From a virus: DNA of 58,050 bases. Location of the stretch: IMG/VR virus record IMGVR_UViG_3300035670_000246, positions 1 to 58,050 of that record, one strand, 5' to 3'. The translations under genes were made by a program, and so were the position numbers. Numbering within the stretch: the stretch's first letter is position 1; every line of letters starts with the position of its first letter. Shown here piece by piece: positions 1 through 58,050 of this stretch. The notes under the pieces were generated by a model, which saw only the letters and a list, made by a program, of their open reading frames with translations, had not been told where the DNA came from and ran no database searches.

Positions 1-92
1 GTTGCCGGGCTTCCGGCTGTTAGCGTGAGAGCAGTTTACCGCGTGAGGGTCAGGGCGTCAAGGTGTTTATTTATATAAATGTCAACTGTAGT

Positions 93-247
93 AAAAGCAC
101 ACTCCATTCCACCAATGCCATTTTAACAACCCCCTAACACGAGAAAAAAGTGTTATATATTTAATTAGTTATAGATATAAATATATAATAGAAAAAAGAG
201 AAATAGGGAAAGAACTTTTTGGCATTGGTGGAATGGAGTGTGCTTTT
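93..247. repeat. 28-bp perfect inverted repeat flanking an AT-rich core
   Basis: The arms at 93-120 and 220-247 are exact reverse complements over 28 bases. They flank 99 bases that are strongly AT-rich. A smaller inverted repeat (TAACAC at 135-140, GTGTTA at 150-155) is nested inside. The sequence shows a cruciform-capable element just upstream of a regulatory-looking gene at 296. A replication origin or repressor/recombination site is an inference; no iteron array is visible. Confidence 0.8.
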
Positions 248-258
248 GAAAGTCGGGG

Positions 259-296
259 TTGACGGGTGCCTTGATCGGGTTTTATTTATACAACTA
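259..296 (+). promoter_or_regulatory. sigma70-like promoter with almost no leader
   Basis: TTGACG at 259-264 is followed by a 17-base spacer and TTATTT at 282-287. The ATG of the next gene is at 296, eight bases after the -10, so the transcript would have a leader of about two bases. The -10 is a weak match. Confidence 0.4.
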
Positions 297-679
297 TGAG
301 CTACCCCGAAGGCAAACACCAAATCCCGCTTCACGTCCCTTACACGCTCTTCACTGAGATCAGGTCTGCTGCGACTGCGTCGCACCGCAGCGTGACGGCT
401 TGGATGCTGAACGCTGCGCGTGAAAAATTGGAGAGAGAGAAGACCGGAGGGCTTTCCGGCCCTTCCACCGAGTCAACGGAACCTTCTCTTGAGGCGCATT
501 CATCCATGGTCGTGAAGGCCAGCGCGGATGAATATTTCAGACTGAAGCGAGAATTCGAGGCCGCGACAACGGAAGAAGACCGGGACAGGCTGCTTGCGGC
601 TCTTCTGGAGATCAAACCCGAAATGGAAGGCAAGCTGCGGATGTGGCGCAAGAACAAGCCGCTTGCGGAGTTTGTGTGA
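296..679 (+). CDS. Small ribbon-helix-helix-like DNA-binding protein
   Basis: 127 residues. The first 50 residues read like an Arc/CopG ribbon-helix-helix domain: a short strand (QIPLHVP), a helix (YTLFTEIRSAATAS), a turn and a second helix (SVTAWMLNAAREKLERE). Such proteins act as dimeric repressors or partition regulators. The C-terminal half is acidic and helical and not recognised. The gene lies 49 bases after the 28-bp inverted repeat, which could be its operator. Fold assignment is by eye only. Confidence 0.55.
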   Translation: MSYPEGKHQIPLHVPYTLFTEIRSAATASHRSVTAWMLNAAREKLEREKTGGLSGPSTESTEPSLEAHSSMVVKASADEYFRLKREFEAATTEEDRDRLLAALLEIKPEMEGKLRMWRKNKPLAEFV

Positions 680-680
680 T

Positions 681-909
681 GCCGGTGCTACACGGCTGAA
701 GCAGAAAAAGGTCAAGTCGTCACGGGGGCGGTGTTGGTCAGGTGGCGGGTAGCCAAACCCAAGCCCGGAAGGAGGTTTTCCCTTGGTGCTCAGTCTCGGA
801 GAGTGTCACCATTTTCCGGGTGCGCCGAGCCGTTGCTACACGGCGGATGCGGAAAATCTCGCTGGTTTCGTCCCGGGGGACAAGGAGATCCAGCTTCCTT
901 ATGTGGGGG
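681..909. other. Intergenic region with two copies of a 16-base hairpin
   Basis: This convergent gap has no convincing gene. It holds two hairpins, GCCGGTGCTACACGGC at 681-696 and GCCGTTGCTACACGGC at 829-844, each followed by a similar stretch (GAAGCAGAAAA and GATGCGGAAAA). They lie between the ends of a plus-strand and a minus-strand gene, so transcription termination or RNA processing is possible. Confidence 0.4.
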
Positions 910-1359
910 TTACTGGCGAGCTGCGGCAATCACGGCCTTTGCCGCTTCGATCTCTGCCAGCTTCACTGAATCGAAGATGAGCGATGCCAGCTCATCAAGA
1001 ACCCGCTCGGTCATGTCCGGCTCATAACCTGAGATTGTGGGATTGCTTTCTTCTGGGCTAACAGGCGGTTGAACTGGCGCATTCCCGGCAGAATCCTGCG
1101 CTTTTGGGGCTTCTGCGGTCGGCGTCAATGCGGCAAGGCGCTCTTTGGCTCGGCGCAAACCTTCCTCGCCCTTGAATCCAATGGTGCCAGCAAGAGAGGC
1201 ATTTGTGATTCCGGCTCGCCACACCTTGAATGATCCATTTGGCTCCTGTGTGATATAGTTACCAGCAGCATCCATTTCAAGAATGCCGTCCTTTGGCGTT
1301 TTCTTTGTGGCTTCTGCGGTCGGGTTCGCGATGGCTTTCTGGAGTTCTGTCTTTCTCAT
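910..1359 (-). CDS. Hypothetical protein
   Basis: 149 residues, not recognised. The N-terminal part is basic (MRKTELQKAIANPT), followed by a short region reading GNYITQEPNGSFKVWRAG, a Pro/Ala/Glu-rich linker around residues 75-110, and a C-terminal alpha-helix rich in Ala, Glu and Leu. No signal peptide or membrane segment. It is the only minus-strand gene in the first 24 kb, between two plus-strand genes, and its upstream region contains a GC hairpin and a palindrome. Confidence 0.5.
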   Translation of the reverse strand: MRKTELQKAIANPTAEATKKTPKDGILEMDAAGNYITQEPNGSFKVWRAGITNASLAGTIGFKGEEGLRRAKERLAALTPTAEAPKAQDSAGNAPVQPPVSPEESNPTISGYEPDMTERVLDELASLIFDSVKLAEIEAAKAVIAAARQ

Positions 1360-1389
1360 ACTTTGGTCCGGTTAACTTATTGATCTGGT

Positions 1390-1427
1390 GCCGGGGCTAC
1401 CCGGCTTTTAGCGTGTATAAATATACA
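1390..1427. promoter_or_regulatory. Hairpin plus 16-base TATA palindrome
   Basis: GCCGGGGCTACCCGGC at 1390-1405 is a strong hairpin followed by TTTTAGCG. Just after it GTGTATAAATATACAC is a near-perfect palindrome (7+2+7). The pair lies between divergent genes (1359 minus, 1491 plus) and looks like an operator or control region. A related hairpin with the same following TTAGCGTG is at positions 4-17. Confidence 0.4.
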
Positions 1428-1490
1428 CCAGAAAACCACAGGGTGCAAGCGTAACCTTGACAACTTGGTGGTGGGAAAAGAAGTTGGGGG

Positions 1491-2048
1491 ATGGTGAAAA
1501 CACGCGGCAGAAAACCCGGATCGAAACCCGTGAAGTACAAACACGGGAAAAAGCTCACGGCTGAAGAATGGCAAGACATCAAAATTGCGAACATCGCTGG
1601 CGCAGAAGATCGCGTTCTTGCGGCTAAATATGGGATTCCAGTCGGCACTTTGCGCACTCGGAGATGTCTGGACAAGTTATGGGCGGCAGCTATTCAGACA
1701 CAGAAAAAAGTTATAGTCTCTAAGCCTGTTGAGACGCCATCTCGGTTAATCGCGCAGGAATCTATATATGAGAGCGCATCATCTCTTTCCGAGACAAACC
1801 GCCTCTTAGCCCTCCGCATCGCCGGAAAGGGCCTCGCCGCCGCACTGGACAAGCGCGGCGAACTGCGCCCCCATCTCAAGCCGAACGAGATCAAGGACCT
1901 AAAGGACCTCACTGACATCGCGGCTAAGGCGGGATCGTGGTCAAGTGAACAGCAAGTTACCGTGAACTGCCAGGCCTTCGCAGGGGCCGCAGTCTCAATA
2001 AGCAATGGCAGCGAGCAGGACAATATGCAGATCATTGATAATGAATGA
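1491..2048 (+). CDS. HTH DNA-binding protein, possible small terminase-like
   Basis: 185 residues. A very basic N-terminus (KTRGRKPGSKPVKYKHGKK) is followed by a helix-turn-helix around residues 25-60 (EDRVLAAKYGIPVGTLRTRR). The C-terminal half is helical (LRPHLKPNEIKDLKDLTDIA), a layout that resembles phage small terminase subunits, which bind the pac or cos site. It is far from the large terminase at 32723-34600, where another HTH protein sits, so the terminase role is uncertain and a regulator is equally possible. Confidence 0.5.
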   Translation: MVKTRGRKPGSKPVKYKHGKKLTAEEWQDIKIANIAGAEDRVLAAKYGIPVGTLRTRRCLDKLWAAAIQTQKKVIVSKPVETPSRLIAQESIYESASSLSETNRLLALRIAGKGLAAALDKRGELRPHLKPNEIKDLKDLTDIAAKAGSWSSEQQVTVNCQAFAGAAVSISNGSEQDNMQIIDNE

Positions 2049-2105
2049 GTTACGCGAGGGCCGTACTTTGAATTAGCGATGTTGGTGGTATATATGCACT
2101 TGCTA

Positions 2106-2268
2106 TGAGTTAACGTGCCTGAGTTAACGTGCCTCGTGGTGATCTGACCCCCACCACGCCCCCATCCCCCCGGCCCCCGGTCAGCGAACGCCCGGTACGT
2201 ACTACCCCCACAAAAATTTTTCTTCCAAAAAGTTGAATTTGAGATTTTACACCCACCGTGTTAACGTG
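2106..2268. repeat. Direct repeats TGAGTTAACGTGCC and GTTAACGTG
   Basis: TGAGTTAACGTGCC occurs twice back to back at 2106-2119 and 2120-2133, and GTTAACGTG recurs at 2260-2268 directly before the HNH gene. The intervening sequence is C-rich and has no gene. Operator sites for a repressor are the simplest reading. Confidence 0.5.
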
Positions 2269-2276
2269 TGAGTCGT

Positions 2277-3011
2277 ATGGCTAACTTCATCGACCTCACC
2301 GGGAAAAAGTTTGGCAGGTGGACCGTGTTGGCACGGTTTCCGACCATCAAGGGCTCCACGCGTTGGAGGTGCCGTTGCGTTTGTGGCAAAGAAAAACAGG
2401 GTGTCCTCTACACGTCCCTTGTGCGCGGACACAGCCAGTCGTGCGGGTGTCTGCGCAAGGAGATGATGACGAAACCTGATTTGACGGTCCACAGTCAGAG
2501 AAACCCGATGTACCGCATCTGGATGGCCATGCGGACGAGGTGTGACAACCCTGGACACGCGTCGTGGAAGGGCTACGGCGCACGTGGCATCAAAATCTGC
2601 CCCCGTTGGAAAAAATTCGACCTTTTCCTCAAGGACATGGGACCGAGGCCGACACCAGACCACCAGCTTGAGCGCAAGGACAACGATGGAGACTACTCGC
2701 CTGAGAACTGCTGCTGGCACAGCCGCGTTGGTCAGGCCAACAACCGTCGCAGCAACCTCAAGGTCATCTGGAAAGGCAAGGAGATGACGATGACCATGGT
2801 GGCACGCCAGGAGGATGTGGATTACCCGATTCTGTGCCATCGTGTGGTGCGTAAAGGGCTCCCGCTTGAGGAGGTGGTTGAGGCGATGAGGCAAAACCCG
2901 GATGAGAGGTTTGTCGAAAGGGCTGTGGCGTTTGGCGGCGCAGGAAGGGGCACACGCAAAACAAGCCACAAACGAAAGCGCCGGACCACAGTTGAAAAAA
3001 CCTGGGTCTAG
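2277..3011 (+). CDS. HNH endonuclease, homing type
   Basis: 244 residues; an in-frame GTG at 2268 is an alternative start. The N-terminus has the LTGKKFGRWTVL motif and a four-cysteine zinc module (RCRCVCG near residue 28, then QSCGCL), typical of phage-borne HNH endonucleases. The nuclease core is visible around residues 85-155: RCDNPGHASWKGYGARGI, DMGPRP, LERKDNDGDYSPENCCWH, then the NNRRSN segment. A degenerate C-terminal DNA-binding module follows. These enzymes nick or cut DNA and often spread as free-standing homing genes. GTTAACGTG repeats lie just upstream. Confidence 0.8.
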   Translation: MANFIDLTGKKFGRWTVLARFPTIKGSTRWRCRCVCGKEKQGVLYTSLVRGHSQSCGCLRKEMMTKPDLTVHSQRNPMYRIWMAMRTRCDNPGHASWKGYGARGIKICPRWKKFDLFLKDMGPRPTPDHQLERKDNDGDYSPENCCWHSRVGQANNRRSNLKVIWKGKEMTMTMVARQEDVDYPILCHRVVRKGLPLEEVVEAMRQNPDERFVERAVAFGGAGRGTRKTSHKRKRRTTVEKTWV

Positions 3012-3124
3012 TGTAAATATGGTTGACACCTGACGGCTGGTGTGCGAAGCTCATGTCATGAAACGCACCCCGCAGACCAGACGGTTCTTCCCCCTGCGCA
3101 GGAGGCACGTCCCCGCTGCATCAC

Positions 3125-3328
3125 TTGGACCAGCGGACCAACTACGCGGACGACGCACGCAGGTTGTTTGGTGTCGGGCCAGGAACCAGATGGGGGCACA
3201 TCCAGGCGTCTGACCTGTTGAGCCACGCCCGGAGACAGCCTGACTGCCGGGTGGTCATGCACCCGGACGGCACCGCCACGATCACAATCACCCGCACACC
3301 CAGAATCTCAGCCAAGCAGAAAATATGA
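3125..3328 (+). CDS. Small hypothetical protein, TTG start
   Basis: 67 residues, beginning with TTG and ending in a stop that overlaps the ATG of the next gene. The C-terminal half reads like a beta hairpin (PDCRVVMHPDGTATITIT). There is no in-frame ATG; the alternative ATG at 3058 opens a different 51-codon frame. A TTGACA at 3023-3028 could be the -35 of a promoter. Translational coupling to the following genes favours this frame. Confidence 0.45.
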   Translation: MDQRTNYADDARRLFGVGPGTRWGHIQASDLLSHARRQPDCRVVMHPDGTATITITRTPRISAKQKI

Positions 3329-3594
3329 GCACACCAATCAACGACGGCGGACCGGCGTTTCCGTATTTTAACCCCGACACGGAAGTAGCTTATTCCGGCA
3401 TGTCCCTTCGCGACTGGTTCGCGGGGCAGGCAAATGAGCAAGACATCAAGCACCACCAGCAATTCGTCCAGTATGAACGGGCTTACGGAGAGAATCCAAA
3501 ACCTGCGGAACCTAAATTCACCCGAGAGCAAGCTCGCTACCGCTATGCCGACACCATGCTTGCCGAGCGAAACACCAACACCGCCAACCAATGA
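3325..3594 (+). CDS. Conserved phage accessory protein (GMSLRDWFAGQ type)
   Basis: 89 residues. It starts with INDGGPAFP and contains GMSLRDWFAGQA and a C-terminal RYRYADTMLAERN helix, the signature of a widespread small phage protein of unknown function. It is coupled to both neighbours by overlapping start and stop codons, as part of the accessory chain 3125-6284. Confidence 0.75.
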   Translation: MSTPINDGGPAFPYFNPDTEVAYSGMSLRDWFAGQANEQDIKHHQQFVQYERAYGENPKPAEPKFTREQARYRYADTMLAERNTNTANQ

Positions 3595-3977
3595 GCACAC
3601 TCACATCTGAAATCAACCAGTTCCAGGACGAAGTCCGCGAGGGCTACGTGCCGGAGAAAAAGACAGCGCCGGACTACGGGGAGCCGTGGAAACCAGCGTA
3701 TTCATTCTACATCTCAGACCGTGATGATGACGTTGCTGTCGATGACTCAACGGTCAGGGGATTTCACGAATGGAAACAACGTGACCGCGCCATCGAATGC
3801 GTCAACGCCTGCGCGGGAATGACTGATCCGTCTGCCGAGATTCAGGCGATGCGGGAGGCGATCAAAGAAATCTACGCCGAAGCCGACGCCTACGCGGACG
3901 GCGCTTCAGATGCCTCCGCACATGATAAGTTCTGCAACGAGATTGCCGCCAAACTGAAGCCCTTCATCAAGCCATGA
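3591..3977 (+). CDS. Conserved phage accessory protein
   Basis: 128 residues. The middle contains RDRAIECVNACAGMTDPSAE followed by EIQAMREAIKEI, a motif shared by many small phage and prophage proteins of unknown function. The C-terminus is helical and may form a coiled coil. Start overlaps the previous stop (ATGA) and its stop overlaps the next start. Confidence 0.7.
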   Translation: MSTLTSEINQFQDEVREGYVPEKKTAPDYGEPWKPAYSFYISDRDDDVAVDDSTVRGFHEWKQRDRAIECVNACAGMTDPSAEIQAMREAIKEIYAEADAYADGASDASAHDKFCNEIAAKLKPFIKP

Positions 3978-4456
3978 GCACAACACCACGACCAACACCG
4001 GAGACCGATGCAGCAACCTTTGATATTCCACACCACGGGGCAGACGGCACCGGATCGCGGGTTGCTGTTGTTCATTATCAAGTCGCCCGTCGCCTCGAAC
4101 GCGAGCGCGACGAGGCGAGAGAATACGCCGAACGCTGCAAGCAAGGCTGCATCAAGCTGTCTTATGCCATCGACCGCATCGACTACGCGTGCGGAGAACC
4201 AAATGAGATGGAAGTCTCAGACTATGCCATACATCAAAACGAGGATCGCGTCGTTCAGCGTGTGAAGGAAAAGCTCGAAGCTCTCCACCATCTCACCTGG
4301 ACTCCCATCTCCGAGCGCAAGCCGACTATCGAAGACGCCAACGAGTTTGAAGATGTCGAATGGAGCGATGGGAAAGACATCTGGCAGAGCTCATACTATC
4401 TGCCAAACAGCAACCAGCACTACGCAACCCATTGGAGAAGGATCACATTGCCATGA
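3974..4456 (+). CDS. DUF551-like phage accessory protein
   Basis: 160 residues. The N-terminus (RPTPETDAATF) and the helix ARRLERERDEAREYAERC are common in phage accessory proteins, and the C-terminal 50 residues (WTPISERKPTIED to ATHWRRITLP) match the DUF551 pattern, in which a short beta domain ends in a His-Trp motif. Function unknown. Coupled to neighbours by four-base overlaps. Confidence 0.65.
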   Translation: MSTTPRPTPETDAATFDIPHHGADGTGSRVAVVHYQVARRLERERDEAREYAERCKQGCIKLSYAIDRIDYACGEPNEMEVSDYAIHQNEDRVVQRVKEKLEALHHLTWTPISERKPTIEDANEFEDVEWSDGKDIWQSSYYLPNSNQHYATHWRRITLP

Positions 4457-4794
4457 AACTCACAGACCACGAGAAACGAATCAAGATCGCGGAGGCATGC
4501 GGGTGGATGTTTTGCGCGCCAAATCCAAGCTGGCCCACTCCATATTGGACAAATCCAGTCACAAAGGAGCTTTCGGTTTTTGCTCAGCTTCCAGACTACC
4601 TCAACGACCTCAACGCGATGCACGAGGCGGAGAAAGGTCTGACAGATGAACAACATCTGACTTTTAGAGTGCGCTTATGGGAAATTTCTGTCGCAGATGC
4701 CCCCGACGATCTCTGGGATAGGCGCTATGTTTCGCCCACCGCCGCAGAACGCTTTGAAGCCTTCGGCAGAACCCTCAATCTTTGGACAGAATAA
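4453..4794 (+). CDS. Conserved phage accessory protein
   Basis: 113 residues from the ATG that overlaps the preceding stop. It contains the DYLNDLNAMHEAEKGL motif and a C-terminal TAAERFEAFGRTLNLW motif, both familiar from phage proteins of unknown function. No membrane segment. A longer upstream ORF in the same frame exists but would overlap the previous gene by about 100 bases, so the short form is preferred. Confidence 0.65.
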   Translation: MKLTDHEKRIKIAEACGWMFCAPNPSWPTPYWTNPVTKELSVFAQLPDYLNDLNAMHEAEKGLTDEQHLTFRVRLWEISVADAPDDLWDRRYVSPTAAERFEAFGRTLNLWTE

Positions 4795-4801
4795 CAACAC
4801 C

Positions 4802-5215
4802 ATGAACACAGAACAAACCGCACAACAGCTCCGCCTCGCCGCCACGATCCTCGAAACCGGGCACCCGTGGGAGTATCAACCAGACCACTACAACTGGAAA
4901 CTCAGCCAAGGGCACTGCCCACTGTTCGCTATTGAGCAAAGATTTCCTATCCGCCTCGCCCTCGCAGTTCCACCAGACGGTCGCGATCTTCGCAACCCGG
5001 ACGATCTCACCGCCGATCAGGTGGGTGTTGGGTGGAGGCTGACATTGGCGGGTGAGGAGCCGCACGATGAGGCTGAGAGATGGAGCCTTATGCCTGCTCA
5101 TGGAAAAAACGTGAGTCTGCCGTTGGTTTGCCTTACAACCATCAAGACACCTATCGCGTCCCGCTCTCCGCCCCATGGCCTGAGTCTCCAAAGCCAGACC
5201 CATACGCTGAGCTGA
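4802..5215 (+). CDS. Accessory protein, 0-frame part of a likely frameshifted gene
   Basis: 137 residues. It contains PIRLALAVPP, NPDDLTADQVGVGWRL and GEEPHDEAERW. In related phage proteins this region normally continues into a TYRVPLS segment, which here is in the -1 frame of the overlapping ORF at 5080. The last part of this frame (after about residue 103) looks like non-coding translation. The slippery heptamer A AAA AAC at 5104-5110 is in the correct phase. See the frameshift entry. Confidence 0.6.
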   Translation: MNTEQTAQQLRLAATILETGHPWEYQPDHYNWKLSQGHCPLFAIEQRFPIRLALAVPPDGRDLRNPDDLTADQVGVGWRLTLAGEEPHDEAERWSLMPAHGKNVSLPLVCLTTIKTPIASRSPPHGLSLQSQTHTLS

Positions 5216-6027
5216 AGGCGGCGCAGGCGGAGGGGAAGATGATACAAGTCCGCCCCAAAAACCGCACCGAAGACTGGCATGAGGAGTGGCAAGATTGCGT
5301 CCCAGAATGGCTCGACGGCTACGAATACCGCATCAAGCCCGAACCCACCTTCCAGCTCCCTCCAGCGCCTCCAGGCATGCGCTGGCACCGCGAGGACGGA
5401 TGGCAAGAGGGCGATCTGCCGCAGGGGTGGAGGCCATTGGTGGATGGTGAAAGAGGTCCTCCGACAGGCGAGATAAAGAGGCGCGGCAAATGGGAAACGC
5501 TGGATGCACCAAACGATATTCCTGGATTGCCTGCGAGAATTAGAACCTGTCATTGCCGCACCCGTCGCCCCCTGGCCTTCGAGCACGCTGGCAAGACTTG
5601 GACATGGCACCGCCCGGGCGATCCGATGCCGTGTGATGGGGATGCGCGGATTCACTATTTGACGAAAGAAGTAGAACACTCTGGAGTTTACAGCGTTGCC
5701 TTTGCGCAAAGAGCCGATTCCCGCAACTGGGACTCCACTTCTTCTATCATCGGCTGGCGCTACGCAGACGAAAAGAAAACCGTCCCGCTCGGACCTGAGG
5801 ACGTGCCTCCGGGGAGTGTGTTTCGCTATTCAGACTCAGACGACAAAGCAGCGTGGCAAGAGCCTCACGAGATAGACTATGAAGGCGCGGCGTTTCACAA
5901 CGGAGGCGGCAGCGTTATGTGGAAAAAATGGGACTACTTAGCCAAGGATTTTCAAATCAACCGCTCCATCCCGCTCACCGGCAAATGGGACGCCAGCGCC
6001 TGGGAACCTTGCAGCAAACAAATCTGA
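5080..6027 (+). CDS. Accessory protein, -1 frame part with repeated modules
   Basis: 315 residues if started at its own ATG, which follows an in-frame stop by three bases; about 408 residues if made as a -1 fusion with the ORF at 4802. Early residues contain DTYRVPLSAPWPE, then YEYRIKPEP, GWRPLVDGE and PEDVPPGSVF, a series of short beta modules seen in phage accessory proteins. Function unknown. It closes the block of small genes before the virion cluster. Confidence 0.65.
   Translation: MEPYACSWKKRESAVGLPYNHQDTYRVPLSAPWPESPKPDPYAELKAAQAEGKMIQVRPKNRTEDWHEEWQDCVPEWLDGYEYRIKPEPTFQLPPAPPGMRWHREDGWQEGDLPQGWRPLVDGERGPPTGEIKRRGKWETLDAPNDIPGLPARIRTCHCRTRRPLAFEHAGKTWTWHRPGDPMPCDGDARIHYLTKEVEHSGVYSVAFAQRADSRNWDSTSSIIGWRYADEKKTVPLGPEDVPPGSVFRYSDSDDKAAWQEPHEIDYEGAAFHNGGGSVMWKKWDYLAKDFQINRSIPLTGKWDASAWEPCSKQI
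5104..5110 (+). promoter_or_regulatory. Candidate -1 ribosomal frameshift slippery site
   Basis: The heptamer A AAA AAC follows the X XXY YYZ rule and is read as GGA AAA AAC in the upstream frame (codons from 5102). A -1 slip leads exactly into the open frame that encodes KRESAVGLPYNHQDTYRVPL. The homopolymer of six A could instead hide an assembly indel. Confidence 0.45.
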
Positions 6028-6035
6028 TCAACGCC

Positions 6036-6284
6036 ATGGACACATCAATAGTCAAACCAGGAACCCGTTGGTCCATCCAGTTCACTTCGGAGCGTTGCAT
6101 CGAAGTTCACATTGACACCGTCTTCGAGGACCGCGTGCGGTGGCGCTACAAGCGCAGTTATCACAACGAGATGTTGCAGGATTTTTGTTCCGACTTCCGG
6201 TGCGCCGTTCTCCTTCCTCCAAAACCGAAGCCGTGGTGGCGTAGAGTTCGGGACCTCTGGTTAGGACAAGGCTGGTGGGCGTGA
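6036..6284 (+). CDS. Small basic hypothetical protein
   Basis: 82 residues. It opens with VKPGTRWSIQFTSERCIEVHI, a small beta domain, and ends in a Trp/Arg-rich tail (PWWRRVRDLWLGQGWW) that could be membrane-associated. Not recognised. It is the last of the accessory chain before the virion genes. Confidence 0.5.
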   Translation: MDTSIVKPGTRWSIQFTSERCIEVHIDTVFEDRVRWRYKRSYHNEMLQDFCSDFRCAVLLPPKPKPWWRRVRDLWLGQGWWA

Positions 6285-6353
6285 CAAGGCCCGTTTCTAC
6301 CATCTTACAATCAGCTTGAACTTTGACGACGCCAAAGCACCATCTGGGTCCAA

Positions 6354-6989
6354 ATGGACATCTGGATCACGCTACGCGACGGCCGCACGGCACCCATGAC
6401 GGGTGTCACCGGAGTCACCTCCGTTGACACAGTCGGCACGGCCACGGAGTTCACGGGGGCGTCGATCACCAGTGGCAGCCCCAACGTCACGGTTGCCAGC
6501 ACCGCAGGCATCCGACCGGGCTCCAACGTCTATGGATCGGGCATCCCCACGGGAGCCACGGTCCTGTCGATCACCAGCGCCACGGTGTTCGTTCTTTCGG
6601 CCAACGCGACGGACACCATCGGCTCGCAGACGATCACGGTCACGACAGTGACTGACGCCGACCTCAAGCTGTTGACGGTCAACTCGGGGTGGTATCGGGA
6701 CATCTTCACACCGGACGGCATCCGGCTGGGGGCGCTCACGTCCGCCACGCTGGACACCATGACCGCCGCCCTCGTCTCGGACGTGTCCATCACGTCGCTG
6801 GAGCCGCCTACCGTGGAAGGCACGATCTCCACCTCCAACTCGGACGAGATCGGTCATGCCGCGCTGCGTCAGGCCACGTGGCTGGAGTCACTGTGGTGTT
6901 TCAGTTGCACTGTGGAAAGCGACACTCTTTCCTGCTACTACCGCAAGATCGACGTGATCGGCTGGTGCAACGTGGCACCGTCCCTCTGA
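6354..6989 (+). CDS. Probable virion protein
   Basis: 211 residues, rich in Thr, Ser, Gly and Val, with a beta-sandwich look. The stretch GIRPGSNVYGSGIPTGATV resembles repeats found in phage tail and receptor-binding proteins. The C-terminal 40 residues carry four cysteines (LWCFSCTVESDTLSCYY, then WC). No signal peptide. Located at the head of the virion gene block and followed by another structural-looking gene 12 bases later. Exact role not known. Confidence 0.5.
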   Translation: MDIWITLRDGRTAPMTGVTGVTSVDTVGTATEFTGASITSGSPNVTVASTAGIRPGSNVYGSGIPTGATVLSITSATVFVLSANATDTIGSQTITVTTVTDADLKLLTVNSGWYRDIFTPDGIRLGALTSATLDTMTAALVSDVSITSLEPPTVEGTISTSNSDEIGHAALRQATWLESLWCFSCTVESDTLSCYYRKIDVIGWCNVAPSL

Positions 6990-7001
6990 CCAACGTGACC
7001 C

Positions 7002-7802
7002 ATGGGAACGCCGATTGATTTCTACACGGTCAGCACGCCTAACCCGGCTGAGATCGCGTTCTACATCACGGTGGACGCCAACCAGCTCAACCCGGGCAAC
7101 GTGCCTGCGGTGGGAACTCCTTACAAACGGATCAACAACTCGTTCGTCAACCCGAGGGTCAATGAGTGCGGTTTCGGTGACTACGTGTACACCTACATGG
7201 CCCCCTCAGGCGACTCGTTGCAGTTGTTCTTCGGCAAGCCCAAGACCCAGGTCGAGAAGAACACGCCGTTTCGCACGGTGTACTCGACCAGGTATTACCC
7301 GTGGCCCCCGGTGCTGGAGGACCTGCGCATCCTCAAGACGACGGCCTTCCCGCAGTCGGTCTGGAACGGCACTGCCACGGTCACAGCGCCGCGCTACTTC
7401 CCGCGCTACCGCTACCGCCCGACGCCGAGCATCAACTCGGTCATCAAGATCGAGCAGTTCCTTGCGCCCACGCCCTACGACGGCCAGGCGTTGATCCACC
7501 CGCAGCCGACGCCCACGGAGGTCAGCGGCTACTATCTCGGCATGTCGGTCAGCTTCCCCAAGTGCCTGCACCCCAAGATCGTGCTCGATGAGAACATCCC
7601 GGGCGCGGTCGTGGTGGAGGGCCAGGGCACCGTGGACGTGCCGCGCACCAACAGCTCCACCAAGCAGGTGTTCCCGGCGACCAACTTCCTCGACTGGGCT
7701 CCTTTCATCCTGGAGGATCAGGTGCAGCCGGTCAGCGGCTTGTTCCTGCGCGAACGTGTCACCATCTACCCGCCGTTCCGGCCGCAGCCGATTGAGAGAT
7801 GA
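7002..7802 (+). CDS. Probable virion structural protein
   Basis: 266 residues, Pro/Tyr-rich with few charged residues and no membrane segment, consistent with a tail or decoration protein. No family recognised. It ends in GAGAGATGA, where the stop overlaps the first ATG of a 36-bp tandem repeat. Confidence 0.5.
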   Translation: MGTPIDFYTVSTPNPAEIAFYITVDANQLNPGNVPAVGTPYKRINNSFVNPRVNECGFGDYVYTYMAPSGDSLQLFFGKPKTQVEKNTPFRTVYSTRYYPWPPVLEDLRILKTTAFPQSVWNGTATVTAPRYFPRYRYRPTPSINSVIKIEQFLAPTPYDGQALIHPQPTPTEVSGYYLGMSVSFPKCLHPKIVLDENIPGAVVVEGQGTVDVPRTNSSTKQVFPATNFLDWAPFILEDQVQPVSGLFLRERVTIYPPFRPQPIER

Positions 7803-7893
7803 AACCCGCTCGCCACGGCTCCTCGCTTCGCTCGATGAAACCCGCTCGCCACGGCTCCTCGCTTCGCTCGATGAAACCCGCTCGCTTCGCTCG
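7799..7893 (+). repeat. 36-bp tandem repeat, 2.6 copies, each starting ATGAAACCC
   Basis: Two identical 36-bp units at 7799-7834 and 7835-7870 and a 23-bp shortened copy at 7871-7893. Each begins ATGAAACCCGCTCG and ends CGCTTCGCTCG. Because every unit starts with ATGA and 36 is divisible by three, each could act as a stop/restart point. In frame they would encode a basic peptide ending at 7897. Confidence 0.85.
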
Positions 7894-8067
7894 ATGATCA
7901 CAACTCAAAACGGCTCATACGAAGGCGACACCCCGTTTTTCAACCGCCCGTGGTTGTGGGGCCAGGATGGCATCCAGACCTACCGTGACCCCAACACCGG
8001 GAGCACCATGCTGAACGTCCCCACCGACCCCGTGGTCAGGTTCGACAATTTTACCTACATCGGATAA
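7894..8067 (+). CDS. Small virion-region hypothetical protein
   Basis: 57 residues from the ATG directly after the tandem repeats. Contains FFNRPWLWGQDGIQTYRDP and ends in RFDNFTYIG. Not recognised. Position between a structural gene and glycosyltransferases suggests a minor virion protein. Confidence 0.5.
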   Translation: MITTQNGSYEGDTPFFNRPWLWGQDGIQTYRDPNTGSTMLNVPTDPVVRFDNFTYIG

Positions 8068-8068
8068 T

Positions 8069-8104
8069 TTGACAATGGAACGTCAAGGTGTTAGGGTTGG
8101 TCAA
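8069..8104 (+). promoter_or_regulatory. Promoter/operator with TTGAC-N8-GTCAA palindrome
   Basis: TTGACA at 8069-8074 with a 17-base spacer puts the -10 at 8092-8097 (TAGGGT, a weak match) and the start point at about the ATG at 8104. Overlapping the -35 is an inverted pair TTGAC (8069-8073) and GTCAA (8082-8086) with an 8-base spacer, also seen near 26417-26434. Confidence 0.45.
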
Positions 8105-8820
8105 TGCTAGCAGTCACCATCGTCACCCCGGCCTACCGTCACCTTGAGAAGGAGGCGGTCAGGCGGTTCAAGAAACACACCGGACTGCCGGTCAAGGTCC
8201 TCCGGTGCAAGGACCAGGACGGGTTCATGACCAAGCTGGAGCTGGACCGCCACTGCCCCCAGGCCCGTGTGGTCTTCTTCGACGTGGACTTGTGGTTGCT
8301 GCGTGACATGAACCCGGAACGCTGGGATTCCTTTGGCTGGTCAGCCGTGCATGACAGCGCGGTCTTCAACCCGCATGCCTTTCCGCATACCGATTGTGGT
8401 TCGCACGGGATGAACCCTCTGCGCTACTTCAACAGCGGCCTGATGGCGTTCAATCTCGGTCTCCCCCATCACCGCAAGGTGTTTCAGGAGGCACGCAAGA
8501 TGCGCAAGCAGGTGCTTGCCGGGCGCATGCCGGTGCCCAAGGATGTCACCGACCAGTTCTACCTCAACATGGCGGTGCAGCGCCTGAACGTGTCACAGGT
8601 GATGCTCCCCACCAAGTTCAACTTCTACAAGAAGGCGTCCGACTGGGGGCAGCTTGCCTTCATCCCGCGATGCATCATCGGGTTGCACGCGGCGGGGGAA
8701 CCCGTCCGCAGCAAGCACCACGCCCTCAAGGTCCAGTCCGAGGTGTTCGGGAACGACACGTGCCCCGTGTGGCGGGACGCGGCGATCCACAACCAGAATG
8801 CTATTTTTGATCTGCGATGA
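8104..8820 (+). CDS. GT-A glycosyltransferase, family 8-like
   Basis: 238 residues. The N-terminal strand LAVTIVTPAY, the metal-binding DVDLW motif (residues about 60-64, preceded by VVFF), the FNSGLMAFNL segment and DQFYLN are the layout of GT8-type glycosyltransferases, which move a sugar from a nucleotide-sugar onto an acceptor. No signal peptide. Its stop overlaps the start of a second, related gene. Likely near-leaderless. Acceptor unknown; virion protein or cell-surface glycan are both possible. Confidence 0.7.
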   Translation: MLAVTIVTPAYRHLEKEAVRRFKKHTGLPVKVLRCKDQDGFMTKLELDRHCPQARVVFFDVDLWLLRDMNPERWDSFGWSAVHDSAVFNPHAFPHTDCGSHGMNPLRYFNSGLMAFNLGLPHHRKVFQEARKMRKQVLAGRMPVPKDVTDQFYLNMAVQRLNVSQVMLPTKFNFYKKASDWGQLAFIPRCIIGLHAAGEPVRSKHHALKVQSEVFGNDTCPVWRDAAIHNQNAIFDLR

Positions 8821-9464
8821 AAGCCCTCATCATCCACACCCCGGACATCGTCGAGATGGCGCGTGAGTGCGCCACCCGCGTGGCTCATTTCACCAACCTC
8901 AGGCCGGAATTGGTCGAGGCGGACAGTCGTTTCACGGCCCACCGGCTCAAGCTGGAGGCGTTCCAGTGGCAAAGCGAGCCTGTGTGGCTGGTTGATGCCG
9001 ACCTGTGGTTCATCGCGCCCTGCGTGCTGCCGGTGCTTTCAGGTCCTGTGATCTACGGCAACCCTGACAACTCCATCCTCAATCGGGAACGCTACGCATT
9101 CACCAAGGTCGAGATCAGTCACGCGTTCAACACGTCCTTGATCGGACTGGACCCGACGTGTCGCGAGGTGCGTGAGGCGCTGGAGGACGCGTCAGCCATG
9201 CAAGCTGAGCGGTACGGCCCTGAACCCGTCGAGGACGAGAAGTTCTTCAACATTGCCGTCTCGCGTCCAGGTCTCACCCTGTGCCGCCTGAGCACGCGTT
9301 TCAACTGGTGCGGCATCGATCCACCGGCCAGCACGGTCGCCGTGCATGCGGCGTCCCGCCGCGACAAGATGGCGTGGCTGCGGGAGGTGGTGGACGATCA
9401 AGCTCTGCCAGCAAGCCCTGGCGGAGCGCAACAACGAAGCGAAGGAGATTCAAGCCATGAGTGA
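8817..9464 (+). CDS. GT-A glycosyltransferase-like protein
   Basis: 215 residues. It has a DADLW motif in the same place as DVDLW of its neighbour (after PVWLV), then FNTSLIGLD and DEKFFNIAV, so it is a diverged paralogue of the upstream gene. The C-terminal 20 residues overlap the start of the next gene and look poorly conserved. Coupled to the first by ATGA. The pair probably works on the same glycan. Confidence 0.6.
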   Translation: MKALIIHTPDIVEMARECATRVAHFTNLRPELVEADSRFTAHRLKLEAFQWQSEPVWLVDADLWFIAPCVLPVLSGPVIYGNPDNSILNRERYAFTKVEISHAFNTSLIGLDPTCREVREALEDASAMQAERYGPEPVEDEKFFNIAVSRPGLTLCRLSTRFNWCGIDPPASTVAVHAASRRDKMAWLREVVDDQALPASPGGAQQRSEGDSSHE

Positions 9465-9828
9465 CATTGATACGACAACAAGCGGGGCGCAGCTTGGCGG
9501 CAGCGTTTTTGTTCGCCTTGGTCCCGGCTGTGGACTCAGTTACGCCGATCAAGCTAAATCCCTCGGTCTAAGAGTTGGGGACACTATCGTCGGGAAAGAG
9601 CATTACGGCGGCGGATCGTGGAGTGAGGCTGAGCTAACATTGCTGTGGATGGGATCGCAAATCTGCGTCTGGCGGCATCGCTGGCGCAACTCGCGCTTTC
9701 CTAACATCTGGAATGGTGGAGGCGAGGCCGCGAACTGGAGCCTGACCGACCGCGACTGGCATAAGGCGAACGCACAAGGTCTGGCGCAGATGCCAGCGCC
9801 GAAAGACTCCGAATCCATAACCGACTAA
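9457..9828 (+). CDS. Hypothetical protein
   Basis: 123 residues from an ATG preceded by GAAGGAG, one of the few clear ribosome-binding sites here. Sequence includes VGDTIVGKEHYGGGSWSEAE and a Trp-rich middle (LLWMGSQICVWRHRWRN). Not recognised. It may start within the end of the glycosyltransferase, overlapping by eight bases. Confidence 0.55.
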   Translation: MSDIDTTTSGAQLGGSVFVRLGPGCGLSYADQAKSLGLRVGDTIVGKEHYGGGSWSEAELTLLWMGSQICVWRHRWRNSRFPNIWNGGGEAANWSLTDRDWHKANAQGLAQMPAPKDSESITD

Positions 9829-9831
9829 CCC

Positions 9832-9850
9832 GCTGGCATCTGTTGCCAGC
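9832..9850 (+). terminator. Hairpin between genes, terminator-like without U tract
   Basis: GCTGGC at 9832-9837 pairs with GCCAGC at 9845-9850 across a 7-base loop. It lies directly after a stop codon. No run of T follows, so it may be a processing or attenuating hairpin rather than an intrinsic terminator. Confidence 0.3.
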
Positions 9851-9866
9851 ACCGACTTTGTTCGCC

Positions 9867-10340
9867 ATGTTGAATGACTCGCTATACAGCTCCGAAAAAA
9901 TGGATTGGGAAACGCCCGATCACCTCTTCCTTGGCCTTGATGCCGAGTTCGCGTTCACGCTCGACGTGGCCGCGAGCAAAGAAAACGCCAAGTGCCGCCG
10001 ATACTTCACGGCGGAGGATGACGGACTGAGCCAACCGTGGGAGGGAACCTGCTGGATGAATCCACCATACGGGCGGGAAGTGGGCGATTGGATGCGCAAA
10101 GCCGTAGAGGAGTCCAAGCGCGGCGTTCTCACCGTGGCCTTGGTGCCAGCACGAACGGATACGCGCTGGTGGCATGAGACGGCGATGAAGCATGAAATCC
10201 GATTCCTCGCACGCCGCCTGTCCTTCAAGGGATCTGGCAACAAGGCTCCTTTCCCGTGTGCCGTCGTGGTGATTCGCCCGCCGCACGCCGCAATCCTTTC
10301 TCTGGCGAACACGGATTATCCCGACCAAAATTCCAGGTAG
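9867..10340 (+). CDS. Phage Dam-type DNA N6-adenine methyltransferase
   Basis: 157 residues. The protein has DWETPDHLF at the N-terminus, TLDVAAS, the catalytic NPPY motif (WMNPPYGREV, about residue 62), PARTDTRWWH and a final APFPCAVVV, the full pattern of the phage Dam family that methylates adenine in DNA, commonly to evade host restriction. The ATG at 9867 is preferred over an upstream TTG. It stands next to a second SAM methyltransferase. Confidence 0.9.
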   Translation: MLNDSLYSSEKMDWETPDHLFLGLDAEFAFTLDVAASKENAKCRRYFTAEDDGLSQPWEGTCWMNPPYGREVGDWMRKAVEESKRGVLTVALVPARTDTRWWHETAMKHEIRFLARRLSFKGSGNKAPFPCAVVVIRPPHAAILSLANTDYPDQNSR

Positions 10341-10365
10341 CACCCCCCCCAAACCGGAACAACCT

Positions 10366-10923
10366 ATGAATGACCAACCCATCTGGACCAACGACTGGGC
10401 CACTTACCACTACACCAACTGGAAAAAGTTCCTTGGCAAGTTCCGGGATGTCCCGGCAATCGGCCTGGAGATCGGGTCATGCGAGGGCAGGTCATCCTGC
10501 TTCTTTGTCCAGAACATTCTCACGCACGCGGAGTCCAGGCTGATCTGCGTTGATCCGTGGGTGATGCCGGGGACTGAGGAGAGGTTCCAGCACAACATCG
10601 ACGTGCTTGGGTGTCGCCCCAAGATGGAGGTCCACAAGACGTTCAGCGACAGGTTCGACCTGAGCAACCACGCCAAGGTCGATTTTGTTTATGTTGATGG
10701 CTGCCACACGGCCCCGGCCACCCTCAAGGATGGAGTCCGTGCATGGATCGCGCTCAAGACGGGAGGGATCATGATCTTCGATGACGTGATGTGGCGGATC
10801 AACGAGCTTCCCCGGGTGGCATGCCCCAAGCTGGCGATTGACGCGTTTCTCACCGTGTTTGAGAAGGAAATGAGGGTTTTGCACGTCGGCAGTCAGGCAA
10901 TCGTTGAAAAGATTTCGCCTTGA
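10366..10923 (+). CDS. Class I SAM-dependent methyltransferase
   Basis: 185 residues. The SAM-binding motif I is IGLEIGSCEGRSS (about residues 31-44), with the acidic LICVDPW segment and FVYVDGCH later, which fits the Methyltransf_24 type that often acts on sugars. It resembles the protein at 30091-30813. With the two glycosyltransferases upstream it suggests a glycan-modifying mini-cluster. Confidence 0.75.
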   Translation: MNDQPIWTNDWATYHYTNWKKFLGKFRDVPAIGLEIGSCEGRSSCFFVQNILTHAESRLICVDPWVMPGTEERFQHNIDVLGCRPKMEVHKTFSDRFDLSNHAKVDFVYVDGCHTAPATLKDGVRAWIALKTGGIMIFDDVMWRINELPRVACPKLAIDAFLTVFEKEMRVLHVGSQAIVEKISP

Positions 10924-10941
10924 CGCTGCCCCACTTTTCTA

Positions 10942-10978
10942 TTGTCAACCTGATTCCCGGGGAGGATTATCGCGGTCA
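10942..10978 (+). promoter_or_regulatory. sigma70-like promoter for virion operon, near-leaderless
   Basis: TTGTCA (10942-10947), a 17-base spacer, GATTAT (10965-10970) and then seven bases to the ATG at 10978. Both hexamers are good matches. A GGGGAGG lies about 12 bases before the ATG but would be upstream of the predicted start point. Confidence 0.6.
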
Positions 10979-12057
10979 TGGCTATCACCTCTGTTAGCGC
11001 GGGGCTAAACCCAAACAGATTAACGCGTGGCAACGGCGAGCACCCGGGTGTCGCGTTGATGCGTGCAAGCGGGGGAAACTACGGAGGCTTCTCGTTTCCA
11101 AGGACCACCTCGAACAAGCGCATTCAAGGATACTCGCAAAAGCAGGGACCTCCTCCTCGCGGTTTTGGTGGCCTGAACGAGTATTACATGAAGCAGCAGT
11201 TCAAAGACGCCTCCCCGCAGGCGATTGACGCCGCAGCACAAGAAGCCCGCAAAGCCGGGGTTTTGGTCAATCAGCAGGGCCAGCGAACGGCTGACACATG
11301 GTCCAACCGAGGCATGACCTCGTCCCGGGCGGCGGCAGCCAACCCATATCAGAAGACCGTGACACCGACTTCAGGCCCCACGGATGCTCAGCGCCGATGG
11401 TTCAATGTGGCCTCCAGCCAAGGCTCCCCGGCATCAGAGGTTCCTTCGGGCGCTGCCGCAGGTTCCTTGGGGTCGGCAATGGGCGGCAGCGGTCTCTCGC
11501 TTCCGTCCCGGGCGTCTGCCGCCAACCCGTACACCCGGGCAGGCAACATCGCCAACGCCAAAGCGGCGGGTGAGTTCGGTGACGTTCGTGCGGCCTACAA
11601 CCGTGACAACGCCGCCCAAGGCTATAACATGGATGAGGCAGGCAACATCTCCGAGGACATGGCGCAGAAGCAGGCGTTCGCCCGCAGTCAGCTTGCTCCT
11701 ATCGCCGAGGACATCGCGGCACGGCGTGACTTCGCCCGTGGTGAGGCTCCGGTACGTTTCAGCGGCCCGGACATGAGCGATCCCAACGCCGACGAGATGT
11801 CACCAGGGTTGCGCCGGGCGGAGAAGATCAATCCGTACGGCACAGCCACGGCGACCTATGGTGCCCCGTCATCCGTGGCAACTACCCGTGATGCCATGGG
11901 CCGCACGGTCCCGTTGGCCGAGTTCCTGCGCACGCAGCGGGCGATTCAGGACACCAAGTTCAACGCGGGTGAAGACCAGCCTCTTGGGCAGGCCAACGCC
12001 GAGCAGTTCCGCAAGATTGCCCGTGGCGGCAGCATCAACACCAGCCGTCGCACATGA
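10978..12057 (+). CDS. Probable virion protein, Gly/Ala/Ser-rich
   Basis: 359 residues with low-complexity Gly, Ala, Ser and Pro-rich segments and recurring SRAAAANPY/SRASAANPY motifs (residues about 120 and 180). No hydrophobic span. It heads the operon that contains a connector-like protein and the giant polyvalent protein, so it is probably an internal or portal-proximal virion protein. No family recognised. Confidence 0.5.
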   Translation: MAITSVSAGLNPNRLTRGNGEHPGVALMRASGGNYGGFSFPRTTSNKRIQGYSQKQGPPPRGFGGLNEYYMKQQFKDASPQAIDAAAQEARKAGVLVNQQGQRTADTWSNRGMTSSRAAAANPYQKTVTPTSGPTDAQRRWFNVASSQGSPASEVPSGAAAGSLGSAMGGSGLSLPSRASAANPYTRAGNIANAKAAGEFGDVRAAYNRDNAAQGYNMDEAGNISEDMAQKQAFARSQLAPIAEDIAARRDFARGEAPVRFSGPDMSDPNADEMSPGLRRAEKINPYGTATATYGAPSSVATTRDAMGRTVPLAEFLRTQRAIQDTKFNAGEDQPLGQANAEQFRKIARGGSINTSRRT

Positions 12058-13031
12058 ACACCAGACTGACGGTAGCCGACGTGCGGGCGCAACTCTGGCA
12101 ACTGGCCGACCCCAACGACCAGAACAGCGTCACGTTCCTCAACATGCTCAACGAGGTGTGCGAGAAACTCACCCTGAGCGGCAAGTGGAAAGGGTCCGTC
12201 ATCTACGTCACGTTTGACTCATCAACCGGCTATATCAGCCTGCCTCCCGAGGCGTACTCGGTGCTCTCCATGAGCTACAACCGGGTCCCCGCGATGACCT
12301 TCACGCAGTTTCACGGATTCCAGGAAAACGGTCCCGGAAACTTGGAGGAGACACTCAACTGGCCCGGCATCCTGATCGAGCAAGGAGACGGGTTTGTGAC
12401 GCAGGAAGACATCCCCGCCAACACCACGGCCAACCTGCGGGTGACGCTCTCCAATGCAGCCGACGCAGGTAAGACTTTCCGGTTCTACGGCCTCAATGGT
12501 GACGGCAACCCGATCTACGATCTGACCACGGGCGTCGAAGGCATCGACCTGACCAGCGCCTACCCGTCTGCCGACACGCCGGTCACCACCAGCCAGCTTT
12601 TTACGGCTGTCACAGGCATCCAGGCTCCGGCTGACCTCAAAGGCTCATGGACTCTGTCCTATCTGGTGAGCGGCACCGCGACGGTGATCGGGCAATACAT
12701 GCCATGGGAGACGCGCCCGATGTACGCCCGGTATCAGACCGGCACGGCGGAGAAGACCATCCGCATCCTCTGCCAGCGTCGGTTCCGGCTGCTGCGTAAC
12801 GAGACCGACTGGGTGATACCCGGCAACCTGGGGGCGCTGCGGGAAGGCTTCTGGCACCTGAAATATCTCAACGCCTCCGACGACGAGAAGGCCAACGCCA
12901 AGTTCGAGCGGGCGCTCTACTGGCTCAACAATGAAGCCCGGTCAGCCCGTGGCGGGGCGACGGCCTCGACCAACTTCCAGAACTGGGGTGTGTCGTCCTA
13001 CTATGGCTGTGACGCCATGCCCAACTACTGA
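12054..13031 (+). CDS. Probable head-tail connector/neck protein
   Basis: 325 residues. The N-terminus (FLNMLNEVCEKLTLSGKWKG) followed by YISLPPEAYSVLSM and later beta-rich segments is the pattern of podovirus-type head-to-tail adaptor or neck proteins. C-terminal helix ADDEKANAKFERALYWLNNE-like region follows. Start overlaps the previous stop. Family call is by resemblance only. Confidence 0.5.
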   Translation: MNTRLTVADVRAQLWQLADPNDQNSVTFLNMLNEVCEKLTLSGKWKGSVIYVTFDSSTGYISLPPEAYSVLSMSYNRVPAMTFTQFHGFQENGPGNLEETLNWPGILIEQGDGFVTQEDIPANTTANLRVTLSNAADAGKTFRFYGLNGDGNPIYDLTTGVEGIDLTSAYPSADTPVTTSQLFTAVTGIQAPADLKGSWTLSYLVSGTATVIGQYMPWETRPMYARYQTGTAEKTIRILCQRRFRLLRNETDWVIPGNLGALREGFWHLKYLNASDDEKANAKFERALYWLNNEARSARGGATASTNFQNWGVSSYYGCDAMPNY

Positions 13032-13036
13032 CCACC

Positions 13037-13957
13037 ATGCCGCCCCCTTCAGTCACCCCAGCGATGCGTGAGTTCGGTTTTGGAGCCAAGCGCGTGCTCC
13101 AGCCTTACCAGAACCCGGAGGCCAAGGACTTCTTCCGTGCTTTCCGCCCCTCGCAGGAAGAACTGGACAACCCGTTCCTGTCGTCCCCCTATGCCCGGCA
13201 GCAAGACGCCCTGGTGGCGCAGGAGGACGTGGTCAACCAGCAGCTTGCGGCCGAGCAGGCGCAGATGATGGCGGACCAGCGCAAGGCCAGCCGTCTGGAG
13301 CAAGTCTATGAGGCTGAAGACCTCGCCAACGAGGCGCTGGCCTCCGGTGTGCCGCCCGACGAGGTGATCCAGCGGTTTCCCCGGCTGGCGCAGTCTCCGA
13401 GTTTCAGCAATTACATGCAGCAGGCACGCGAGGTGCGCCCGGCGCAGAAGACGCTGGCTCCGCATTTTCGTCAAAGCCTCAAGAGCCCGACGGCACGAAC
13501 CTACTTTGACCGTCATTTTCAAACCACAGGAGACGCCACGCAGGCTTACGATTTGGCGCAGGCGGACGAAGAGCAGGACGACATCCGGCTCGAACTCGTA
13601 AAGAACGGAGTCCCCGTTGAGATAGCTGAGGCCAAAGTCTGGACCCCATTGGCGGCACAAGCGGCCATTCAGCAGTTCAGCCGAAAAACGGAGGACGACC
13701 CGAACGAACTGGCCTACAAGAAGACGGTGGACAAGTATTTCGCCGATCTGGCGAACTCTGCTGCCATGGCTATTGATGGAGAAGAAAAGAGCACGGAGCA
13801 GATCAAGGCGGACCTTGACCGCATCCGCAGTATTTTCTATCCGCAGGCCGCGCCAGCGCCGGTCTCAACGGTCAAGCCACCCACTGCCACTAAAGCCACG
13901 TCCAAGGTCAAATCCCTGGCGGAACGCTACGGCATCCTCAAACCTAAACAGCCATGA
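13037..13957 (+). CDS. Probable internal virion protein, helical
   Basis: 306 residues, largely alpha-helical and rich in Gln, Ala and Glu (for example LVAQEDVVNQQLAAEQAQMM), with a Lys/Pro-rich C-terminus ending SLAERYGILKPKQP. Its stop overlaps the start of the giant gene. Not recognised; an internal core protein ejected with the giant protein is a plausible inference. Confidence 0.45.
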   Translation: MPPPSVTPAMREFGFGAKRVLQPYQNPEAKDFFRAFRPSQEELDNPFLSSPYARQQDALVAQEDVVNQQLAAEQAQMMADQRKASRLEQVYEAEDLANEALASGVPPDEVIQRFPRLAQSPSFSNYMQQAREVRPAQKTLAPHFRQSLKSPTARTYFDRHFQTTGDATQAYDLAQADEEQDDIRLELVKNGVPVEIAEAKVWTPLAAQAAIQQFSRKTEDDPNELAYKKTVDKYFADLANSAAMAIDGEEKSTEQIKADLDRIRSIFYPQAAPAPVSTVKPPTATKATSKVKSLAERYGILKPKQP

Positions 13958-16900
13958 GCCCTTGGGAAGACATCGAGGCTGATCCCGAGTTTGGCACGCT
14001 GACTCCTCAGGAGAAGGTGTCCCTGTTCGACGATTGGCACAAGAACACCGTCAACAGCTTTGCTGAGATCGACCCGGAAGAAGTGGACCTTCAAGGTCTC
14101 AAAGGATTCATGGCGTCAGGTCAGGTTAAGCGCCGGGAGCTTCTTGGGGAACCTGTGGACCCGGACCAGATCACCCAGCAGTACCTGACGGGGTTGACGG
14201 AGCGCAACAAATCCCAGAAGCAGATGCTGGCGGATTACGACGCTTTGGAGAAGGCCCGGTTTAACTTGCAAGACGCAACTCTCCAGAAAGGGGTTACCTC
14301 CGCAGGAGATCGGGGCATGATCATCAGCCCCAAAGTTCAAGAGATTCTCGGTAAACCAAAGCAACAAGCGGAAAAGGAGTTTGAAATCGCTCGCAGCAAG
14401 TTCACCCCCGAACTGGAGCAGCAGGCCCGGGAGGCACGTGAGGCCATGCGTGGAGAACGCCCGGTGGCAGTTCTCGGCAGCGACATCTACACCGACCCGT
14501 CGCTGACACTGGACAAAGAGGAGTACCGCAGAGCGGTAAACGGAACCTCAGCTTCGCCAGAAGCCAAGATGCTCGCGTTGGCGGATTTCTCTTCTCGCCG
14601 GGACGAGTTCGCGAAAAACGCTCTTCGTGCGTTTCGAGTTGCGGGTGAGGCACCGATTCCAGGCATGGAGTCTTTCGCGTCGTGGGAGGCGAAGCAACCT
14701 GAAGAGACACGTGTCAAATCTCCAGAAAGCAAAGCCCTCGAATACCTCCGTCAGATGCGTGGACGAGAAGGTTACCGTAAACTGATCAGCGCCATTGGCA
14801 CCGGGGCTGTTCAAGGTGGGGCGGACGTGGCATCTCAGGCCGTTGGCACGGCTGCCATGATCACCGGAGACCGAGGGCTTGCTCAAAAAGCGGGGGAAGT
14901 TCAAAAAGGCGCGGAAGCGTTGTCTGAAGTCCAAAAGCTCGAAGGAGACATGTCTGCCACAGGTGCCACCACGGCTGGCGGCGTGGCACGTCTCGGAGTT
15001 GGCATGGCTCCCGCAATCGGAGCAGGCCTTCTCACCGGAGGCAGTCTTCCGGCTGCCGCGTTGGCGGCTGGAGCACAGACCGCAGGCGCTCAATTCCCAT
15101 CGACGTACAACGCGATGCTGGAACAGGGGAAAAGTGAAGAGGAGGCACTACGTGCCTCTCGCGGAGCCGCCCTCATGTCCGGGGCCGTGACTTCAGCATT
15201 GACCGCACTTGGGGGAACGTCTGGCGTGGAAGCGTTGATCCGCCGCAGCGGTGAAGGGTTTGCCCGTGGGCGCGTTGCCTCCATCCTGCTTGGGTCAATC
15301 AAAGAAATACCCGAAGAATTGGCTGATGAGGCTGCCAGTCAGGTTATTGAGTCGAGCCTGACCAACCCGGACAAGCCGGTGTCCCAAGTGGTCGATGAGT
15401 TTCTTGGGCAGGCCCCCGACCTTGCCTTGCAAGTCGGACTCCTTGGAGGAGCTGGTGAAGCCTTCTCTTCTGGAGGAAAGACACCGCCCACATCCCAGCC
15501 CACGGAAGAAACCGAAGAGCCGGTGGTTCTTGGGCGCACGGTGCAGCAGGTGCTCGACGAAGCCGACGCCGTCAGCGCCCGGGCAGTCGTGCAAGCTGAG
15601 GAGGCAGGGTCGCCTTTGCTGGCGCAGGCCATCGCAGAACAGACGGCTGCCACGGTTCCCGAGGCTCAAGCGGAAACCGCAGAGCCAAGCGGACAGACGG
15701 AACCAGAGGTAGCCGCCGAAATCCTTCCCGAAAAATCTCCCGCAGTCAACGCCGTTACCACAGAAGAACAAGAAACCCTCCCCCTGTTGCCACAGGAGGA
15801 GGGTCAGGCCGGTGAGTCGCGAACTCCGGCAGAAGGGTCGATTCCTGCCGTTACCGCAGAGAAAATGCCTGATACTTCAGAAGTGTCAAGTGTTGCCCCT
15901 TCTGCCGGAGTTGAGCGTAATCGGGCGTTGATCGCTCAAGCCGCAACCACAAACGCCGGACGTGCCCAGGTGTCAGCCAACGAGTACATCCAGAAAGCGG
16001 CAGCAGCACCGCAGCCGAACCTTCCTCCAATCACCACGCAAGGTGGAGAGGTGGAAGTCCAAGCCGCGCCTGAGCGTACGGTCGAACAGAATCCGATTGC
16101 CGCGATGGCCGCACAAGCCGCCGCCAAAGCCCGAGGAGAGGTCAAGGAAGTCAGCGCCCCTCTGGCACGGATGTTACAGCCTTCTCCGCCGTCGCCGTCA
16201 GCTCCGTCTGGCTTGGGCGCAGGTGCCGCTACAACTCCGCAAGGAGCCATTGAAAGTCCCACAGCACCAGCGACGGCGGAGGACATCGCCGACCGCATCA
16301 ACGCGTCGTCCTTGTCTCCTGCGACGACCTATCCATCTCTGGTGCAGGACATCAAGAGTCTCACGGAAGGCAGGCCAGCACGGTTGCAGGAAGTCGCCGA
16401 CGCCCTGTTCGAGCAACCCATGCAGCGCCCGACTGCCGAGAAAATCGCACGCCGCCTGCTCGACGAAAATGCCGCCGAACGCGAGGTCACGGCTTCGCGT
16501 GATCGCCGGGTCGCCCGTGAGATGATCGGCGAGGAAGAGAACCAGCGTGGCGGCGAAGCGCCGGTCAGCGATGACAAGGCCCCCTTGGAAAAGGGCGAGT
16601 TCGTCGCGTGGCAGGACGAGAACGGCGCGATGCAGGAAGGCGTTCTCACCAAGATCAGCGCCGGTCGAAACAACCTTGGCGAACCGATGTCGGAGGTTAC
16701 CTTGGAAACCAGCGAGGTCGTGCAGGTGCCACGGCGAGAACTGAGGCCTATGGCGTCCATGAGGCCGGATGCGCGTGATGCCGAATACCTCGCCGCCGTT
16801 GAAGCTGGCGACATGGCGAAGGCGCAGCGGATGGTGGATGAGGCGGCGAAGGCGGCGGGGTATAACGTGGGGCCGGTGTATCATCACGGTGGGTTCGACA

Positions 16901-19900
16901 TCCAGGAAAACGCCGTCCCAGACACATCTCGTGGCTTTCACATGGGCACCCGGCAAGCCGCTGAAGAGAGGGCTTTTGGCAAACCTGTCGATGATTTTAT
17001 AGCGGAGGCCGAAGTAACGTACGATGAAGGCCTTGGTGCCTGGTTTTGGTCATCACAAGGAGTGGACAGTTACGACGTGGTCGATGAGGACGGGTTCAGT
17101 AGCGAAGAGAGGGCTCGCCGCAGCTTAGAAGAATATGCCTCCCAAGAGGATTTCAGTGGTTCTGACATCGAAGACCTTGGTAAACTGACCGCTGCGTATT
17201 TGAGGGTGTCTAACCCGTTGGTAGTGGCTGACCAAAAAGCGGACTGGGACGGCGTGATTAAGCGAGCGGTGTCTGGCGGCTATGACACCGTGCAGTATCG
17301 CAATGACTTCGAGGATAAAGGGTCAACTTCATACATAGCCCTGCAAGAAGGGCAGATCAAATCCGCCGATCCAGTCACCTACGACGACGCGGGGAACGTG
17401 ATCCCGCTCTCACAGCGTTTCCAGACGACCTCGCCGGACATCCGTTTCAGCAAGAAACCGACGAACCCAGTTCGCGACGCCCGTGCCGCAGCGATCAAGT
17501 CACTGCGCGGTCACCTCGGAGAAGAAGTCTCGGTCGGTGTGTCCGCCGTGGACGGCATCAACGCGATGACCAGCCTTCAAGGTGCCGTGCCTGGAGTGCA
17601 GAAGGCATGGATCGGCACGCGTGAGGATTTTCTTGCGGATGAATCCCTCGGCCGTGCCTTCCCCGGCATCCGCCGCGAACTGGAGAGCCCGCGAGGAGAT
17701 CAACTGGAAGGTCTGTTCGACGGCGGCCGGGCGTTCGTGTTCATCAACAACGTCGGCGTTTACGAAGGCGATGTCCGTGTCGCCAAGGAACAGTCCGAAC
17801 TGACTGGAGAAGAGGTTACTCCGCAACAGGCAGCGGTGCAGCGCGTCATCACTCATGAAGGGCTGGTGCATCGCGGGTTCTATGCTCTCGACAAGGACAC
17901 CCGGCGTGCGCTGTTCCAGTGGGGCGCTCAGAACATCTACGAAGCCGAGATGGACGCGATGGCCGAGGAATACGGCTACGCTGACGACTGGCGCACCAAC
18001 GAACGGTCCCGCGAGTGGATCATGGAGGAGATTCTGGCGAAGAAGATCGAGCGCCTCAAGGCCCCGCCGAAGTCAGGCCCGCTCAAGGCCCTGTGGGACA
18101 TCCTTGTCTCGTTGTGGCGAAAGCTCACGGGCAGCGTGCAGGAGGTCACCCTCAAGGACATCCAGGATGTCGCCAAGGTGCTGCGCACCGCGTTGGAGCT
18201 GTCCGAGAACAACGTCGAGACGCGCAACGGGATGCCGATCCGGGTGGAGGTAGCCAAAGGTTCCCTCCGCCCCCGTTTCACCAGCCCGCTTGACGCCACG
18301 CTCTCGGACACTGCGAAGGCCCTGCGCCTCATGCGCGACGGCCCACCCGCAACCCCTGTGGACCTGCAACAAGCCTACGCCACGGCCGTGCGTGGCAAGT
18401 CCTCGGCCATGGTGTCGCTCGACGACCTGTTCGCCGCCGCCAAGGCATCCGCTCCGTCCCTGACCGAGGCTGAATTCGGACAGCAGGTGCAGAACCTCTA
18501 CAACGACAACGGAGCCTACGTGGAGTCCGCCGAGTCGCCTGCTGTGATGAAGCAGTCCGCCGACCGCTACAACGTCCGCTCGTCTCAAGGGATTCCGGCG
18601 AGTTACGTGATGATCCTGGAGACCGGACGCCCGATGGCGTCCATGAGGCCGGAGACACCCTTCTACTCGAAACTGTCCCGCGTCGTATCGGATAAGATGC
18701 CGAATCGCGCCGATGTCGCGACCATCAAGGGCATCATCACGAACCCGCAGACAGGCATCAAGGCAGAGGAACTGAAGTGGAGCGGGATCGTGCCGTGGCT
18801 TGATGCTCAAGAGGGCATGGTCACGAAACAGGCCGTGCTCGACTACCTCGCCAGCGACGGCGCGGTGAGGCTGGAGGAGGTGCGGATGGGTGGACAAGAT
18901 CGAACCATCAAACCGGGCGCTGTTTTTGGTGATTACCGCGTGATTGATGATGCTGGCGACTTGGCTCTTGAAAGAGTGGACGATGGTTCTTTTGTTCGTT
19001 CTGGCACCGCTGAACAACTAGCGGATTACTTGGAAATAGGCACTGGCGAAAGTGGAGCAGGAACCAAATACGCCCAATACCAACTACCCGGCAGCGAGAA
19101 CTATCGCGAGGTGGTGCTGGCGATGCCGGTTGAAAGACGTTCGATGACAGAAGCAGCGGCTGTTTATTACAACACTTTTGTTCGTCGTGGGGGCGAGCCT
19201 CAATGGGCTGAATTGCCAGAAAGTCGGCGCTTGCAGATCATCACGGAAACGCCCGCAGAAGCATTCAACGAACCACCTGAATACACCTCCAGCCACTTCC
19301 CCGACGTGCCGAACTACGTCGCGCACATGCGGCTGAACGACCGCACGGACGCCGAGGGGCAGCCGGGGACGTTCATCGAGGAAATCCAGTCCGATCGCCA
19401 TCAGCAGGGACGGGAGAAGGGGTATCAGGGACAACGTGACCGCTCTCTAAGCGTGAAATGGGATGCCAATCTTCAAACCTGGAAAGTTCTCAACGAAGAG
19501 GGTCGAATGGTTGGGGGATTCCAAACCGAAGAAGCGGCAAAAGCCGCCGCTAATAAGTTTGCGTCAGGCATCCCCGACGCCCCTTTCCGAACAACCTGGC
19601 CGCTGCAAATGTTCAAGCGCGCCCTCGCGGACGCGGTGGCGGCGGGCAAGCAGTGGATCGGCTGGACGACCGGCGAGACGCAGGCGGAGCGGTATGATTT
19701 GAGCAGGCAGGTGGACAAGATCGAAGTTTACCCTTTGGAAAAATCACCGGGCATGGTGGCTATCACAGCCTACAAAGATGGCCGCCAAGCCATTCGGCAG
19801 GATGTCGCACGTGGTAGCATGGCGGATTTGATCGGCAAAGAAGCTGCTCAAAAAGCCGAGCAACAGATTCAACAGAACAACTTTGCCACCCTCGAAGGAG

Positions 19901-22900
19901 ACGGCCTCAAAGTCGGCGGCGAGGGCATGAAGGGCTTTTACGACACCATCCTGCCGAAGGAAATCGGCAAGTATGTGAAACAGTGGGGAGCTGGCGTGGT
20001 GAAGGGGGAAGCAGTGACTCGAAAGGAATCGTTTGAAGAGTCTCCTATTTCTTTTGATGATTCCCCTGTTCTTGTGCGCCAACAAACCACCCCCATCTGG
20101 CGCGTGGACATCACGCCGTCGATGCGCGAGTCGATCCAGAAGGAGGGCCAGCCTAAATTCAGCCTCCGTCCTGACGCCGCACGACGCCTCAACCGTGCCG
20201 TCTGGGAGGCTCAGGAAGCCTCCGGCCCGATCAAGGATTCCGAGCAGACGCCACTCAAGGACTACCCGGTGCATTCGTTCGCGCAACAGTCCGGTAAGAG
20301 CCGCACGGACGTGGCCATTCAGGTCGTGGACGAGCTGCTCAAGTCTGGTGTGCCCGTCAACGGACTTGTCGATGCCATCAACAGCTACGAGCTGCACCGC
20401 CAGCTTGGCATCGAGCGCGATCCTGACATGCTCGGCATCTTGCTGGCCGAGGCCATGCTCCGGGGCGACCCCAACGCGTTCAAGGCGCATCAAGATATTC
20501 GTTCCCGCATTGGACGTGCTCAAGGGACTGGAGCCATCCTGCACAAGGACCCGAGGTACCAACACCTGTTCTTGCTCGAAGGCATGAAGGACGAGCAAAT
20601 GCAGCAGGCCCGCGACATCCTCAACGCCAACGCGCCGATGAACGCGGACGAGGTGAGCCGGTTGGACGCGGAGGCGGGGCGGACGGCTGCGGCAGAGGAT
20701 GCCGGGGCAGTCCAAGATGCCCTGGAAGAAGACCTTCTGGAGATCGGTGAGAAAGGACTTTCTCCCAAAGAGCGCACGCTGTGGGAGAAGGCAAAGTATC
20801 TTGTTGCCCGTATCGGTTACCTCCTAAAACTCGGATCAGGAGATGCCAAGCCATCACTACGTTTTGAGTTTCCTGACTCCGAGAAGCAGGCCCTCTCAAA
20901 ACTCTCGGCGGACGAGAGGCAGAAAGAGTTGCAGAGGACGCGTGCAGAACTTCGCGCCACTTTGGGCGAATTGCTCGGGCAGCGCAAGCCACGTAAAGTG
21001 GCTGGCGGTGTCGAGACCATCGAAGGTGACCTTACCACCCGTGCGGTTGCTGACATGGTCCAACGCATGCAGGAACGCCTCAACATCCCGGTGGACACTG
21101 CCACGGCGATTGACGCCTTGACGACCACAGGAAACCTCAAAGGTCAGTTTGAAAACTTCATCTCCGACTCGCTGATCTCAAAAGTGAAGTCGGCCATGAC
21201 GCCGAAGCAGGCCCCGGTCAAAAACCTGAACAGCGTCATCAGGCAGATCACCAGCATCCTTGCGGACAACCTCAACTTGCCAAAGGCGCAGACGGCCAAA
21301 GAGTCTTTGGGGGAACGTGCTCTTGACACCTTCGGACGTGTCCGGTCCAATGAACAGATGATCCGGGAAGCGTGGGAACGTTCCCGTGAAGGCATCCGGC
21401 AGTATCTTGCCGAACGCGCCGTCGAGGGCAAGGAAGGTCTGACCGAGGAAGAGGCCGCAGAGATTGAAGAGGCGGTTGATGCACAGCTTGACGCCATCGC
21501 GTCCTCGGTGCCAGCTCGCATGTGGGCGCGTGGCCAGGCTTACAGCCTGATCCGGGACGCTCTGGAAGGCTCCAAATTTGGCACCAACGAGGACATCTTG
21601 CGTGACCCGCAAGCTGCTTTGAAAACAGTCCAGGACCTCCTCAACTCCGAGGTGGGCAAGATCGGCAACGTGGACCCGGCACGCTGGGACAGTGACCAAG
21701 CCTACATTGTGGCGGCGTTCAATTCGTTGGTGGCCGATCTCAAGGAGCGCAAGGCCAAAGCGGAGGCACGTCGGGCAGGCAAGACCCGCTCAGGGTTGAT
21801 GACTGGATCGGATAAAAAGACTCTGACATCGCTTATCGAGCAGGCTCGCAAACGCTCTGGGGACAAGGCTCCGCTCCTGCCTGACAGCGCCACCTGGACG
21901 AAGATTTTCAGCGGGTCGCCGCAGTCGCAGGAGGCGAAGGCGAGAGAGATGCTGGACTACATGAAGGCGGACCCGCTGCTCGCGAATCTCACGGCTGCCG
22001 AGCAACAGCAGCTTGCGGACATGTTCGCACGTCGCTGGGAGAAGAAGCGCAAAGAACTCCTGGAGGCCAAAGTCGCTTCCATCCTCAAAGCGCGAAACGC
22101 CACCCCCAAAGGCAAGAACGCCGCCAAGGACGCGGTGCCGAAGTTCATCCAGGCGATCAACCGTGGTGAGCTGACCAACGATGTCATTGCCGAGGAGATC
22201 GCAGAAAAGTTTGGTTTCGAGAAACTCACCGAGGGCGAGAAGAAAACGCTCGAACGGTTGTCCCGGGAACTCCAGGAACCCAACCTTCCGCAGCACGAGA
22301 AAACCGCCAAGATCGACGAGATGGCGAAGATCATCGCGAAGAAGACCCGCATGTCGATGGCTGAGATTTTGTCAGCGTGGTGGGTGACCTCCGTGCTCTC
22401 CGGGCCGCGCACAGCCTTCACCATCGGGCTTGCCGCCTCCAACGGTGCCTTCGAGGTGCTGGGGCACGCGGTGTCCACGGTGCTCAACGCCAACTGGAAC
22501 GGTCGTCGTGCGGAGGGTCTCGCCGCCACAGGTCAGGCGCTCACCAACTACTTCAAGTCGTGGCCGCGTGCCATCCAGCTCGCGTGGCAGTACGTCCTGA
22601 CAGGTGACAAGAAATTGCTCTCCGCAATGGACCCGGCCTACTCGCAGTTCTTTGAGACAGGTCGCAACAACCCGCTGTCGGTGGGATGGAGACTGTCGCA
22701 GTCCAAAAACCCCGTGGCTCGTGCCACCGGCCGGTTCATGCATTTCTTCGAGAAATTGCTCTCCGCGCTCGACTTGTTCACGGCGACCACCACGCGTCAC
22801 GGCATGCTTCCGATCTCCTACTACCTGAACCAGAAGGTGTACGACAAGGCACGTGCCGCGAGTGAGACCGATCTGGCAAACTACCGGAAGAAGGTGATCG

Positions 22901-24312
22901 ACTTGTGGTGGGGAGGCAAAGAGCCGACGACCGGAGCCGAGCAGGCCTTGGTGACACGCCAGTCTATCAACATGATGGAGGAGCAGCTCGCCAAGTACGC
23001 CAACGTTCTTGAAGACGCCGGGTTCGCTGCCGCACAGGCTGCCATGACACTGACGCCGGAAGGCCTTGGGGGTCAGTTCTATCAGGCGGTGCGCAGCGTC
23101 GCCAACAAGGCGGAAAGGTCAGCAGAGAAGGCGGTTCGTGAAGCTGAAAGGCTGGACGGCAAGGACCACGGCCCCATTGAACGCAACACGCGCAAGGCAC
23201 TGGCCTATCTGTACCGTTTCCTCGCCTACCAGATGCTCAACGTCGCAGGTCTGCGCTTCGCCCGGTTCGCGGGCAACAAACTCAACCAGTCCCTCGGGTT
23301 CATTCCAGGCCTCGGACTGTTGCGCAAGTTCGAGAAAGACTACGCGGGTCCGATGAAGAACCAGGCGATCATGCGCAACCAAGCCATCGGAGCCATGATG
23401 GCGATGGTCGGATACAACGTCCTCAAGGCCATCGGCGATGAACCTGACGACGACAAGCGTGGCTGGGGCATCGAAGGCTCATGGAAGAACCTCACGCCAG
23501 ACCAGATCAAGCAGCTTCAGGCCGCAGGTCGCAAGCAGTACACCATCCACATCGGCGAACAGTCCTACAACTATGCCAACTGGCCGGTGTCCTCGGTGCT
23601 CGCCGCCATCGGCACCATGGCTGACCGCATCAAATACTCCCCGGACAAGTGGAAGGAAACCTCGACCCTCGACAAGATCGCAACGGGCGCGTGGGCGGCT
23701 TCCACAGCCACCATGGACGCCTCCTCGCTGTCACAACTGGCGGAGGTGTTCGGCAGCAACATTCACACCCGTGACCCGGTCGAGGCCAGCGCAAAATGGG
23801 CGTCCCGGGTGTTCGGCAACTACGCTGGCGGCATGATCCCACGCGTCTTCAAGGACGCCGACATGATCCTGGACGGCAAGATGGGCAAGTACGACGGCTG
23901 GGAAAACTTCGGGAAGGAGATTCCCGTCTATCGTCGCTACGTCGGTGGTCCGTTGCTCGACATCTTCGGCAAACAGGTCGAAGTGTCACGCACCCCGTGG
24001 AGCCGTGAGTTTCAGGTGCAGCCGCCCGAGCGTGAATATCGCCTGCTGGGCCAGCTCAACAGCAACGACTTGTGGCTGACACCCGCCAATCCAGGCGGAC
24101 GCCGCGTAGGCCGTGGCAAACGGTCCCGCGAGATGACCGACGCCGAGCAGAAGCGTTACGTGACCCTCGTGGGCGACGGCTACCGTAAAGTTGTGTTGAA
24201 GTTTGGCGACCGTCTCGCCAAGATGGACCGCGAAGGGGCCAAAGATTTACTCGGCAAGCTGACCGCGCAGGTCCGTGACCGTGCCGAACGACAAGCCGTG
24301 ACACAACAATGA
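13954..24312 (+). CDS. Giant polyvalent virion protein (ART, metallopeptidase, LPD38-like)
   Basis: 3452 residues. In order: a helical N-terminus; a Gly/Ala-rich hydrophobic stretch (about 340-380) that could be membrane-active; a Pro/Glu-rich linker (480-800); an SH3-like segment (EFVAWQDENGAMQEGVLTKI, about 890); an ADP-ribosyltransferase-like module (VYHHGGFD at 975 to DIRFS near 1162); a zincin-like module with HEGLVH at 1301-1306, the HExxxH form of polyvalent-protein metallopeptidases; a module with FIEEIQSDRHQ and WTTGETQAERYDL (1780-2068); long helical regions; and an LPD38-like C-terminal part from about 2808 (SAWWVTSVLSGPRTAFTIGL). Such proteins are thought to enter the host with the DNA and act on host targets. 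It is the likely reason for the short-tailed virion inference. Confidence 0.8.
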   Translation: MSPWEDIEADPEFGTLTPQEKVSLFDDWHKNTVNSFAEIDPEEVDLQGLKGFMASGQVKRRELLGEPVDPDQITQQYLTGLTERNKSQKQMLADYDALEKARFNLQDATLQKGVTSAGDRGMIISPKVQEILGKPKQQAEKEFEIARSKFTPELEQQAREAREAMRGERPVAVLGSDIYTDPSLTLDKEEYRRAVNGTSASPEAKMLALADFSSRRDEFAKNALRAFRVAGEAPIPGMESFASWEAKQPEETRVKSPESKALEYLRQMRGREGYRKLISAIGTGAVQGGADVASQAVGTAAMITGDRGLAQKAGEVQKGAEALSEVQKLEGDMSATGATTAGGVARLGVGMAPAIGAGLLTGGSLPAAALAAGAQTAGAQFPSTYNAMLEQGKSEEEALRASRGAALMSGAVTSALTALGGTSGVEALIRRSGEGFARGRVASILLGSIKEIPEELADEAASQVIESSLTNPDKPVSQVVDEFLGQAPDLALQVGLLGGAGEAFSSGGKTPPTSQPTEETEEPVVLGRTVQQVLDEADAVSARAVVQAEEAGSPLLAQAIAEQTAATVPEAQAETAEPSGQTEPEVAAEILPEKSPAVNAVTTEEQETLPLLPQEEGQAGESRTPAEGSIPAVTAEKMPDTSEVSSVAPSAGVERNRALIAQAATTNAGRAQVSANEYIQKAAAAPQPNLPPITTQGGEVEVQAAPERTVEQNPIAAMAAQAAAKARGEVKEVSAPLARMLQPSPPSPSAPSGLGAGAATTPQGAIESPTAPATAEDIADRINASSLSPATTYPSLVQDIKSLTEGRPARLQEVADALFEQPMQRPTAEKIARRLLDENAAEREVTASRDRRVAREMIGEEENQRGGEAPVSDDKAPLEKGEFVAWQDENGAMQEGVLTKISAGRNNLGEPMSEVTLETSEVVQVPRRELRPMASMRPDARDAEYLAAVEAGDMAKAQRMVDEAAKAAGYNVGPVYHHGGFDIQENAVPDTSRGFHMGTRQAAEERAFGKPVDDFIAEAEVTYDEGLGAWFWSSQGVDSYDVVDEDGFSSEERARRSLEEYASQEDFSGSDIEDLGKLTAAYLRVSNPLVVADQKADWDGVIKRAVSGGYDTVQYRNDFEDKGSTSYIALQEGQIKSADPVTYDDAGNVIPLSQRFQTTSPDIRFSKKPTNPVRDARAAAIKSLRGHLGEEVSVGVSAVDGINAMTSLQGAVPGVQKAWIGTREDFLADESLGRAFPGIRRELESPRGDQLEGLFDGGRAFVFINNVGVYEGDVRVAKEQSELTGEEVTPQQAAVQRVITHEGLVHRGFYALDKDTRRALFQWGAQNIYEAEMDAMAEEYGYADDWRTNERSREWIMEEILAKKIERLKAPPKSGPLKALWDILVSLWRKLTGSVQEVTLKDIQDVAKVLRTALELSENNVETRNGMPIRVEVAKGSLRPRFTSPLDATLSDTAKALRLMRDGPPATPVDLQQAYATAVRGKSSAMVSLDDLFAAAKASAPSLTEAEFGQQVQNLYNDNGAYVESAESPAVMKQSADRYNVRSSQGIPASYVMILETGRPMASMRPETPFYSKLSRVVSDKMPNRADVATIKGIITNPQTGIKAEELKWSGIVPWLDAQEGMVTKQAVLDYLASDGAVRLEEVRMGGQDRTIKPGAVFGDYRVIDDAGDLALERVDDGSFVRSGTAEQLADYLEIGTGESGAGTKYAQYQLPGSENYREVVLAMPVERRSMTEAAAVYYNTFVRRGGEPQWAELPESRRLQIITETPAEAFNEPPEYTSSHFPDVPNYVAHMRLNDRTDAEGQPGTFIEEIQSDRHQQGREKGYQGQRDRSLSVKWDANLQTWKVLNEEGRMVGGFQTEEAAKAAANKFASGIPDAPFRTTWPLQMFKRALADAVAAGKQWIGWTTGETQAERYDLSRQVDKIEVYPLEKSPGMVAITAYKDGRQAIRQDVARGSMADLIGKEAAQKAEQQIQQNNFATLEGDGLKVGGEGMKGFYDTILPKEIGKYVKQWGAGVVKGEAVTRKESFEESPISFDDSPVLVRQQTTPIWRVDITPSMRESIQKEGQPKFSLRPDAARRLNRAVWEAQEASGPIKDSEQTPLKDYPVHSFAQQSGKSRTDVAIQVVDELLKSGVPVNGLVDAINSYELHRQLGIERDPDMLGILLAEAMLRGDPNAFKAHQDIRSRIGRAQGTGAILHKDPRYQHLFLLEGMKDEQMQQARDILNANAPMNADEVSRLDAEAGRTAAAEDAGAVQDALEEDLLEIGEKGLSPKERTLWEKAKYLVARIGYLLKLGSGDAKPSLRFEFPDSEKQALSKLSADERQKELQRTRAELRATLGELLGQRKPRKVAGGVETIEGDLTTRAVADMVQRMQERLNIPVDTATAIDALTTTGNLKGQFENFISDSLISKVKSAMTPKQAPVKNLNSVIRQITSILADNLNLPKAQTAKESLGERALDTFGRVRSNEQMIREAWERSREGIRQYLAERAVEGKEGLTEEEAAEIEEAVDAQLDAIASSVPARMWARGQAYSLIRDALEGSKFGTNEDILRDPQAALKTVQDLLNSEVGKIGNVDPARWDSDQAYIVAAFNSLVADLKERKAKAEARRAGKTRSGLMTGSDKKTLTSLIEQARKRSGDKAPLLPDSATWTKIFSGSPQSQEAKAREMLDYMKADPLLANLTAAEQQQLADMFARRWEKKRKELLEAKVASILKARNATPKGKNAAKDAVPKFIQAINRGELTNDVIAEEIAEKFGFEKLTEGEKKTLERLSRELQEPNLPQHEKTAKIDEMAKIIAKKTRMSMAEILSAWWVTSVLSGPRTAFTIGLAASNGAFEVLGHAVSTVLNANWNGRRAEGLAATGQALTNYFKSWPRAIQLAWQYVLTGDKKLLSAMDPAYSQFFETGRNNPLSVGWRLSQSKNPVARATGRFMHFFEKLLSALDLFTATTTRHGMLPISYYLNQKVYDKARAASETDLANYRKKVIDLWWGGKEPTTGAEQALVTRQSINMMEEQLAKYANVLEDAGFAAAQAAMTLTPEGLGGQFYQAVRSVANKAERSAEKAVREAERLDGKDHGPIERNTRKALAYLYRFLAYQMLNVAGLRFARFAGNKLNQSLGFIPGLGLLRKFEKDYAGPMKNQAIMRNQAIGAMMAMVGYNVLKAIGDEPDDDKRGWGIEGSWKNLTPDQIKQLQAAGRKQYTIHIGEQSYNYANWPVSSVLAAIGTMADRIKYSPDKWKETSTLDKIATGAWAASTATMDASSLSQLAEVFGSNIHTRDPVEASAKWASRVFGNYAGGMIPRVFKDADMILDGKMGKYDGWENFGKEIPVYRRYVGGPLLDIFGKQVEVSRTPWSREFQVQPPEREYRLLGQLNSNDLWLTPANPGGRRVGRGKRSREMTDAEQKRYVTLVGDGYRKVVLKFGDRLAKMDREGAKDLLGKLTAQVRDRAERQAVTQQ

Positions 24313-24875
24313 AACGACCACGCTATGAGAACGTGATGCCTCGCGGGGGCTGGAAATACACGGACCCGCTGACAGGTGTACGCATTGAGGACAATCATCT
24401 TGGGGCCGTGCTGGAGCGCGTGCGCCGTGCCTGGGCAGCCAACGAAGTCGAGCCGCCTCCGTCGTGGGAGGAAGAGATCATGGACTCCATGTGCCAGCAG
24501 AACCCTGACTTGGACTGTTTCGAGGTGGGCGAGGTCGAGCGCACGATCACCATGGACGACATCTGGCGCTTTGCCAAGACCGCACAGAAATGGCTCGAAG
24601 GTGGCGGCAAGTGGGTGGACGCTGAAGAGTCAGACCGTCGTGCGGCCATCTGTGCGCAGTGTCCCATGAACGTCGTGGTTCACGGATGCTGGGGGTGCCG
24701 TGGTGCGATCAAATGGCTGGCCGAGAGAGCCGGGATGCCGCCAGCCACTCAAAGTGAGGACAAGCTACAAAGCTGCAAGGTGTGCGGATGCTACAACAAG
24801 GTGGCGGTCCACATGCCTCTCGACGCAATGGATGTCACGGGTCTGGAGTTTCCAGAGGGGTGCTGGAAGAAGTAG
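24309..24875 (+). CDS. Cysteine-rich zinc-binding phage protein
   Basis: 188 residues. The C-terminal half carries CAQC, CWGC and CKVCGC clusters plus a last Cys, enough for two zinc sites; this kind of cysteine-rich protein is found near phage tail genes but its role is unknown. The N-terminal part has a motif GGWKYTDPLTGVRIEDNH. Start overlaps the giant gene's stop, so it is translated from the same message. Confidence 0.6.
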   Translation: MKRPRYENVMPRGGWKYTDPLTGVRIEDNHLGAVLERVRRAWAANEVEPPPSWEEEIMDSMCQQNPDLDCFEVGEVERTITMDDIWRFAKTAQKWLEGGGKWVDAEESDRRAAICAQCPMNVVVHGCWGCRGAIKWLAERAGMPPATQSEDKLQSCKVCGCYNKVAVHMPLDAMDVTGLEFPEGCWKK

Positions 24876-24955
24876 GAAAGGCCGGAATTGCACCGGCTAC
24901 TTGGCACCACTCGTAACTGACCTTGCCACAGGTATGTTTACGTTGAGGTTGCGTG
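24876..24955. terminator. Convergent intergenic hairpins
   Basis: Between two convergent genes. GCCGG (24881-24885) pairs with CCGGC (24893-24897) around a 7-base loop, and TGGCA/TGCCA and GCGTG/CACGC pairs lie to the right. No U tract on either strand. Probably a bidirectional termination or RNA 3' end region. Confidence 0.35.
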
Positions 24956-25114
24956 TCACTGTCCACGCCGCTTTCCTGTTTTCTTCTTTGGTTTCTTGCC
25001 GGTCTTCAGGGACATCCCGGTGATGCTCTGCGCGATGCGTGCCGCCGAGGCTTTGTTTTTGCCTTGGCGGAGCATCTCCTGATACACGTTATCGACTTCG
25101 GTTCCTTTGGGCAT
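24956..25114 (-). CDS. Small basic phage protein
   Basis: 52 residues starting MPKGTEVDNVYQEMLRQGKN and ending in a Lys/Arg tail (KKPKKKTGKRRG). The VYQEMLRQGKxKxSAARIAQ pattern is common in tiny phage proteins next to structural genes. It is last in the minus-strand sugar operon, 13 bases after its neighbour's stop. Confidence 0.65.
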   Translation of the reverse strand: MPKGTEVDNVYQEMLRQGKNKASAARIAQSITGMSLKTGKKPKKKTGKRRGQ

Positions 25115-25127
25115 ATGGTTGGGAGGG

Positions 25128-26372
25128 TTAGATGTCCACGTCGTCTGCGGCGGCATCGGCGGCATCCGCAGGAACTTCGACCGTCTCAGGCTCAGGTTCT
25201 CCGACGCTGTCACCACGGCTGATCCAGCCCGGGGTGGACACCTTGAAGCCGAAGCCAAGGACTTCCTCTTTCAGTTTGGCAAGCTGGTTCGGGCCACGCA
25301 CGCCGATGTCTTTGGCGAGTTCGTTCATGCGGTAGGAACCGACCCGCAGCTTGCGCTCGATCATGTCCACGAGGAAAGGTTTTTCCTGCGGTGGTTGAGG
25401 CTTGGGTGGGATGACTTCGGTCTGGACAACAGGCGGTTCGGACTCAGGTGCCGGGGCAACGGTTTCCACGGGTTCGAGGGGCTCAGGTGCCGGGGCTGAC
25501 TCAATCACGGGTTCGAGGGGCTCAGGTGCCGGGGCTGACTCAATCACGGGTTCCGGTGTCTTCTCAACGACCTGCGTTTTCGCCACGGCCTTCACTTCCC
25601 CCATCACGATCTGGCGCAGGGAGTCGTCCTTGCACCCGTGGACAAGCACGGCAGTGGCAGGCACGAGTCCACCACGACAGCGCACCAGTTTGTCAGTGGG
25701 CCGCGCCGAGCACTTGATCCCTTCCGGGGTGGCTTCGTAACAGCCAGTATTCCACATGTCGGCGATCAGGTTGCTGTTGGCCCAGCCAAGGGTTTTGACA
25801 CCGCCACGGATGTAAGTATCGAAGTTCTCCTTCGGGTTGCTGTGAGGCGGCATGCCGAGGTCCTGGATCAACGGACGGATGGCTTCATCCGTGTGCATGG
25901 TCGGCGGGTACACGCCCACGGCCATCATGTATTCCTCCCCGGCCCGGTATTCGAGCTTGCCGTTCACGATGAAAGGCAGCGGCACGATGTTGCCGTAGCA
26001 GAGACGCCCCTTGGCAAAGTAGTCGTGCTGGATCAGGTTGAGCCAGTCAGGCTTGATCGGCAGTGAGTCCAGTTCCAGCCACAAGAACGGTTCCTTGTTC
26101 TGTAAACGTCCAAGGTTGAACACCGCGCCGAAGAACAGGATGCCGCCGTCCATGGGCATGCCGAACTCAGGTTCGTAGAGCGCCTGGGCCACCGTGACCT
26201 CGCGCATGTGCGGCTTCAGCCGTGCAGACTGCTCGGTGACCTCGACGATGGTGGCCGGGGTGGCGAAGAAGAAGGCCGAGTGATCGGTCAACCCGCCAAA
26301 GTGGATCAGGGTGTCGATGAAGGACGGCAGGCGGGACACGTCGTGTCGGGAGACGGGGATGGTGAGTTTCAT
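25128..26372 (-). CDS. Glycosyltransferase-like protein with repeat linker and C-terminal HTH
   Basis: 414 residues. The first 240 residues look like a GT-A domain: an N-terminal LTIPVSRHD strand and PFLWLELDSLPIKPDWL, where ELDS takes the DxD place. A Pro/Glu/Ala linker with two exact 39-bp repeats (EPVIESAPAPEPL) follows at about 275-330. The last 80 residues contain a winged-helix-like segment (MNELAKDIGVRGPNQLAKL). The combination is unusual; the linker may separate an enzyme from a DNA- or protein-binding tail. Confidence 0.55.
   Translation of the reverse strand: MKLTIPVSRHDVSRLPSFIDTLIHFGGLTDHSAFFFATPATIVEVTEQSARLKPHMREVTVAQALYEPEFGMPMDGGILFFGAVFNLGRLQNKEPFLWLELDSLPIKPDWLNLIQHDYFAKGRLCYGNIVPLPFIVNGKLEYRAGEEYMMAVGVYPPTMHTDEAIRPLIQDLGMPPHSNPKENFDTYIRGGVKTLGWANSNLIADMWNTGCYEATPEGIKCSARPTDKLVRCRGGLVPATAVLVHGCKDDSLRQIVMGEVKAVAKTQVVEKTPEPVIESAPAPEPLEPVIESAPAPEPLEPVETVAPAPESEPPVVQTEVIPPKPQPPQEKPFLVDMIERKLRVGSYRMNELAKDIGVRGPNQLAKLKEEVLGFGFKVSTPGWISRGDSVGEPEPETVEVPADAADAAADDVDI
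25469..25546 (-). repeat. Two 39-bp tandem repeats inside a coding linker
   Basis: Exact 39-bp units at 25469-25507 and 25508-25546, followed by the first seven bases of a third. They encode a 13-residue Pro/Glu unit in the linker of the glycosyltransferase-like protein. Length polymorphism between relatives is likely. Confidence 0.85.
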
Positions 26373-26381
26373 GTGGAGATT

Positions 26382-27401
26382 TCAGAATCCAGCGGATTGC
26401 ATGGCAAGTCTATACCTTGACGCCCCGGTGTCAACATTTTGGAAGAACTCCGGGGTGCGGTCGGCGTTGAATTGAAGGATTGCCACGCGGGCGTGTTCGT
26501 GTGTCTCGAAGGTTTCTCGCTGGTTTCGCCACAGCATGGTGACCGCCGCGTCGATGTGCTGTTGCGACGGCATGCCGGGATACTGCCAGCCTCCGGGAGG
26601 CATGGTGGACGGGTTGATCTGGGACACGTTGGTGACAAACTTCATCTTGCGAGTTCCCGAGCCGTCGATGTCAGGCAGTTCGCAATCTCCTTTGGCGCAG
26701 AAGATACCGTTCTCACGGCCGAAGATGCAGTCTGGTATGTTGAGGTCAGTCTCCTGGATCGAGCGGTGCTTGAGGCCCTCGTTGACCGCGTTGGCGCAGG
26801 ACTGGTTGCCGATGAAGAGTTCGCTGCCAGCGATCAACTCAGCCACTTCCAGCATGTTGCTGGTAGGGTGGAAATCGACGTAGCCAAAGGTCCCGACGAA
26901 CTCACGCCACTCGTGATGCAGCCCGACGAACAGCAATCTGTGACGGTAGTGATCGACCACGTCACTCCACATGAAGAACGGGTTCCGATAGCGGTTGGTG
27001 CGGTTGATGACGATGCGTCCCTTGGATCGTGGGGAAGGATCGACGTTGAAGAGCCACGGGTCTCTGCTGGTGAAGTCTTTGCCGATGCCGTGAATCTTGA
27101 TCAAGTTGTTCAGGTGGGCCTGCATCAACGTCTCACCCGGGGTGTAAAACTTCTCGCGGAATTTCTCGCTGGCCCAGTCAACCTTGTCCTCCGGCCCGAT
27201 GATTTTGACCTCAGCAATGTATGGCTGCTTCAGTGCCAGCGGGGCGATCAGATCATGCAACTTTTGCAGGTCGGCGGGGGTGCGATATTTCGTGCCGCCA
27301 CCGGGACGCAGGCAGAGCGTGTGAGGGCCATTCGGGATTTGGCGGATCAGGTTGAGGAGGTACAGGGCATCCCCGCAGTCGCCTTGGGTGGAGATCAGCA
27401 T
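26382..27401 (-). CDS. GT-B glycosyltransferase-like protein (GT9/heptosyltransferase-like)
   Basis: 339 residues. The N-terminus MLISTQGDCGDALYLLNLI is the GD-type motif of heptosyltransferase-like GT-B enzymes, and the C-terminal GSELFIGNQSCANAVNEGL with LNIPDCIF fits their nucleotide-sugar site. The ATG at 27401 has a GGAGG about ten bases upstream, one of the few visible ribosome-binding sites. An upstream TTG would extend it by 14 residues. It likely adds a sugar to an unknown acceptor. Confidence 0.65.
   Translation of the reverse strand: MLISTQGDCGDALYLLNLIRQIPNGPHTLCLRPGGGTKYRTPADLQKLHDLIAPLALKQPYIAEVKIIGPEDKVDWASEKFREKFYTPGETLMQAHLNNLIKIHGIGKDFTSRDPWLFNVDPSPRSKGRIVINRTNRYRNPFFMWSDVVDHYRHRLLFVGLHHEWREFVGTFGYVDFHPTSNMLEVAELIAGSELFIGNQSCANAVNEGLKHRSIQETDLNIPDCIFGRENGIFCAKGDCELPDIDGSGTRKMKFVTNVSQINPSTMPPGGWQYPGMPSQQHIDAAVTMLWRNQRETFETHEHARVAILQFNADRTPEFFQNVDTGASRYRLAMQSAGF
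26409..26434 (-). promoter_or_regulatory. TTGAC-N8-GTCAA palindromic element
   Basis: On the minus strand TTGACA at 26434-26429 is followed eight bases later by GTCAAGG and then TATAGA (26414-26409). The spacing to TATAGA is only 14, short for sigma70. The palindrome matches the one at 8069-8086, so a shared operator is suggested. Confidence 0.4.
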
Positions 27402-27402
27402 T

Positions 27403-27561
27403 TTAGTTTGTCCTCCGCGCTGGGTGTGATAAATCAAGCGCAAACCTGAGCACGCTTGCTACCGATTTACGCAAACGACGCCGCAGCGAACAAATCGCGG
27501 CAGGATCAACCGCCTTGGCGGTCTGGACTTCGGCGGCTTCTGTCTTCGATGGAGGCGGCAT
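27403..27561 (-). CDS. Small basic hypothetical protein
   Basis: 52 codons, ending one base before the ATG of the GT9-like gene (TAA-A-ATG). The peptide is basic in its second half (SLRRRLRKSVASVLRF). No relatives recognised. Position and coupling support it; composition alone does not. Confidence 0.35.
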   Translation of the reverse strand: MPPPSKTEAAEVQTAKAVDPAAICSLRRRLRKSVASVLRFALDLSHPARRTN

Positions 27562-27583
27562 GGTTGACGTGGGGTAATTGTGG

Positions 27584-27829
27584 TTATTCGGCGGTGCCTG
27601 CGCTTGGGTCGTTCGGCGTAGCTCGACATGCCTTCCACGAATCCCACCACCAAAAGAGCGGGTCGATCAGCCTGTGAATTGGATCAGTTGAATCATCCAC
27701 GCAGAGCGCAGCCGGACTCACAAACAGCAGCACGATCAGGTATGGAGGTCCTGCGATGAGAAGCAGCGCAAGCAGCCCAACACGCCGAACAAAACGGATG
27801 CAGGCGACGGCTCGAAAAGGATTTGTCAT
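27584..27829 (-). CDS. Small membrane protein
   Basis: 81 residues with a basic start (MTNPFRAVACIRFVRRVG) followed by a long hydrophobic run (LLALLLIAGPPYLIVLLFV), so one or two membrane spans, and a Trp-rich region (FWWWDSW). No family recognised. In the glycan operon a membrane anchor for enzymes is possible but unproven. Confidence 0.5.
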   Translation of the reverse strand: MTNPFRAVACIRFVRRVGLLALLLIAGPPYLIVLLFVSPAALCVDDSTDPIHRLIDPLFWWWDSWKACRATPNDPSAGTAE

Positions 27830-27912
27830 GGTGTCGAAAGTTTGTTGCTCGCCGTCGCCTGATCCGAGTCGTTCGGTGTGCCATATAGTGAATCGCCAAA
27901 CGTGGAAGCACG

Positions 27913-29112
27913 TTAAATGAAGTTCACGTGTTTCGGCAAGCTCCCCACAGGCTGTGGGTCAGCCCCTTTCCAAATGGCATCCAGCGCACGGTTCTGTGCC
28001 CCGAAGACGCATTTTTGACAGTGGACTAAGGGGTCAATGAGAGAGCGGACAGGCCTCCCATAAAGTTCATGAATCGTGTCCCAACGGCCAATGACGTACA
28101 CTTGGCCTCCTTGTGAGCGGTTGGCTTGGTCAAGCAGCGTGACCGAGTCGCAGGGCGTTACGTCACCCGAAGGCCACAACACGGGGTGCGAGTAGCCAAG
28201 CAGGCAGCAGGTGTGCGGTGAAGGCGGTTTGTACTGCACCATGATGCGCGGGTCAACCTCCAACGCCATCTGTTCTAGCTCGGTGCAACGCTCAGGGATT
28301 TTCTGAACTTCATAGCAGTTGGGTAACGCCCGGATGTATGTGAAGGGTTTGGTGCTGAGCAGTTCCTTCAACTTCTGTTTGATGAATGGCAGGCGGTCTC
28401 TGCCCCAGATGACCCGGGTTTCTTCTTCACCTGCGAGCAACGGAGTTTGCAAGTCTTCTGGGCGGCTGACTTTGCCATGTCGGTCTTTGGGGTCTAGGTA
28501 CTGATCGTGGTAAACCCAACTTCCCCCTAAAGCCGTTAGGTCTGGATTGATGTCAGGCACCTCCACTTCTTCCCCATGGTCCCAAGCACTCAGGGAGATT
28601 CGCAGCCACGTCAGTTTGTCCAAGGTTTCAGGACTGACGGTTTTCCACGATTTGCGCCCGCAAGGGTACTCCACCATGTTTTTGAGACCATTGCTGATCA
28701 GGCCAATCTGCAACCCTTTACCATGAAGTAGGCTGACCAAGTCGTTGAAATCAGCGCCACAGGATTTGTCCCGAAAGAGGATCGGATTTCCACCACCGCT
28801 CAGGATGACCGCTTTCAAACCAAGAGGGATTAACTGGTCAACATACACTTCGATCTGGTGCATGGTGAGTGAGTCTCCTTGACGGTTGGCTGTAGAGCAG
28901 AAGGCACATTTATGCTGGCAGGTGTCTGAAACAAATATGCCGCTCACTTTTGGAACACCGCGACCTTGATGGAGCCCGTCGATGATGTCACGGTGCCATG
29001 GTATTTTTGATGAAGTGCTGGTGAACTCGTTCAAGAGTTCTTTCATGGATTCGGGGGTCTCGTGATTACACGAGGCATTTCCACCGGGAAGCGGTTCAAG
29101 AGAAGGGTTCAT
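27913..29112 (-). CDS. Radical SAM enzyme
   Basis: 399 residues from the ATG that overlaps the previous stop. The CQHKCAFC motif (CxxxCxxC) at about residue 64 binds the 4Fe-4S cluster that cleaves S-adenosylmethionine, and LSGGGNP and GLISNG are typical strands of the barrel. The C-terminus has further cysteines (CCLLGYSHPVLWPSGDVTPC and CQKC), as in SPASM-type auxiliary cluster domains. The substrate is unknown; a modification of a sugar, peptide or lipid made by the neighbouring enzymes is an inference. Confidence 0.85.
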   Translation of the reverse strand: MNPSLEPLPGGNASCNHETPESMKELLNEFTSTSSKIPWHRDIIDGLHQGRGVPKVSGIFVSDTCQHKCAFCSTANRQGDSLTMHQIEVYVDQLIPLGLKAVILSGGGNPILFRDKSCGADFNDLVSLLHGKGLQIGLISNGLKNMVEYPCGRKSWKTVSPETLDKLTWLRISLSAWDHGEEVEVPDINPDLTALGGSWVYHDQYLDPKDRHGKVSRPEDLQTPLLAGEEETRVIWGRDRLPFIKQKLKELLSTKPFTYIRALPNCYEVQKIPERCTELEQMALEVDPRIMVQYKPPSPHTCCLLGYSHPVLWPSGDVTPCDSVTLLDQANRSQGGQVYVIGRWDTIHELYGRPVRSLIDPLVHCQKCVFGAQNRALDAIWKGADPQPVGSLPKHVNFI

Positions 29113-29696
29113 AGTGCTTTCTGTGCCCACATTTCGAGTGAGAATTTGCGACGGTTGAGGTGCTGGGCCATCTCCCAGAAAGAAGGGACGCCGTAGTCAC
29201 CGACGTTTCCCTTTCCGACGTTGTGGACGAGGTGGGAAGGAAACCCCGCACGGACGAAGTGCGCCCACAAGGAGTCTTCCGTGAATATCTGGGCGTGCTG
29301 ATCGAACCAGAGGGCGGCCTCGAACCACGTCGGGATCGGGTTCGGCGGGTCACTCACCTCAAAGAGTTCCGGCCAGTTTTCATTGCGGTCGTCCGGGTAC
29401 ACGCTGCGGAAGTAGCTGGCGTCGGGAACGCTGACCAGGAAAACGCCCCCAGGCTTGAGCACACGCAGCACTTCGCGCATCACCTTCACGGCCTCACGGC
29501 AGTCCATGTGCTCCAGGACGTGGCTGCACAGACACCCGTCGAAAGTGTTGTCGTCGAACGGCAGTCTCTGTCGCAGGTCGTGACGGACAAAATTGGGCTC
29601 GTTGATCTCGTGACCACCACCTTCCCAGTTGTCCACGTTGATCCACTTGGAATCTTGGGGCCTTGTGCCTCCGCAGCCTAGGTTGATGATTTTCAC
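29109..29696 (-). CDS. Class I SAM-dependent methyltransferase
   Basis: 195 residues starting at a GTG that overlaps the previous TGA. Motif I is INLGCGG, then the acidic WINVDNW, LPFDDNTFDGCLCSHVLEHM and LKPGGVFLVSVPD, a Methyltransf_11 pattern. The product could be a methylated sugar or small molecule. Coupled on both sides by four-base overlaps. Confidence 0.8.
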   Translation of the reverse strand: MKIINLGCGGTRPQDSKWINVDNWEGGGHEINEPNFVRHDLRQRLPFDDNTFDGCLCSHVLEHMDCREAVKVMREVLRVLKPGGVFLVSVPDASYFRSVYPDDRNENWPELFEVSDPPNPIPTWFEAALWFDQHAQIFTEDSLWAHFVRAGFPSHLVHNVGKGNVGDYGVPSFWEMAQHLNRRKFSLEMWAQKAL

Positions 29697-30094
29697 GACA
29701 ACGTCCTCTGTTTGAGTTTGTACTGGCGCACCTCGGACTCGTCGGCGATCCCGGCAAGCAGGTTCTGCGTTCCCACCGAAGCCTTGGGCGACCCAATCTT
29801 GATGAGCTTGCACAAGGTGACCTCACAACCATACAGGCGCTCCATCAGTTTGACTGCGATAGTGTCTTTCACCTGAACTGCCGTTTCAGCAGCTTCCAAG
29901 GTGATCGCGTTGAGGTCCAGCTGCTCACCGAGGCCCTTCATGCGCTCGACCACGGCGTCGTAGGCGGATTGATAGTCTTCGTAGGCTTTCCCAAGGAACT
30001 TGTGGTCCTCGAAGAACGTGGACCCATGCGTTTCAATGTGCGCACGGTGCGCGATGAACTGCATGGTGCGGAGATAAACGGCGATGGCTTTCAT
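29693..30094 (-). CDS. Dps/ferritin-like protein
   Basis: 133 residues, all helical. AHRAHIETHGSTFFEDHKFL followed by AYEDYQSAYDAVVERMKGLG resembles the first two helices of Dps-type ferritins, including the H..G..F..DH ferroxidase-like pattern and the E/D..ER helix. It is shorter than classical Dps and might be an iron-binding or DNA-protecting protein. Coupled with two methyltransferases. Confidence 0.5.
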   Translation of the reverse strand: MKAIAVYLRTMQFIAHRAHIETHGSTFFEDHKFLGKAYEDYQSAYDAVVERMKGLGEQLDLNAITLEAAETAVQVKDTIAVKLMERLYGCEVTLCKLIKIGSPKASVGTQNLLAGIADESEVRQYKLKQRTLS

Positions 30095-30813
30095 ACGTGC
30101 TCAGTGTGGTCGAGAAGCGGGGAGTAGTCCAGCCCGGTGATGGCGCTGGCCTCGTCAAAGTGGGCTTTCTGCTGCTCCAGCGTCAGCGGGCGCAGGTCAA
30201 CGCCGGGGTTGGGGTAAGGCAGTTCCTGGGAGAACGTGACAAGCCTTCTCGCCTTCTTCCGGATGAAGATGGTGAGTCCGTTGTCGGAGTGCAGGTCGAG
30301 GCGCTGCCAGTCCCTCTCCTTGAACAGGTTGGGCTGGTCCACGAACAACCGGGGTCCGACGCAGTTCTCGACATCGTCAAACGCGACGAACGTGGCTCCG
30401 CGCTCCACGGCTTTCCAGGTGTCGTTGAGGCATGCCTCATGGCTGTGCCAAGCATCAATGTAAGCAAAGTCCACTGTTTCGGGCCACACTGCGCCATCGT
30501 GCGTGTCGCCATCGTGGAACCGGACCCACTCGCGCACACCGAGGACGGTGAGATTTTCCTCAGCGTGCTGCTTTGGGGTCTTGTCGCCGAGGATTTGCGC
30601 ATGCTCCAGGAGAGACCAGTTGTCGATGGCGTGAACGACGCCAAAGTTGTTCTCCTGACACGCCTTCGCCATCCACGCCGCAGACAAGCCCCGGTAGGTG
30701 CCGCAATCGACAAGGTGGTTCGGCTTGAGGGCGCGGGCGAAACTGTACAGGATTCGCGGAGAGTCGTAGTTCCAGGTGGCGTAAACCTTGTTGACGTTGT
30801 CGAAGAAACTCAT
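30091..30813 (-). CDS. Class I SAM-dependent methyltransferase (Methyltransf_24 type)
   Basis: 240 residues. Motif I is LVDCGTYRGLSAAW, with VVHAIDNW, then DFAYIDAWHSHEACLND and FVAFDDVENCVGP, the Methyltransf_24 layout that includes sugar O-methyltransferases. Similar in plan to the gene at 10366. Start overlaps the previous stop. Confidence 0.75.
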   Translation of the reverse strand: MSFFDNVNKVYATWNYDSPRILYSFARALKPNHLVDCGTYRGLSAAWMAKACQENNFGVVHAIDNWSLLEHAQILGDKTPKQHAEENLTVLGVREWVRFHDGDTHDGAVWPETVDFAYIDAWHSHEACLNDTWKAVERGATFVAFDDVENCVGPRLFVDQPNLFKERDWQRLDLHSDNGLTIFIRKKARRLVTFSQELPYPNPGVDLRPLTLEQQKAHFDEASAITGLDYSPLLDHTEHV

Positions 30814-31046
30814 GCTTGGTGGTCTTGAATCGCTTTCTTGAGCGCCCGCCTTTCCTTCTTGGACATGCGGGTGCGTTTGAGGATGTTGCCGTCAGGCCCC
30901 AGTTTGCGCAAGCTGCGAGTCCGGGGATCGAAGACGTAGGGCGTGCCGTCCGCCGAGACGCCTCCGATGCCGGAGATCGTCTTGATGGGGCGTGGTGAGT
31001 CGATGACGATGACGATGTCGTTGAGTTCAGAATAATTGGCGGTCAT
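30810..31046 (-). CDS. Small basic hypothetical protein
   Basis: 78 residues from the ATG overlapping the upstream stop. The sequence has a beta-like start (NDIVIVIDSPRPIKTI) and a very basic helical end (RTRMSKKERRALKKAI). Not recognised. Coupled within the sugar operon. Confidence 0.55.
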   Translation of the reverse strand: MTANYSELNDIVIVIDSPRPIKTISGIGGVSADGTPYVFDPRTRSLRKLGPDGNILKRTRMSKKERRALKKAIQDHQA

Positions 31047-31822
31047 ATCCTTGGCTGGTGTGAAATCCACATGTCTTTGGTGACACCGGGTTCCAAGGCC
31101 TCGTAAATGGCGATGTCCTCGGTGTTCTGCTCCGGCTCCTTGGCCCGGTAAAAGTGTGAGTAGTGGTCAATGAACGGACCCGTGTCCAGGTTGGCCCGGT
31201 TGAACTTGGGCTCGGACCACGTGCGGGTGTCCTTCAGCAGCTCGTGCATCTTCCGTTCAGGGTCGTAGCACAGCCACTTGGACTGCTTGAGGCACCGGAG
31301 CTGCCAGTCAGGCTCCCCGACGCCTTCGTTCCAGTTCTGGCACGGGCGGTCCCATTCACCAGGAGCACCGAACCAGTGACGACGCGAGAGACACAACGCC
31401 AGTGAGCCCTCGCGGTCGGCCTTGGCGATCTGCTCACGCAACGTCGCGTGTTGGTCAATCACCCCATGCTGCGTGACCGTGAGGTCCGGGGTCAGCGTGT
31501 CGGGGAACTTGCCAGTGCCTGTCACCGAGAGGTGCGGAACCGTGGGCCACAGGCGTTCATCCGCGTCGGCGAGGACCAGCCAGTCACACTTGGAGTAGCT
31601 GATGCAGCGGGTGCGCAGGACACCGAAACCACGGGAGATGGTGTCGAAGATCAGCCGGTGCCCGGACTTCCTCGCGATCTCAATGGTCTGTTCGTCAGGT
31701 GGGGTGCCGTCAGGCGGTGACGAGACGAGCACGACCTCGTCGAACATCTTCTCAGCGCATTCGATGAAGCCGGGGAGCGCGTGAGGCTCGGCGTGGAAGT
31801 GACAGACGGTGCCGAGGGTCAT
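31043..31822 (-). CDS. Glycosyltransferase family 2-like protein
   Basis: 259 residues. The N-terminal MFDEVVLVSSPPDGT and the DADERLW motif (in WLVLADADERLW) are typical of GT2-type enzymes acting on nucleotide sugars, though the C-terminal acceptor half is not recognised. It follows the methyltransferase at 31819 in the operon. Confidence 0.65.
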   Translation of the reverse strand: MTLGTVCHFHAEPHALPGFIECAEKMFDEVVLVSSPPDGTPPDEQTIEIARKSGHRLIFDTISRGFGVLRTRCISYSKCDWLVLADADERLWPTVPHLSVTGTGKFPDTLTPDLTVTQHGVIDQHATLREQIAKADREGSLALCLSRRHWFGAPGEWDRPCQNWNEGVGEPDWQLRCLKQSKWLCYDPERKMHELLKDTRTWSEPKFNRANLDTGPFIDHYSHFYRAKEPEQNTEDIAIYEALEPGVTKDMWISHQPRI

Positions 31823-32493
31823 ACCCGGGTAAACTGAATGAACCCGCAGGACTTATGCACGATCTCGGACGCAGGTTTGATTCCGGGGTAGTGCCACGAC
31901 CCTGTGATGGGGCCTTCTTTGAGAGGTGTGACAGAGCGCAGCAGGTCCATCCACCATTCGAGCGGCTGGGCGTTCACATGGCTGGGGTCCGCGTTGTCCT
32001 CATCACGGAGATATGGACCGTTCGGGTGCCACGTGAGGGGGACGATCAACAGAAGGTTTTTGCGGGTGGCTACGACCAGTTTTTCAAGCAGCGCGGTCAG
32101 CTCCGCGAGAGGGATGTGCTCGGCAACATCCTTCAGGAGCACGTGGTCCCAATGTTCCACGAGCACCTTGGGGTCACTGCTCACGTATCCGCGAACAGCC
32201 TCGTCACAGTGTGAGACGGCGTAGGTACTCACGTCATACCCGTGGGCGTTGACGCCGCGCATGCGGAGGGCTTTGACCAGGAATCCTTTCGCACAGCCCA
32301 CGTCGAGAAATGTGTCGCCGTCCTTGATGTGAAGCAGGCGCTTGAGCCAGTCCGCCATCGGGAGGGTCAGGTCCGGCAGCCAACGGTAGTCCCGGTAGTT
32401 CGACTTGCCGGTGGCCGGGCCGTTCTCGTAATAGTCCTGATCGTAAAACGAGCCTGACGGACGCGTCAGGATTTCGGTGGGAGGTTCGTCCAT
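31819..32493 (-). CDS. Class I SAM-dependent methyltransferase
   Basis: 224 residues. TFLDVGCAKGFLVKALRMRG (motif I), YDVSTYAVSHC and the downstream LLKDVAEHIPL are characteristic. The ATG at 32493 gives a leader of about three bases from the promoter at 32503-32531. It heads the operon running to 24956. Confidence 0.8.
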   Translation of the reverse strand: MDEPPTEILTRPSGSFYDQDYYENGPATGKSNYRDYRWLPDLTLPMADWLKRLLHIKDGDTFLDVGCAKGFLVKALRMRGVNAHGYDVSTYAVSHCDEAVRGYVSSDPKVLVEHWDHVLLKDVAEHIPLAELTALLEKLVVATRKNLLLIVPLTWHPNGPYLRDEDNADPSHVNAQPLEWWMDLLRSVTPLKEGPITGSWHYPGIKPASEIVHKSCGFIQFTRV

Positions 32494-32502
32494 TTCCGTG
32501 AC

Positions 32503-32538
32503 ATATAGCCTTGACGGGCCGCCGTGGTCAAGCATAAT
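32503..32538. promoter_or_regulatory. Overlapping divergent promoters
   Basis: Minus strand: TTGACC 32531-32526, 17-base spacer, CTATAT 32508-32503, ATG at 32493. Plus strand: TTGACG 32511-32516, 16-base spacer, CATAAT 32533-32538, ATG at 32544. Each gives a transcript that starts within a few bases of its ATG; the plus-strand one is predicted leaderless. Confidence 0.65.
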
Positions 32539-32543
32539 TCGGC

Positions 32544-32726
32544 ATGGCAAAGAAAAAGACACTCTCCCGGCAACGACGCTGGCAGATCAGAATGCGCGAG
32601 GAAGGGCGCTGCCCGATGTGCGGCAGTCCGTCCGAGGAAGGTTACAAGAGCGGGCTGTGCAAGAAACACCGTCTGGTCAACCGCAACCGTCAGCGTGAAC
32701 GGAAACTCAAGGACGTGGAGATTTAA
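32544..32726 (+). CDS. Small zinc-ribbon protein
   Basis: 60 residues. LSRQRRWQIRMREEGRCPMC is followed by CxxC spacing and a second pair (LCKKH), a zinc knuckle in a very basic protein. Its N-terminal half closely matches residues 17-60 of the HTH protein at 34597 (SRQRRWQ, C..C, C..H), so it is a stand-alone copy of that module. It overlaps the end of the large terminase by four bases in a convergent arrangement. Confidence 0.65.
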   Translation: MAKKKTLSRQRRWQIRMREEGRCPMCGSPSEEGYKSGLCKKHRLVNRNRQRERKLKDVEI

Positions 32727-34600
32727 CCATAACCCCACCCGCCCGCGTCACTGATGGTCTCGACCGGCATCAGTGACGTGCTGCGGCGGGCGTTCAGGTC
32801 AACGGCAGGGAACAGAGACTGGCTCCGTTGCGGTGTTGACCGCTTGGCCGCAGACTCAGTACTGCTGAGGTTGTGGCGCATGCGGGCGACGTGAAGGCAC
32901 AGAAACACCGAGTCCGCGATGTCCGGTGACTTCTTGGTGCGCAGTTTCATGTCGTCCTTGCTCTCGACTTTCACCACGCCGGAGGTTTCCTCATACGTGC
33001 GGGCCACCATTTCCGTCACGATGTCAGGTTGAATCCCTTTGAACTGCCCGGAGCGGATCAACTCTTTGCCGACGTACCACAATTCGCTGACCATGTTCTT
33101 GAACCGTTCACGGCCTTTGCGTGTGTCCGTTTTGGAGACGGGGCGGTCGGACGCTTTCCCGGCAAACTGGACGTTCAGAAACCCGATGCCGAGATCACGT
33201 GCAACCAGGGCGCTGAAGGGTTCGCCACCACCCGTGGCGTCAATGGCTAGGTTGCGCACGTCAACGCCGTGTTCCTTCATCTTCTCCTTGGCGAGCTTCA
33301 CCACCCACTCCGTCTTGGACATGGCGGTGTTGGTCATGTCGAGATCAAGCACATAGAACTTCTGCACCTCGAACACTTTCTGCGTGACCCCCGTGTCCAC
33401 GGACTGCGCCCACCCGACCTTCCCGATGGTCAGCACCGCCCGGTCACCACCATGAGTGAACGCGGGGTCGAGACCTGCCACAAGCACGGGTGCCTCGGTC
33501 CAGGTGCGGACCTTGGAATCAGCCCGATATTGAATGACCTCGGCTTCCGAGTAGATCGAGTCCACGCTGCCGGTGGCGCTCCACCAGCCGCGCACCATCG
33601 AATAGTAGGTTGGCGTGGTGCAACCGAGACCACCGTACTGCTTGATCTCGTCGATAGAGAGAAGGCCCTTCCACTTCTTGTAACCGGCAACGACGTTGGG
33701 AGATTTCTCGCCGTCAAAACGGATGCAGTAACCTTTCTTGCCGAATGGCTCAATGATCGTCTCCCACTCCGTGTCGGACTCCGTGACGGAATGCCAGCCG
33801 TTGGCGGGTTTGGAGATGACACCCCCTGGAGAATAGTAGCTCGTCGGGTTGAACGACGCCAGCAGGTAAACGGTGTTGTTGGAGGACAAATTGCCGAAGA
33901 TGGTGTTGACGAGGCTGTGCTCCAACGTGTCAAACTCATCGCCGACCACCACCATGATCGGGGCCTTGGTTCCTTGCACCTTGTCCGACGACTCTTTTGA
34001 GCTGGACTTCTCCCCCGGCACCAACGCGAGCCCACGAAGCTCGTGCTTCACTCCATTGTTCTCGTAGCGGATGATGTTCTTGGAGTCCATCAATCTGCCC
34101 GGCAATCGCTCTTCTCCGCCGAAAAACCTCGCAAGATGTTGCCATATCAGCTTCACTTTGCCCCACACTTTTTGTTGTGCGGCGGCAATGGTGGTGGAGG
34201 TGACGATCACTTTCACGTCTTCCGGGAACAGCCAGAACATCATGACCCCGATCATGGCTATGGTCTCCGTTTTGGACGACGAAGCGTGTCCCGCGATGGA
34301 GAGAATCCTTTTCTCACGGAATTTCTTGAGGATGCGGATGGCGTTGGGGTTCCACTCGAAATGGTAGATGCCGTCTGGGTTGCCGAAGATGGCCCTCACC
34401 AGACGGGCGAAGTGCTCGGCCCACGGCATCATCTTGAAGTCCGGCCGCTGTTTTTCGAGCTGCTCTTTGAACTCGTCATATTTTATGCACATGTTGCGCT
34501 CAATGTACCAGTCCGGCGCTGGCACGAGACGGCCCTGCATGTCCGGGACCGGGTTCCACGACAGGCCATATTTATCGACTTTCAGATTCTTGGGACTCAT
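32723..34600 (-). CDS. terL: Terminase large subunit
   Basis: 625 residues from the ATG overlapping the previous stop. The ATPase Walker A is GHASSSKT (about residue 105) and Walker B is MVVVGDEFD (about 218). Nuclease residues follow: GLDPAFTHGGDR (about 377), AIDATGGGE and a late KKSPDIADSVFLC. It packages DNA into the head through the portal, which lies divergently next to it. Confidence 0.9.
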   Translation of the reverse strand: MSPKNLKVDKYGLSWNPVPDMQGRLVPAPDWYIERNMCIKYDEFKEQLEKQRPDFKMMPWAEHFARLVRAIFGNPDGIYHFEWNPNAIRILKKFREKRILSIAGHASSSKTETIAMIGVMMFWLFPEDVKVIVTSTTIAAAQQKVWGKVKLIWQHLARFFGGEERLPGRLMDSKNIIRYENNGVKHELRGLALVPGEKSSSKESSDKVQGTKAPIMVVVGDEFDTLEHSLVNTIFGNLSSNNTVYLLASFNPTSYYSPGGVISKPANGWHSVTESDTEWETIIEPFGKKGYCIRFDGEKSPNVVAGYKKWKGLLSIDEIKQYGGLGCTTPTYYSMVRGWWSATGSVDSIYSEAEVIQYRADSKVRTWTEAPVLVAGLDPAFTHGGDRAVLTIGKVGWAQSVDTGVTQKVFEVQKFYVLDLDMTNTAMSKTEWVVKLAKEKMKEHGVDVRNLAIDATGGGEPFSALVARDLGIGFLNVQFAGKASDRPVSKTDTRKGRERFKNMVSELWYVGKELIRSGQFKGIQPDIVTEMVARTYEETSGVVKVESKDDMKLRTKKSPDIADSVFLCLHVARMRHNLSSTESAAKRSTPQRSQSLFPAVDLNARRSTSLMPVETISDAGGWGYG

Positions 34601-35043
34601 GCCTTTCGGTGTTTCTTCCAGTAGCGCCACCTCACCGTGCGCAGGGTGACTTTCATCTCAGCCGCGATGTCCTTGTGCGGCCTTGTCCAGTCCATCGCCG
34701 CCCACGCCTCCTCCTTGCTGACTCGCGGAGGTTTGCCGACCGTGCGACGACGCCACCTCACGGTGCCCGGTTCGACGCCCATCTGGTCGGCGATCACTTG
34801 CACAGGGAGGGACCAGTCGATGTTTTTCCAGTCCTCCGCCGACGTGTAATGCTTGACCGTGCCGTCCCGCCGTCTCCGGTTCTCCTTGGCCTTGGCGCGG
34901 TGCTCTTTGCAGAGCGGGGAGCCATCCGGCACCGGTTTGGCGCACTTGATGCATTTCCTCATGGCAAACTGCCGGAGCTGCCACCGACGCTGCCGGGAGA
35001 CTCCGACACGGGGTTTGGCCTGTGGCTTTTTGCGTTGATCCAT
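34597..35043 (-). CDS. Zinc-ribbon plus tandem HTH protein, possible small terminase
   Basis: 148 residues. A basic start carries a zinc ribbon (CIKC and CKEH). Two similar HTH segments follow: WKNIDWSLPVQVIADQMGV with PGTVRWRRR, and WAAMDWTRPHKDIAAEMKV with LRTVRWRYW. It immediately precedes the large terminase with a four-base overlap, the usual place for the small terminase that recognises the packaging site; that role is inferred. Confidence 0.6.
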   Translation of the reverse strand: MDQRKKPQAKPRVGVSRQRRWQLRQFAMRKCIKCAKPVPDGSPLCKEHRAKAKENRRRRDGTVKHYTSAEDWKNIDWSLPVQVIADQMGVEPGTVRWRRRTVGKPPRVSKEEAWAAMDWTRPHKDIAAEMKVTLRTVRWRYWKKHRKA

Positions 35044-35054
35044 GAATTTGCGAC

Positions 35055-35082
35055 TATATAGAAATACTTCTTGACGGTGCAA
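35055..35082 (-). promoter_or_regulatory. sigma70-like promoter for terminase operon
   Basis: On the minus strand TTGCAC (35082-35077), a 16-base spacer and TATATA (35060-35055). The ATG is at 35043, so the leader would be about five bases. Confidence 0.5.
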
Positions 35083-35099
35083 CTAACAACAGCATTGAT
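35071..35099 (+). promoter_or_regulatory. Weak promoter candidate upstream of portal
   Basis: TTGACG (35071-35076), 17-base spacer and ATTGAT (35094-35099), with the portal ATG at 35129. It overlaps the minus-strand promoter. The -10 match is weak. Confidence 0.3.
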
Positions 35100-35128
35100 C
35101 TTTATTCCAGAAAATCTTACTGTCGGGA

Positions 35129-37390
35129 ATGATCTCCTCCGCAAGCGCATCACCCACTCTTCCCGCTTCCCTCCCTTCCGTTGTCGATGAGGAGGGCGAA
35201 ATCATCGAACGTGGCCGGGTCAAGTCGGCTGCCGCCCTTGCGGGGCTTTACCAGTATCTCTTCACCTCGGACCTCGGCTCCAGTCGTGCCCGTGCGAAGG
35301 TGCAGAGTCAGGTGGACGGTGACCCTCCTTTCAACTCAGACCAGGATCGCCTGCTAGGCCTGGGTGGGCGCACCAACGCCAACTGGGGCTATGCCAGCCA
35401 GTCGCAACAGGACATCGAGCGCCCCTACAACGACGTGTTCGATTCGATTGACGTGTTCGGCACCACGCCGCTCAAGGCGGATTACGCCGACGAACTGGCA
35501 CGCCAACAGTGGGCACCGATCATCGCGGAAGAGATCAGCCGCATGATCCGCAACTGGCCTGAGTTCACGTTCAACCGGCAGATGTGCGTCCACCTGTTCA
35601 CCATGTTCGGCGTGGCTTTCACCTACCGTGAGGACAAATACGACTGGCGCTGGAAAGTCACGTCGCTCCAATGGCTGAAGGTGCCGCGAAGGACACGGGC
35701 TTCCATCGAGGCGCAGGACTTCTTCTGCGCCCGAGACTACATGTCGCCGGTCGAGCTGGAGAAAAAGATCAGGAACCCCGAGGCGGCGGAGAAAGCAGGT
35801 TGGAACGTCAGGGCCGTGAGGGAAGCTATCCGCAGTGCTCAACCGACCGTCATCGACACGTCAAACCCGGAAACCCTGCAAGAGTCGGTCAAGGACCAGG
35901 ACTATTTCAGCGGTGCGGGAGCCATCACAGTGGACATCGTCCACGGCTGGGTCAAGGAGATGGACGGCTCCATCACTCACGTTATCGGGCGTTACGACGG
36001 TCAGGGGGACTTTCTATATAAGTGCGAGGGTCTTTATGAGAACATGTCGCAGTTCGTCACGGCCTACACGGACGGGGTCGGCAGCAACGGTGACTTCTAC
36101 AGCATCCGGGGCAACGCATGGCGTGGGTTCAACGGGTCTCTCTACCTGAACCTGCTCACCTGCAAGTTCGTGGACATGGCTTGCTGGTCGGCCACCCCCC
36201 ACCTGAAGGCGGACTCCGAGGACACCTTGATCGACCAGATGGTCCGGCCTATCGGGCCTTACAACCGCATCGGGTCCAACGTGGAGTTCGTGGAGCTGAA
36301 CCACATCCCGTTCCAGAACAACCTGATCCCGGCGATCCAACAGGTGCAGAACATCTTCCAGATGCGCTCGCGCCAAGCAGGTGGAGCCTATCGCTACACC
36401 AACAACGCCCCCAAGACCGCCGAAGAAATCAAGACCAACACGGCCATTGACGGTCAACTGACCACGGCTGGCATGGACCTGTATTTCGAGTCGTGGAAGA
36501 ACGACTTCAAGGAAGTGGTCCGCCGTGCGACCTGCCGTGAACTCTCTGCCGCGCATCCCGGGGGCGCTGAAGCCTTCAAGATGCGCAAACGGTGTGTCGC
36601 TCGTGGCGTGCCCCTCGAAGCCCTCTACAACATCGACATCGACGCCATCGAGATCAACCGTGGCGTCGGCAAAGGGTCTGCTCAGGAACGTCGGGCATCT
36701 TTTGATGCTCTCATGCCAAACATCGGCATGTACGACCCTAAAGGGCAGCAACTTCTGCTGCGTCAGTACACCGCCTCCTACGCCGGGATCAGCTTCGCCA
36801 ACCTCCTTGTTCCCGCCGAACCGGGGTCACGGCCACCCATTGACGTGCAAGTTGCCAACATGGAGAACTCCCTCATGGAGCTTGGGCAGCCTGCGGTCAT
36901 TGAGCCGAATCAGGATCACACGGTCCACGTGGCGACCCATCTCGCCAAGCTCTCGGAAATCAATGGTCAGCTCAGCCAGTTTCAAATCGAGTTTGCCCGG
37001 GCCATCGAACTCATGGGGCCGATCTGGCGTCACGCAGTGGAGCACATGGCTTACATCAGTCCGGAGAACCCGCTCTCCAAGACCTTCAAGGAGGCCCTTT
37101 CCGAGATCGAGGAAGTCGTCGTCAACGGGGAGAAAAAACTTGCCGCCGAGGCCCGACGCGCCGAGGAGCAGGCCGGTCAACAGGCCCCGGGCAGTGACGT
37201 TCCTCTCGGCATCCTGCGCCAGTCGGCTGACGCCGGGGCACGTCTGGAGATGCTCGACGTTCAGGCCAAGAGACAGCAGCTCGGGTTCGAGGCCGAGAAA
37301 CAGCGCCTTGAACTGGCGAAGAAGCAGCAGGACCTCGCTTTCAACGACGCCAAGATGGCGAACGAGATCAGGAAACAGACCGCAGGTTGA
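35129..37390 (+). CDS. Portal protein
   Basis: 753 residues, in the range of podovirus portals. It follows the terminase divergently and precedes scaffold and capsid. Features include YGSGxx-type Gly-rich loop region, an early DxxxRPYND-like segment (DIERPYNDVFDSIDVFGTTP), beta-rich clip region, and a long C-terminal Gln/Glu-rich helix (LEMLDVQAKRQQLGFEAEKQ) that probably forms the barrel inside the head. The dodecameric portal is the DNA entry and exit channel. Confidence 0.8.
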   Translation: MISSASASPTLPASLPSVVDEEGEIIERGRVKSAAALAGLYQYLFTSDLGSSRARAKVQSQVDGDPPFNSDQDRLLGLGGRTNANWGYASQSQQDIERPYNDVFDSIDVFGTTPLKADYADELARQQWAPIIAEEISRMIRNWPEFTFNRQMCVHLFTMFGVAFTYREDKYDWRWKVTSLQWLKVPRRTRASIEAQDFFCARDYMSPVELEKKIRNPEAAEKAGWNVRAVREAIRSAQPTVIDTSNPETLQESVKDQDYFSGAGAITVDIVHGWVKEMDGSITHVIGRYDGQGDFLYKCEGLYENMSQFVTAYTDGVGSNGDFYSIRGNAWRGFNGSLYLNLLTCKFVDMACWSATPHLKADSEDTLIDQMVRPIGPYNRIGSNVEFVELNHIPFQNNLIPAIQQVQNIFQMRSRQAGGAYRYTNNAPKTAEEIKTNTAIDGQLTTAGMDLYFESWKNDFKEVVRRATCRELSAAHPGGAEAFKMRKRCVARGVPLEALYNIDIDAIEINRGVGKGSAQERRASFDALMPNIGMYDPKGQQLLLRQYTASYAGISFANLLVPAEPGSRPPIDVQVANMENSLMELGQPAVIEPNQDHTVHVATHLAKLSEINGQLSQFQIEFARAIELMGPIWRHAVEHMAYISPENPLSKTFKEALSEIEEVVVNGEKKLAAEARRAEEQAGQQAPGSDVPLGILRQSADAGARLEMLDVQAKRQQLGFEAEKQRLELAKKQQDLAFNDAKMANEIRKQTAG

Positions 37391-37396
37391 TTTTAC

Positions 37397-37732
37397 ATGA
37401 CCCACACCACCACTGAAGAAATCCAGGCTTTTCGGCAATCCGCCGAGCATCGCCAAAAACTGGCCGCGTTGCTGGCTGACCCGACTCTGCAACTGGCGTT
37501 GTCCATCATTCGCAAGTCAGCAGTGCCCAAGCCTCCAACCGATACGGAGACCAATCAACTCGCCGACATCTGTCTGGCTCGCCGCTACCTGCTCATGTCT
37601 GGCGTGAACCAGGGGCTCGACAAGCTCAACCTACTCACCCACCCCGTGCAGGCCAACGAGAACCTCGACTTGCTCATGGACAACGCCTACGACCACACCC
37701 TTCCCGCCCACCTTCGCACCCCAGCCAAATAA
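37397..37732 (+). CDS. Hypothetical head-region protein
   Basis: 111 residues, helical, with LADPTLQLALSIIRK and ADICLARRYLLMSGVNQGLD. Located between portal and scaffold, so it probably belongs to head assembly; not recognised. Confidence 0.5.
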   Translation: MTHTTTEEIQAFRQSAEHRQKLAALLADPTLQLALSIIRKSAVPKPPTDTETNQLADICLARRYLLMSGVNQGLDKLNLLTHPVQANENLDLLMDNAYDHTLPAHLRTPAK

Positions 37733-37738
37733 CACGCC

Positions 37739-38947
37739 ATGTTCCTGCGCCATCTCCCCTTGTTCAACGAAGCCCCTGCCGCCGAAGCCGCCCCGGTCCT
37801 GACCGACCATGGTGGTGACGCCGAGGTGCCCGGCGAGTCCAGTTTTTTCGACAAGCTGCGTCAAGCCGACGATCATCCTGACAACGTCGCCCGCAAACAA
37901 CAGGAAGCTCCGAAACCCGAGGTCAAGCCCTTGGAGAAAAAGGCCGATCCTGCGCAGAAGCCCGAGCCCAAGAAAGCCGCCGACAAGTTGGGCTCCGTTG
38001 AGGAAGAGGTCGTGGAGGAAGAAAAACCTGCGGACGAAGAGCCCCCGCCCGAGGGTACCAACGAGAAGGGCCTGAGCCGGTGGAAGCAGCTCAAGGCCAA
38101 AGAGAAGGTGGCTGACGAACTGACCAAGAAGGTCGAGGCCATGACCAAGGAGATGGAGGAGCTGCGCAAGTCTCCGGTGTCCAAGGAGGTTCAGGAAAAA
38201 CTTGAGGAACTCCAGAAATTCCGTGACATCCACGATGTCAAGCGGTCCAAGGAATACCAGGAAAGTGTGATTGCTCCGTTGGCAAAGGCCGAGAAGGGCA
38301 TCGAGGAAGTCTGCGGCGAATTCAAGATCGACATGGACAAGATGCTCCACGCCATGTCCGAAGTCAGCGAGTGGAAGCGATCCATCGCCATCGACAAGCT
38401 GGTGGAGGAAGCCGACGACGCGCCTGCGGCCATCAAGGCCAGCCTCTACAAGATGGCTGACCAGCTTCACGTTGCGTGGCAGAAAGGCGCGGAGATCGAG
38501 TCCAAGGCCAGCGAGTTGCGTGCAGCCCAAGAAGCCCTTGCCAACCAGGGGAACGAAAAACAGACCTACGAGCAGCAGCAGGCGTGGCAGAAAGCCCTGG
38601 CCGCAAGCAAGTCCTTGGTCGAGACCAAACTGGCTCCTGTGCTCAAAGGGATGACTGAAGACGAGCGCAAAGAGTTCACCTCGTCCATCGAGAACGCCAC
38701 CATCAGCGACGACCCGGAAGAACGGGCTTTGCAGGCGCAGTCACCTCAGGTGGCTGCCGTGTTGATCCGCCGTCTCAACAACCTGACCAAGGAGTTTAAC
38801 GCGCTCAAGAAGGAACGCGACACCCTGATCGCTGCGCGTCCCGGTGCCCGCGAGCGGCAAACGGACGACGGTGATCCGAATGTGCCTTCGTCCGACGAGG
38901 ATTTCATGGCCCGCGTTCGACAGGCTGACGACTACATGCGCCGATAA
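37739..38947 (+). CDS. Scaffold-like protein
   Basis: 402 residues, highly charged, Glu/Lys/Ala-rich and helical, with coiled-coil-like stretches (KEVQEKLEELQKFRD). Its place between portal and capsid and its composition fit a scaffolding protein that guides capsid assembly and is removed before or during packaging. No protease domain is seen. Confidence 0.65.
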   Translation: MFLRHLPLFNEAPAAEAAPVLTDHGGDAEVPGESSFFDKLRQADDHPDNVARKQQEAPKPEVKPLEKKADPAQKPEPKKAADKLGSVEEEVVEEEKPADEEPPPEGTNEKGLSRWKQLKAKEKVADELTKKVEAMTKEMEELRKSPVSKEVQEKLEELQKFRDIHDVKRSKEYQESVIAPLAKAEKGIEEVCGEFKIDMDKMLHAMSEVSEWKRSIAIDKLVEEADDAPAAIKASLYKMADQLHVAWQKGAEIESKASELRAAQEALANQGNEKQTYEQQQAWQKALAASKSLVETKLAPVLKGMTEDERKEFTSSIENATISDDPEERALQAQSPQVAAVLIRRLNNLTKEFNALKKERDTLIAARPGARERQTDDGDPNVPSSDEDFMARVRQADDYMRR

Positions 38948-38974
38948 CAACCAAGCTAAGCTATCGGGCGTTTT
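38941..38974 (+). terminator. Terminator-like hairpin after scaffold
   Basis: CCGATA (38941-38946, overlapping the stop) pairs with TATCGG (38962-38967), with an AGCT repeat inside, and is followed by GCGTTTT. Moderate support for a terminator. Confidence 0.4.
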
Positions 38975-39394
38975 GAAGTGTTCCCGGGCTGGAAAGTTGC
39001 GCCTGCCGGGTCAGGTCGTCGTATGATCCTCTCGAAAGAGGCCCGCACTCTCCAGTCGCGGGATATGTCACTGCCAATCAACGCCCATGGCGGGCACTGC
39101 GTGGAAACAAACGCATACCCCACCTTCCAGGCATCGTCAACCATAAAACAGCACGTTGACATTATTTCCGTCGCTATATAAACTTCGCACCGAGTTGAAA
39201 TACCGTGTTTTCCGGGCTGCCTGCTCACCAGCGATGAAAGCGTCAACGAGTTAAAAGGAACCCGCGAGGGTTTGGTCGGCTGCTCACCGGTCGTGTTAGA
39301 GGCCTCATCCGTGAGGCATTCTCTTGTCACGCCCGAAATCAAAGCTCCGGCCCGTGGCGAGAGGTTTAACCCACCTACCTCCTTCCACATCATC
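38975..39394 (+). promoter_or_regulatory. Long leader and promoter of major capsid gene
   Basis: TTGACA (39156-39161) and TATAAA (39177-39182) with a 15-base spacer, or TAAACT with 17, sit about 213 bases before the capsid ATG. The leader contains a hairpin GCCTC/GAGGC (39302-39306, 39312-39316) and two similar GGCTGC...TCACC segments. The short ORF at 38978-39181 crosses the promoter and is not supported. Confidence 0.5.
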
Positions 39395-40567
39395 ATGGCT
39401 ACCATCGGTCAAATCTTCGCGTCTGACGCCTCTCGTCTTGAGGGTCAGGTTTATCAAAAAATGCGTGCCAAGGGCCGCGTTTCCGCCCTCATGGAGAAGC
39501 AGAACTTCCCTGACGGCATCGGCTACAACCCGTCCACCGTATCCACCCTGCGCTCCGGCATCGTCGGCGGCAGCGGCTGGACTCAAGTGCAGTCCCCGGA
39601 CACCCCGGTCAACAACTGTCAGCTCACCCCCGGCGTCATCACCCCGGCCCGCCTGATCCAGAACTACAGTGTGGAGCAAAACCAAATCAAGTCGAGCGAC
39701 ATCTGCTTGACGGACGGTCGCTTCTCCTACGAGTGGGAGCAGCAGGTCACCCAGACCAAACAGAACTTCGTCGGCAACGTCGTCGATCTGTGGGAGGACC
39801 GCTCCAAATACTGGTTCCAGTACTGGGTCAACAAGGTGGTGTTCAACAGCTCCGCCACGGTGACCACCGGCACCAGCTTCACCAACACCCCGGCGACCTA
39901 CATCGCCAGCCAGAGCATCCTCAACCGCCTCTACAACCGCATCATGCAGGACGGCGGCGGCGAGGAGCCCTATGCCATGTCCAATGGCGCGGCCCTGCTC
40001 ACGTTGATCTGCTCGGCCGAGGCCAGCCAGAACATCATCCAGAACGACGCTGGCGTCCGTCAGGACGTTCGCTACGCCCAGATGGGCAAGGATGGCGGTG
40101 CCTACCTGATGCAGTCCTGGGGCATTGACCGTGCCTACGGTGGCTACATGCACTGCATCGACTATCGTATGCCCCGCTACAACTTCACGGGCGGTGCCTA
40201 CGTCGAGGTGCCTTACTACACCACGGCATCCAGCTCCATCGGCGGCAACCAGCAGATCGTCAACCCTGACTACGAAGCTGCTCAGTACGAGGTGATGTAC
40301 ATCTGGAACCCGAAAGCTGTCATCCGGCAGACTCCGCGTCCAAAATCTTCCCTCGGTGCTGGCACCAGCTTCAAGGCCGTCAACTACAACGGCGACGTGA
40401 TCTGGGCCAACATCCCGAACGTGGACAACAACCTGTTCGGCAACATCGGCGTCTATGCCGCCGACCTGATGGCCGCCTGGAAGCCCACGGTCAACGCGCA
40501 GTATGGCTACGCCATCATGGTGTTGCGCTGCCCGGCCGTTGTCGGCAACACCTGCCCGAGCTACTAA
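39395..40567 (+). CDS. Major capsid protein
   Basis: 390 residues starting MATIGQIFASDASRLEGQVY; the longer ORF from 39272 is just open frame over the leader. It lies after the scaffold, is preceded by its own promoter and followed by a strong hairpin, the usual setting for the most abundant capsid protein. Sequence is rich in Gln, Asn, Ser and Tyr with no membrane spans. Fold assignment (HK97-like) is inferred from synteny. Confidence 0.65.
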   Translation: MATIGQIFASDASRLEGQVYQKMRAKGRVSALMEKQNFPDGIGYNPSTVSTLRSGIVGGSGWTQVQSPDTPVNNCQLTPGVITPARLIQNYSVEQNQIKSSDICLTDGRFSYEWEQQVTQTKQNFVGNVVDLWEDRSKYWFQYWVNKVVFNSSATVTTGTSFTNTPATYIASQSILNRLYNRIMQDGGGEEPYAMSNGAALLTLICSAEASQNIIQNDAGVRQDVRYAQMGKDGGAYLMQSWGIDRAYGGYMHCIDYRMPRYNFTGGAYVEVPYYTTASSSIGGNQQIVNPDYEAAQYEVMYIWNPKAVIRQTPRPKSSLGAGTSFKAVNYNGDVIWANIPNVDNNLFGNIGVYAADLMAAWKPTVNAQYGYAIMVLRCPAVVGNTCPSY

Positions 40568-40586
40568 TCGTCCTCGGTTGTTCATC

Positions 40587-40619
40587 GGCGTGCCCGTGGC
40601 CTGAAAACCCGGGCACGCC
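40587..40619 (+). terminator. Strong hairpin after the capsid gene
   Basis: GGCGTGCCCG (40587-40596) pairs perfectly with CGGGCACGCC (40610-40619) over ten bases with a 13-base loop. Only two T follow. It may limit read-through from capsid or protect the 3' end. Confidence 0.6.
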
Positions 40620-40650
40620 TTCAACACGTAAACTCTGACCAAGCACGTTC

Positions 40651-40983
40651 ATGAAAATGCTTCCCGACATGGAAGAGGAAGAAACCGAGATGGAGATGCC
40701 GGAAAAATCTGGTGCTCCCAAAGTCGAGGTCGAAGTGGAGAAGGAAGTCTCCGCAGCCCCCGACATGAGCATCCCTCTGCCCGAGGGTTTCCCGATGCCT
40801 CCCAACGTCCGGGACGGTGAGACTTTCGAGGTGATCGCCAAGGCCAAAGTCAAAGATGGCCGCCTGATGTTCGAGTCCTTTGATGGGCAGGCTGCGGCCC
40901 CCGGCGAAGAAACCGAGGCCGACAGCTACGAGGCGTCTGAAAACGCCTTGCGCGAGGCCATGAAGACGGAGGGATACCGATGA
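40651..40983 (+). CDS. Hypothetical acidic head-region protein
   Basis: 110 residues with an extremely acidic start (EEEETEMEMPE) and a small beta domain (FEVIAKAKVKDGRLMFESFD). Position after capsid suggests head decoration or a head-tail role. Stop overlaps the next start. Confidence 0.5.
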   Translation: MKMLPDMEEEETEMEMPEKSGAPKVEVEVEKEVSAAPDMSIPLPEGFPMPPNVRDGETFEVIAKAKVKDGRLMFESFDGQAAAPGEETEADSYEASENALREAMKTEGYR

Positions 40984-41120
40984 CCTTCACGCCGGTCATT
41001 CCCTTCTCGGAGTCTGCCGCCCAACGGGCCGAAGAAGCCCTGGGCGGCCAGCCCATTGCTGGTGACGACTCCAACGTCCTGAAGCAAATCCTCGTGCTCG
41101 CAGCCAACCTCATCTCCTGA
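40980..41120 (+). CDS. Very small protein related to fibre N-terminus
   Basis: 46 residues starting MTFTPVIPFSESAAQRAEEA. It ends in DDSNVLKQILVLAANLIS, which resembles DDSQVLKAILVALGNV near the start of the next protein. Coupled by overlap to the gene before and one base from the next. Probably a small tail-attachment element; function unknown. Confidence 0.55.
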   Translation: MTFTPVIPFSESAAQRAEEALGGQPIAGDDSNVLKQILVLAANLIS

Positions 41121-41121
41121 C

Positions 41122-42006
41122 ATGTCCCAGATCGCCTCTGACGCCAAAATCCAGTCCGCCATGACCAAGCTGGGCATGACTGCCCCGCTGACGAACATGG
41201 ATGACTCCCAGGTGCTCAAGGCGATCCTGGTCGCTCTTGGTAACGTGACTGGGGGCTCAGGCAGCGTCGATTGGGGCAGCATCGGCGGCACGTTGAGTAA
41301 CCAGACAGACCTGGCTGCGGCACTGGCTGCAAAGCTTGACCTAGCTGGCGGCACAATGACCGGGGCGCTGGTGAATTCTACCAACGGCGCGGCCTCGACA
41401 CCGGCCTTGAAATTGACAGGTAGTTTGTTCAGCGGCGGCACTGGAACGACCACGATGCCGCAGTTTTTGGTCCAGCCTACCGGTGCCACTGCTGCAACCA
41501 ACTGGAACACCAACGGGTCAGCCGTGGGGTGGAACCTTAACGCGGTTGGCAGCTACCCGAACTATCCCAGCGTGTGGGCAGCAAGGGCAGCTGGAAATTT
41601 CGTCGCAGAACTGACGACGGACGGAACACTGACGGCAGCAAGTGGCATAGCTTTTAACAACTCTGCTAGAGACGTTGCCATCGACAATGGATTTGCTCGC
41701 CACAGCAGCGGCAATGGGGTTAATTTTAAAGCCGGTGGGAGTTACCCAGTGACCCTTTTGGCAGATGGTCTGAGATGTGACTCGGCGTCGCAATTGTCGT
41801 TCACGGACGGCACCTCTTACAACGGCACCCGTGACGTGGGTGTGGCTCGTGGTTCTGCCGGTTACATCAAGATCACGGACGGCACCACTGGTGTCGGGAC
41901 GCTGCAATTCGGCGTTCATTCCGCGCTCGGGGCCGAAACGGTCACCGGATACATCACCGTGAAGGATGGGGCCGGAACGACCCGCAAACTCGCCGTCATC
42001 TCCTGA
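41122..42006 (+). CDS. Tail fibre or appendage protein
   Basis: 294 residues. After an N-terminal helical region, a Gly/Thr/Ser-rich body contains repeated motifs such as LDLAGGTMTGAL and SARDVAIDNG / GTRDVGVARG, typical of phage fibre domains built from GTMTG-type repeats. Likely attaches to the host surface. A 5' neighbour shares its N-terminal motif. Confidence 0.65.
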   Translation: MSQIASDAKIQSAMTKLGMTAPLTNMDDSQVLKAILVALGNVTGGSGSVDWGSIGGTLSNQTDLAAALAAKLDLAGGTMTGALVNSTNGAASTPALKLTGSLFSGGTGTTTMPQFLVQPTGATAATNWNTNGSAVGWNLNAVGSYPNYPSVWAARAAGNFVAELTTDGTLTAASGIAFNNSARDVAIDNGFARHSSGNGVNFKAGGSYPVTLLADGLRCDSASQLSFTDGTSYNGTRDVGVARGSAGYIKITDGTTGVGTLQFGVHSALGAETVTGYITVKDGAGTTRKLAVIS

Positions 42007-42008
42007 CC

Positions 42009-42278
42009 ATGAACACCACCCTTACCATCCCTGACGACACCTCTGAAGCGTGGCAATACCGCTTGAACCAGTTCAACGCGGGTTCGGGCCAGCCTCCCGT
42101 TGATTTGACGCAGTTCCTTCAGCTTCAGTTGGACGATCAAACTGCGTCCAACGTCGCGGCTTACAACGCGTATAACCTGCGAAATTTGACCGCTCTTGGC
42201 GAGAAATATCTCGCTGCCCCCGATAGCGTGAAACAGCAAGTTGACGAAGCGCTGGAGCCTTATAGCCTTGACGCATGA
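42009..42278 (+). CDS. Hypothetical protein
   Basis: 89 residues, helical second half (NLTALGEKYLAAPDSVKQQV). Not recognised. Lies just after the fibre gene and overlaps the next, so may be a tail or chaperone protein. Confidence 0.5.
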   Translation: MNTTLTIPDDTSEAWQYRLNQFNAGSGQPPVDLTQFLQLQLDDQTASNVAAYNAYNLRNLTALGEKYLAAPDSVKQQVDEALEPYSLDA

Positions 42279-42571
42279 GCCACACCCTCAAAGTCACCAA
42301 CGGGAGCAGCATCCTCCTCAGTAACATTGTTGTCATCCCCGACACTTTCAAATCTCCTTCCGAGGTCTTGCGAGCGGCTGAGTTTTTGAAAAGCCTGGAC
42401 GCGCCCCTTTACAAGGACGACGCCAAATGGCTTGATGAAGGTGAGCGGGAAATCCTGTTACCTGAGAAAACCCGGGACTTGCTCAAGCGTGTCATCGAAC
42501 AGCACGCCAACAAACTTGCCCCCAGCAAGTACGCCATAGATATTCTGACCCAGCTAGGTTTCGAGATGTGA
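42275..42571 (+). CDS. Hypothetical protein
   Basis: 98 residues with FKSPSEVLRAAEFLKSLDAP and a helical EKTRDLLKRVIEQHANKLA segment. Not recognised. Coupled to neighbours. Confidence 0.45.
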   Translation: MSHTLKVTNGSSILLSNIVVIPDTFKSPSEVLRAAEFLKSLDAPLYKDDAKWLDEGEREILLPEKTRDLLKRVIEQHANKLAPSKYAIDILTQLGFEM

Positions 42572-42996
42572 TGAAACTGCCCATCGACCAGATCGAACTG
42601 CCTTTCAATGTCGTGCTGGCGATTGTTAGCAGCACTGGGGCACTCCTTCTGGCTGGATGGCAGTTTGTCGGCAGCATGCTTGCCCAGATGCCGACGCCCG
42701 ACCAAGTCAGCGGGTGGCAGGAGCGCGACATCTATCTGTGTGCTTTGATCCTGTTCGGTGCGGCCATCGTCTGGATGGCTCGGTGGATCGCCACCAAGCT
42801 GTTCTCGCTGATACGTGAGATTCTGGAAGTCCTGAAAAAGAACACGGACTCCAATGCCTCCGTCGCCAACGCGCTGAAGAACTTCACGGACAAGGTGGAC
42901 TCGTTGGTGGTTCCCGCAGTGACCCACGCCATGAGCGAGGCGTTTTCCCCGGCCCACCCGTCCGTCCGGCGCAAGGAACCAAAGGAGAAGCCGTGA
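42571..42996 (+). CDS. Putative holin, two membrane spans
   Basis: 141 residues. Two clear hydrophobic spans: VVLAIVSSTGALLLAGWQFV near residues 14-33 and IYLCALILFGAAIVWMARWI near 54-74. A charged helical C-terminus follows. In front of two cell-wall enzymes, it is the likely holin (or pinholin) that controls lysis. A GTG three bases earlier could also start it. Confidence 0.6.
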   Translation: MKLPIDQIELPFNVVLAIVSSTGALLLAGWQFVGSMLAQMPTPDQVSGWQERDIYLCALILFGAAIVWMARWIATKLFSLIREILEVLKKNTDSNASVANALKNFTDKVDSLVVPAVTHAMSEAFSPAHPSVRRKEPKEKP

Positions 42997-43457
42997 ACCT
43001 GAAGCCCCGCATAGCCCTTTTCCGTGGTTCCGGCGTGGTGTCGTGGCTCATCAAGGCCCAGACCCGGTCGGAATACTCCCACGCTGCCTTCGTGCTTCCG
43101 AACACCCTTGACCGCGTGATTGAGGCCCGTGAGTTCGCAGGGGTGCAAACCCGGGTGCTGACCGAGCACGACATGCGCTCCGTCGATTACTACGCCGTCC
43201 CAGACATGAGCGACGACGAGTATGCCGAAGTCATCGAGGCTGCGTACGCTGAGTTGGGCAAGCCCTACGACTATGGGAGCGTGGCGAGGTTCCTTTCCAA
43301 ACGACCTGCGCGTGAAAACGGCAAGTGGTTTTGTTCCGAGTTCGTCCACAAACTGCTGGCCGATGGTGGTCATAGGCTGCTTAACCGTATCCCGTCAGCC
43401 GAGGTTCCCCCGGCGTGGCTGTCCTACTCCCCAAAAACCAAACTTGTAGTCCCATGA
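42993..43457 (+). CDS. Permuted NlpC/P60-like (YiiX type) cysteine hydrolase
   Basis: 154 residues from GTG. The His-containing YSHAAFV near residue 30 precedes the catalytic Cys in WFCSEFVHKLL near residue 114, the circularly permuted order of YiiX-type papain-like enzymes. The MTLR-like loop VSWLIKAQTRSEYSH is typical. It may cleave peptidoglycan or lipid-linked substrates during lysis or entry. Confidence 0.65.
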   Translation: MNLKPRIALFRGSGVVSWLIKAQTRSEYSHAAFVLPNTLDRVIEAREFAGVQTRVLTEHDMRSVDYYAVPDMSDDEYAEVIEAAYAELGKPYDYGSVARFLSKRPARENGKWFCSEFVHKLLADGGHRLLNRIPSAEVPPAWLSYSPKTKLVVP

Positions 43458-43951
43458 ACCTGCTCGCACCCAAAATCGTTGAAACCGCCCTCAAAGAGGT
43501 CGGCGTGGAAGAAGTCAACGGAACCAACTGCGGACCTCGCGTGAACCAGTACAAGGCCGCCACCCGGCTTGACCCGGAAGAGCCTTGGCCTTGGTGCGCG
43601 GCGTTCGTGTGCTGGGTGGTGCGCGAGGCCATGGCTACCTCAGGGATCAAGGAAACCGCGACTTTCAAGCGTCCCACAACGGCGGGGGCATGGAACCTTG
43701 AAAACTGGAGCCTTGCCCAAGACAACTCCACCCAGACAAAGAAACCTCACAAGGGTGACATCAAAGCCGGAGACATTGTGGTGTTTACTTTCAGCCATGT
43801 CGGCATCGCCGTAGGTGAGCCAGACGACGAAGGGTGGCTGAGCACCGTGGAGGGCAATACAGATTCTTCAGGCTCCCGCGAAGGTGGTGGTGTGTTTCGC
43901 AAACGGCGCAAATTGTCGTCGATCAGGAGCCGGATCAGGTTCACGGTGTGA
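43454..43951 (+). CDS. CHAP-domain endolysin
   Basis: 165 residues. NCGPRVNQYKAA, WPWCAAFVCWVV (catalytic Cys) and GDIVVFTFSHVGIAV (catalytic His) are the classic CHAP layout, an amidase or endopeptidase that cuts peptidoglycan. It follows a putative holin. Its last 84 bases overlap a convergent gene. Confidence 0.8.
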   Translation: MNLLAPKIVETALKEVGVEEVNGTNCGPRVNQYKAATRLDPEEPWPWCAAFVCWVVREAMATSGIKETATFKRPTTAGAWNLENWSLAQDNSTQTKKPHKGDIKAGDIVVFTFSHVGIAVGEPDDEGWLSTVEGNTDSSGSREGGGVFRKRRKLSSIRSRIRFTV

Positions 43952-44197
43952 GATGATCTGCCCCATGCACTCGGCGTAACCGGCGATGTCCACCGGGGTG
44001 TCCAGTTTGTCGCTCGTCTTGCTACGGCTCACCTTCATGAGGATCAGCATCGCCGAGACATCTTTCGCGGTGACTGTGATTCCAAGATAGGCGCTCCAGA
44101 ACGCGGCGATGCGCTCGAACGACTCCACACAGGAACCGTAGTCCTGCTGGCGGTCGCCTGCGACGATCTGTTTGGCGGTGTCAAGGATGGTGGTCAT
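43868..44197 (-). CDS. DUF6378-like protein
   Basis: 109 residues. DRQQDYGSCVESFERIAAFW, DVSAMLILMKVSR and the final DIAGYAECMGQ form the DUF6378 pattern found in many phages, of unknown function. It ends inside the endolysin gene (convergent overlap). Its start overlaps the protease gene's stop. Confidence 0.8.
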   Translation of the reverse strand: MTTILDTAKQIVAGDRQQDYGSCVESFERIAAFWSAYLGITVTAKDVSAMLILMKVSRSKTSDKLDTPVDIAGYAECMGQIISHREPDPAPDRRQFAPFAKHTTTFAGA

Positions 44198-44649
44198 GGC
44201 TCTTCTTCAAGGTTTTTGAGGAACTGGGCGCGATACACGGCTTTTTCGCCTTTGGAGAGTTTGCCGTCGCCACCGATCTCGGGGTGCATGATGTCGTTAG
44301 GATCATCCGAGTGCGGGAGGCCGAAAACATGTCCGAACTCATGCACGAGAGTGGCAAACGTGTCTTCGCCACGGCCGAGAAAGCGGTCCCAAAAGGTATC
44401 CCGACGCCAACGTAGAGACGCCTCCAAGCGTATCTGCCATTTGTCCGGACCAATGCGCTGGCATTCGGCGATGCGGGTGGGGTTGCCTTTGGACCTGACA
44501 CCCCACTGGAATGAAATGTGGATGTTGGTTTGATTGCCGGGAGCGAGCGCGATCAGGTCGCGCAGCGTGTCGTTCCAGACGGCTGCCGCCTTTTGCGCGA
44601 CGGAAGCGATTCCGGGCGGGCAGTAGTAGGTGAGGGTCTCTGGGGTCAT
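44194..44649 (-). CDS. Metzincin-type zinc protease
   Basis: 151 residues. HEFGHVFGLPHSDDPNDIMH contains HExxHxxGxxH with the following Met-turn (DIM), the signature of matrixin-like metzincins. No signal peptide is visible, so it probably acts inside the cell or on virion proteins. Coupled to SNF2 helicase upstream and DUF6378 downstream. Confidence 0.8.
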   Translation of the reverse strand: MTPETLTYYCPPGIASVAQKAAAVWNDTLRDLIALAPGNQTNIHISFQWGVRSKGNPTRIAECQRIGPDKWQIRLEASLRWRRDTFWDRFLGRGEDTFATLVHEFGHVFGLPHSDDPNDIMHPEIGGDGKLSKGEKAVYRAQFLKNLEEEP

Positions 44650-46040
44650 ATTTCAGGTACGTTCAGTTTGAGTTCTTTGGCGCTCTCCAGCATCATCAGC
44701 GCGGCCAGGAGACGCTGCTCGGTGTCCTTCTTGTTTTCCAACGACGTGGCGATGGCATCGTCCACGGTGCCGGGGCACATCAGACGATAAACGGTGGTGA
44801 CTTCTTTCTGCCCCCGGCGCACCAGACGGGCGATGGTCTGTTCGTAGTTCTCCCGCGACCATGGCAGGCTGGTGTACACGATGGTGTTGGAACCAAACTG
44901 GATGTTGAGGCCGTGACCGCATGATTTGGGGTGGACGACCAGCATGGGTATCTCGCGCCGGTTCCATTGGGCCAGCAGGTCAATTTGAGACTGCTGGGTT
45001 TTCGCGTCCGCGAAGAACCGTGCTTCTGGAAACAGTTTGCGAATGCGGTCCTGTTCATGCTTGAAGTTGATCGCCACCAGCACCGGACCTTTGGTGTCCT
45101 TGTAGATTTTGCGCAAGGCTTCGAGCTTCAGGTCGTGCAGGGTGTGGGCGACCTTGTCGCCGTCGTAGATCGCGCCACTGGTGAACTGGAGCAGCTTGGT
45201 GACCAGCGCGGCGGCGTTCATCGCCGTGATCTGGGCGTTACGAATCTCCATGATGAGGTCCTGCTCGAACTTGCGATACTGCGCAGCCAGGGCGTCATCC
45301 ATCTTGATCTCGACATCCTCGAACACGGGCTCGGGCACATCGGTCAGCCAGTCCTTCGAGCGCAGCACCAACGTGATGTCACTGATCTTCTGCTCGATGC
45401 GTTCCTTGGCCCCGTCGTTGGCGACCCAGTTGTACTCCATGTAGTCGGTGGCATGGAAATACGTGCGCTTGAACTGCTCAAAACTGTGTCCGAGGCGTTC
45501 GCCGTCGTCGAGGAGACGAACTTGAGCCCACAGGTCAAGCAGGCTGTTGGGGGCGGGGGTTCCCGATAGACAGTATCTTCTTTCGACGGGGGGCACCTGT
45601 TTGCGAAAAACAGCCATCCTCTTCGACTTTGCTGATTTTGCGCGGGTGCTTTCATCGAATACCACCATCTCGTAAGGCACTGTGCCCCCGCGTTTCTCCA
45701 CCAGTTTTGCAAGCAGAGGGATCGACTCGTAGTTGATCAGGTAAATGTGAGCGGCCCCGGCAAGAAAAGCCCTCTGCCCCAGAGGTGTGCGAAGATTGGA
45801 CACGCGGAGATGTTTGAACTGGTCCCACTGTTTAGCCTCAAGGTTCCAAGTCAAGTTACAGACCCGGAGCGGAGCGATCACCAGCATCGCGTTCACCTCA
45901 AGGTTGTCGTAAAGCCTGCAAAACGTGGAGAGCATGATCGCGGTCTTGCCTAACGACATGCCAAGCATAAGGAACGCAACTTTGTGATCAACCGCGTAAC
46001 TGATGGCCCGTGGCTGGGGTTCGACAGGAGAAAAAATCAC
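44646..46040 (-). CDS. SNF2-family helicase
   Basis: 464 residues. GMSLGKTA (Walker A), VVFDEST (DExx), LSGTPAPNSLLDLW (motif III) and LARLVRRGQ (motif VI) show a SNF2-like superfamily 2 ATPase used in phage replication modules. Coupled to a small HNH-like gene at its start. Confidence 0.85.
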   Translation of the reverse strand: MIFSPVEPQPRAISYAVDHKVAFLMLGMSLGKTAIMLSTFCRLYDNLEVNAMLVIAPLRVCNLTWNLEAKQWDQFKHLRVSNLRTPLGQRAFLAGAAHIYLINYESIPLLAKLVEKRGGTVPYEMVVFDESTRAKSAKSKRMAVFRKQVPPVERRYCLSGTPAPNSLLDLWAQVRLLDDGERLGHSFEQFKRTYFHATDYMEYNWVANDGAKERIEQKISDITLVLRSKDWLTDVPEPVFEDVEIKMDDALAAQYRKFEQDLIMEIRNAQITAMNAAALVTKLLQFTSGAIYDGDKVAHTLHDLKLEALRKIYKDTKGPVLVAINFKHEQDRIRKLFPEARFFADAKTQQSQIDLLAQWNRREIPMLVVHPKSCGHGLNIQFGSNTIVYTSLPWSRENYEQTIARLVRRGQKEVTTVYRLMCPGTVDDAIATSLENKKDTEQRLLAALMMLESAKELKLNVPEI

Positions 46041-46354
46041 GGTTTTTGTTTTTGCGGAAAGTCCATACCCTTGAAGGCTTGCTCAACAGATTGTCCTCTT
46101 CTAAATCTAGCCCTCAACGCCAAGTTAGTGATCCCAAGTAACCGAGCCCACTGTGACCTTGTTTTAGTTAGCCCTTGATAGCTGATGTACACGTTGGTGT
46201 CTTTGTTATTGTCGCATCTGCACAGGATCACATGGCCGTGTCGATCCGACGACAACACTTCTAACGCGACCCACCGTCCAAATCTCATACCGGGTGAGTT
46301 TTTCCAGTTGATACGCTCGCGTTTACGCTTCAGGTTTTTGGCAGCCTTATTCAT
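46037..46354 (-). CDS. Degenerate HNH-family protein lacking nuclease core
   Basis: 105 residues. The N-terminus MRFGRWVALEVL and an ILCRCDNN piece are the zinc-module start of HNH homing proteins; the C-terminus YQGLTKTRSQWARLLGITNL with ARFRRGQSVEQAF is their DNA-binding module. The whole nuclease middle is missing, and half of the zinc cysteines with it. It may be a decayed relic or a repurposed DNA-binding protein. Confidence 0.6.
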   Translation of the reverse strand: MNKAAKNLKRKRERINWKNSPGMRFGRWVALEVLSSDRHGHVILCRCDNNKDTNVYISYQGLTKTRSQWARLLGITNLALRARFRRGQSVEQAFKGMDFPQKQKP

Positions 46355-46376
46355 AGTTTCTGTATGGATGGGTTAA

Positions 46377-46410
46377 GAGCCGCATCGGGAGTCACGATCC
46401 CCTGCGGCTC
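46377..46410 (-). terminator. Long hairpin between HNH genes
   Basis: GAGCCGCA (46377-46384) pairs with TGCGGCTC (46403-46410), with further GGGA/TCCC pairing inside. On the minus strand it is followed by TTAACCC. Likely terminator or processing hairpin. Confidence 0.5.
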
Positions 46411-46447
46411 TGTCATTGATGCGCATAAAACATCTTCCGTCAATACT

Positions 46448-46897
46448 TCAAAAAGGTTCCGTGTCCGCGTCATCATCTTCGACGGTGTGGTTGCTGATCT
46501 TGGCATCGACAAACCGTTGACGCCGTTCTTCGTTCTCCTTGCGGACATTCTCCTCACAGGTGCAGACCCGCAGGTTGCCACGGATGTAGCCGAGTTCAGT
46601 GTTCTTGCGGTCCACGTGGAGGCAGTAACGCGTGCGCCCTTTGTCGTCCATGTAGCGTGTGGAGCCGATCACATCCATGAAGTCCTCGAAGGTGATGCTG
46701 AAGGCCTTGTGCCTCTTGCGTGCGCTGGCCCGCAGGTTGTCGTAGGCGGCCTTCTCGGGGTTCTTCTGCCGCCAGAGGGCCTTGTAATGGTGCCCGCAGA
46801 GCTGGTGGCTTGTCGGGTGCGTGTCGATGTTACGCGGCGGCTTGCGGCACCAGCGCACACGGCATTTACCAGGGATGGGGGTGGTGCGGAGGTTCAT
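46448..46897 (-). CDS. HNH endonuclease-like protein
   Basis: 149 residues. An N-terminal Cys cluster (CRVRWC, LCGHH) is followed by SITFEDFMDVIG and the core LHVDRKNTELGYIRGNLRVC ending in EENVRK, an HNH-like nuclease motif. It is a free-standing endonuclease typical of mobile insertions among replication genes. Start overlaps the previous stop. Confidence 0.65.
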   Translation of the reverse strand: MNLRTTPIPGKCRVRWCRKPPRNIDTHPTSHQLCGHHYKALWRQKNPEKAAYDNLRASARKRHKAFSITFEDFMDVIGSTRYMDDKGRTRYCLHVDRKNTELGYIRGNLRVCTCEENVRKENEERRQRFVDAKISNHTVEDDDADTEPF

Positions 46898-47088
46898 ATC
46901 GCCTTTTTCCGCACTTCCAGCGGAAAGTTAAGCTCCGTGGCCCACTGGCGCAGTTTGTCCATGCCGGTTTTCACACGTTTCTCGGTGATGACAACGCCAT
47001 AGCCAGCCTTGAGCATCTCCCGGGCTTTCCTGAGTTTCTGCTGCCTCACTTCGAGGGGCACCTGTGCGAGTGATTTTTTCGAGATCAT
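46894..47088 (-). CDS. Small basic hypothetical protein
   Basis: 64 residues, helical and basic (EVRQQKLRKAREMLKAG; VRTGMDKLRQW-like end). Its start overlaps the stop of the extended methyltransferase. Not recognised; DNA binding is possible. Confidence 0.5.
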   Translation of the reverse strand: MISKKSLAQVPLEVRQQKLRKAREMLKAGYGVVITEKRVKTGMDKLRQWATELNFPLEVRKKAI

Positions 47089-47594
47089 ACCCAGTCTTCG
47101 GTTTTTAGCGCCTTCATGAAAACGAGCCAGTGGGTTTTAGCGGTTTTCCCACAGCGTTGACCGATGAGCGGACGCTCAGGTGTCAGCGCAAGAATTTGTG
47201 ACACCGGCACGTCATGTTCGTTTCATTTGAAAATCAGCGTTCCTTCAGGCTTGAGCACTCGAAAGCACTCAGCGAATCCACGGCGGATCATCTCGCGCCA
47301 GTCGCCTTCGAGATTCCCGTATTTCTTCGCCAACCAACCTTTCTTACCAGCGCGAACAAGGTGCGGAGGATCGAACACCACCATTGCGAAGTGATCGGAC
47401 GGGAACGGAAGTTCTGTGAAGTCCGCCACAATATCAGGGTTGACTTCAAGCGTGCGGACGCCGCCCGGGCTGCCCACGTCTCGCAAAGCATGAGTCTCGC
47501 GGCGTTTGTCCACGAACACGGCGCGGCTGTCCTGCCTGTTGAACCAGAACATTCGAGAGCCACAACATACATCGAGCACGCGAGCGGCATTCAT
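47085..47594 (-). CDS. SAM methyltransferase with in-frame UGA
   Basis: 169 codons if the UGA at 47225-47223 is read; 123 residues if it stops. VLDVCCGSRMFWFNRQ (motif I), VFVDKRRE and MVVFDPPHLV are methyltransferase features, and after the UGA come NEHDVPVSQILALTPERPL and GKTAKTHWLVFMK, the usual C-terminus of this family, where the UGA replaces a Trp (expected KW). The extended frame ends in the ATGA overlap used throughout this phage, so the whole reading frame appears to be the intended gene. Read-through or a recent mutation cannot be separated here. Confidence 0.65.
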
Positions 47595-47875
47595 GGTTTT
47601 GAGGGTAGCCTGTCCACGAATTGCTTGCCACCTTCCACCGAGTCCGTCCATTCCGCGTGGCACCCTTGTTCTTTGAGCCTGCGCAGCGTGTCAGCCTGCA
47701 ATGGTGTCGGCTTGTTGCCCGGGCGTTTGAGTTCCAGGAATCCAACTTTACCACCGGGGGCGATGATGATGCGGTCAGGGACGCTGCGGTTGTTGGGCGA
47801 CGTGAACTTGAAGACGAGGCAACCTCGTTGCTTCGCGTAGTCGCACACTTTCTTTTCAATGTGTTTTTCGAGCAT
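47591..47875 (-). CDS. VRR-NUC nuclease
   Basis: 94 residues. EKHIEKKVCDYAKQRGCLVF, then PNNRSVPDRIII and GFLELKRPGNKPTPLQ are the PD-(D/E)XK core of VRR-NUC domains, which cut branched DNA during replication or packaging. Placed between DNA polymerase and methyltransferase, as in other phages. Confidence 0.85.
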   Translation of the reverse strand: MLEKHIEKKVCDYAKQRGCLVFKFTSPNNRSVPDRIIIAPGGKVGFLELKRPGNKPTPLQADTLRRLKEQGCHAEWTDSVEGGKQFVDRLPSKP

Positions 47876-47878
47876 AGG

Positions 47879-49975
47879 TTAGTCCTTCAAATAGTATGGC
47901 ACCACCCCGCCTTTCGCCTTCACGGGCATGCCGTCCGCCCACGCGGGCAGGGTGGTAAGGTGCCGGTTGAGTTCGTCGATCACTTGCCCGGGCTTGAGGT
48001 AGCCGAGCCACTCGTCGTGAACCAGCGTGGCGGTCTCGTAGCCTGCCTTCTCGGCGTTCAAGCAGCCGATGCACATCACGTCGGTGGCGATGGCCTGAAC
48101 TTGATTCTCGACGGCGGAGCCGGGGGTCAGTTCGACGCGGGTGGAACTGGCCTTCGATTTTGTGCTGGTCTTGTATCCTTCAAACGTCAACGCCGCTTCC
48201 TTGTACCATGCCTTCGGGTCCACCTTTTGAGCGTGGCTTATTTCGTCGTCGGTGGGTGAGAAGACCTTGAAGAACTTGCCCTTCTCGGACCACTGCAACA
48301 CCGGCTCGATCTTGCAGTGAGGGTAGGCGAGGTTACGCCCGCTCGGCAACTTGCAGAACAGAAACTGGATGCCCGCCACCTTCATGCTGAAGTAACACAC
48401 GTCGTGGCGCACGTTGAACTTCCCACCGGGGTTCCTCACAGCGGCCTCGGCCTGCCGGATGGACCGCCACCAGTAGTTCACGATGTTCGGGTTGGCGTCC
48501 CTCCACTTGGAAACGATGTCGGGAAGCTCGTCTTTCTTGAGGCCCATCTTCAAAGCCCCCATGACTTCGAGAGCGCCCGTGCCCCCCTGAAACTGCAATG
48601 CAAGCTCACTTATCTTCGCTTTTTGCCGGAGATGTTTGGTGACTTCCTCTAGTGGGACCTTGAACATTTCAGAGGCGCTGGACTCGTAAATCTTGCCGTG
48701 AGTGCGGAACACCTCAAGCCTCCATTCTTCCTCAGCCAAGTGAGACATGACCACGGCCTCGATTGCCGTGTAGTCGGAGTTGAGCATCGGACCCGCTGGA
48801 TCGTGGATGAAGTGCCGGATGCACGATCCCACGGCTTCGATGACCGGACCGTACATCAGTTCGATCTCATCACGTGACGCACGGGCGCAGATCAGGTCGT
48901 AGATGTCCTTGGTGTGGGCCTCCAGGTGCGCCGAGGGCTTCTTCATGTTCTGCGGCTGGACCAACCGGCCCGCAAAGCGTCCCGTGCGGACAGCGCCGTA
49001 GTACATCAGGGTGCCCCGCACGCGCCCGTCATCACAGACCGTGTCCAGGATCGACGGCAGCTTCGCCACAGAAGAGAACGACACCTGTTTCTTGAGCGTC
49101 AGGGCGCGGCCGGTCGGCGTGCTGTCGTCGAACGTCTCAGCCTGAAGCGCCTCATCCACCGTGGCGGCACGCATGTTTTTGATCGGTGCCCCGTTGGCGC
49201 GGAGCCACTCGATGAACTTGTCACGTTGCGTCGGGTTCAGCCCGGTGATCCGCGTGAACTCCTCGTTGATCGCCGCCGTGGCTTCCTGCACCAATTGGTC
49301 GGCGTAACGCACGGCCTCGACGTTCACAGGCAGGCCACGTGTGTTGATGGCGATCTCCATCTGGAACGTGTCCAAGGCAAAACCCTTCAACTCAAAAGCC
49401 CTCAAAGCCGAGTGAATTTCCTGCTCGACGCGGTCGTCCTGGCGACAGTACTCACAGAACTTCTTGAACTCGGCTCCGTTGTGTTTGGGTTCGTTGAATT
49501 TCCCACTCTTCTTGTCGGGAATGGACAACAGGTTGATCAGACGCCAGCCGCTGTTGTCCTTCTGCTGGCGCAGCCCGAGCGCGGCGGCACAGTCCTTCAG
49601 TGAAAAAGGCAGGCCTGCACGTCTCGCCATGGCTGCGGTGCAGCGCCAGCGGCGGTGGTCGATGCCCTTTCCGAACAGCTTCGACAGCACGTACATCGTG
49701 ACCGCGTGCTCGAACTGGGCGTTGTGGGCATAGACAGGCTCCTCGTTGTCCAGCATCTCGCGCATCAGCGCGTCGGCACCAGGGTCGCTCTTGACTGTCA
49801 CACCCCACTCATCGGTGAAGTGAAACTTGGGGTTCACCCAAAGCAGAGGCTGCCCGTTGTCCTTCGCCACGGCTGCGCAGAAAATCTCCGTCGAAGCGTC
49901 TGCGGCGTATCGAAAAGCCCCGACCGTCTTGATGTCGGCACGGGATCGGGTTTCGTAGTCCAGATGGTATGGCAT
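47879..49975 (-). CDS. Family A DNA polymerase
   Basis: 698 residues from MPYHLDYETRSRAD. The 3'-5' exonuclease motifs are LDYETRS near residue 6, YAHNAQFEHA and YCRQDDRVEQE. Polymerase motif A is LNSDYTAIEAVV near 398 (the usual Arg after EA is Val), motif B KAKISELALQFQGGTGAL, and motif C VHDEW near 652. It replicates the phage DNA. The start lies 13 bases after the CCA end of a tRNA gene. Confidence 0.85.
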   Translation of the reverse strand: MPYHLDYETRSRADIKTVGAFRYAADASTEIFCAAVAKDNGQPLLWVNPKFHFTDEWGVTVKSDPGADALMREMLDNEEPVYAHNAQFEHAVTMYVLSKLFGKGIDHRRWRCTAAMARRAGLPFSLKDCAAALGLRQQKDNSGWRLINLLSIPDKKSGKFNEPKHNGAEFKKFCEYCRQDDRVEQEIHSALRAFELKGFALDTFQMEIAINTRGLPVNVEAVRYADQLVQEATAAINEEFTRITGLNPTQRDKFIEWLRANGAPIKNMRAATVDEALQAETFDDSTPTGRALTLKKQVSFSSVAKLPSILDTVCDDGRVRGTLMYYGAVRTGRFAGRLVQPQNMKKPSAHLEAHTKDIYDLICARASRDEIELMYGPVIEAVGSCIRHFIHDPAGPMLNSDYTAIEAVVMSHLAEEEWRLEVFRTHGKIYESSASEMFKVPLEEVTKHLRQKAKISELALQFQGGTGALEVMGALKMGLKKDELPDIVSKWRDANPNIVNYWWRSIRQAEAAVRNPGGKFNVRHDVCYFSMKVAGIQFLFCKLPSGRNLAYPHCKIEPVLQWSEKGKFFKVFSPTDDEISHAQKVDPKAWYKEAALTFEGYKTSTKSKASSTRVELTPGSAVENQVQAIATDVMCIGCLNAEKAGYETATLVHDEWLGYLKPGQVIDELNRHLTTLPAWADGMPVKAKGGVVPYYLKD

Positions 49976-49988
49976 GTTTATCGGGAGG

Positions 49989-50099
49989 TGGTGATAGCGG
50001 GTGGATTTGAACCACCACTGCACGCGGTATCCTTTCGGCTGGTTGTACAGGGAAACAGGCTCATGAGGCCTGCGCGTCTTTACATTTCGCCACGCTATC
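49989..50099 (-). tRNA. Class II tRNA-like gene, anticodon CAU, long variable arm
   Basis: 111 bases with CCA encoded. Minus-strand acceptor GATAGCG pairs with CGCTATC, followed by A and CCA. The D arm (GCG/CGC) sits in a Leu-type frame TGGCGAAATG..ACGCGC. The anticodon arm CAGGC-CTCATGA-GCCTG has U33 and anticodon CAU. The T arm GGTGG-TTCAAAT-CCACC is canonical. The variable region is 39 bases, with a CTGTAC/GTGCAG stem. The D loop lacks the usual GG. Met, Ile (lysidine) or a mis-assigned Leu are possible identities. Confidence 0.75.
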
Positions 50100-50110
50100 A
50101 TTTTGAGGGG

Positions 50111-50239
50111 TTGCCTGCCGCCGCAAGAGTGGTGCCGTTACTGCGTCACCGGGTCAGCCCCGTGCTCTCTTGCGCTTGTCGGTTGCGTTGGATTTATGGG
50201 CACCAACATCGCTTCGGCCAGCACAGGCACGGCAGGCAA
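50111..50239 (-). ncRNA. Candidate structured RNA between SSB gene and tRNA
   Basis: No gene is present. A 10-bp outer pair (50111-50120 with 50230-50239), an 8-bp inner pair (50122-50129 with 50167-50174), a GTTGG/CCAAC hairpin (187-191/203-207 of 50,000) and small CGGG/CCCG and GGTG/CACC hairpins fit a three-way junction. It could also be a double terminator. Confidence 0.4.
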
Positions 50240-50245
50240 AGTTGT

Positions 50246-50890
50246 TCAGATGTCGTCGTTGGAAGGCGACAGGTCGTCCTCGTCACCGAGGCCAGCGAAC
50301 TCCTTGTCAGCGTCCACCGGACCGGCACCAAACGCCTCGCCGTCCTTGTCGAACATCACCGCTCGCAGCTCGGCGCAGACGCGTTTGCCGAAGTCGTTGT
50401 CCATCGGCCACAGGCGAACGGACGCGTTCACGTAACAGCCGCTGTACGGACTCTCGGAGGTGCCCGGGCCGACATCGACACGCTTGCGGTTGACCACCTT
50501 GGGCTTGCGGTCGGCCTTGGCGCTGGAACTGATGAACATCACGTCGGGGCCGTAGCCATCCTTGCCGTCGAGGTCCTCGCCGTCACGGAAACAGATGCCA
50601 CTGAGCACCACGGTGCCGCTGTCACCCTGTTGCAGAACTTCGTTGGTGCCTTTGACTTTGACGGTTTTGCCTTTCCACTTGTCCATCCCGGACACGACGC
50701 GCCGGATGGCCTGCTTGATGATCTTCACCTGCGGGTCGTCCTTGCGCAGGATGAAGTTGGCGGAGTAGGACTCCTTGCTGCTGCCGTCGTCACCTTTGTT
50801 GGTGCGCGGCTTGTAGATGCTTTCGTAGCTGAGGCGGACGCCTTTGAGCACGACGATGTTCTGGTCCTGCGGTTTCTTCTGGTCACTCAT
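50246..50890 (-). CDS. ssDNA-binding protein (DUF2815)
   Basis: 214 residues. VVLKGVRLSYESIYKPR, SYSANFILRKDDPQ, VMFISSSAKADRKPKVVNRK and an acidic C-terminal tail (GDEDDLSPSNDDI) match the DUF2815 phage SSB. The acidic tail suggests it recruits partners. It lies in the replication block with DUF2800 upstream. Confidence 0.85.
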   Translation of the reverse strand: MSDQKKPQDQNIVVLKGVRLSYESIYKPRTNKGDDGSSKESYSANFILRKDDPQVKIIKQAIRRVVSGMDKWKGKTVKVKGTNEVLQQGDSGTVVLSGICFRDGEDLDGKDGYGPDVMFISSSAKADRKPKVVNRKRVDVGPGTSESPYSGCYVNASVRLWPMDNDFGKRVCAELRAVMFDKDGEAFGAGPVDADKEFAGLGDEDDLSPSNDDI

Positions 50891-50954
50891 GGTGTTGTCT
50901 GGTTTCTCGGTTTCTCGGTTTCGACGCCCCGGGGTGGAGCGTTCGGAAAGTGTT

Positions 50955-52166
50955 TCACACAAACTCGTCGGTGTCAACCATATCATCGAAATCTTTCGAC
51001 GCGTCATCGACGTGCGCGGGACGTGGATCGTTCTCGGGCACCACGATGGGTGAGCCGGGTGGCTTGACCATGAGCTGGTTCATCTCGATGATCTTCGGAC
51101 CCTTCTTGCCTTTGGTCGCCTTCTCGGCCTGGGCTGGCGAGATGATGTCCACGGAGTGAATCTCATCCCACGAGAGGCCCAACCCGGTGAGCACCTTCTC
51201 AGCGGCGGACTCGTCCGTCCAGCGACGGTGCCCACCCTTGGACAGCACGACCTTGAGGCCCTTCATCGGTTTGCCGGACAGCGCCATGCCCTGCACGTGT
51301 TCACGGATCACCTTGATGAGTTCCTCAACCTTGTCGAGGGTCGGGTATAGCTCCGCCAGCCGGTCGTTGCTGAATGACGTGATCTCCGGCACCTCTGCCT
51401 GTTGCGTGAACGTGGGAACAATCTCGTCGAAGTCGCTCAGCATGGAGCGGTTGTACGCCTCGCACTTGGCCTGGGCACGGCAGAACTTGCAGATTTTCTC
51501 ACTGGCTTTGAACACCAGCGTCGGGGCCTCACCCAGAATGTCCTTGGCCGCCTGGGTCACGTAACGGTCGGTGAACTCGCGCAACTCTTTCCACGTGACG
51601 CTCCACGTCACTGTTTCGTTAGGCAGGCGAGGCTGGAAGATGGTCATGGTGACCTTGGTGTCGTCTCGTGCCTCCCAGAGGACCGGGTCAATGAGGCCGG
51701 ACTCAATCAGGCTGCGGGCATAGATCGCCATCTGGCGGTTCTCGGTGGACTCAACCTCACCGTAGCCGAACTTGTAGTCCACCAGATGCAGTCCGCGACG
51801 ATTGATGCACCAGAAATCCACGGTCCCTTTCTCAGTGGGCAGGTAGTAAAGAGGGATACGCGACTCGATGCCGACAGCAACAATCTGGCTCTTGTGCCCC
51901 ATGACCTCGGTGCAGAAGTCGTGGTAACCGCGTCCATGCTCCAGCATTTCCCGGGTGGCGTTTGCCGGGGGCCTTTCACCCTTGAGCATCGCCTCACAGA
52001 CGGAGTGGGCCAGGGTGCCTTCAATGGCAGCCTTGCCAACACGTTCGGGAGGAAGTTCTCCTGCGGCGTCGAGCTGGCGGATGTATCCGAGGGCGGCTGT
52101 GCATTCGGTCCAGGTGTGGGCTTTGGACGGCGAAAGACGTGAGTGGGCTGGGGCGGAATCGGTCAT
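50955..52166 (-). CDS. Cas4/RecB-like exonuclease (DUF2800)
   Basis: 403 residues. EGTLAHSVCEAMLKGE, TVDFWCINRRGLHLVDYKFG and ICKFCRAQAKCEAY (Fe-S cysteines) fit the DUF2800 PD-(D/E)XK exonuclease used in phage recombination. Followed by SSB 64 bases later. Confidence 0.85.
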   Translation of the reverse strand: MTDSAPAHSRLSPSKAHTWTECTAALGYIRQLDAAGELPPERVGKAAIEGTLAHSVCEAMLKGERPPANATREMLEHGRGYHDFCTEVMGHKSQIVAVGIESRIPLYYLPTEKGTVDFWCINRRGLHLVDYKFGYGEVESTENRQMAIYARSLIESGLIDPVLWEARDDTKVTMTIFQPRLPNETVTWSVTWKELREFTDRYVTQAAKDILGEAPTLVFKASEKICKFCRAQAKCEAYNRSMLSDFDEIVPTFTQQAEVPEITSFSNDRLAELYPTLDKVEELIKVIREHVQGMALSGKPMKGLKVVLSKGGHRRWTDESAAEKVLTGLGLSWDEIHSVDIISPAQAEKATKGKKGPKIIEMNQLMVKPPGSPIVVPENDPRPAHVDDASKDFDDMVDTDEFV

Positions 52167-52180
52167 ACCTTAAAACCTCG

Positions 52181-52543
52181 TTATCCGAGTCCCAAGAGTC
52201 GGCGCTCGTAAGGGCTGAGTTTTTCCAACGCTGCTTGCCGGTCAGCCTTGGATTTTTGAGACTGCATTTCTGCCTCCAATCGTTTTGCGTCTGCCTCCTG
52301 GTGGTCCCGCCACCACATCTGCATTTCCAGACTGTACTTCGTCACGTCCTCGTTTTGAAGTTTTGCGCACAGCTCTGAAACAAGGGAGTCTCCGTCCAGT
52401 CCTTTGTTGTACACCGCAGGATGGTACCCCCGCCAGTGCTCTCTGTTTATGGGTTTTCCTCGGAGTTCGTCAAGAAGGCAAGCCACTTGTGAAAGGGCTA
52501 TTTCTTTTCCTGAAGCGTCCATGTAGTCTGAGTTGCAGGGCAT
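52181..52543 (-). CDS. Hypothetical protein
   Basis: 120 residues from MPCNSDYMDASGKEIALSQV. Charged, mostly helical, ending in KLSPYERRLLGLG. Not recognised. It starts after a GC hairpin and precedes the DUF2800 gene. Confidence 0.5.
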   Translation of the reverse strand: MPCNSDYMDASGKEIALSQVACLLDELRGKPINREHWRGYHPAVYNKGLDGDSLVSELCAKLQNEDVTKYSLEMQMWWRDHQEADAKRLEAEMQSQKSKADRQAALEKLSPYERRLLGLG

Positions 52544-52560
52544 ATCGTTAGTAGAGATGT

Positions 52561-52589
52561 GGCCCCACGGCATCGGCTGCCGTGGGGCC
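52561..52589 (-). terminator. 11-bp GC hairpin between replication genes
   Basis: GGCCCCACGGC (52561-52571) pairs with GCCGTGGGGCC (52579-52589) with a 7-base loop. No U tract. Attenuator or RNA stabiliser within the operon. Confidence 0.5.
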
Positions 52590-52597
52590 GGGGTTGA

Positions 52598-53341
52598 TCA
52601 GATGTCGTCAGATTCCTTTTTGCGCGTGTCGGTCGCGCCGAGCTTCTGAAGACCTTTCAGGAGGGCCGGATAGTACTGAGGGTCACACTCAGCCGTGGAC
52701 GGGGCACTGCCGCATTTGTCCTTGAGGAACTTCTTGATACGCTCGCGCTTTTCCTGGGCGTCCGGCATGGACCGGATGGACTCCACGTGGGCCTTGATGT
52801 CCTCGAATGTGATGCCGTGATCTGCGGGAGAAGCAGGAGCGGCGGTAGCGGCGGGGGCAGCGGGGGTTTCTGGGGCAGCGGGGGACGCTGCGGGAGGCTC
52901 AGCGGAAGTTTCGTCAACCTCGGTGGTTGCTGGTTCCACGGCGGGTTCGCCCACCGGAGCAGAGGCCTTGGGTTTCTTTTTGGGCGCGGGCTCGGGGGTC
53001 TGCGCGGGTGCTGTCGGCACCGGGACGTTGCCAAGAGCCGTAGCGAGGCTGTTGATGGCGGCGACGATGGGGTCGATGAGTTCGGCACGAATGGCCTTGA
53101 GGAGTTCAGTCATGGTGTTGTTCGTTGTGTGTTTGTGGTTTTCTACTGGAGGCGTGATGTCTCCGTCGAAAGTGATGGGCAGCCCTTGTCGCACGCACCC
53201 ACGTGCGTGGTCAAGCAAGGGTTGCAGGTCAGGGTTCTGGCAGGCGAGATGTTCCAGCGAATCTCGTTCCCGCTCATCGTGCAAGGTGGTGCCGTGCCAG
53301 TTGTGGCGTTGGAGCCAGTATTTGTAGCGATCAGCGGTCAT
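52598..53341 (-). CDS. Accessory replication protein
   Basis: 247 residues, starting at the ATG overlapping the primase stop. The N-terminal segment YWLQRHNWHGTTLHDERERD is followed by an Ala/Pro-rich linker (100-170) and a C-terminal domain FEDIKAHVESIRSMPDAQEK reading to ALLKGLQKLGAT, a pattern seen in proteins linked to phage recombination or annealing. Alternatively a second start (MTELLKAIRAEL) gives a shorter form. Confidence 0.5.
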   Translation of the reverse strand: MTADRYKYWLQRHNWHGTTLHDERERDSLEHLACQNPDLQPLLDHARGCVRQGLPITFDGDITPPVENHKHTTNNTMTELLKAIRAELIDPIVAAINSLATALGNVPVPTAPAQTPEPAPKKKPKASAPVGEPAVEPATTEVDETSAEPPAASPAAPETPAAPAATAAPASPADHGITFEDIKAHVESIRSMPDAQEKRERIKKFLKDKCGSAPSTAECDPQYYPALLKGLQKLGATDTRKKESDDI

Positions 53342-55968
53342 ACCCATTCCTCCTCACCAAGGCTCGCACGTTGTCGCAGAACGTCAAGTGGTTTGTCAGT
53401 TTTTAGTAGGTCTTTGCGCACCCATACCTGTTGGCGTGCCCCGGCGATGACGGGTCTGCCTTCGAGCCTGGAGAACCCCGCGTCGTGCAGCACGGTGGAG
53501 AGGTACTGCGGGTTGACGTGCTGCATGCCCTCCATCTGCAACTGTGTCACCAGCGGGCCTGCGCACAAGATGTCCTGACGCACCAGCGGGTTGTCGCCGT
53601 CCTCCCAGATCATGCGCAGGAAGCTCATCAGCTCGTTGCTGGTGTCCTCGACCATCTCGTGCAGATACTTGGTGACCGGGGCCTGCCCGTTGCTGCTGAA
53701 CGCATCGGAGATCGTGCGGTTCTCCAGGTAGTGGCGCAGGCCTCCTTGCAGACAGTCGAACATGTACACCAGATTGGTGAAGTAGTCGGGGTTGCGGCGG
53801 GTGAGTTCCTCGACCTGCGCCTTTTTCTGCAACGCGCTCTTGAGCACGAAGTAGCGGCGGCTCTCCTCGGTGACCGCGAGGGCGTCATGGTAGTTGGAAA
53901 ACACCATGTAGTTGGTCACGTTGCGACGGGTGACCGTGGCCTTGTTACGTTCGTTGATGGCGATGTAGTCGTTCGAGATGGGCTCCTTGAGGATGTTCAT
54001 CAGGTCGTGCCTGTTGGTGCCTGCCACGCGGATTTCCTCGATGGCGATGAACTGGCTGCCTACAGCCCACTCTGTCCACCCTTTCTTGATCGTCGAGTTG
54101 TTGATGATGCGGGCGTTGTCGTTGCCCAGCACGGCACGCATGACTTGCGCGAGAATGGTCTTGCCGCAACCTTCAGCTCCTTGCAGAAACAAAGCCCACC
54201 TGATCTTGAGGCCCGGGTGCTGCACGTTGAACGCCATCCAGTCGAGCACGACCCGGCGATACTCTGGTTCTGCGATCAGGTTGCACAGGTGGTCGAGCAG
54301 CGTGTCCTCCGCCTGCGCGGCCTGATCCTTGTCTGCGGTCTTGTAGCTGCGGCGGTAAGTGTTGACGAAGATGCGCCGGTCACGTTCGTACACAATCTCC
54401 TCCGGCTCGGAGGGGTCGTAGTCATAGTCGTCCACCGTGGGGCATTTCAGGTGGTTGAGCACAAACTTCGACGGCAGGAAGATCGGCGTGTTCAGCGTGG
54501 CCTGATTGACCTCCTTGTCCGCCTTCATGAGATCCTCGGCAGTCGGCAGAAGTTCGCGGCTGTACACGTTGTCAAACTCCGGGATGCCGTAGAACTGCCG
54601 CGTGGCCTGCCGGAAGAACCGGTTGTCAGCCACCACGTAAACCAGACCCCGCCCCCACTTCGGAGTGACCACGTCGATGTCCTTGCTCTTCTGCTGGTTG
54701 ATGAACTCGCGGTGGCGCTTCAAGTCCTTGCGCAAGGCCTGGATCGTCGGTTTCGATCCGAAGCGTTCACGTGAGGCCTGCATCAATGTTTGCAGCAGCG
54801 AGTCCTCCTCGGCGTGGTTGAGCAACGGGGCGGCGGCGGCGATGCGCTTGACCCCTTCCCCGATGAGCTGGGTGTAGGTCGAGCACTCAAACATCATCCA
54901 CTTGCTGACCGTCTGATAGCTCTCCTCCTTGATCTTGCTGCCGTCCCAGCCGTGCTCGTTGGCACGTTTGAGCAAGGTGCGGATAGTGACCGGGGCGCGG
55001 CCCTTCGGCTGGTCGGTGATCGACTTCCACTTGGCCGCCGTGTCCGCCTTGCCGATGTATTTTGCCCCGGTCGCGGACCACTTGTCAAAGAGCTGGTAAG
55101 CCTCGAACTCCTGGTCCTCGAACTGATGCCTCAGCGCCATTGCCACGTCGAGCCACTCGGCATAGGAGCAATCCGAAGAAAGCACGTCAATCGCCTCCTC
55201 CGCAATCTCCAGCGTGATGCCCGGGATGGGGGACTGGTAGAAACGCAGGAAGTCCTCGACCGAGTCGCCTGCGCCCCGGGGGCGCGTGGCGTCCTTGCGG
55301 GTGCCGCTGACCATGCCCGGCAGCGTGTCGAGGTCCTTGGCGATGTCGTCCTCAGTGAAGGCACACCCTTCTGTGAGCGAGGTGACCAGCATGGGGTGGT
55401 CAAGGTCCGGGTCCTGCCCCGCGAACATCGTGGGACGGAACATCGGCTGCACTGCCACCACCGACTCACGGGTGACGTGTGTCAGCCCGAGCTTCTGCGC
55501 CAGCGTGAGCACCGCATCCGGGTATTTTTCCACCGGGATGGCGTCAGCCTCCACCATGACCCGCAGACGCGGCTTCTCAGGCCGGTGGCTGGCGGTTGTC
55601 CAGACGGCAAAGTTGAACCGCCCCAGACGGTCCCGCAAAACGGAGGGGTCAGCGACGAAGGGAGCCGCAGGACAGGTGCCGTCCGGCAGCTCGTCGATGT
55701 CGAGGAAGAGCAGGTTGCACTCCCCGGCATGCTCCAGCTTTCGACCTTCGGTCCACGGTGACTCCGGGAAGGTGGCAGCCACCACGTAGCTTACCCGCTT
55801 GGCCTCGTCACGTTCGCGTTTGGTCTCCAACGCCCAGAACTCGTCATACGTGATCGACAAAGGCACCGGCATGTCCATGACCTGCTTGACCAGCGCCACG
55901 AAGGTGCGGGCGTCGGCTAGCTTGAGGGTCCTGGACTCGACAGACTGACCGGTGAAGTAGCGGGGCAT
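53338..55968 (-). CDS. Primase-helicase (PriCT_2/SF3 type)
   Basis: 876 residues. Early LLFLDIDELPDG carries the DxD of a primase-like domain near 90, a PriCT_2 region includes YAEWLDVAMALRHQFE, and the helicase has GAEGCGKT (about 600), LKEPISNDYIAIN and IAIEEIRVAG (Walker B). Such fused proteins start replication by unwinding and priming DNA. Last partner of the XRE regulator upstream. Confidence 0.85.
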   Translation of the reverse strand: MPRYFTGQSVESRTLKLADARTFVALVKQVMDMPVPLSITYDEFWALETKRERDEAKRVSYVVAATFPESPWTEGRKLEHAGECNLLFLDIDELPDGTCPAAPFVADPSVLRDRLGRFNFAVWTTASHRPEKPRLRVMVEADAIPVEKYPDAVLTLAQKLGLTHVTRESVVAVQPMFRPTMFAGQDPDLDHPMLVTSLTEGCAFTEDDIAKDLDTLPGMVSGTRKDATRPRGAGDSVEDFLRFYQSPIPGITLEIAEEAIDVLSSDCSYAEWLDVAMALRHQFEDQEFEAYQLFDKWSATGAKYIGKADTAAKWKSITDQPKGRAPVTIRTLLKRANEHGWDGSKIKEESYQTVSKWMMFECSTYTQLIGEGVKRIAAAAPLLNHAEEDSLLQTLMQASRERFGSKPTIQALRKDLKRHREFINQQKSKDIDVVTPKWGRGLVYVVADNRFFRQATRQFYGIPEFDNVYSRELLPTAEDLMKADKEVNQATLNTPIFLPSKFVLNHLKCPTVDDYDYDPSEPEEIVYERDRRIFVNTYRRSYKTADKDQAAQAEDTLLDHLCNLIAEPEYRRVVLDWMAFNVQHPGLKIRWALFLQGAEGCGKTILAQVMRAVLGNDNARIINNSTIKKGWTEWAVGSQFIAIEEIRVAGTNRHDLMNILKEPISNDYIAINERNKATVTRRNVTNYMVFSNYHDALAVTEESRRYFVLKSALQKKAQVEELTRRNPDYFTNLVYMFDCLQGGLRHYLENRTISDAFSSNGQAPVTKYLHEMVEDTSNELMSFLRMIWEDGDNPLVRQDILCAGPLVTQLQMEGMQHVNPQYLSTVLHDAGFSRLEGRPVIAGARQQVWVRKDLLKTDKPLDVLRQRASLGEEEWV

Positions 55969-55974
55969 AAAAAG

Positions 55975-56166
55975 TCAGAGGAGCTCAGTGAGTTTGATTT
56001 TCAGCGCGTCCGCCAGTTTGCGCAGCGTCTGGACGCACGGGTTGGTCTGCGACCCCGTTTCGATCATGGAGATGGTCCCGACTGACACGCCCGCACGGAC
56101 GCTCAGCTCAGGGATGGTGAGACCTGCGTCCGTGCGGGCCTTCAGGAGTCTGGCACCTGTGGTCAC
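55975..56166 (-). CDS. XRE-family HTH regulator
   Basis: 63 residues from a GTG overlapping the previous stop. It is almost purely a Cro/CI helix-turn-helix (LLKARTDAGLTIPELSVRAG, then GTISMIETGSQTNP). May control the replication operon. No lysogeny genes were seen. Confidence 0.8.
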   Translation of the reverse strand: MTTGARLLKARTDAGLTIPELSVRAGVSVGTISMIETGSQTNPCVQTLRKLADALKIKLTELL

Positions 56167-56324
56167 GGCCTCGTCTTGCGGTGTTGCTCGGCTGCGAGGT
56201 CGTAGCCCTGTTTGTAGCCTCGGCGGTAGGCCCGTGCCTTCTCCTCAAGCTCGTAGCGCCGGTAGGCCGAGTACAAGATGAGGGCGATGCCTAGGCCGCA
56301 GATGAATCCGATGGTGAAGTCCAT
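56163..56324 (-). CDS. Tiny membrane protein
   Basis: 53 residues. A span FTIGFICGLGIALILYSAY is followed by a basic tail (RRYELEEKARAYRRGYK). It overlaps the XRE gene by a GTGA and is the first gene after the replication promoter. Function unknown; perhaps a regulator partner or anchoring protein. Confidence 0.6.
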   Translation of the reverse strand: MDFTIGFICGLGIALILYSAYRRYELEEKARAYRRGYKQGYDLAAEQHRKTRP

Positions 56325-56335
56325 GTTGGTTTTTC

Positions 56336-56365
56336 AGTATATTGAAAGGACGGGCAAAAGGTCAA
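56336..56365 (-). promoter_or_regulatory. Strong promoter of replication operon
   Basis: TTGACC (56365-56360), 18-base spacer and TATACT (56341-56336), with the ATG at 56324. Both hexamers differ from consensus at one base. The leader would be about five bases. Confidence 0.7.
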
Positions 56366-56377
56366 AGGTTGTTTTCA

Positions 56378-56755
56378 TCAAACGAAATCCTCTTCGACTT
56401 CCGGCTCTTGAACTGCTGGCGGCTGCGACGGCACGGCCCCCGGCTGGCGGTTATGAAACGAGAACGCCACGTAGCCGTGATCCGTGACCCACTCGCACAG
56501 CGCGACCGAGTAGGCTGCGGTCAGCGTGCCAATCGCCTTCAGCGCCACGGTGTAGGGGATGGTGCAAATGAAGACGTACTCCAGGTCGTCCGGATTGCCG
56601 AAGTTGCGCAGGGTGAGCTGCGGCAGCAAGGCGTGAACTTTTTCCGCGTCGCCCAGGAACGCCGTGAGGCCGTCGCCCTCCGTCAGGAGGCAGATGTCGG
56701 CTCTTGGGCAGCAGGACCGCAGGGAGGCGTGTTTGCGTTGGATAAGGGATGTCAT
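56378..56755 (-). CDS. Stand-alone MutS-I-like domain protein
   Basis: 125 residues. DAEKVHALLPQLTLRN, VFICTIPYTVALKAIGTLTA and YSVALCEWV follow the MutS N-terminal DNA-lesion-binding domain pattern (CGVPYHA and GYKVAICEQ in the family). Such single-domain forms exist in phages. It may bind mismatched or modified DNA. The tail is Pro/Glu-rich. Confidence 0.55.
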   Translation of the reverse strand: MTSLIQRKHASLRSCCPRADICLLTEGDGLTAFLGDAEKVHALLPQLTLRNFGNPDDLEYVFICTIPYTVALKAIGTLTAAYSVALCEWVTDHGYVAFSFHNRQPGAVPSQPPAVQEPEVEEDFV

Positions 56756-56813
56756 TGGTTTTAGAAAAGCAAGTTGCTATGCTAACCGCTGGTCAGCAGA
56801 ATCGGAGTTCGGG

Positions 56814-57077
56814 CTACCATCCGCCACATTGCCATTCGAGAGCTTCGGCAGAAATTGTGTGAGGGTGTCCGCTGTCCGGCTCGCCGGGGAAAATATGGAT
56901 GCAGCAGCCAGTGCCCTCTCCAGAGATAAATCCCTCGGCGTGTGCCCAGCCTCCGCCGCGGGCAATGTCCAAGGCGTCTTCGAGTGCTTTAGCTGCCTTA
57001 TCCAGCTTCGCCTGCACGCGAGACCGAACACGGCGCGGCAGATCAACCGCTCGTAGGCTATCAGTCGTGTTTTTCAT
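56814..57077 (-). CDS. Hypothetical protein
   Basis: 87 residues. Basic helical start (PRRVRSRVQAKLDKAAKALE) and a His/Gly-rich end (GWAHAEGFISGEGTGCC). Its start overlaps the preceding stop, which favours it over the overlapping frame at 56777-57046. Not recognised. Confidence 0.55.
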   Translation of the reverse strand: MKNTTDSLRAVDLPRRVRSRVQAKLDKAAKALEDALDIARGGGWAHAEGFISGEGTGCCIHIFPGEPDSGHPHTISAEALEWQCGGW

Positions 57078-57535
57078 TGCGTGTTCCTCGCGGTGTCTGC
57101 GCTTGAGGCGTTCTGCGACTCGCGAGAGTCAGTCGTGATTCGCGGCATTACGGAAAGGTCCACTTTACATCCGTGCTCCATGTAGAGGTTCCACGCCATT
57201 CTACCATGAGGTTTGAGCGCGCAGTCGAACGGTCCGCGAGGATCGCCTATTCTCTCATGCTCGCCTTTCACCATCTGGTCGATATCCTTTTCAGTCGCCC
57301 AGCTTGCACAATCACGTTTGAGCAGTCCTCGGTAATCCACGGCTCCGATATGCCGCAGCAGATCTTGCATCAGCTTCTCAGGCTCGCAGGCATTTTCCGT
57401 CCACGGCACGGCGATCAAATCGCAGTCAGTGGTTACTGTGCCGTGGATTGCAAGCGCGTAGCCGTTGGCGCGAGCTGTATCACACAGCGCAGCGTATAGG
57501 CAGGCAAAGAATGGTGCGTGAGTCGAAGGTTTCAT
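57074..57535 (-). CDS. Conserved phage protein, nucleotidyltransferase-like
   Basis: 153 residues. ALAIHGTVTTDCDLIAVPWT, then KPHGRMAWNLYMEHGCKVDL with SVMPR are characteristic of a conserved phage family of unknown function that has a nucleotidyltransferase-like look. Coupled to both neighbours. Confidence 0.7.
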   Translation of the reverse strand: MKPSTHAPFFACLYAALCDTARANGYALAIHGTVTTDCDLIAVPWTENACEPEKLMQDLLRHIGAVDYRGLLKRDCASWATEKDIDQMVKGEHERIGDPRGPFDCALKPHGRMAWNLYMEHGCKVDLSVMPRITTDSRESQNASSADTARNTQ

Positions 57536-57834
57536 GATCGTGAGTTTTGGGCAACCGTCGCAGAACCAGCGGCTGGAGGATCAACCTCGCTAAGGCTCGG
57601 TGCCTCAGCCTTTTTGTTCGCGTATTCATCAATTTCAGCTTTCAGTTCTCTGCGGGTTCTGGCGCTAAAGTCAGCTTCTCCCGTCTTGAGATTTTCCGCC
57701 TGCCACCAAACGCAACGGTCGGGCGGATAGTAGCCGTGATTAACGAGCCGGTATCCACGATAAAGCCTCCCGCGAACCAGTCGCTCGACCGCAACGGAGT
57801 CCCGTTGCTCGTCTGTTGTGGATTCGTTAGCCAT
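57532..57834 (-). CDS. Hypothetical protein
   Basis: 100 residues. Contains GRLYRGYRLVNHGYYPPDRC and a helical Glu/Lys region. Not recognised; coupled to the next gene. Confidence 0.5.
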   Translation of the reverse strand: MANESTTDEQRDSVAVERLVRGRLYRGYRLVNHGYYPPDRCVWWQAENLKTGEADFSARTRRELKAEIDEYANKKAEAPSLSEVDPPAAGSATVAQNSRS

Positions 57835-57864
57835 TGGTCGGGCCTCCGTGGGTCAGCTTGTCGT

Positions 57865-58050
57865 TCACACCCACAGGTCGTCCACCTTGATGCCGTTGTC
57901 GGCTGGTTGCGCGGGGCGCGTTTTGCGTCTCTTCATGCGCCGGACTTTGTAACCCTTCTCAACCATGATGGCGCGTGCCCAGTTGACGTGGCAGCCCATG
58001 GCCTTCGCGTTCTCGATGGCGGACTTGCGGATGTCACACTTGCTGCGGTC
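57865..58050 (-). CDS. Partial gene at window edge, 3' end only
   Basis: The frame is open from the right edge (codon GAC at 58050) to TGA at 57867-57865, 61 residues. It reads CDIRKSAIENAKAMGC and ends in GIKVDDLWV, with a basic middle (VRRMKRRKTRP). The start lies beyond the window. If the genome is circular it would continue from position 1, where the minus strand stays open for a stretch. Confidence 0.6.
   Translation of the reverse strand, partial: DRSKCDIRKSAIENAKAMGCHVNWARAIMVEKGYKVRRMKRRKTRPAQPADNGIKVDDLWV

Follow-up and report, generated by a model that had tools for sequence, protein, structure and literature searches.

The tRNA-like element that lies between an ssDNA-binding protein gene (ssb) and a DNA polymerase gene (polA) in the analysed virus DNA is best explained, with a probability of about 47%, as a tRNA mimic that does not decode, a reading we consider likelier than that of a tRNA reassigning AUG. 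It falls into a group of phage tRNA-like RNAs which keep tRNA ends and an elbow, usually without an anticodon arm, and which is apparently widespread and undescribed. The window, i.e. the whole stretch of 58,050 nucleotides analysed here, is an entire linear IMG/VR virus record (IMGVR_UViG_3300035670_000246) and may be incomplete; its features are collected in Table 1, and loci elsewhere are referred to by L numbers.

On the minus strand the element reads GATAGCG-TG-GCG-AAATGTAAAGA-CGC-G-CAGGC-CTCATGA-GCCTG-(39 nt)-GGTGG-TTCAAAT-CCACC-CGCTATC-A-CCA, the D arm being GCG-AAATGTAAAGA-CGC. The first-pass annotation had described a Leu-type tRNA scaffold with good arms, a CAU anticodon, a 39-nt variable region, a D loop without GG, U33 and an encoded CCA, and each of these details can be read in the sequence, with all acceptor (7/7), T-arm (5/5) and anticodon-arm (5/5) pairs formed. 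Covariance-model scoring, where a poor value had been named as grounds for rejection, returned 49.4 bits from the Rfam tRNA model RF00005 against a gathering threshold of 29 (E = 3e-11, 58 kb record), the sole match of that model across the record. ARAGORN and cmscan with fast filters both missed the element, a failure presumably due to the long insert. The MFE fold of the RNA was near the cloverleaf (-37.6 kcal/mol, z = -2.65), and none of 300 shuffled interiors produced an anticodon stem with 5/5 pairs, a loop of 7 nt and U33; chance is a poor explanation for the intact CAU arm. G18-G19 is absent from the D loop, whereas GG was present in the D region of 474 of the 481 strict cloverleaves at the examined loci. 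A few strict cloverleaves there combine AATGTA-type GG-less D loops with ordinary anticodon arms, so the missing GG is no bar to decoding.

Table 1. Positions of the tRNA-like element, its parts, the flanking genes and a second element in the window
Feature	Position	Strand	Basis
tRNA-like RNA, 111 nt	50099-49989	minus	sequence, Rfam RF00005, model R1
Acceptor GATAGCG/CGCTATC, 7/7 pairs	50099-50093 / 49999-49993	minus	read from sequence
A73; encoded CCA	49992; 49991-49989	minus	read from sequence
T8-G9 and D arm TGGCGAAATGTAAAGACGC, loop without GG	50074..50092	minus	pattern scan, sequence
Anticodon arm CAGGC-CTCATGA-GCCTG, 5/5 pairs, 7-nt loop, U33, G37	50056..50072	minus	sequence
CAU anticodon	50065-50063	minus	sequence
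Variable region, 39 nt	50017..50055	minus	sequence and MFE fold
Variable-region stem CTGTAC/GTGCAG, 6 bp, one G-U	50050-50045 / 50023-50018	minus	sequence and MFE fold
T arm GGTGG-TTCAAAT-CCACC, 5/5	50000..50016	minus	sequence
Family A DNA polymerase, downstream gene	47879..49975	minus	Pfam DNA_pol_A 1.1e-12; start from alignment to relatives
Enc34-type ssDNA-binding protein, upstream gene	50246..51007	minus	Pfam PF10991 4.3e-29
Second tRNA-like element, another type	24873..24977	minus	scan; shared with L231, L233, L237

Scanning IMG/VR with the pattern GTGGCGRAATGTNAAGACG, a search that gives exact matches only, located the unusual D arm of the element (TGGCGRAATGTAAAGACGC) in 30 contigs other than the window. 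Not counting the window's own, 23 distinct elements are completed by an acceptor and T arm that match. The window element itself carries the features that define this family, namely the D arm TGGCGRAATGNAAAGACGC with a covarying acceptor and T arm. The usual acceptor is GAGCGCG/CGCGCTC (7 bp) and the usual T arm GCAGG-TTCAAAT-CCTGC, while the interior is hypervariable, spans 32-174 nt, differs between phages and nearly always lacks an anticodon arm. The L210 element closes with a T loop TTTAAAT, outside the script's acceptance, one L216 copy fails to close and L213 is uncertain; some elements stand in tRNA arrays (L212, L306, L277). Acceptor pairing was complete (168/168) in 24 elements including the window, against a mean of 136 and a maximum of 152 in 1000 shuffles of the 3′ partners; in a count over 18 sequences 99.3% of cells were paired, seven pairs had changed on both sides, and 0 of 500 shuffles reached as high. 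Scanning from the T-arm side added 18 loci. In 16 of these a 5′ acceptor closes the structure; their D stems vary in sequence, and most again lack an anticodon arm. The resemblance of the family D arm to that of tRNA-Leu suggests descent from a tRNA-Leu. The window copy departs from its family in having the 5/5 CAU arm: 38 of the 39 other members lack a 5/5 arm with U33, the single member with a 5/5 stem, 7-nt loop and U33 comparing with ∼0.16 expected by chance, and four of the 39 have at least 4/5 stem pairs versus ∼1.5 expected. An anticodon-loop intron was discarded, the interiors showing by eye no consistent split anticodon stem, and so was a tmRNA, for which Rfam gave no match at the position of the element; the L203 phage encodes a separate tmRNA.

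Membership was also examined with a covariance model (R1) built from 18 trimmed family members, the window left out, which recovered the window element over its full length with 38.0 bits (E 5e-8, 376 kb). An ordinary tRNA-Leu(UAA) in L228, whose D arm is similar to that of the window element, scored 32.4 bits, only moderately below, so the R1 score alone is no proof of membership; with filters off, the window match split into two local ones (28.6 and 19.6 bits) because the interior was scored as insertion. Membership therefore rests less on the score than on the 19-nt D arm in common and on the slot of the L142 element, described below.

That phage tRNA-like RNAs have commonly lost the anticodon region follows from the pattern searches, which do not tell the function of these RNAs. 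A second IMG/VR pattern, in which 6-18 nt separate a normal D arm from the downstream T-arm motif, yielded 117 stretches; 71 of 93 distinct ones passed the inclusion thresholds (acceptor at least 6/7, T stem at least 4/5) and possess acceptor, D and T arms with a linker of 6-15 nt, most commonly 8 nt, in place of the anticodon arm. In the 70 elements counted, 478 of 490 acceptor pairs were formed, compared with a shuffled mean of 230 and maximum of 267. The cultured Polaribacter phage Danklef_1 carries one, annotated as ‘tRNA-OTHER, Undet (NNN)’. The window holds an additional tRNA-like element of another type, with acceptor AGGAAAG/CTTTCCT, a 5-bp D-like hairpin and T loop TGCAATT (fold z -1.7), and with neither a canonical anticodon arm nor an encoded CCA; the Rfam tRNA model had no match there, and in L231, L233 and L237 its D-like and T arms are kept while the acceptors differ. 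The minus strand of L231 (6260-7250) has small ORFs flanked by repeats of a single tRNA-like element; an ORF interrupts one of the copies, an arrangement that looks like gene insertion at the element.

The anticodon arm of the window copy is the feature for which decoding has to be weighed, and because it is intact and poorly explained by chance, decoding keeps about a quarter of the probability. MetRS could charge the element by way of CAU and A73, with AUG then read in the normal manner; as a working class II elongator tRNA-Met the element would top up the host pool, an account we regard as rather unlikely. The intact CAU arm with U33, A73 and CCA fits it, as do the dozens of strict class II CAU tRNAs in phages and the few otherwise ordinary cloverleaves that also have GG-less D loops, whereas most RNAs with the same D arm are devoid of an anticodon arm, and position 37 is G instead of A. 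At least 42 strict class II CAU tRNAs were counted in phages (loci L006-L124, e.g. L009, L024, L031, L068 and L114), and 41 of 42 have the loop CTCATAA with A37 as against CTCATGA with G37 in the window. From the t6A37/TilS argument, G37 is odd beside an anticodon with U36. Twenty-two of these tRNAs have a 1:72 mismatch (15 T:T), and eight of the 22, with a GGG:CCC anticodon stem as well, are by their sequence initiator-like tRNAs with a long variable arm. The window element has G1-C72 and the stem CAGGC/GCCTG in place of the initiator's 1:72 mismatch and three G:C pairs (29-31:39-41). Nor does it have the CTCATAA loop of lysidine-type tRNA-Ile2, and from tRNA-Leu it shares the class II variable arm, at 39 nt longer than usual, with the anticodon CAU in place of NAG or YAA.

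That the tRNA might insert an unexpected amino acid at AUG or AUA, as the first-pass annotation had proposed, found no support, given that the RNAs sharing its D arm mostly lack an anticodon arm, AUA is rare and G37 is present. The suggested check of AUA use, made on 17 large ORFs of the window, counted 17 AUA among 448 codons for Ile, therefore little codon demand. LeuRS does not need the anticodon, and the Leu-type D stem and long variable arm would suit a tRNA accepting Leu, or Ile through lysidine at C34, and reading AUG or AUA unconventionally. Charging by LeuRS could thus be imagined by analogy with the nev-tRNAs of nematodes, class II tRNAs with class I anticodons, among which nev-tRNAGly is charged with Leu (PMC4033280). 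Against this, AUG read as Leu would harm all proteins. Because AUA is rare and the loop is unlike that of CAU-Ile tRNAs, Leu or Ile decoding is the least likely of the decoding readings and improbable overall. Of the Leu-type description, the D stem, the class II features and the intact CAU loop stand, and as the best reading of the element it gives way before the anticodon-poor relatives.

The position of the element recurs as well. In the window, ssb, the element and the polymerase gene are all on the minus strand, with the polymerase start codon 13 nt past the CCA; a long ORF call that extends across the tRNA as far as an ATG at 50101 is incidental, as the polymerases of relatives align from the ATG at 49975. 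The material covered 60 polymerase loci and nine relatives with ∼50% identity in the adjacent DUF2800 protein, and the ssb-polA region holds tRNA-like elements in the L126 group, L130, L141, L142, L149, L150, L153 and L168, while in L186 and L002 one lies a gene upstream of this slot; many other relatives have no element in the region. Matches of the tRNA model in the relatives' genomes mostly fall on these elements. Acceptor and T arm are perfect in L130, with GG in the D arm and a degenerate anticodon arm, and in the L126 group, where several other hairpins replace the anticodon arm; L142 combines the window's D arm with an interior of 95 nt, L141 has a near-ordinary anticodon arm with CAA, and L168 consists of acceptor, D arm, a 7-nt linker, T arm and ACCA, followed 4 nt later by the polymerase ATG.

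RNase P reads the acceptor/T stack, and the element could serve as tRNA punctuation, where RNase P and 3′ processing would split the ssb and polA messages and set the polA mRNA 5′ end 13 nt before the ATG. The many relatives with an element in the ssb-polA slot, the 4-nt spacing in L168 and the acceptor/T stack itself accord with this possibility, to which we give a minor share. Over the whole set, however, the spacing to the following ORF hardly departs from background, which also counts against the mimic reading: proximity is only mildly raised in the window's group (16 of 38 within 50 nt versus 26%) and at background in the set without anticodon arm (19 of 65 within 30 nt versus 30%). That the element is a prophage attachment site or the remnant of a tRNA is disfavoured and very improbable. 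tRNA 3′ ends are often attachment sites, and an element in lactococcal phages lies near record ends, a possible att position; misannotated tRNA fragments are also frequent (PMC9897764). Yet an attachment site has no need of a full covarying 5′ half, no integrase (PF00589) matched in the window record, and only one of 35 records of the window's group passed the integrase cut-off.

Upstream of the element, window positions 50108-50242 contain strong inverted repeats (TTGCCTGCCG/CGGCAGGCAA) that enclose a further stem of 7-8 bp. This region folds at -56.5 kcal/mol (z -2.2), and its 5′ motif CCTGCCG...TGTGCTG...CGAA recurs in L231 and L141. A short hairpin motif, GGGC-AACCTGC...GTGGTGGCCCACCAATTT, stands ahead of genes in L170, L171, L172, L180, L126 and L146, and the polymerase gene of L125 has an in-frame insertion of ∼930 bp (6370-7304), possibly an intein. 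A polymerase search of genome contigs for host identification gave one weak MAG match (L224), and the 301-nt tRNA region had short chance-level matches only against named phages.

tRNA mimicry without decoding has precedents in the 3′ tRNA-like structures of viruses and in the bacterial YrlA Y RNAs. The plant-virus elements, however, lie at genome 3′ ends and YrlA is of other architecture, and Rfam scans of the window element and 11 family loci found no match to a viral tRNA-like or YrlA-type family. With ordinary phage tRNAs, including class II tRNA-Leu, the window's group has in common the acceptor, Leu-type D stem, T arm, CCA and some arrays, but the window element differs in its GG-less D loop, 39-nt variable region and relatives without anticodon arms. 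It resembles nev-tRNAs in pairing a long variable arm with the anticodon of another class. The pseudo-tRNA tRNAOther of Bacillus cereus, tRNA-shaped and reported as non-functional in translation (PMC3399842), is chromosomal and is likened to the window element by description. Armless tRNAs of metazoan mitochondria demonstrate that whole arms are dispensable (PMC4033280), but there it is the D or T arm that is missing and the anticodon arm that persists, the reverse of the phage group. No description of phage RNAs without an anticodon arm was found in the open-licence literature, which is weak evidence of absence.

As its group keeps the acceptor, T and D parts while the anticodon region is variable or lost, the window element most likely works not by decoding but by passing for a tRNA. 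As a non-decoding mimic, it would be transcribed together with ssb and polA, the replication genes on either side, and host tRNA-processing enzymes would probably release a CCA-ended RNA with the acceptor/T-arm stack and elbow. This RNA would serve as a decoy or sponge, binding host proteins that recognise tRNAs by the acceptor and elbow, candidate partners being tRNA-targeting defence nucleases or toxins and tRNA-modifying or charging enzymes. Defences that attack tRNAs are known, such as anticodon nucleases (PMC10264068) and Septu, which acts on tRNA-Tyr (PMC13096335), and a decoy is therefore a natural idea; no link between the elements and any defence system was found in this analysis. More generally, and tentatively, we propose at somewhat less than even odds that phages broadly encode free-standing mimics with acceptor, D and T arms and without an anticodon arm, which would act by occupying host tRNA-binding proteins in infection, the CAU copy of the window being one in which the arm was kept or re-formed. 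If true, some phage ‘tRNA genes’, above all those annotated as undetermined or missed because of long inserts, would not be for codon supply, and with a covarying group that has no anticodon arms, the question of why phages carry tRNAs would become directly testable.
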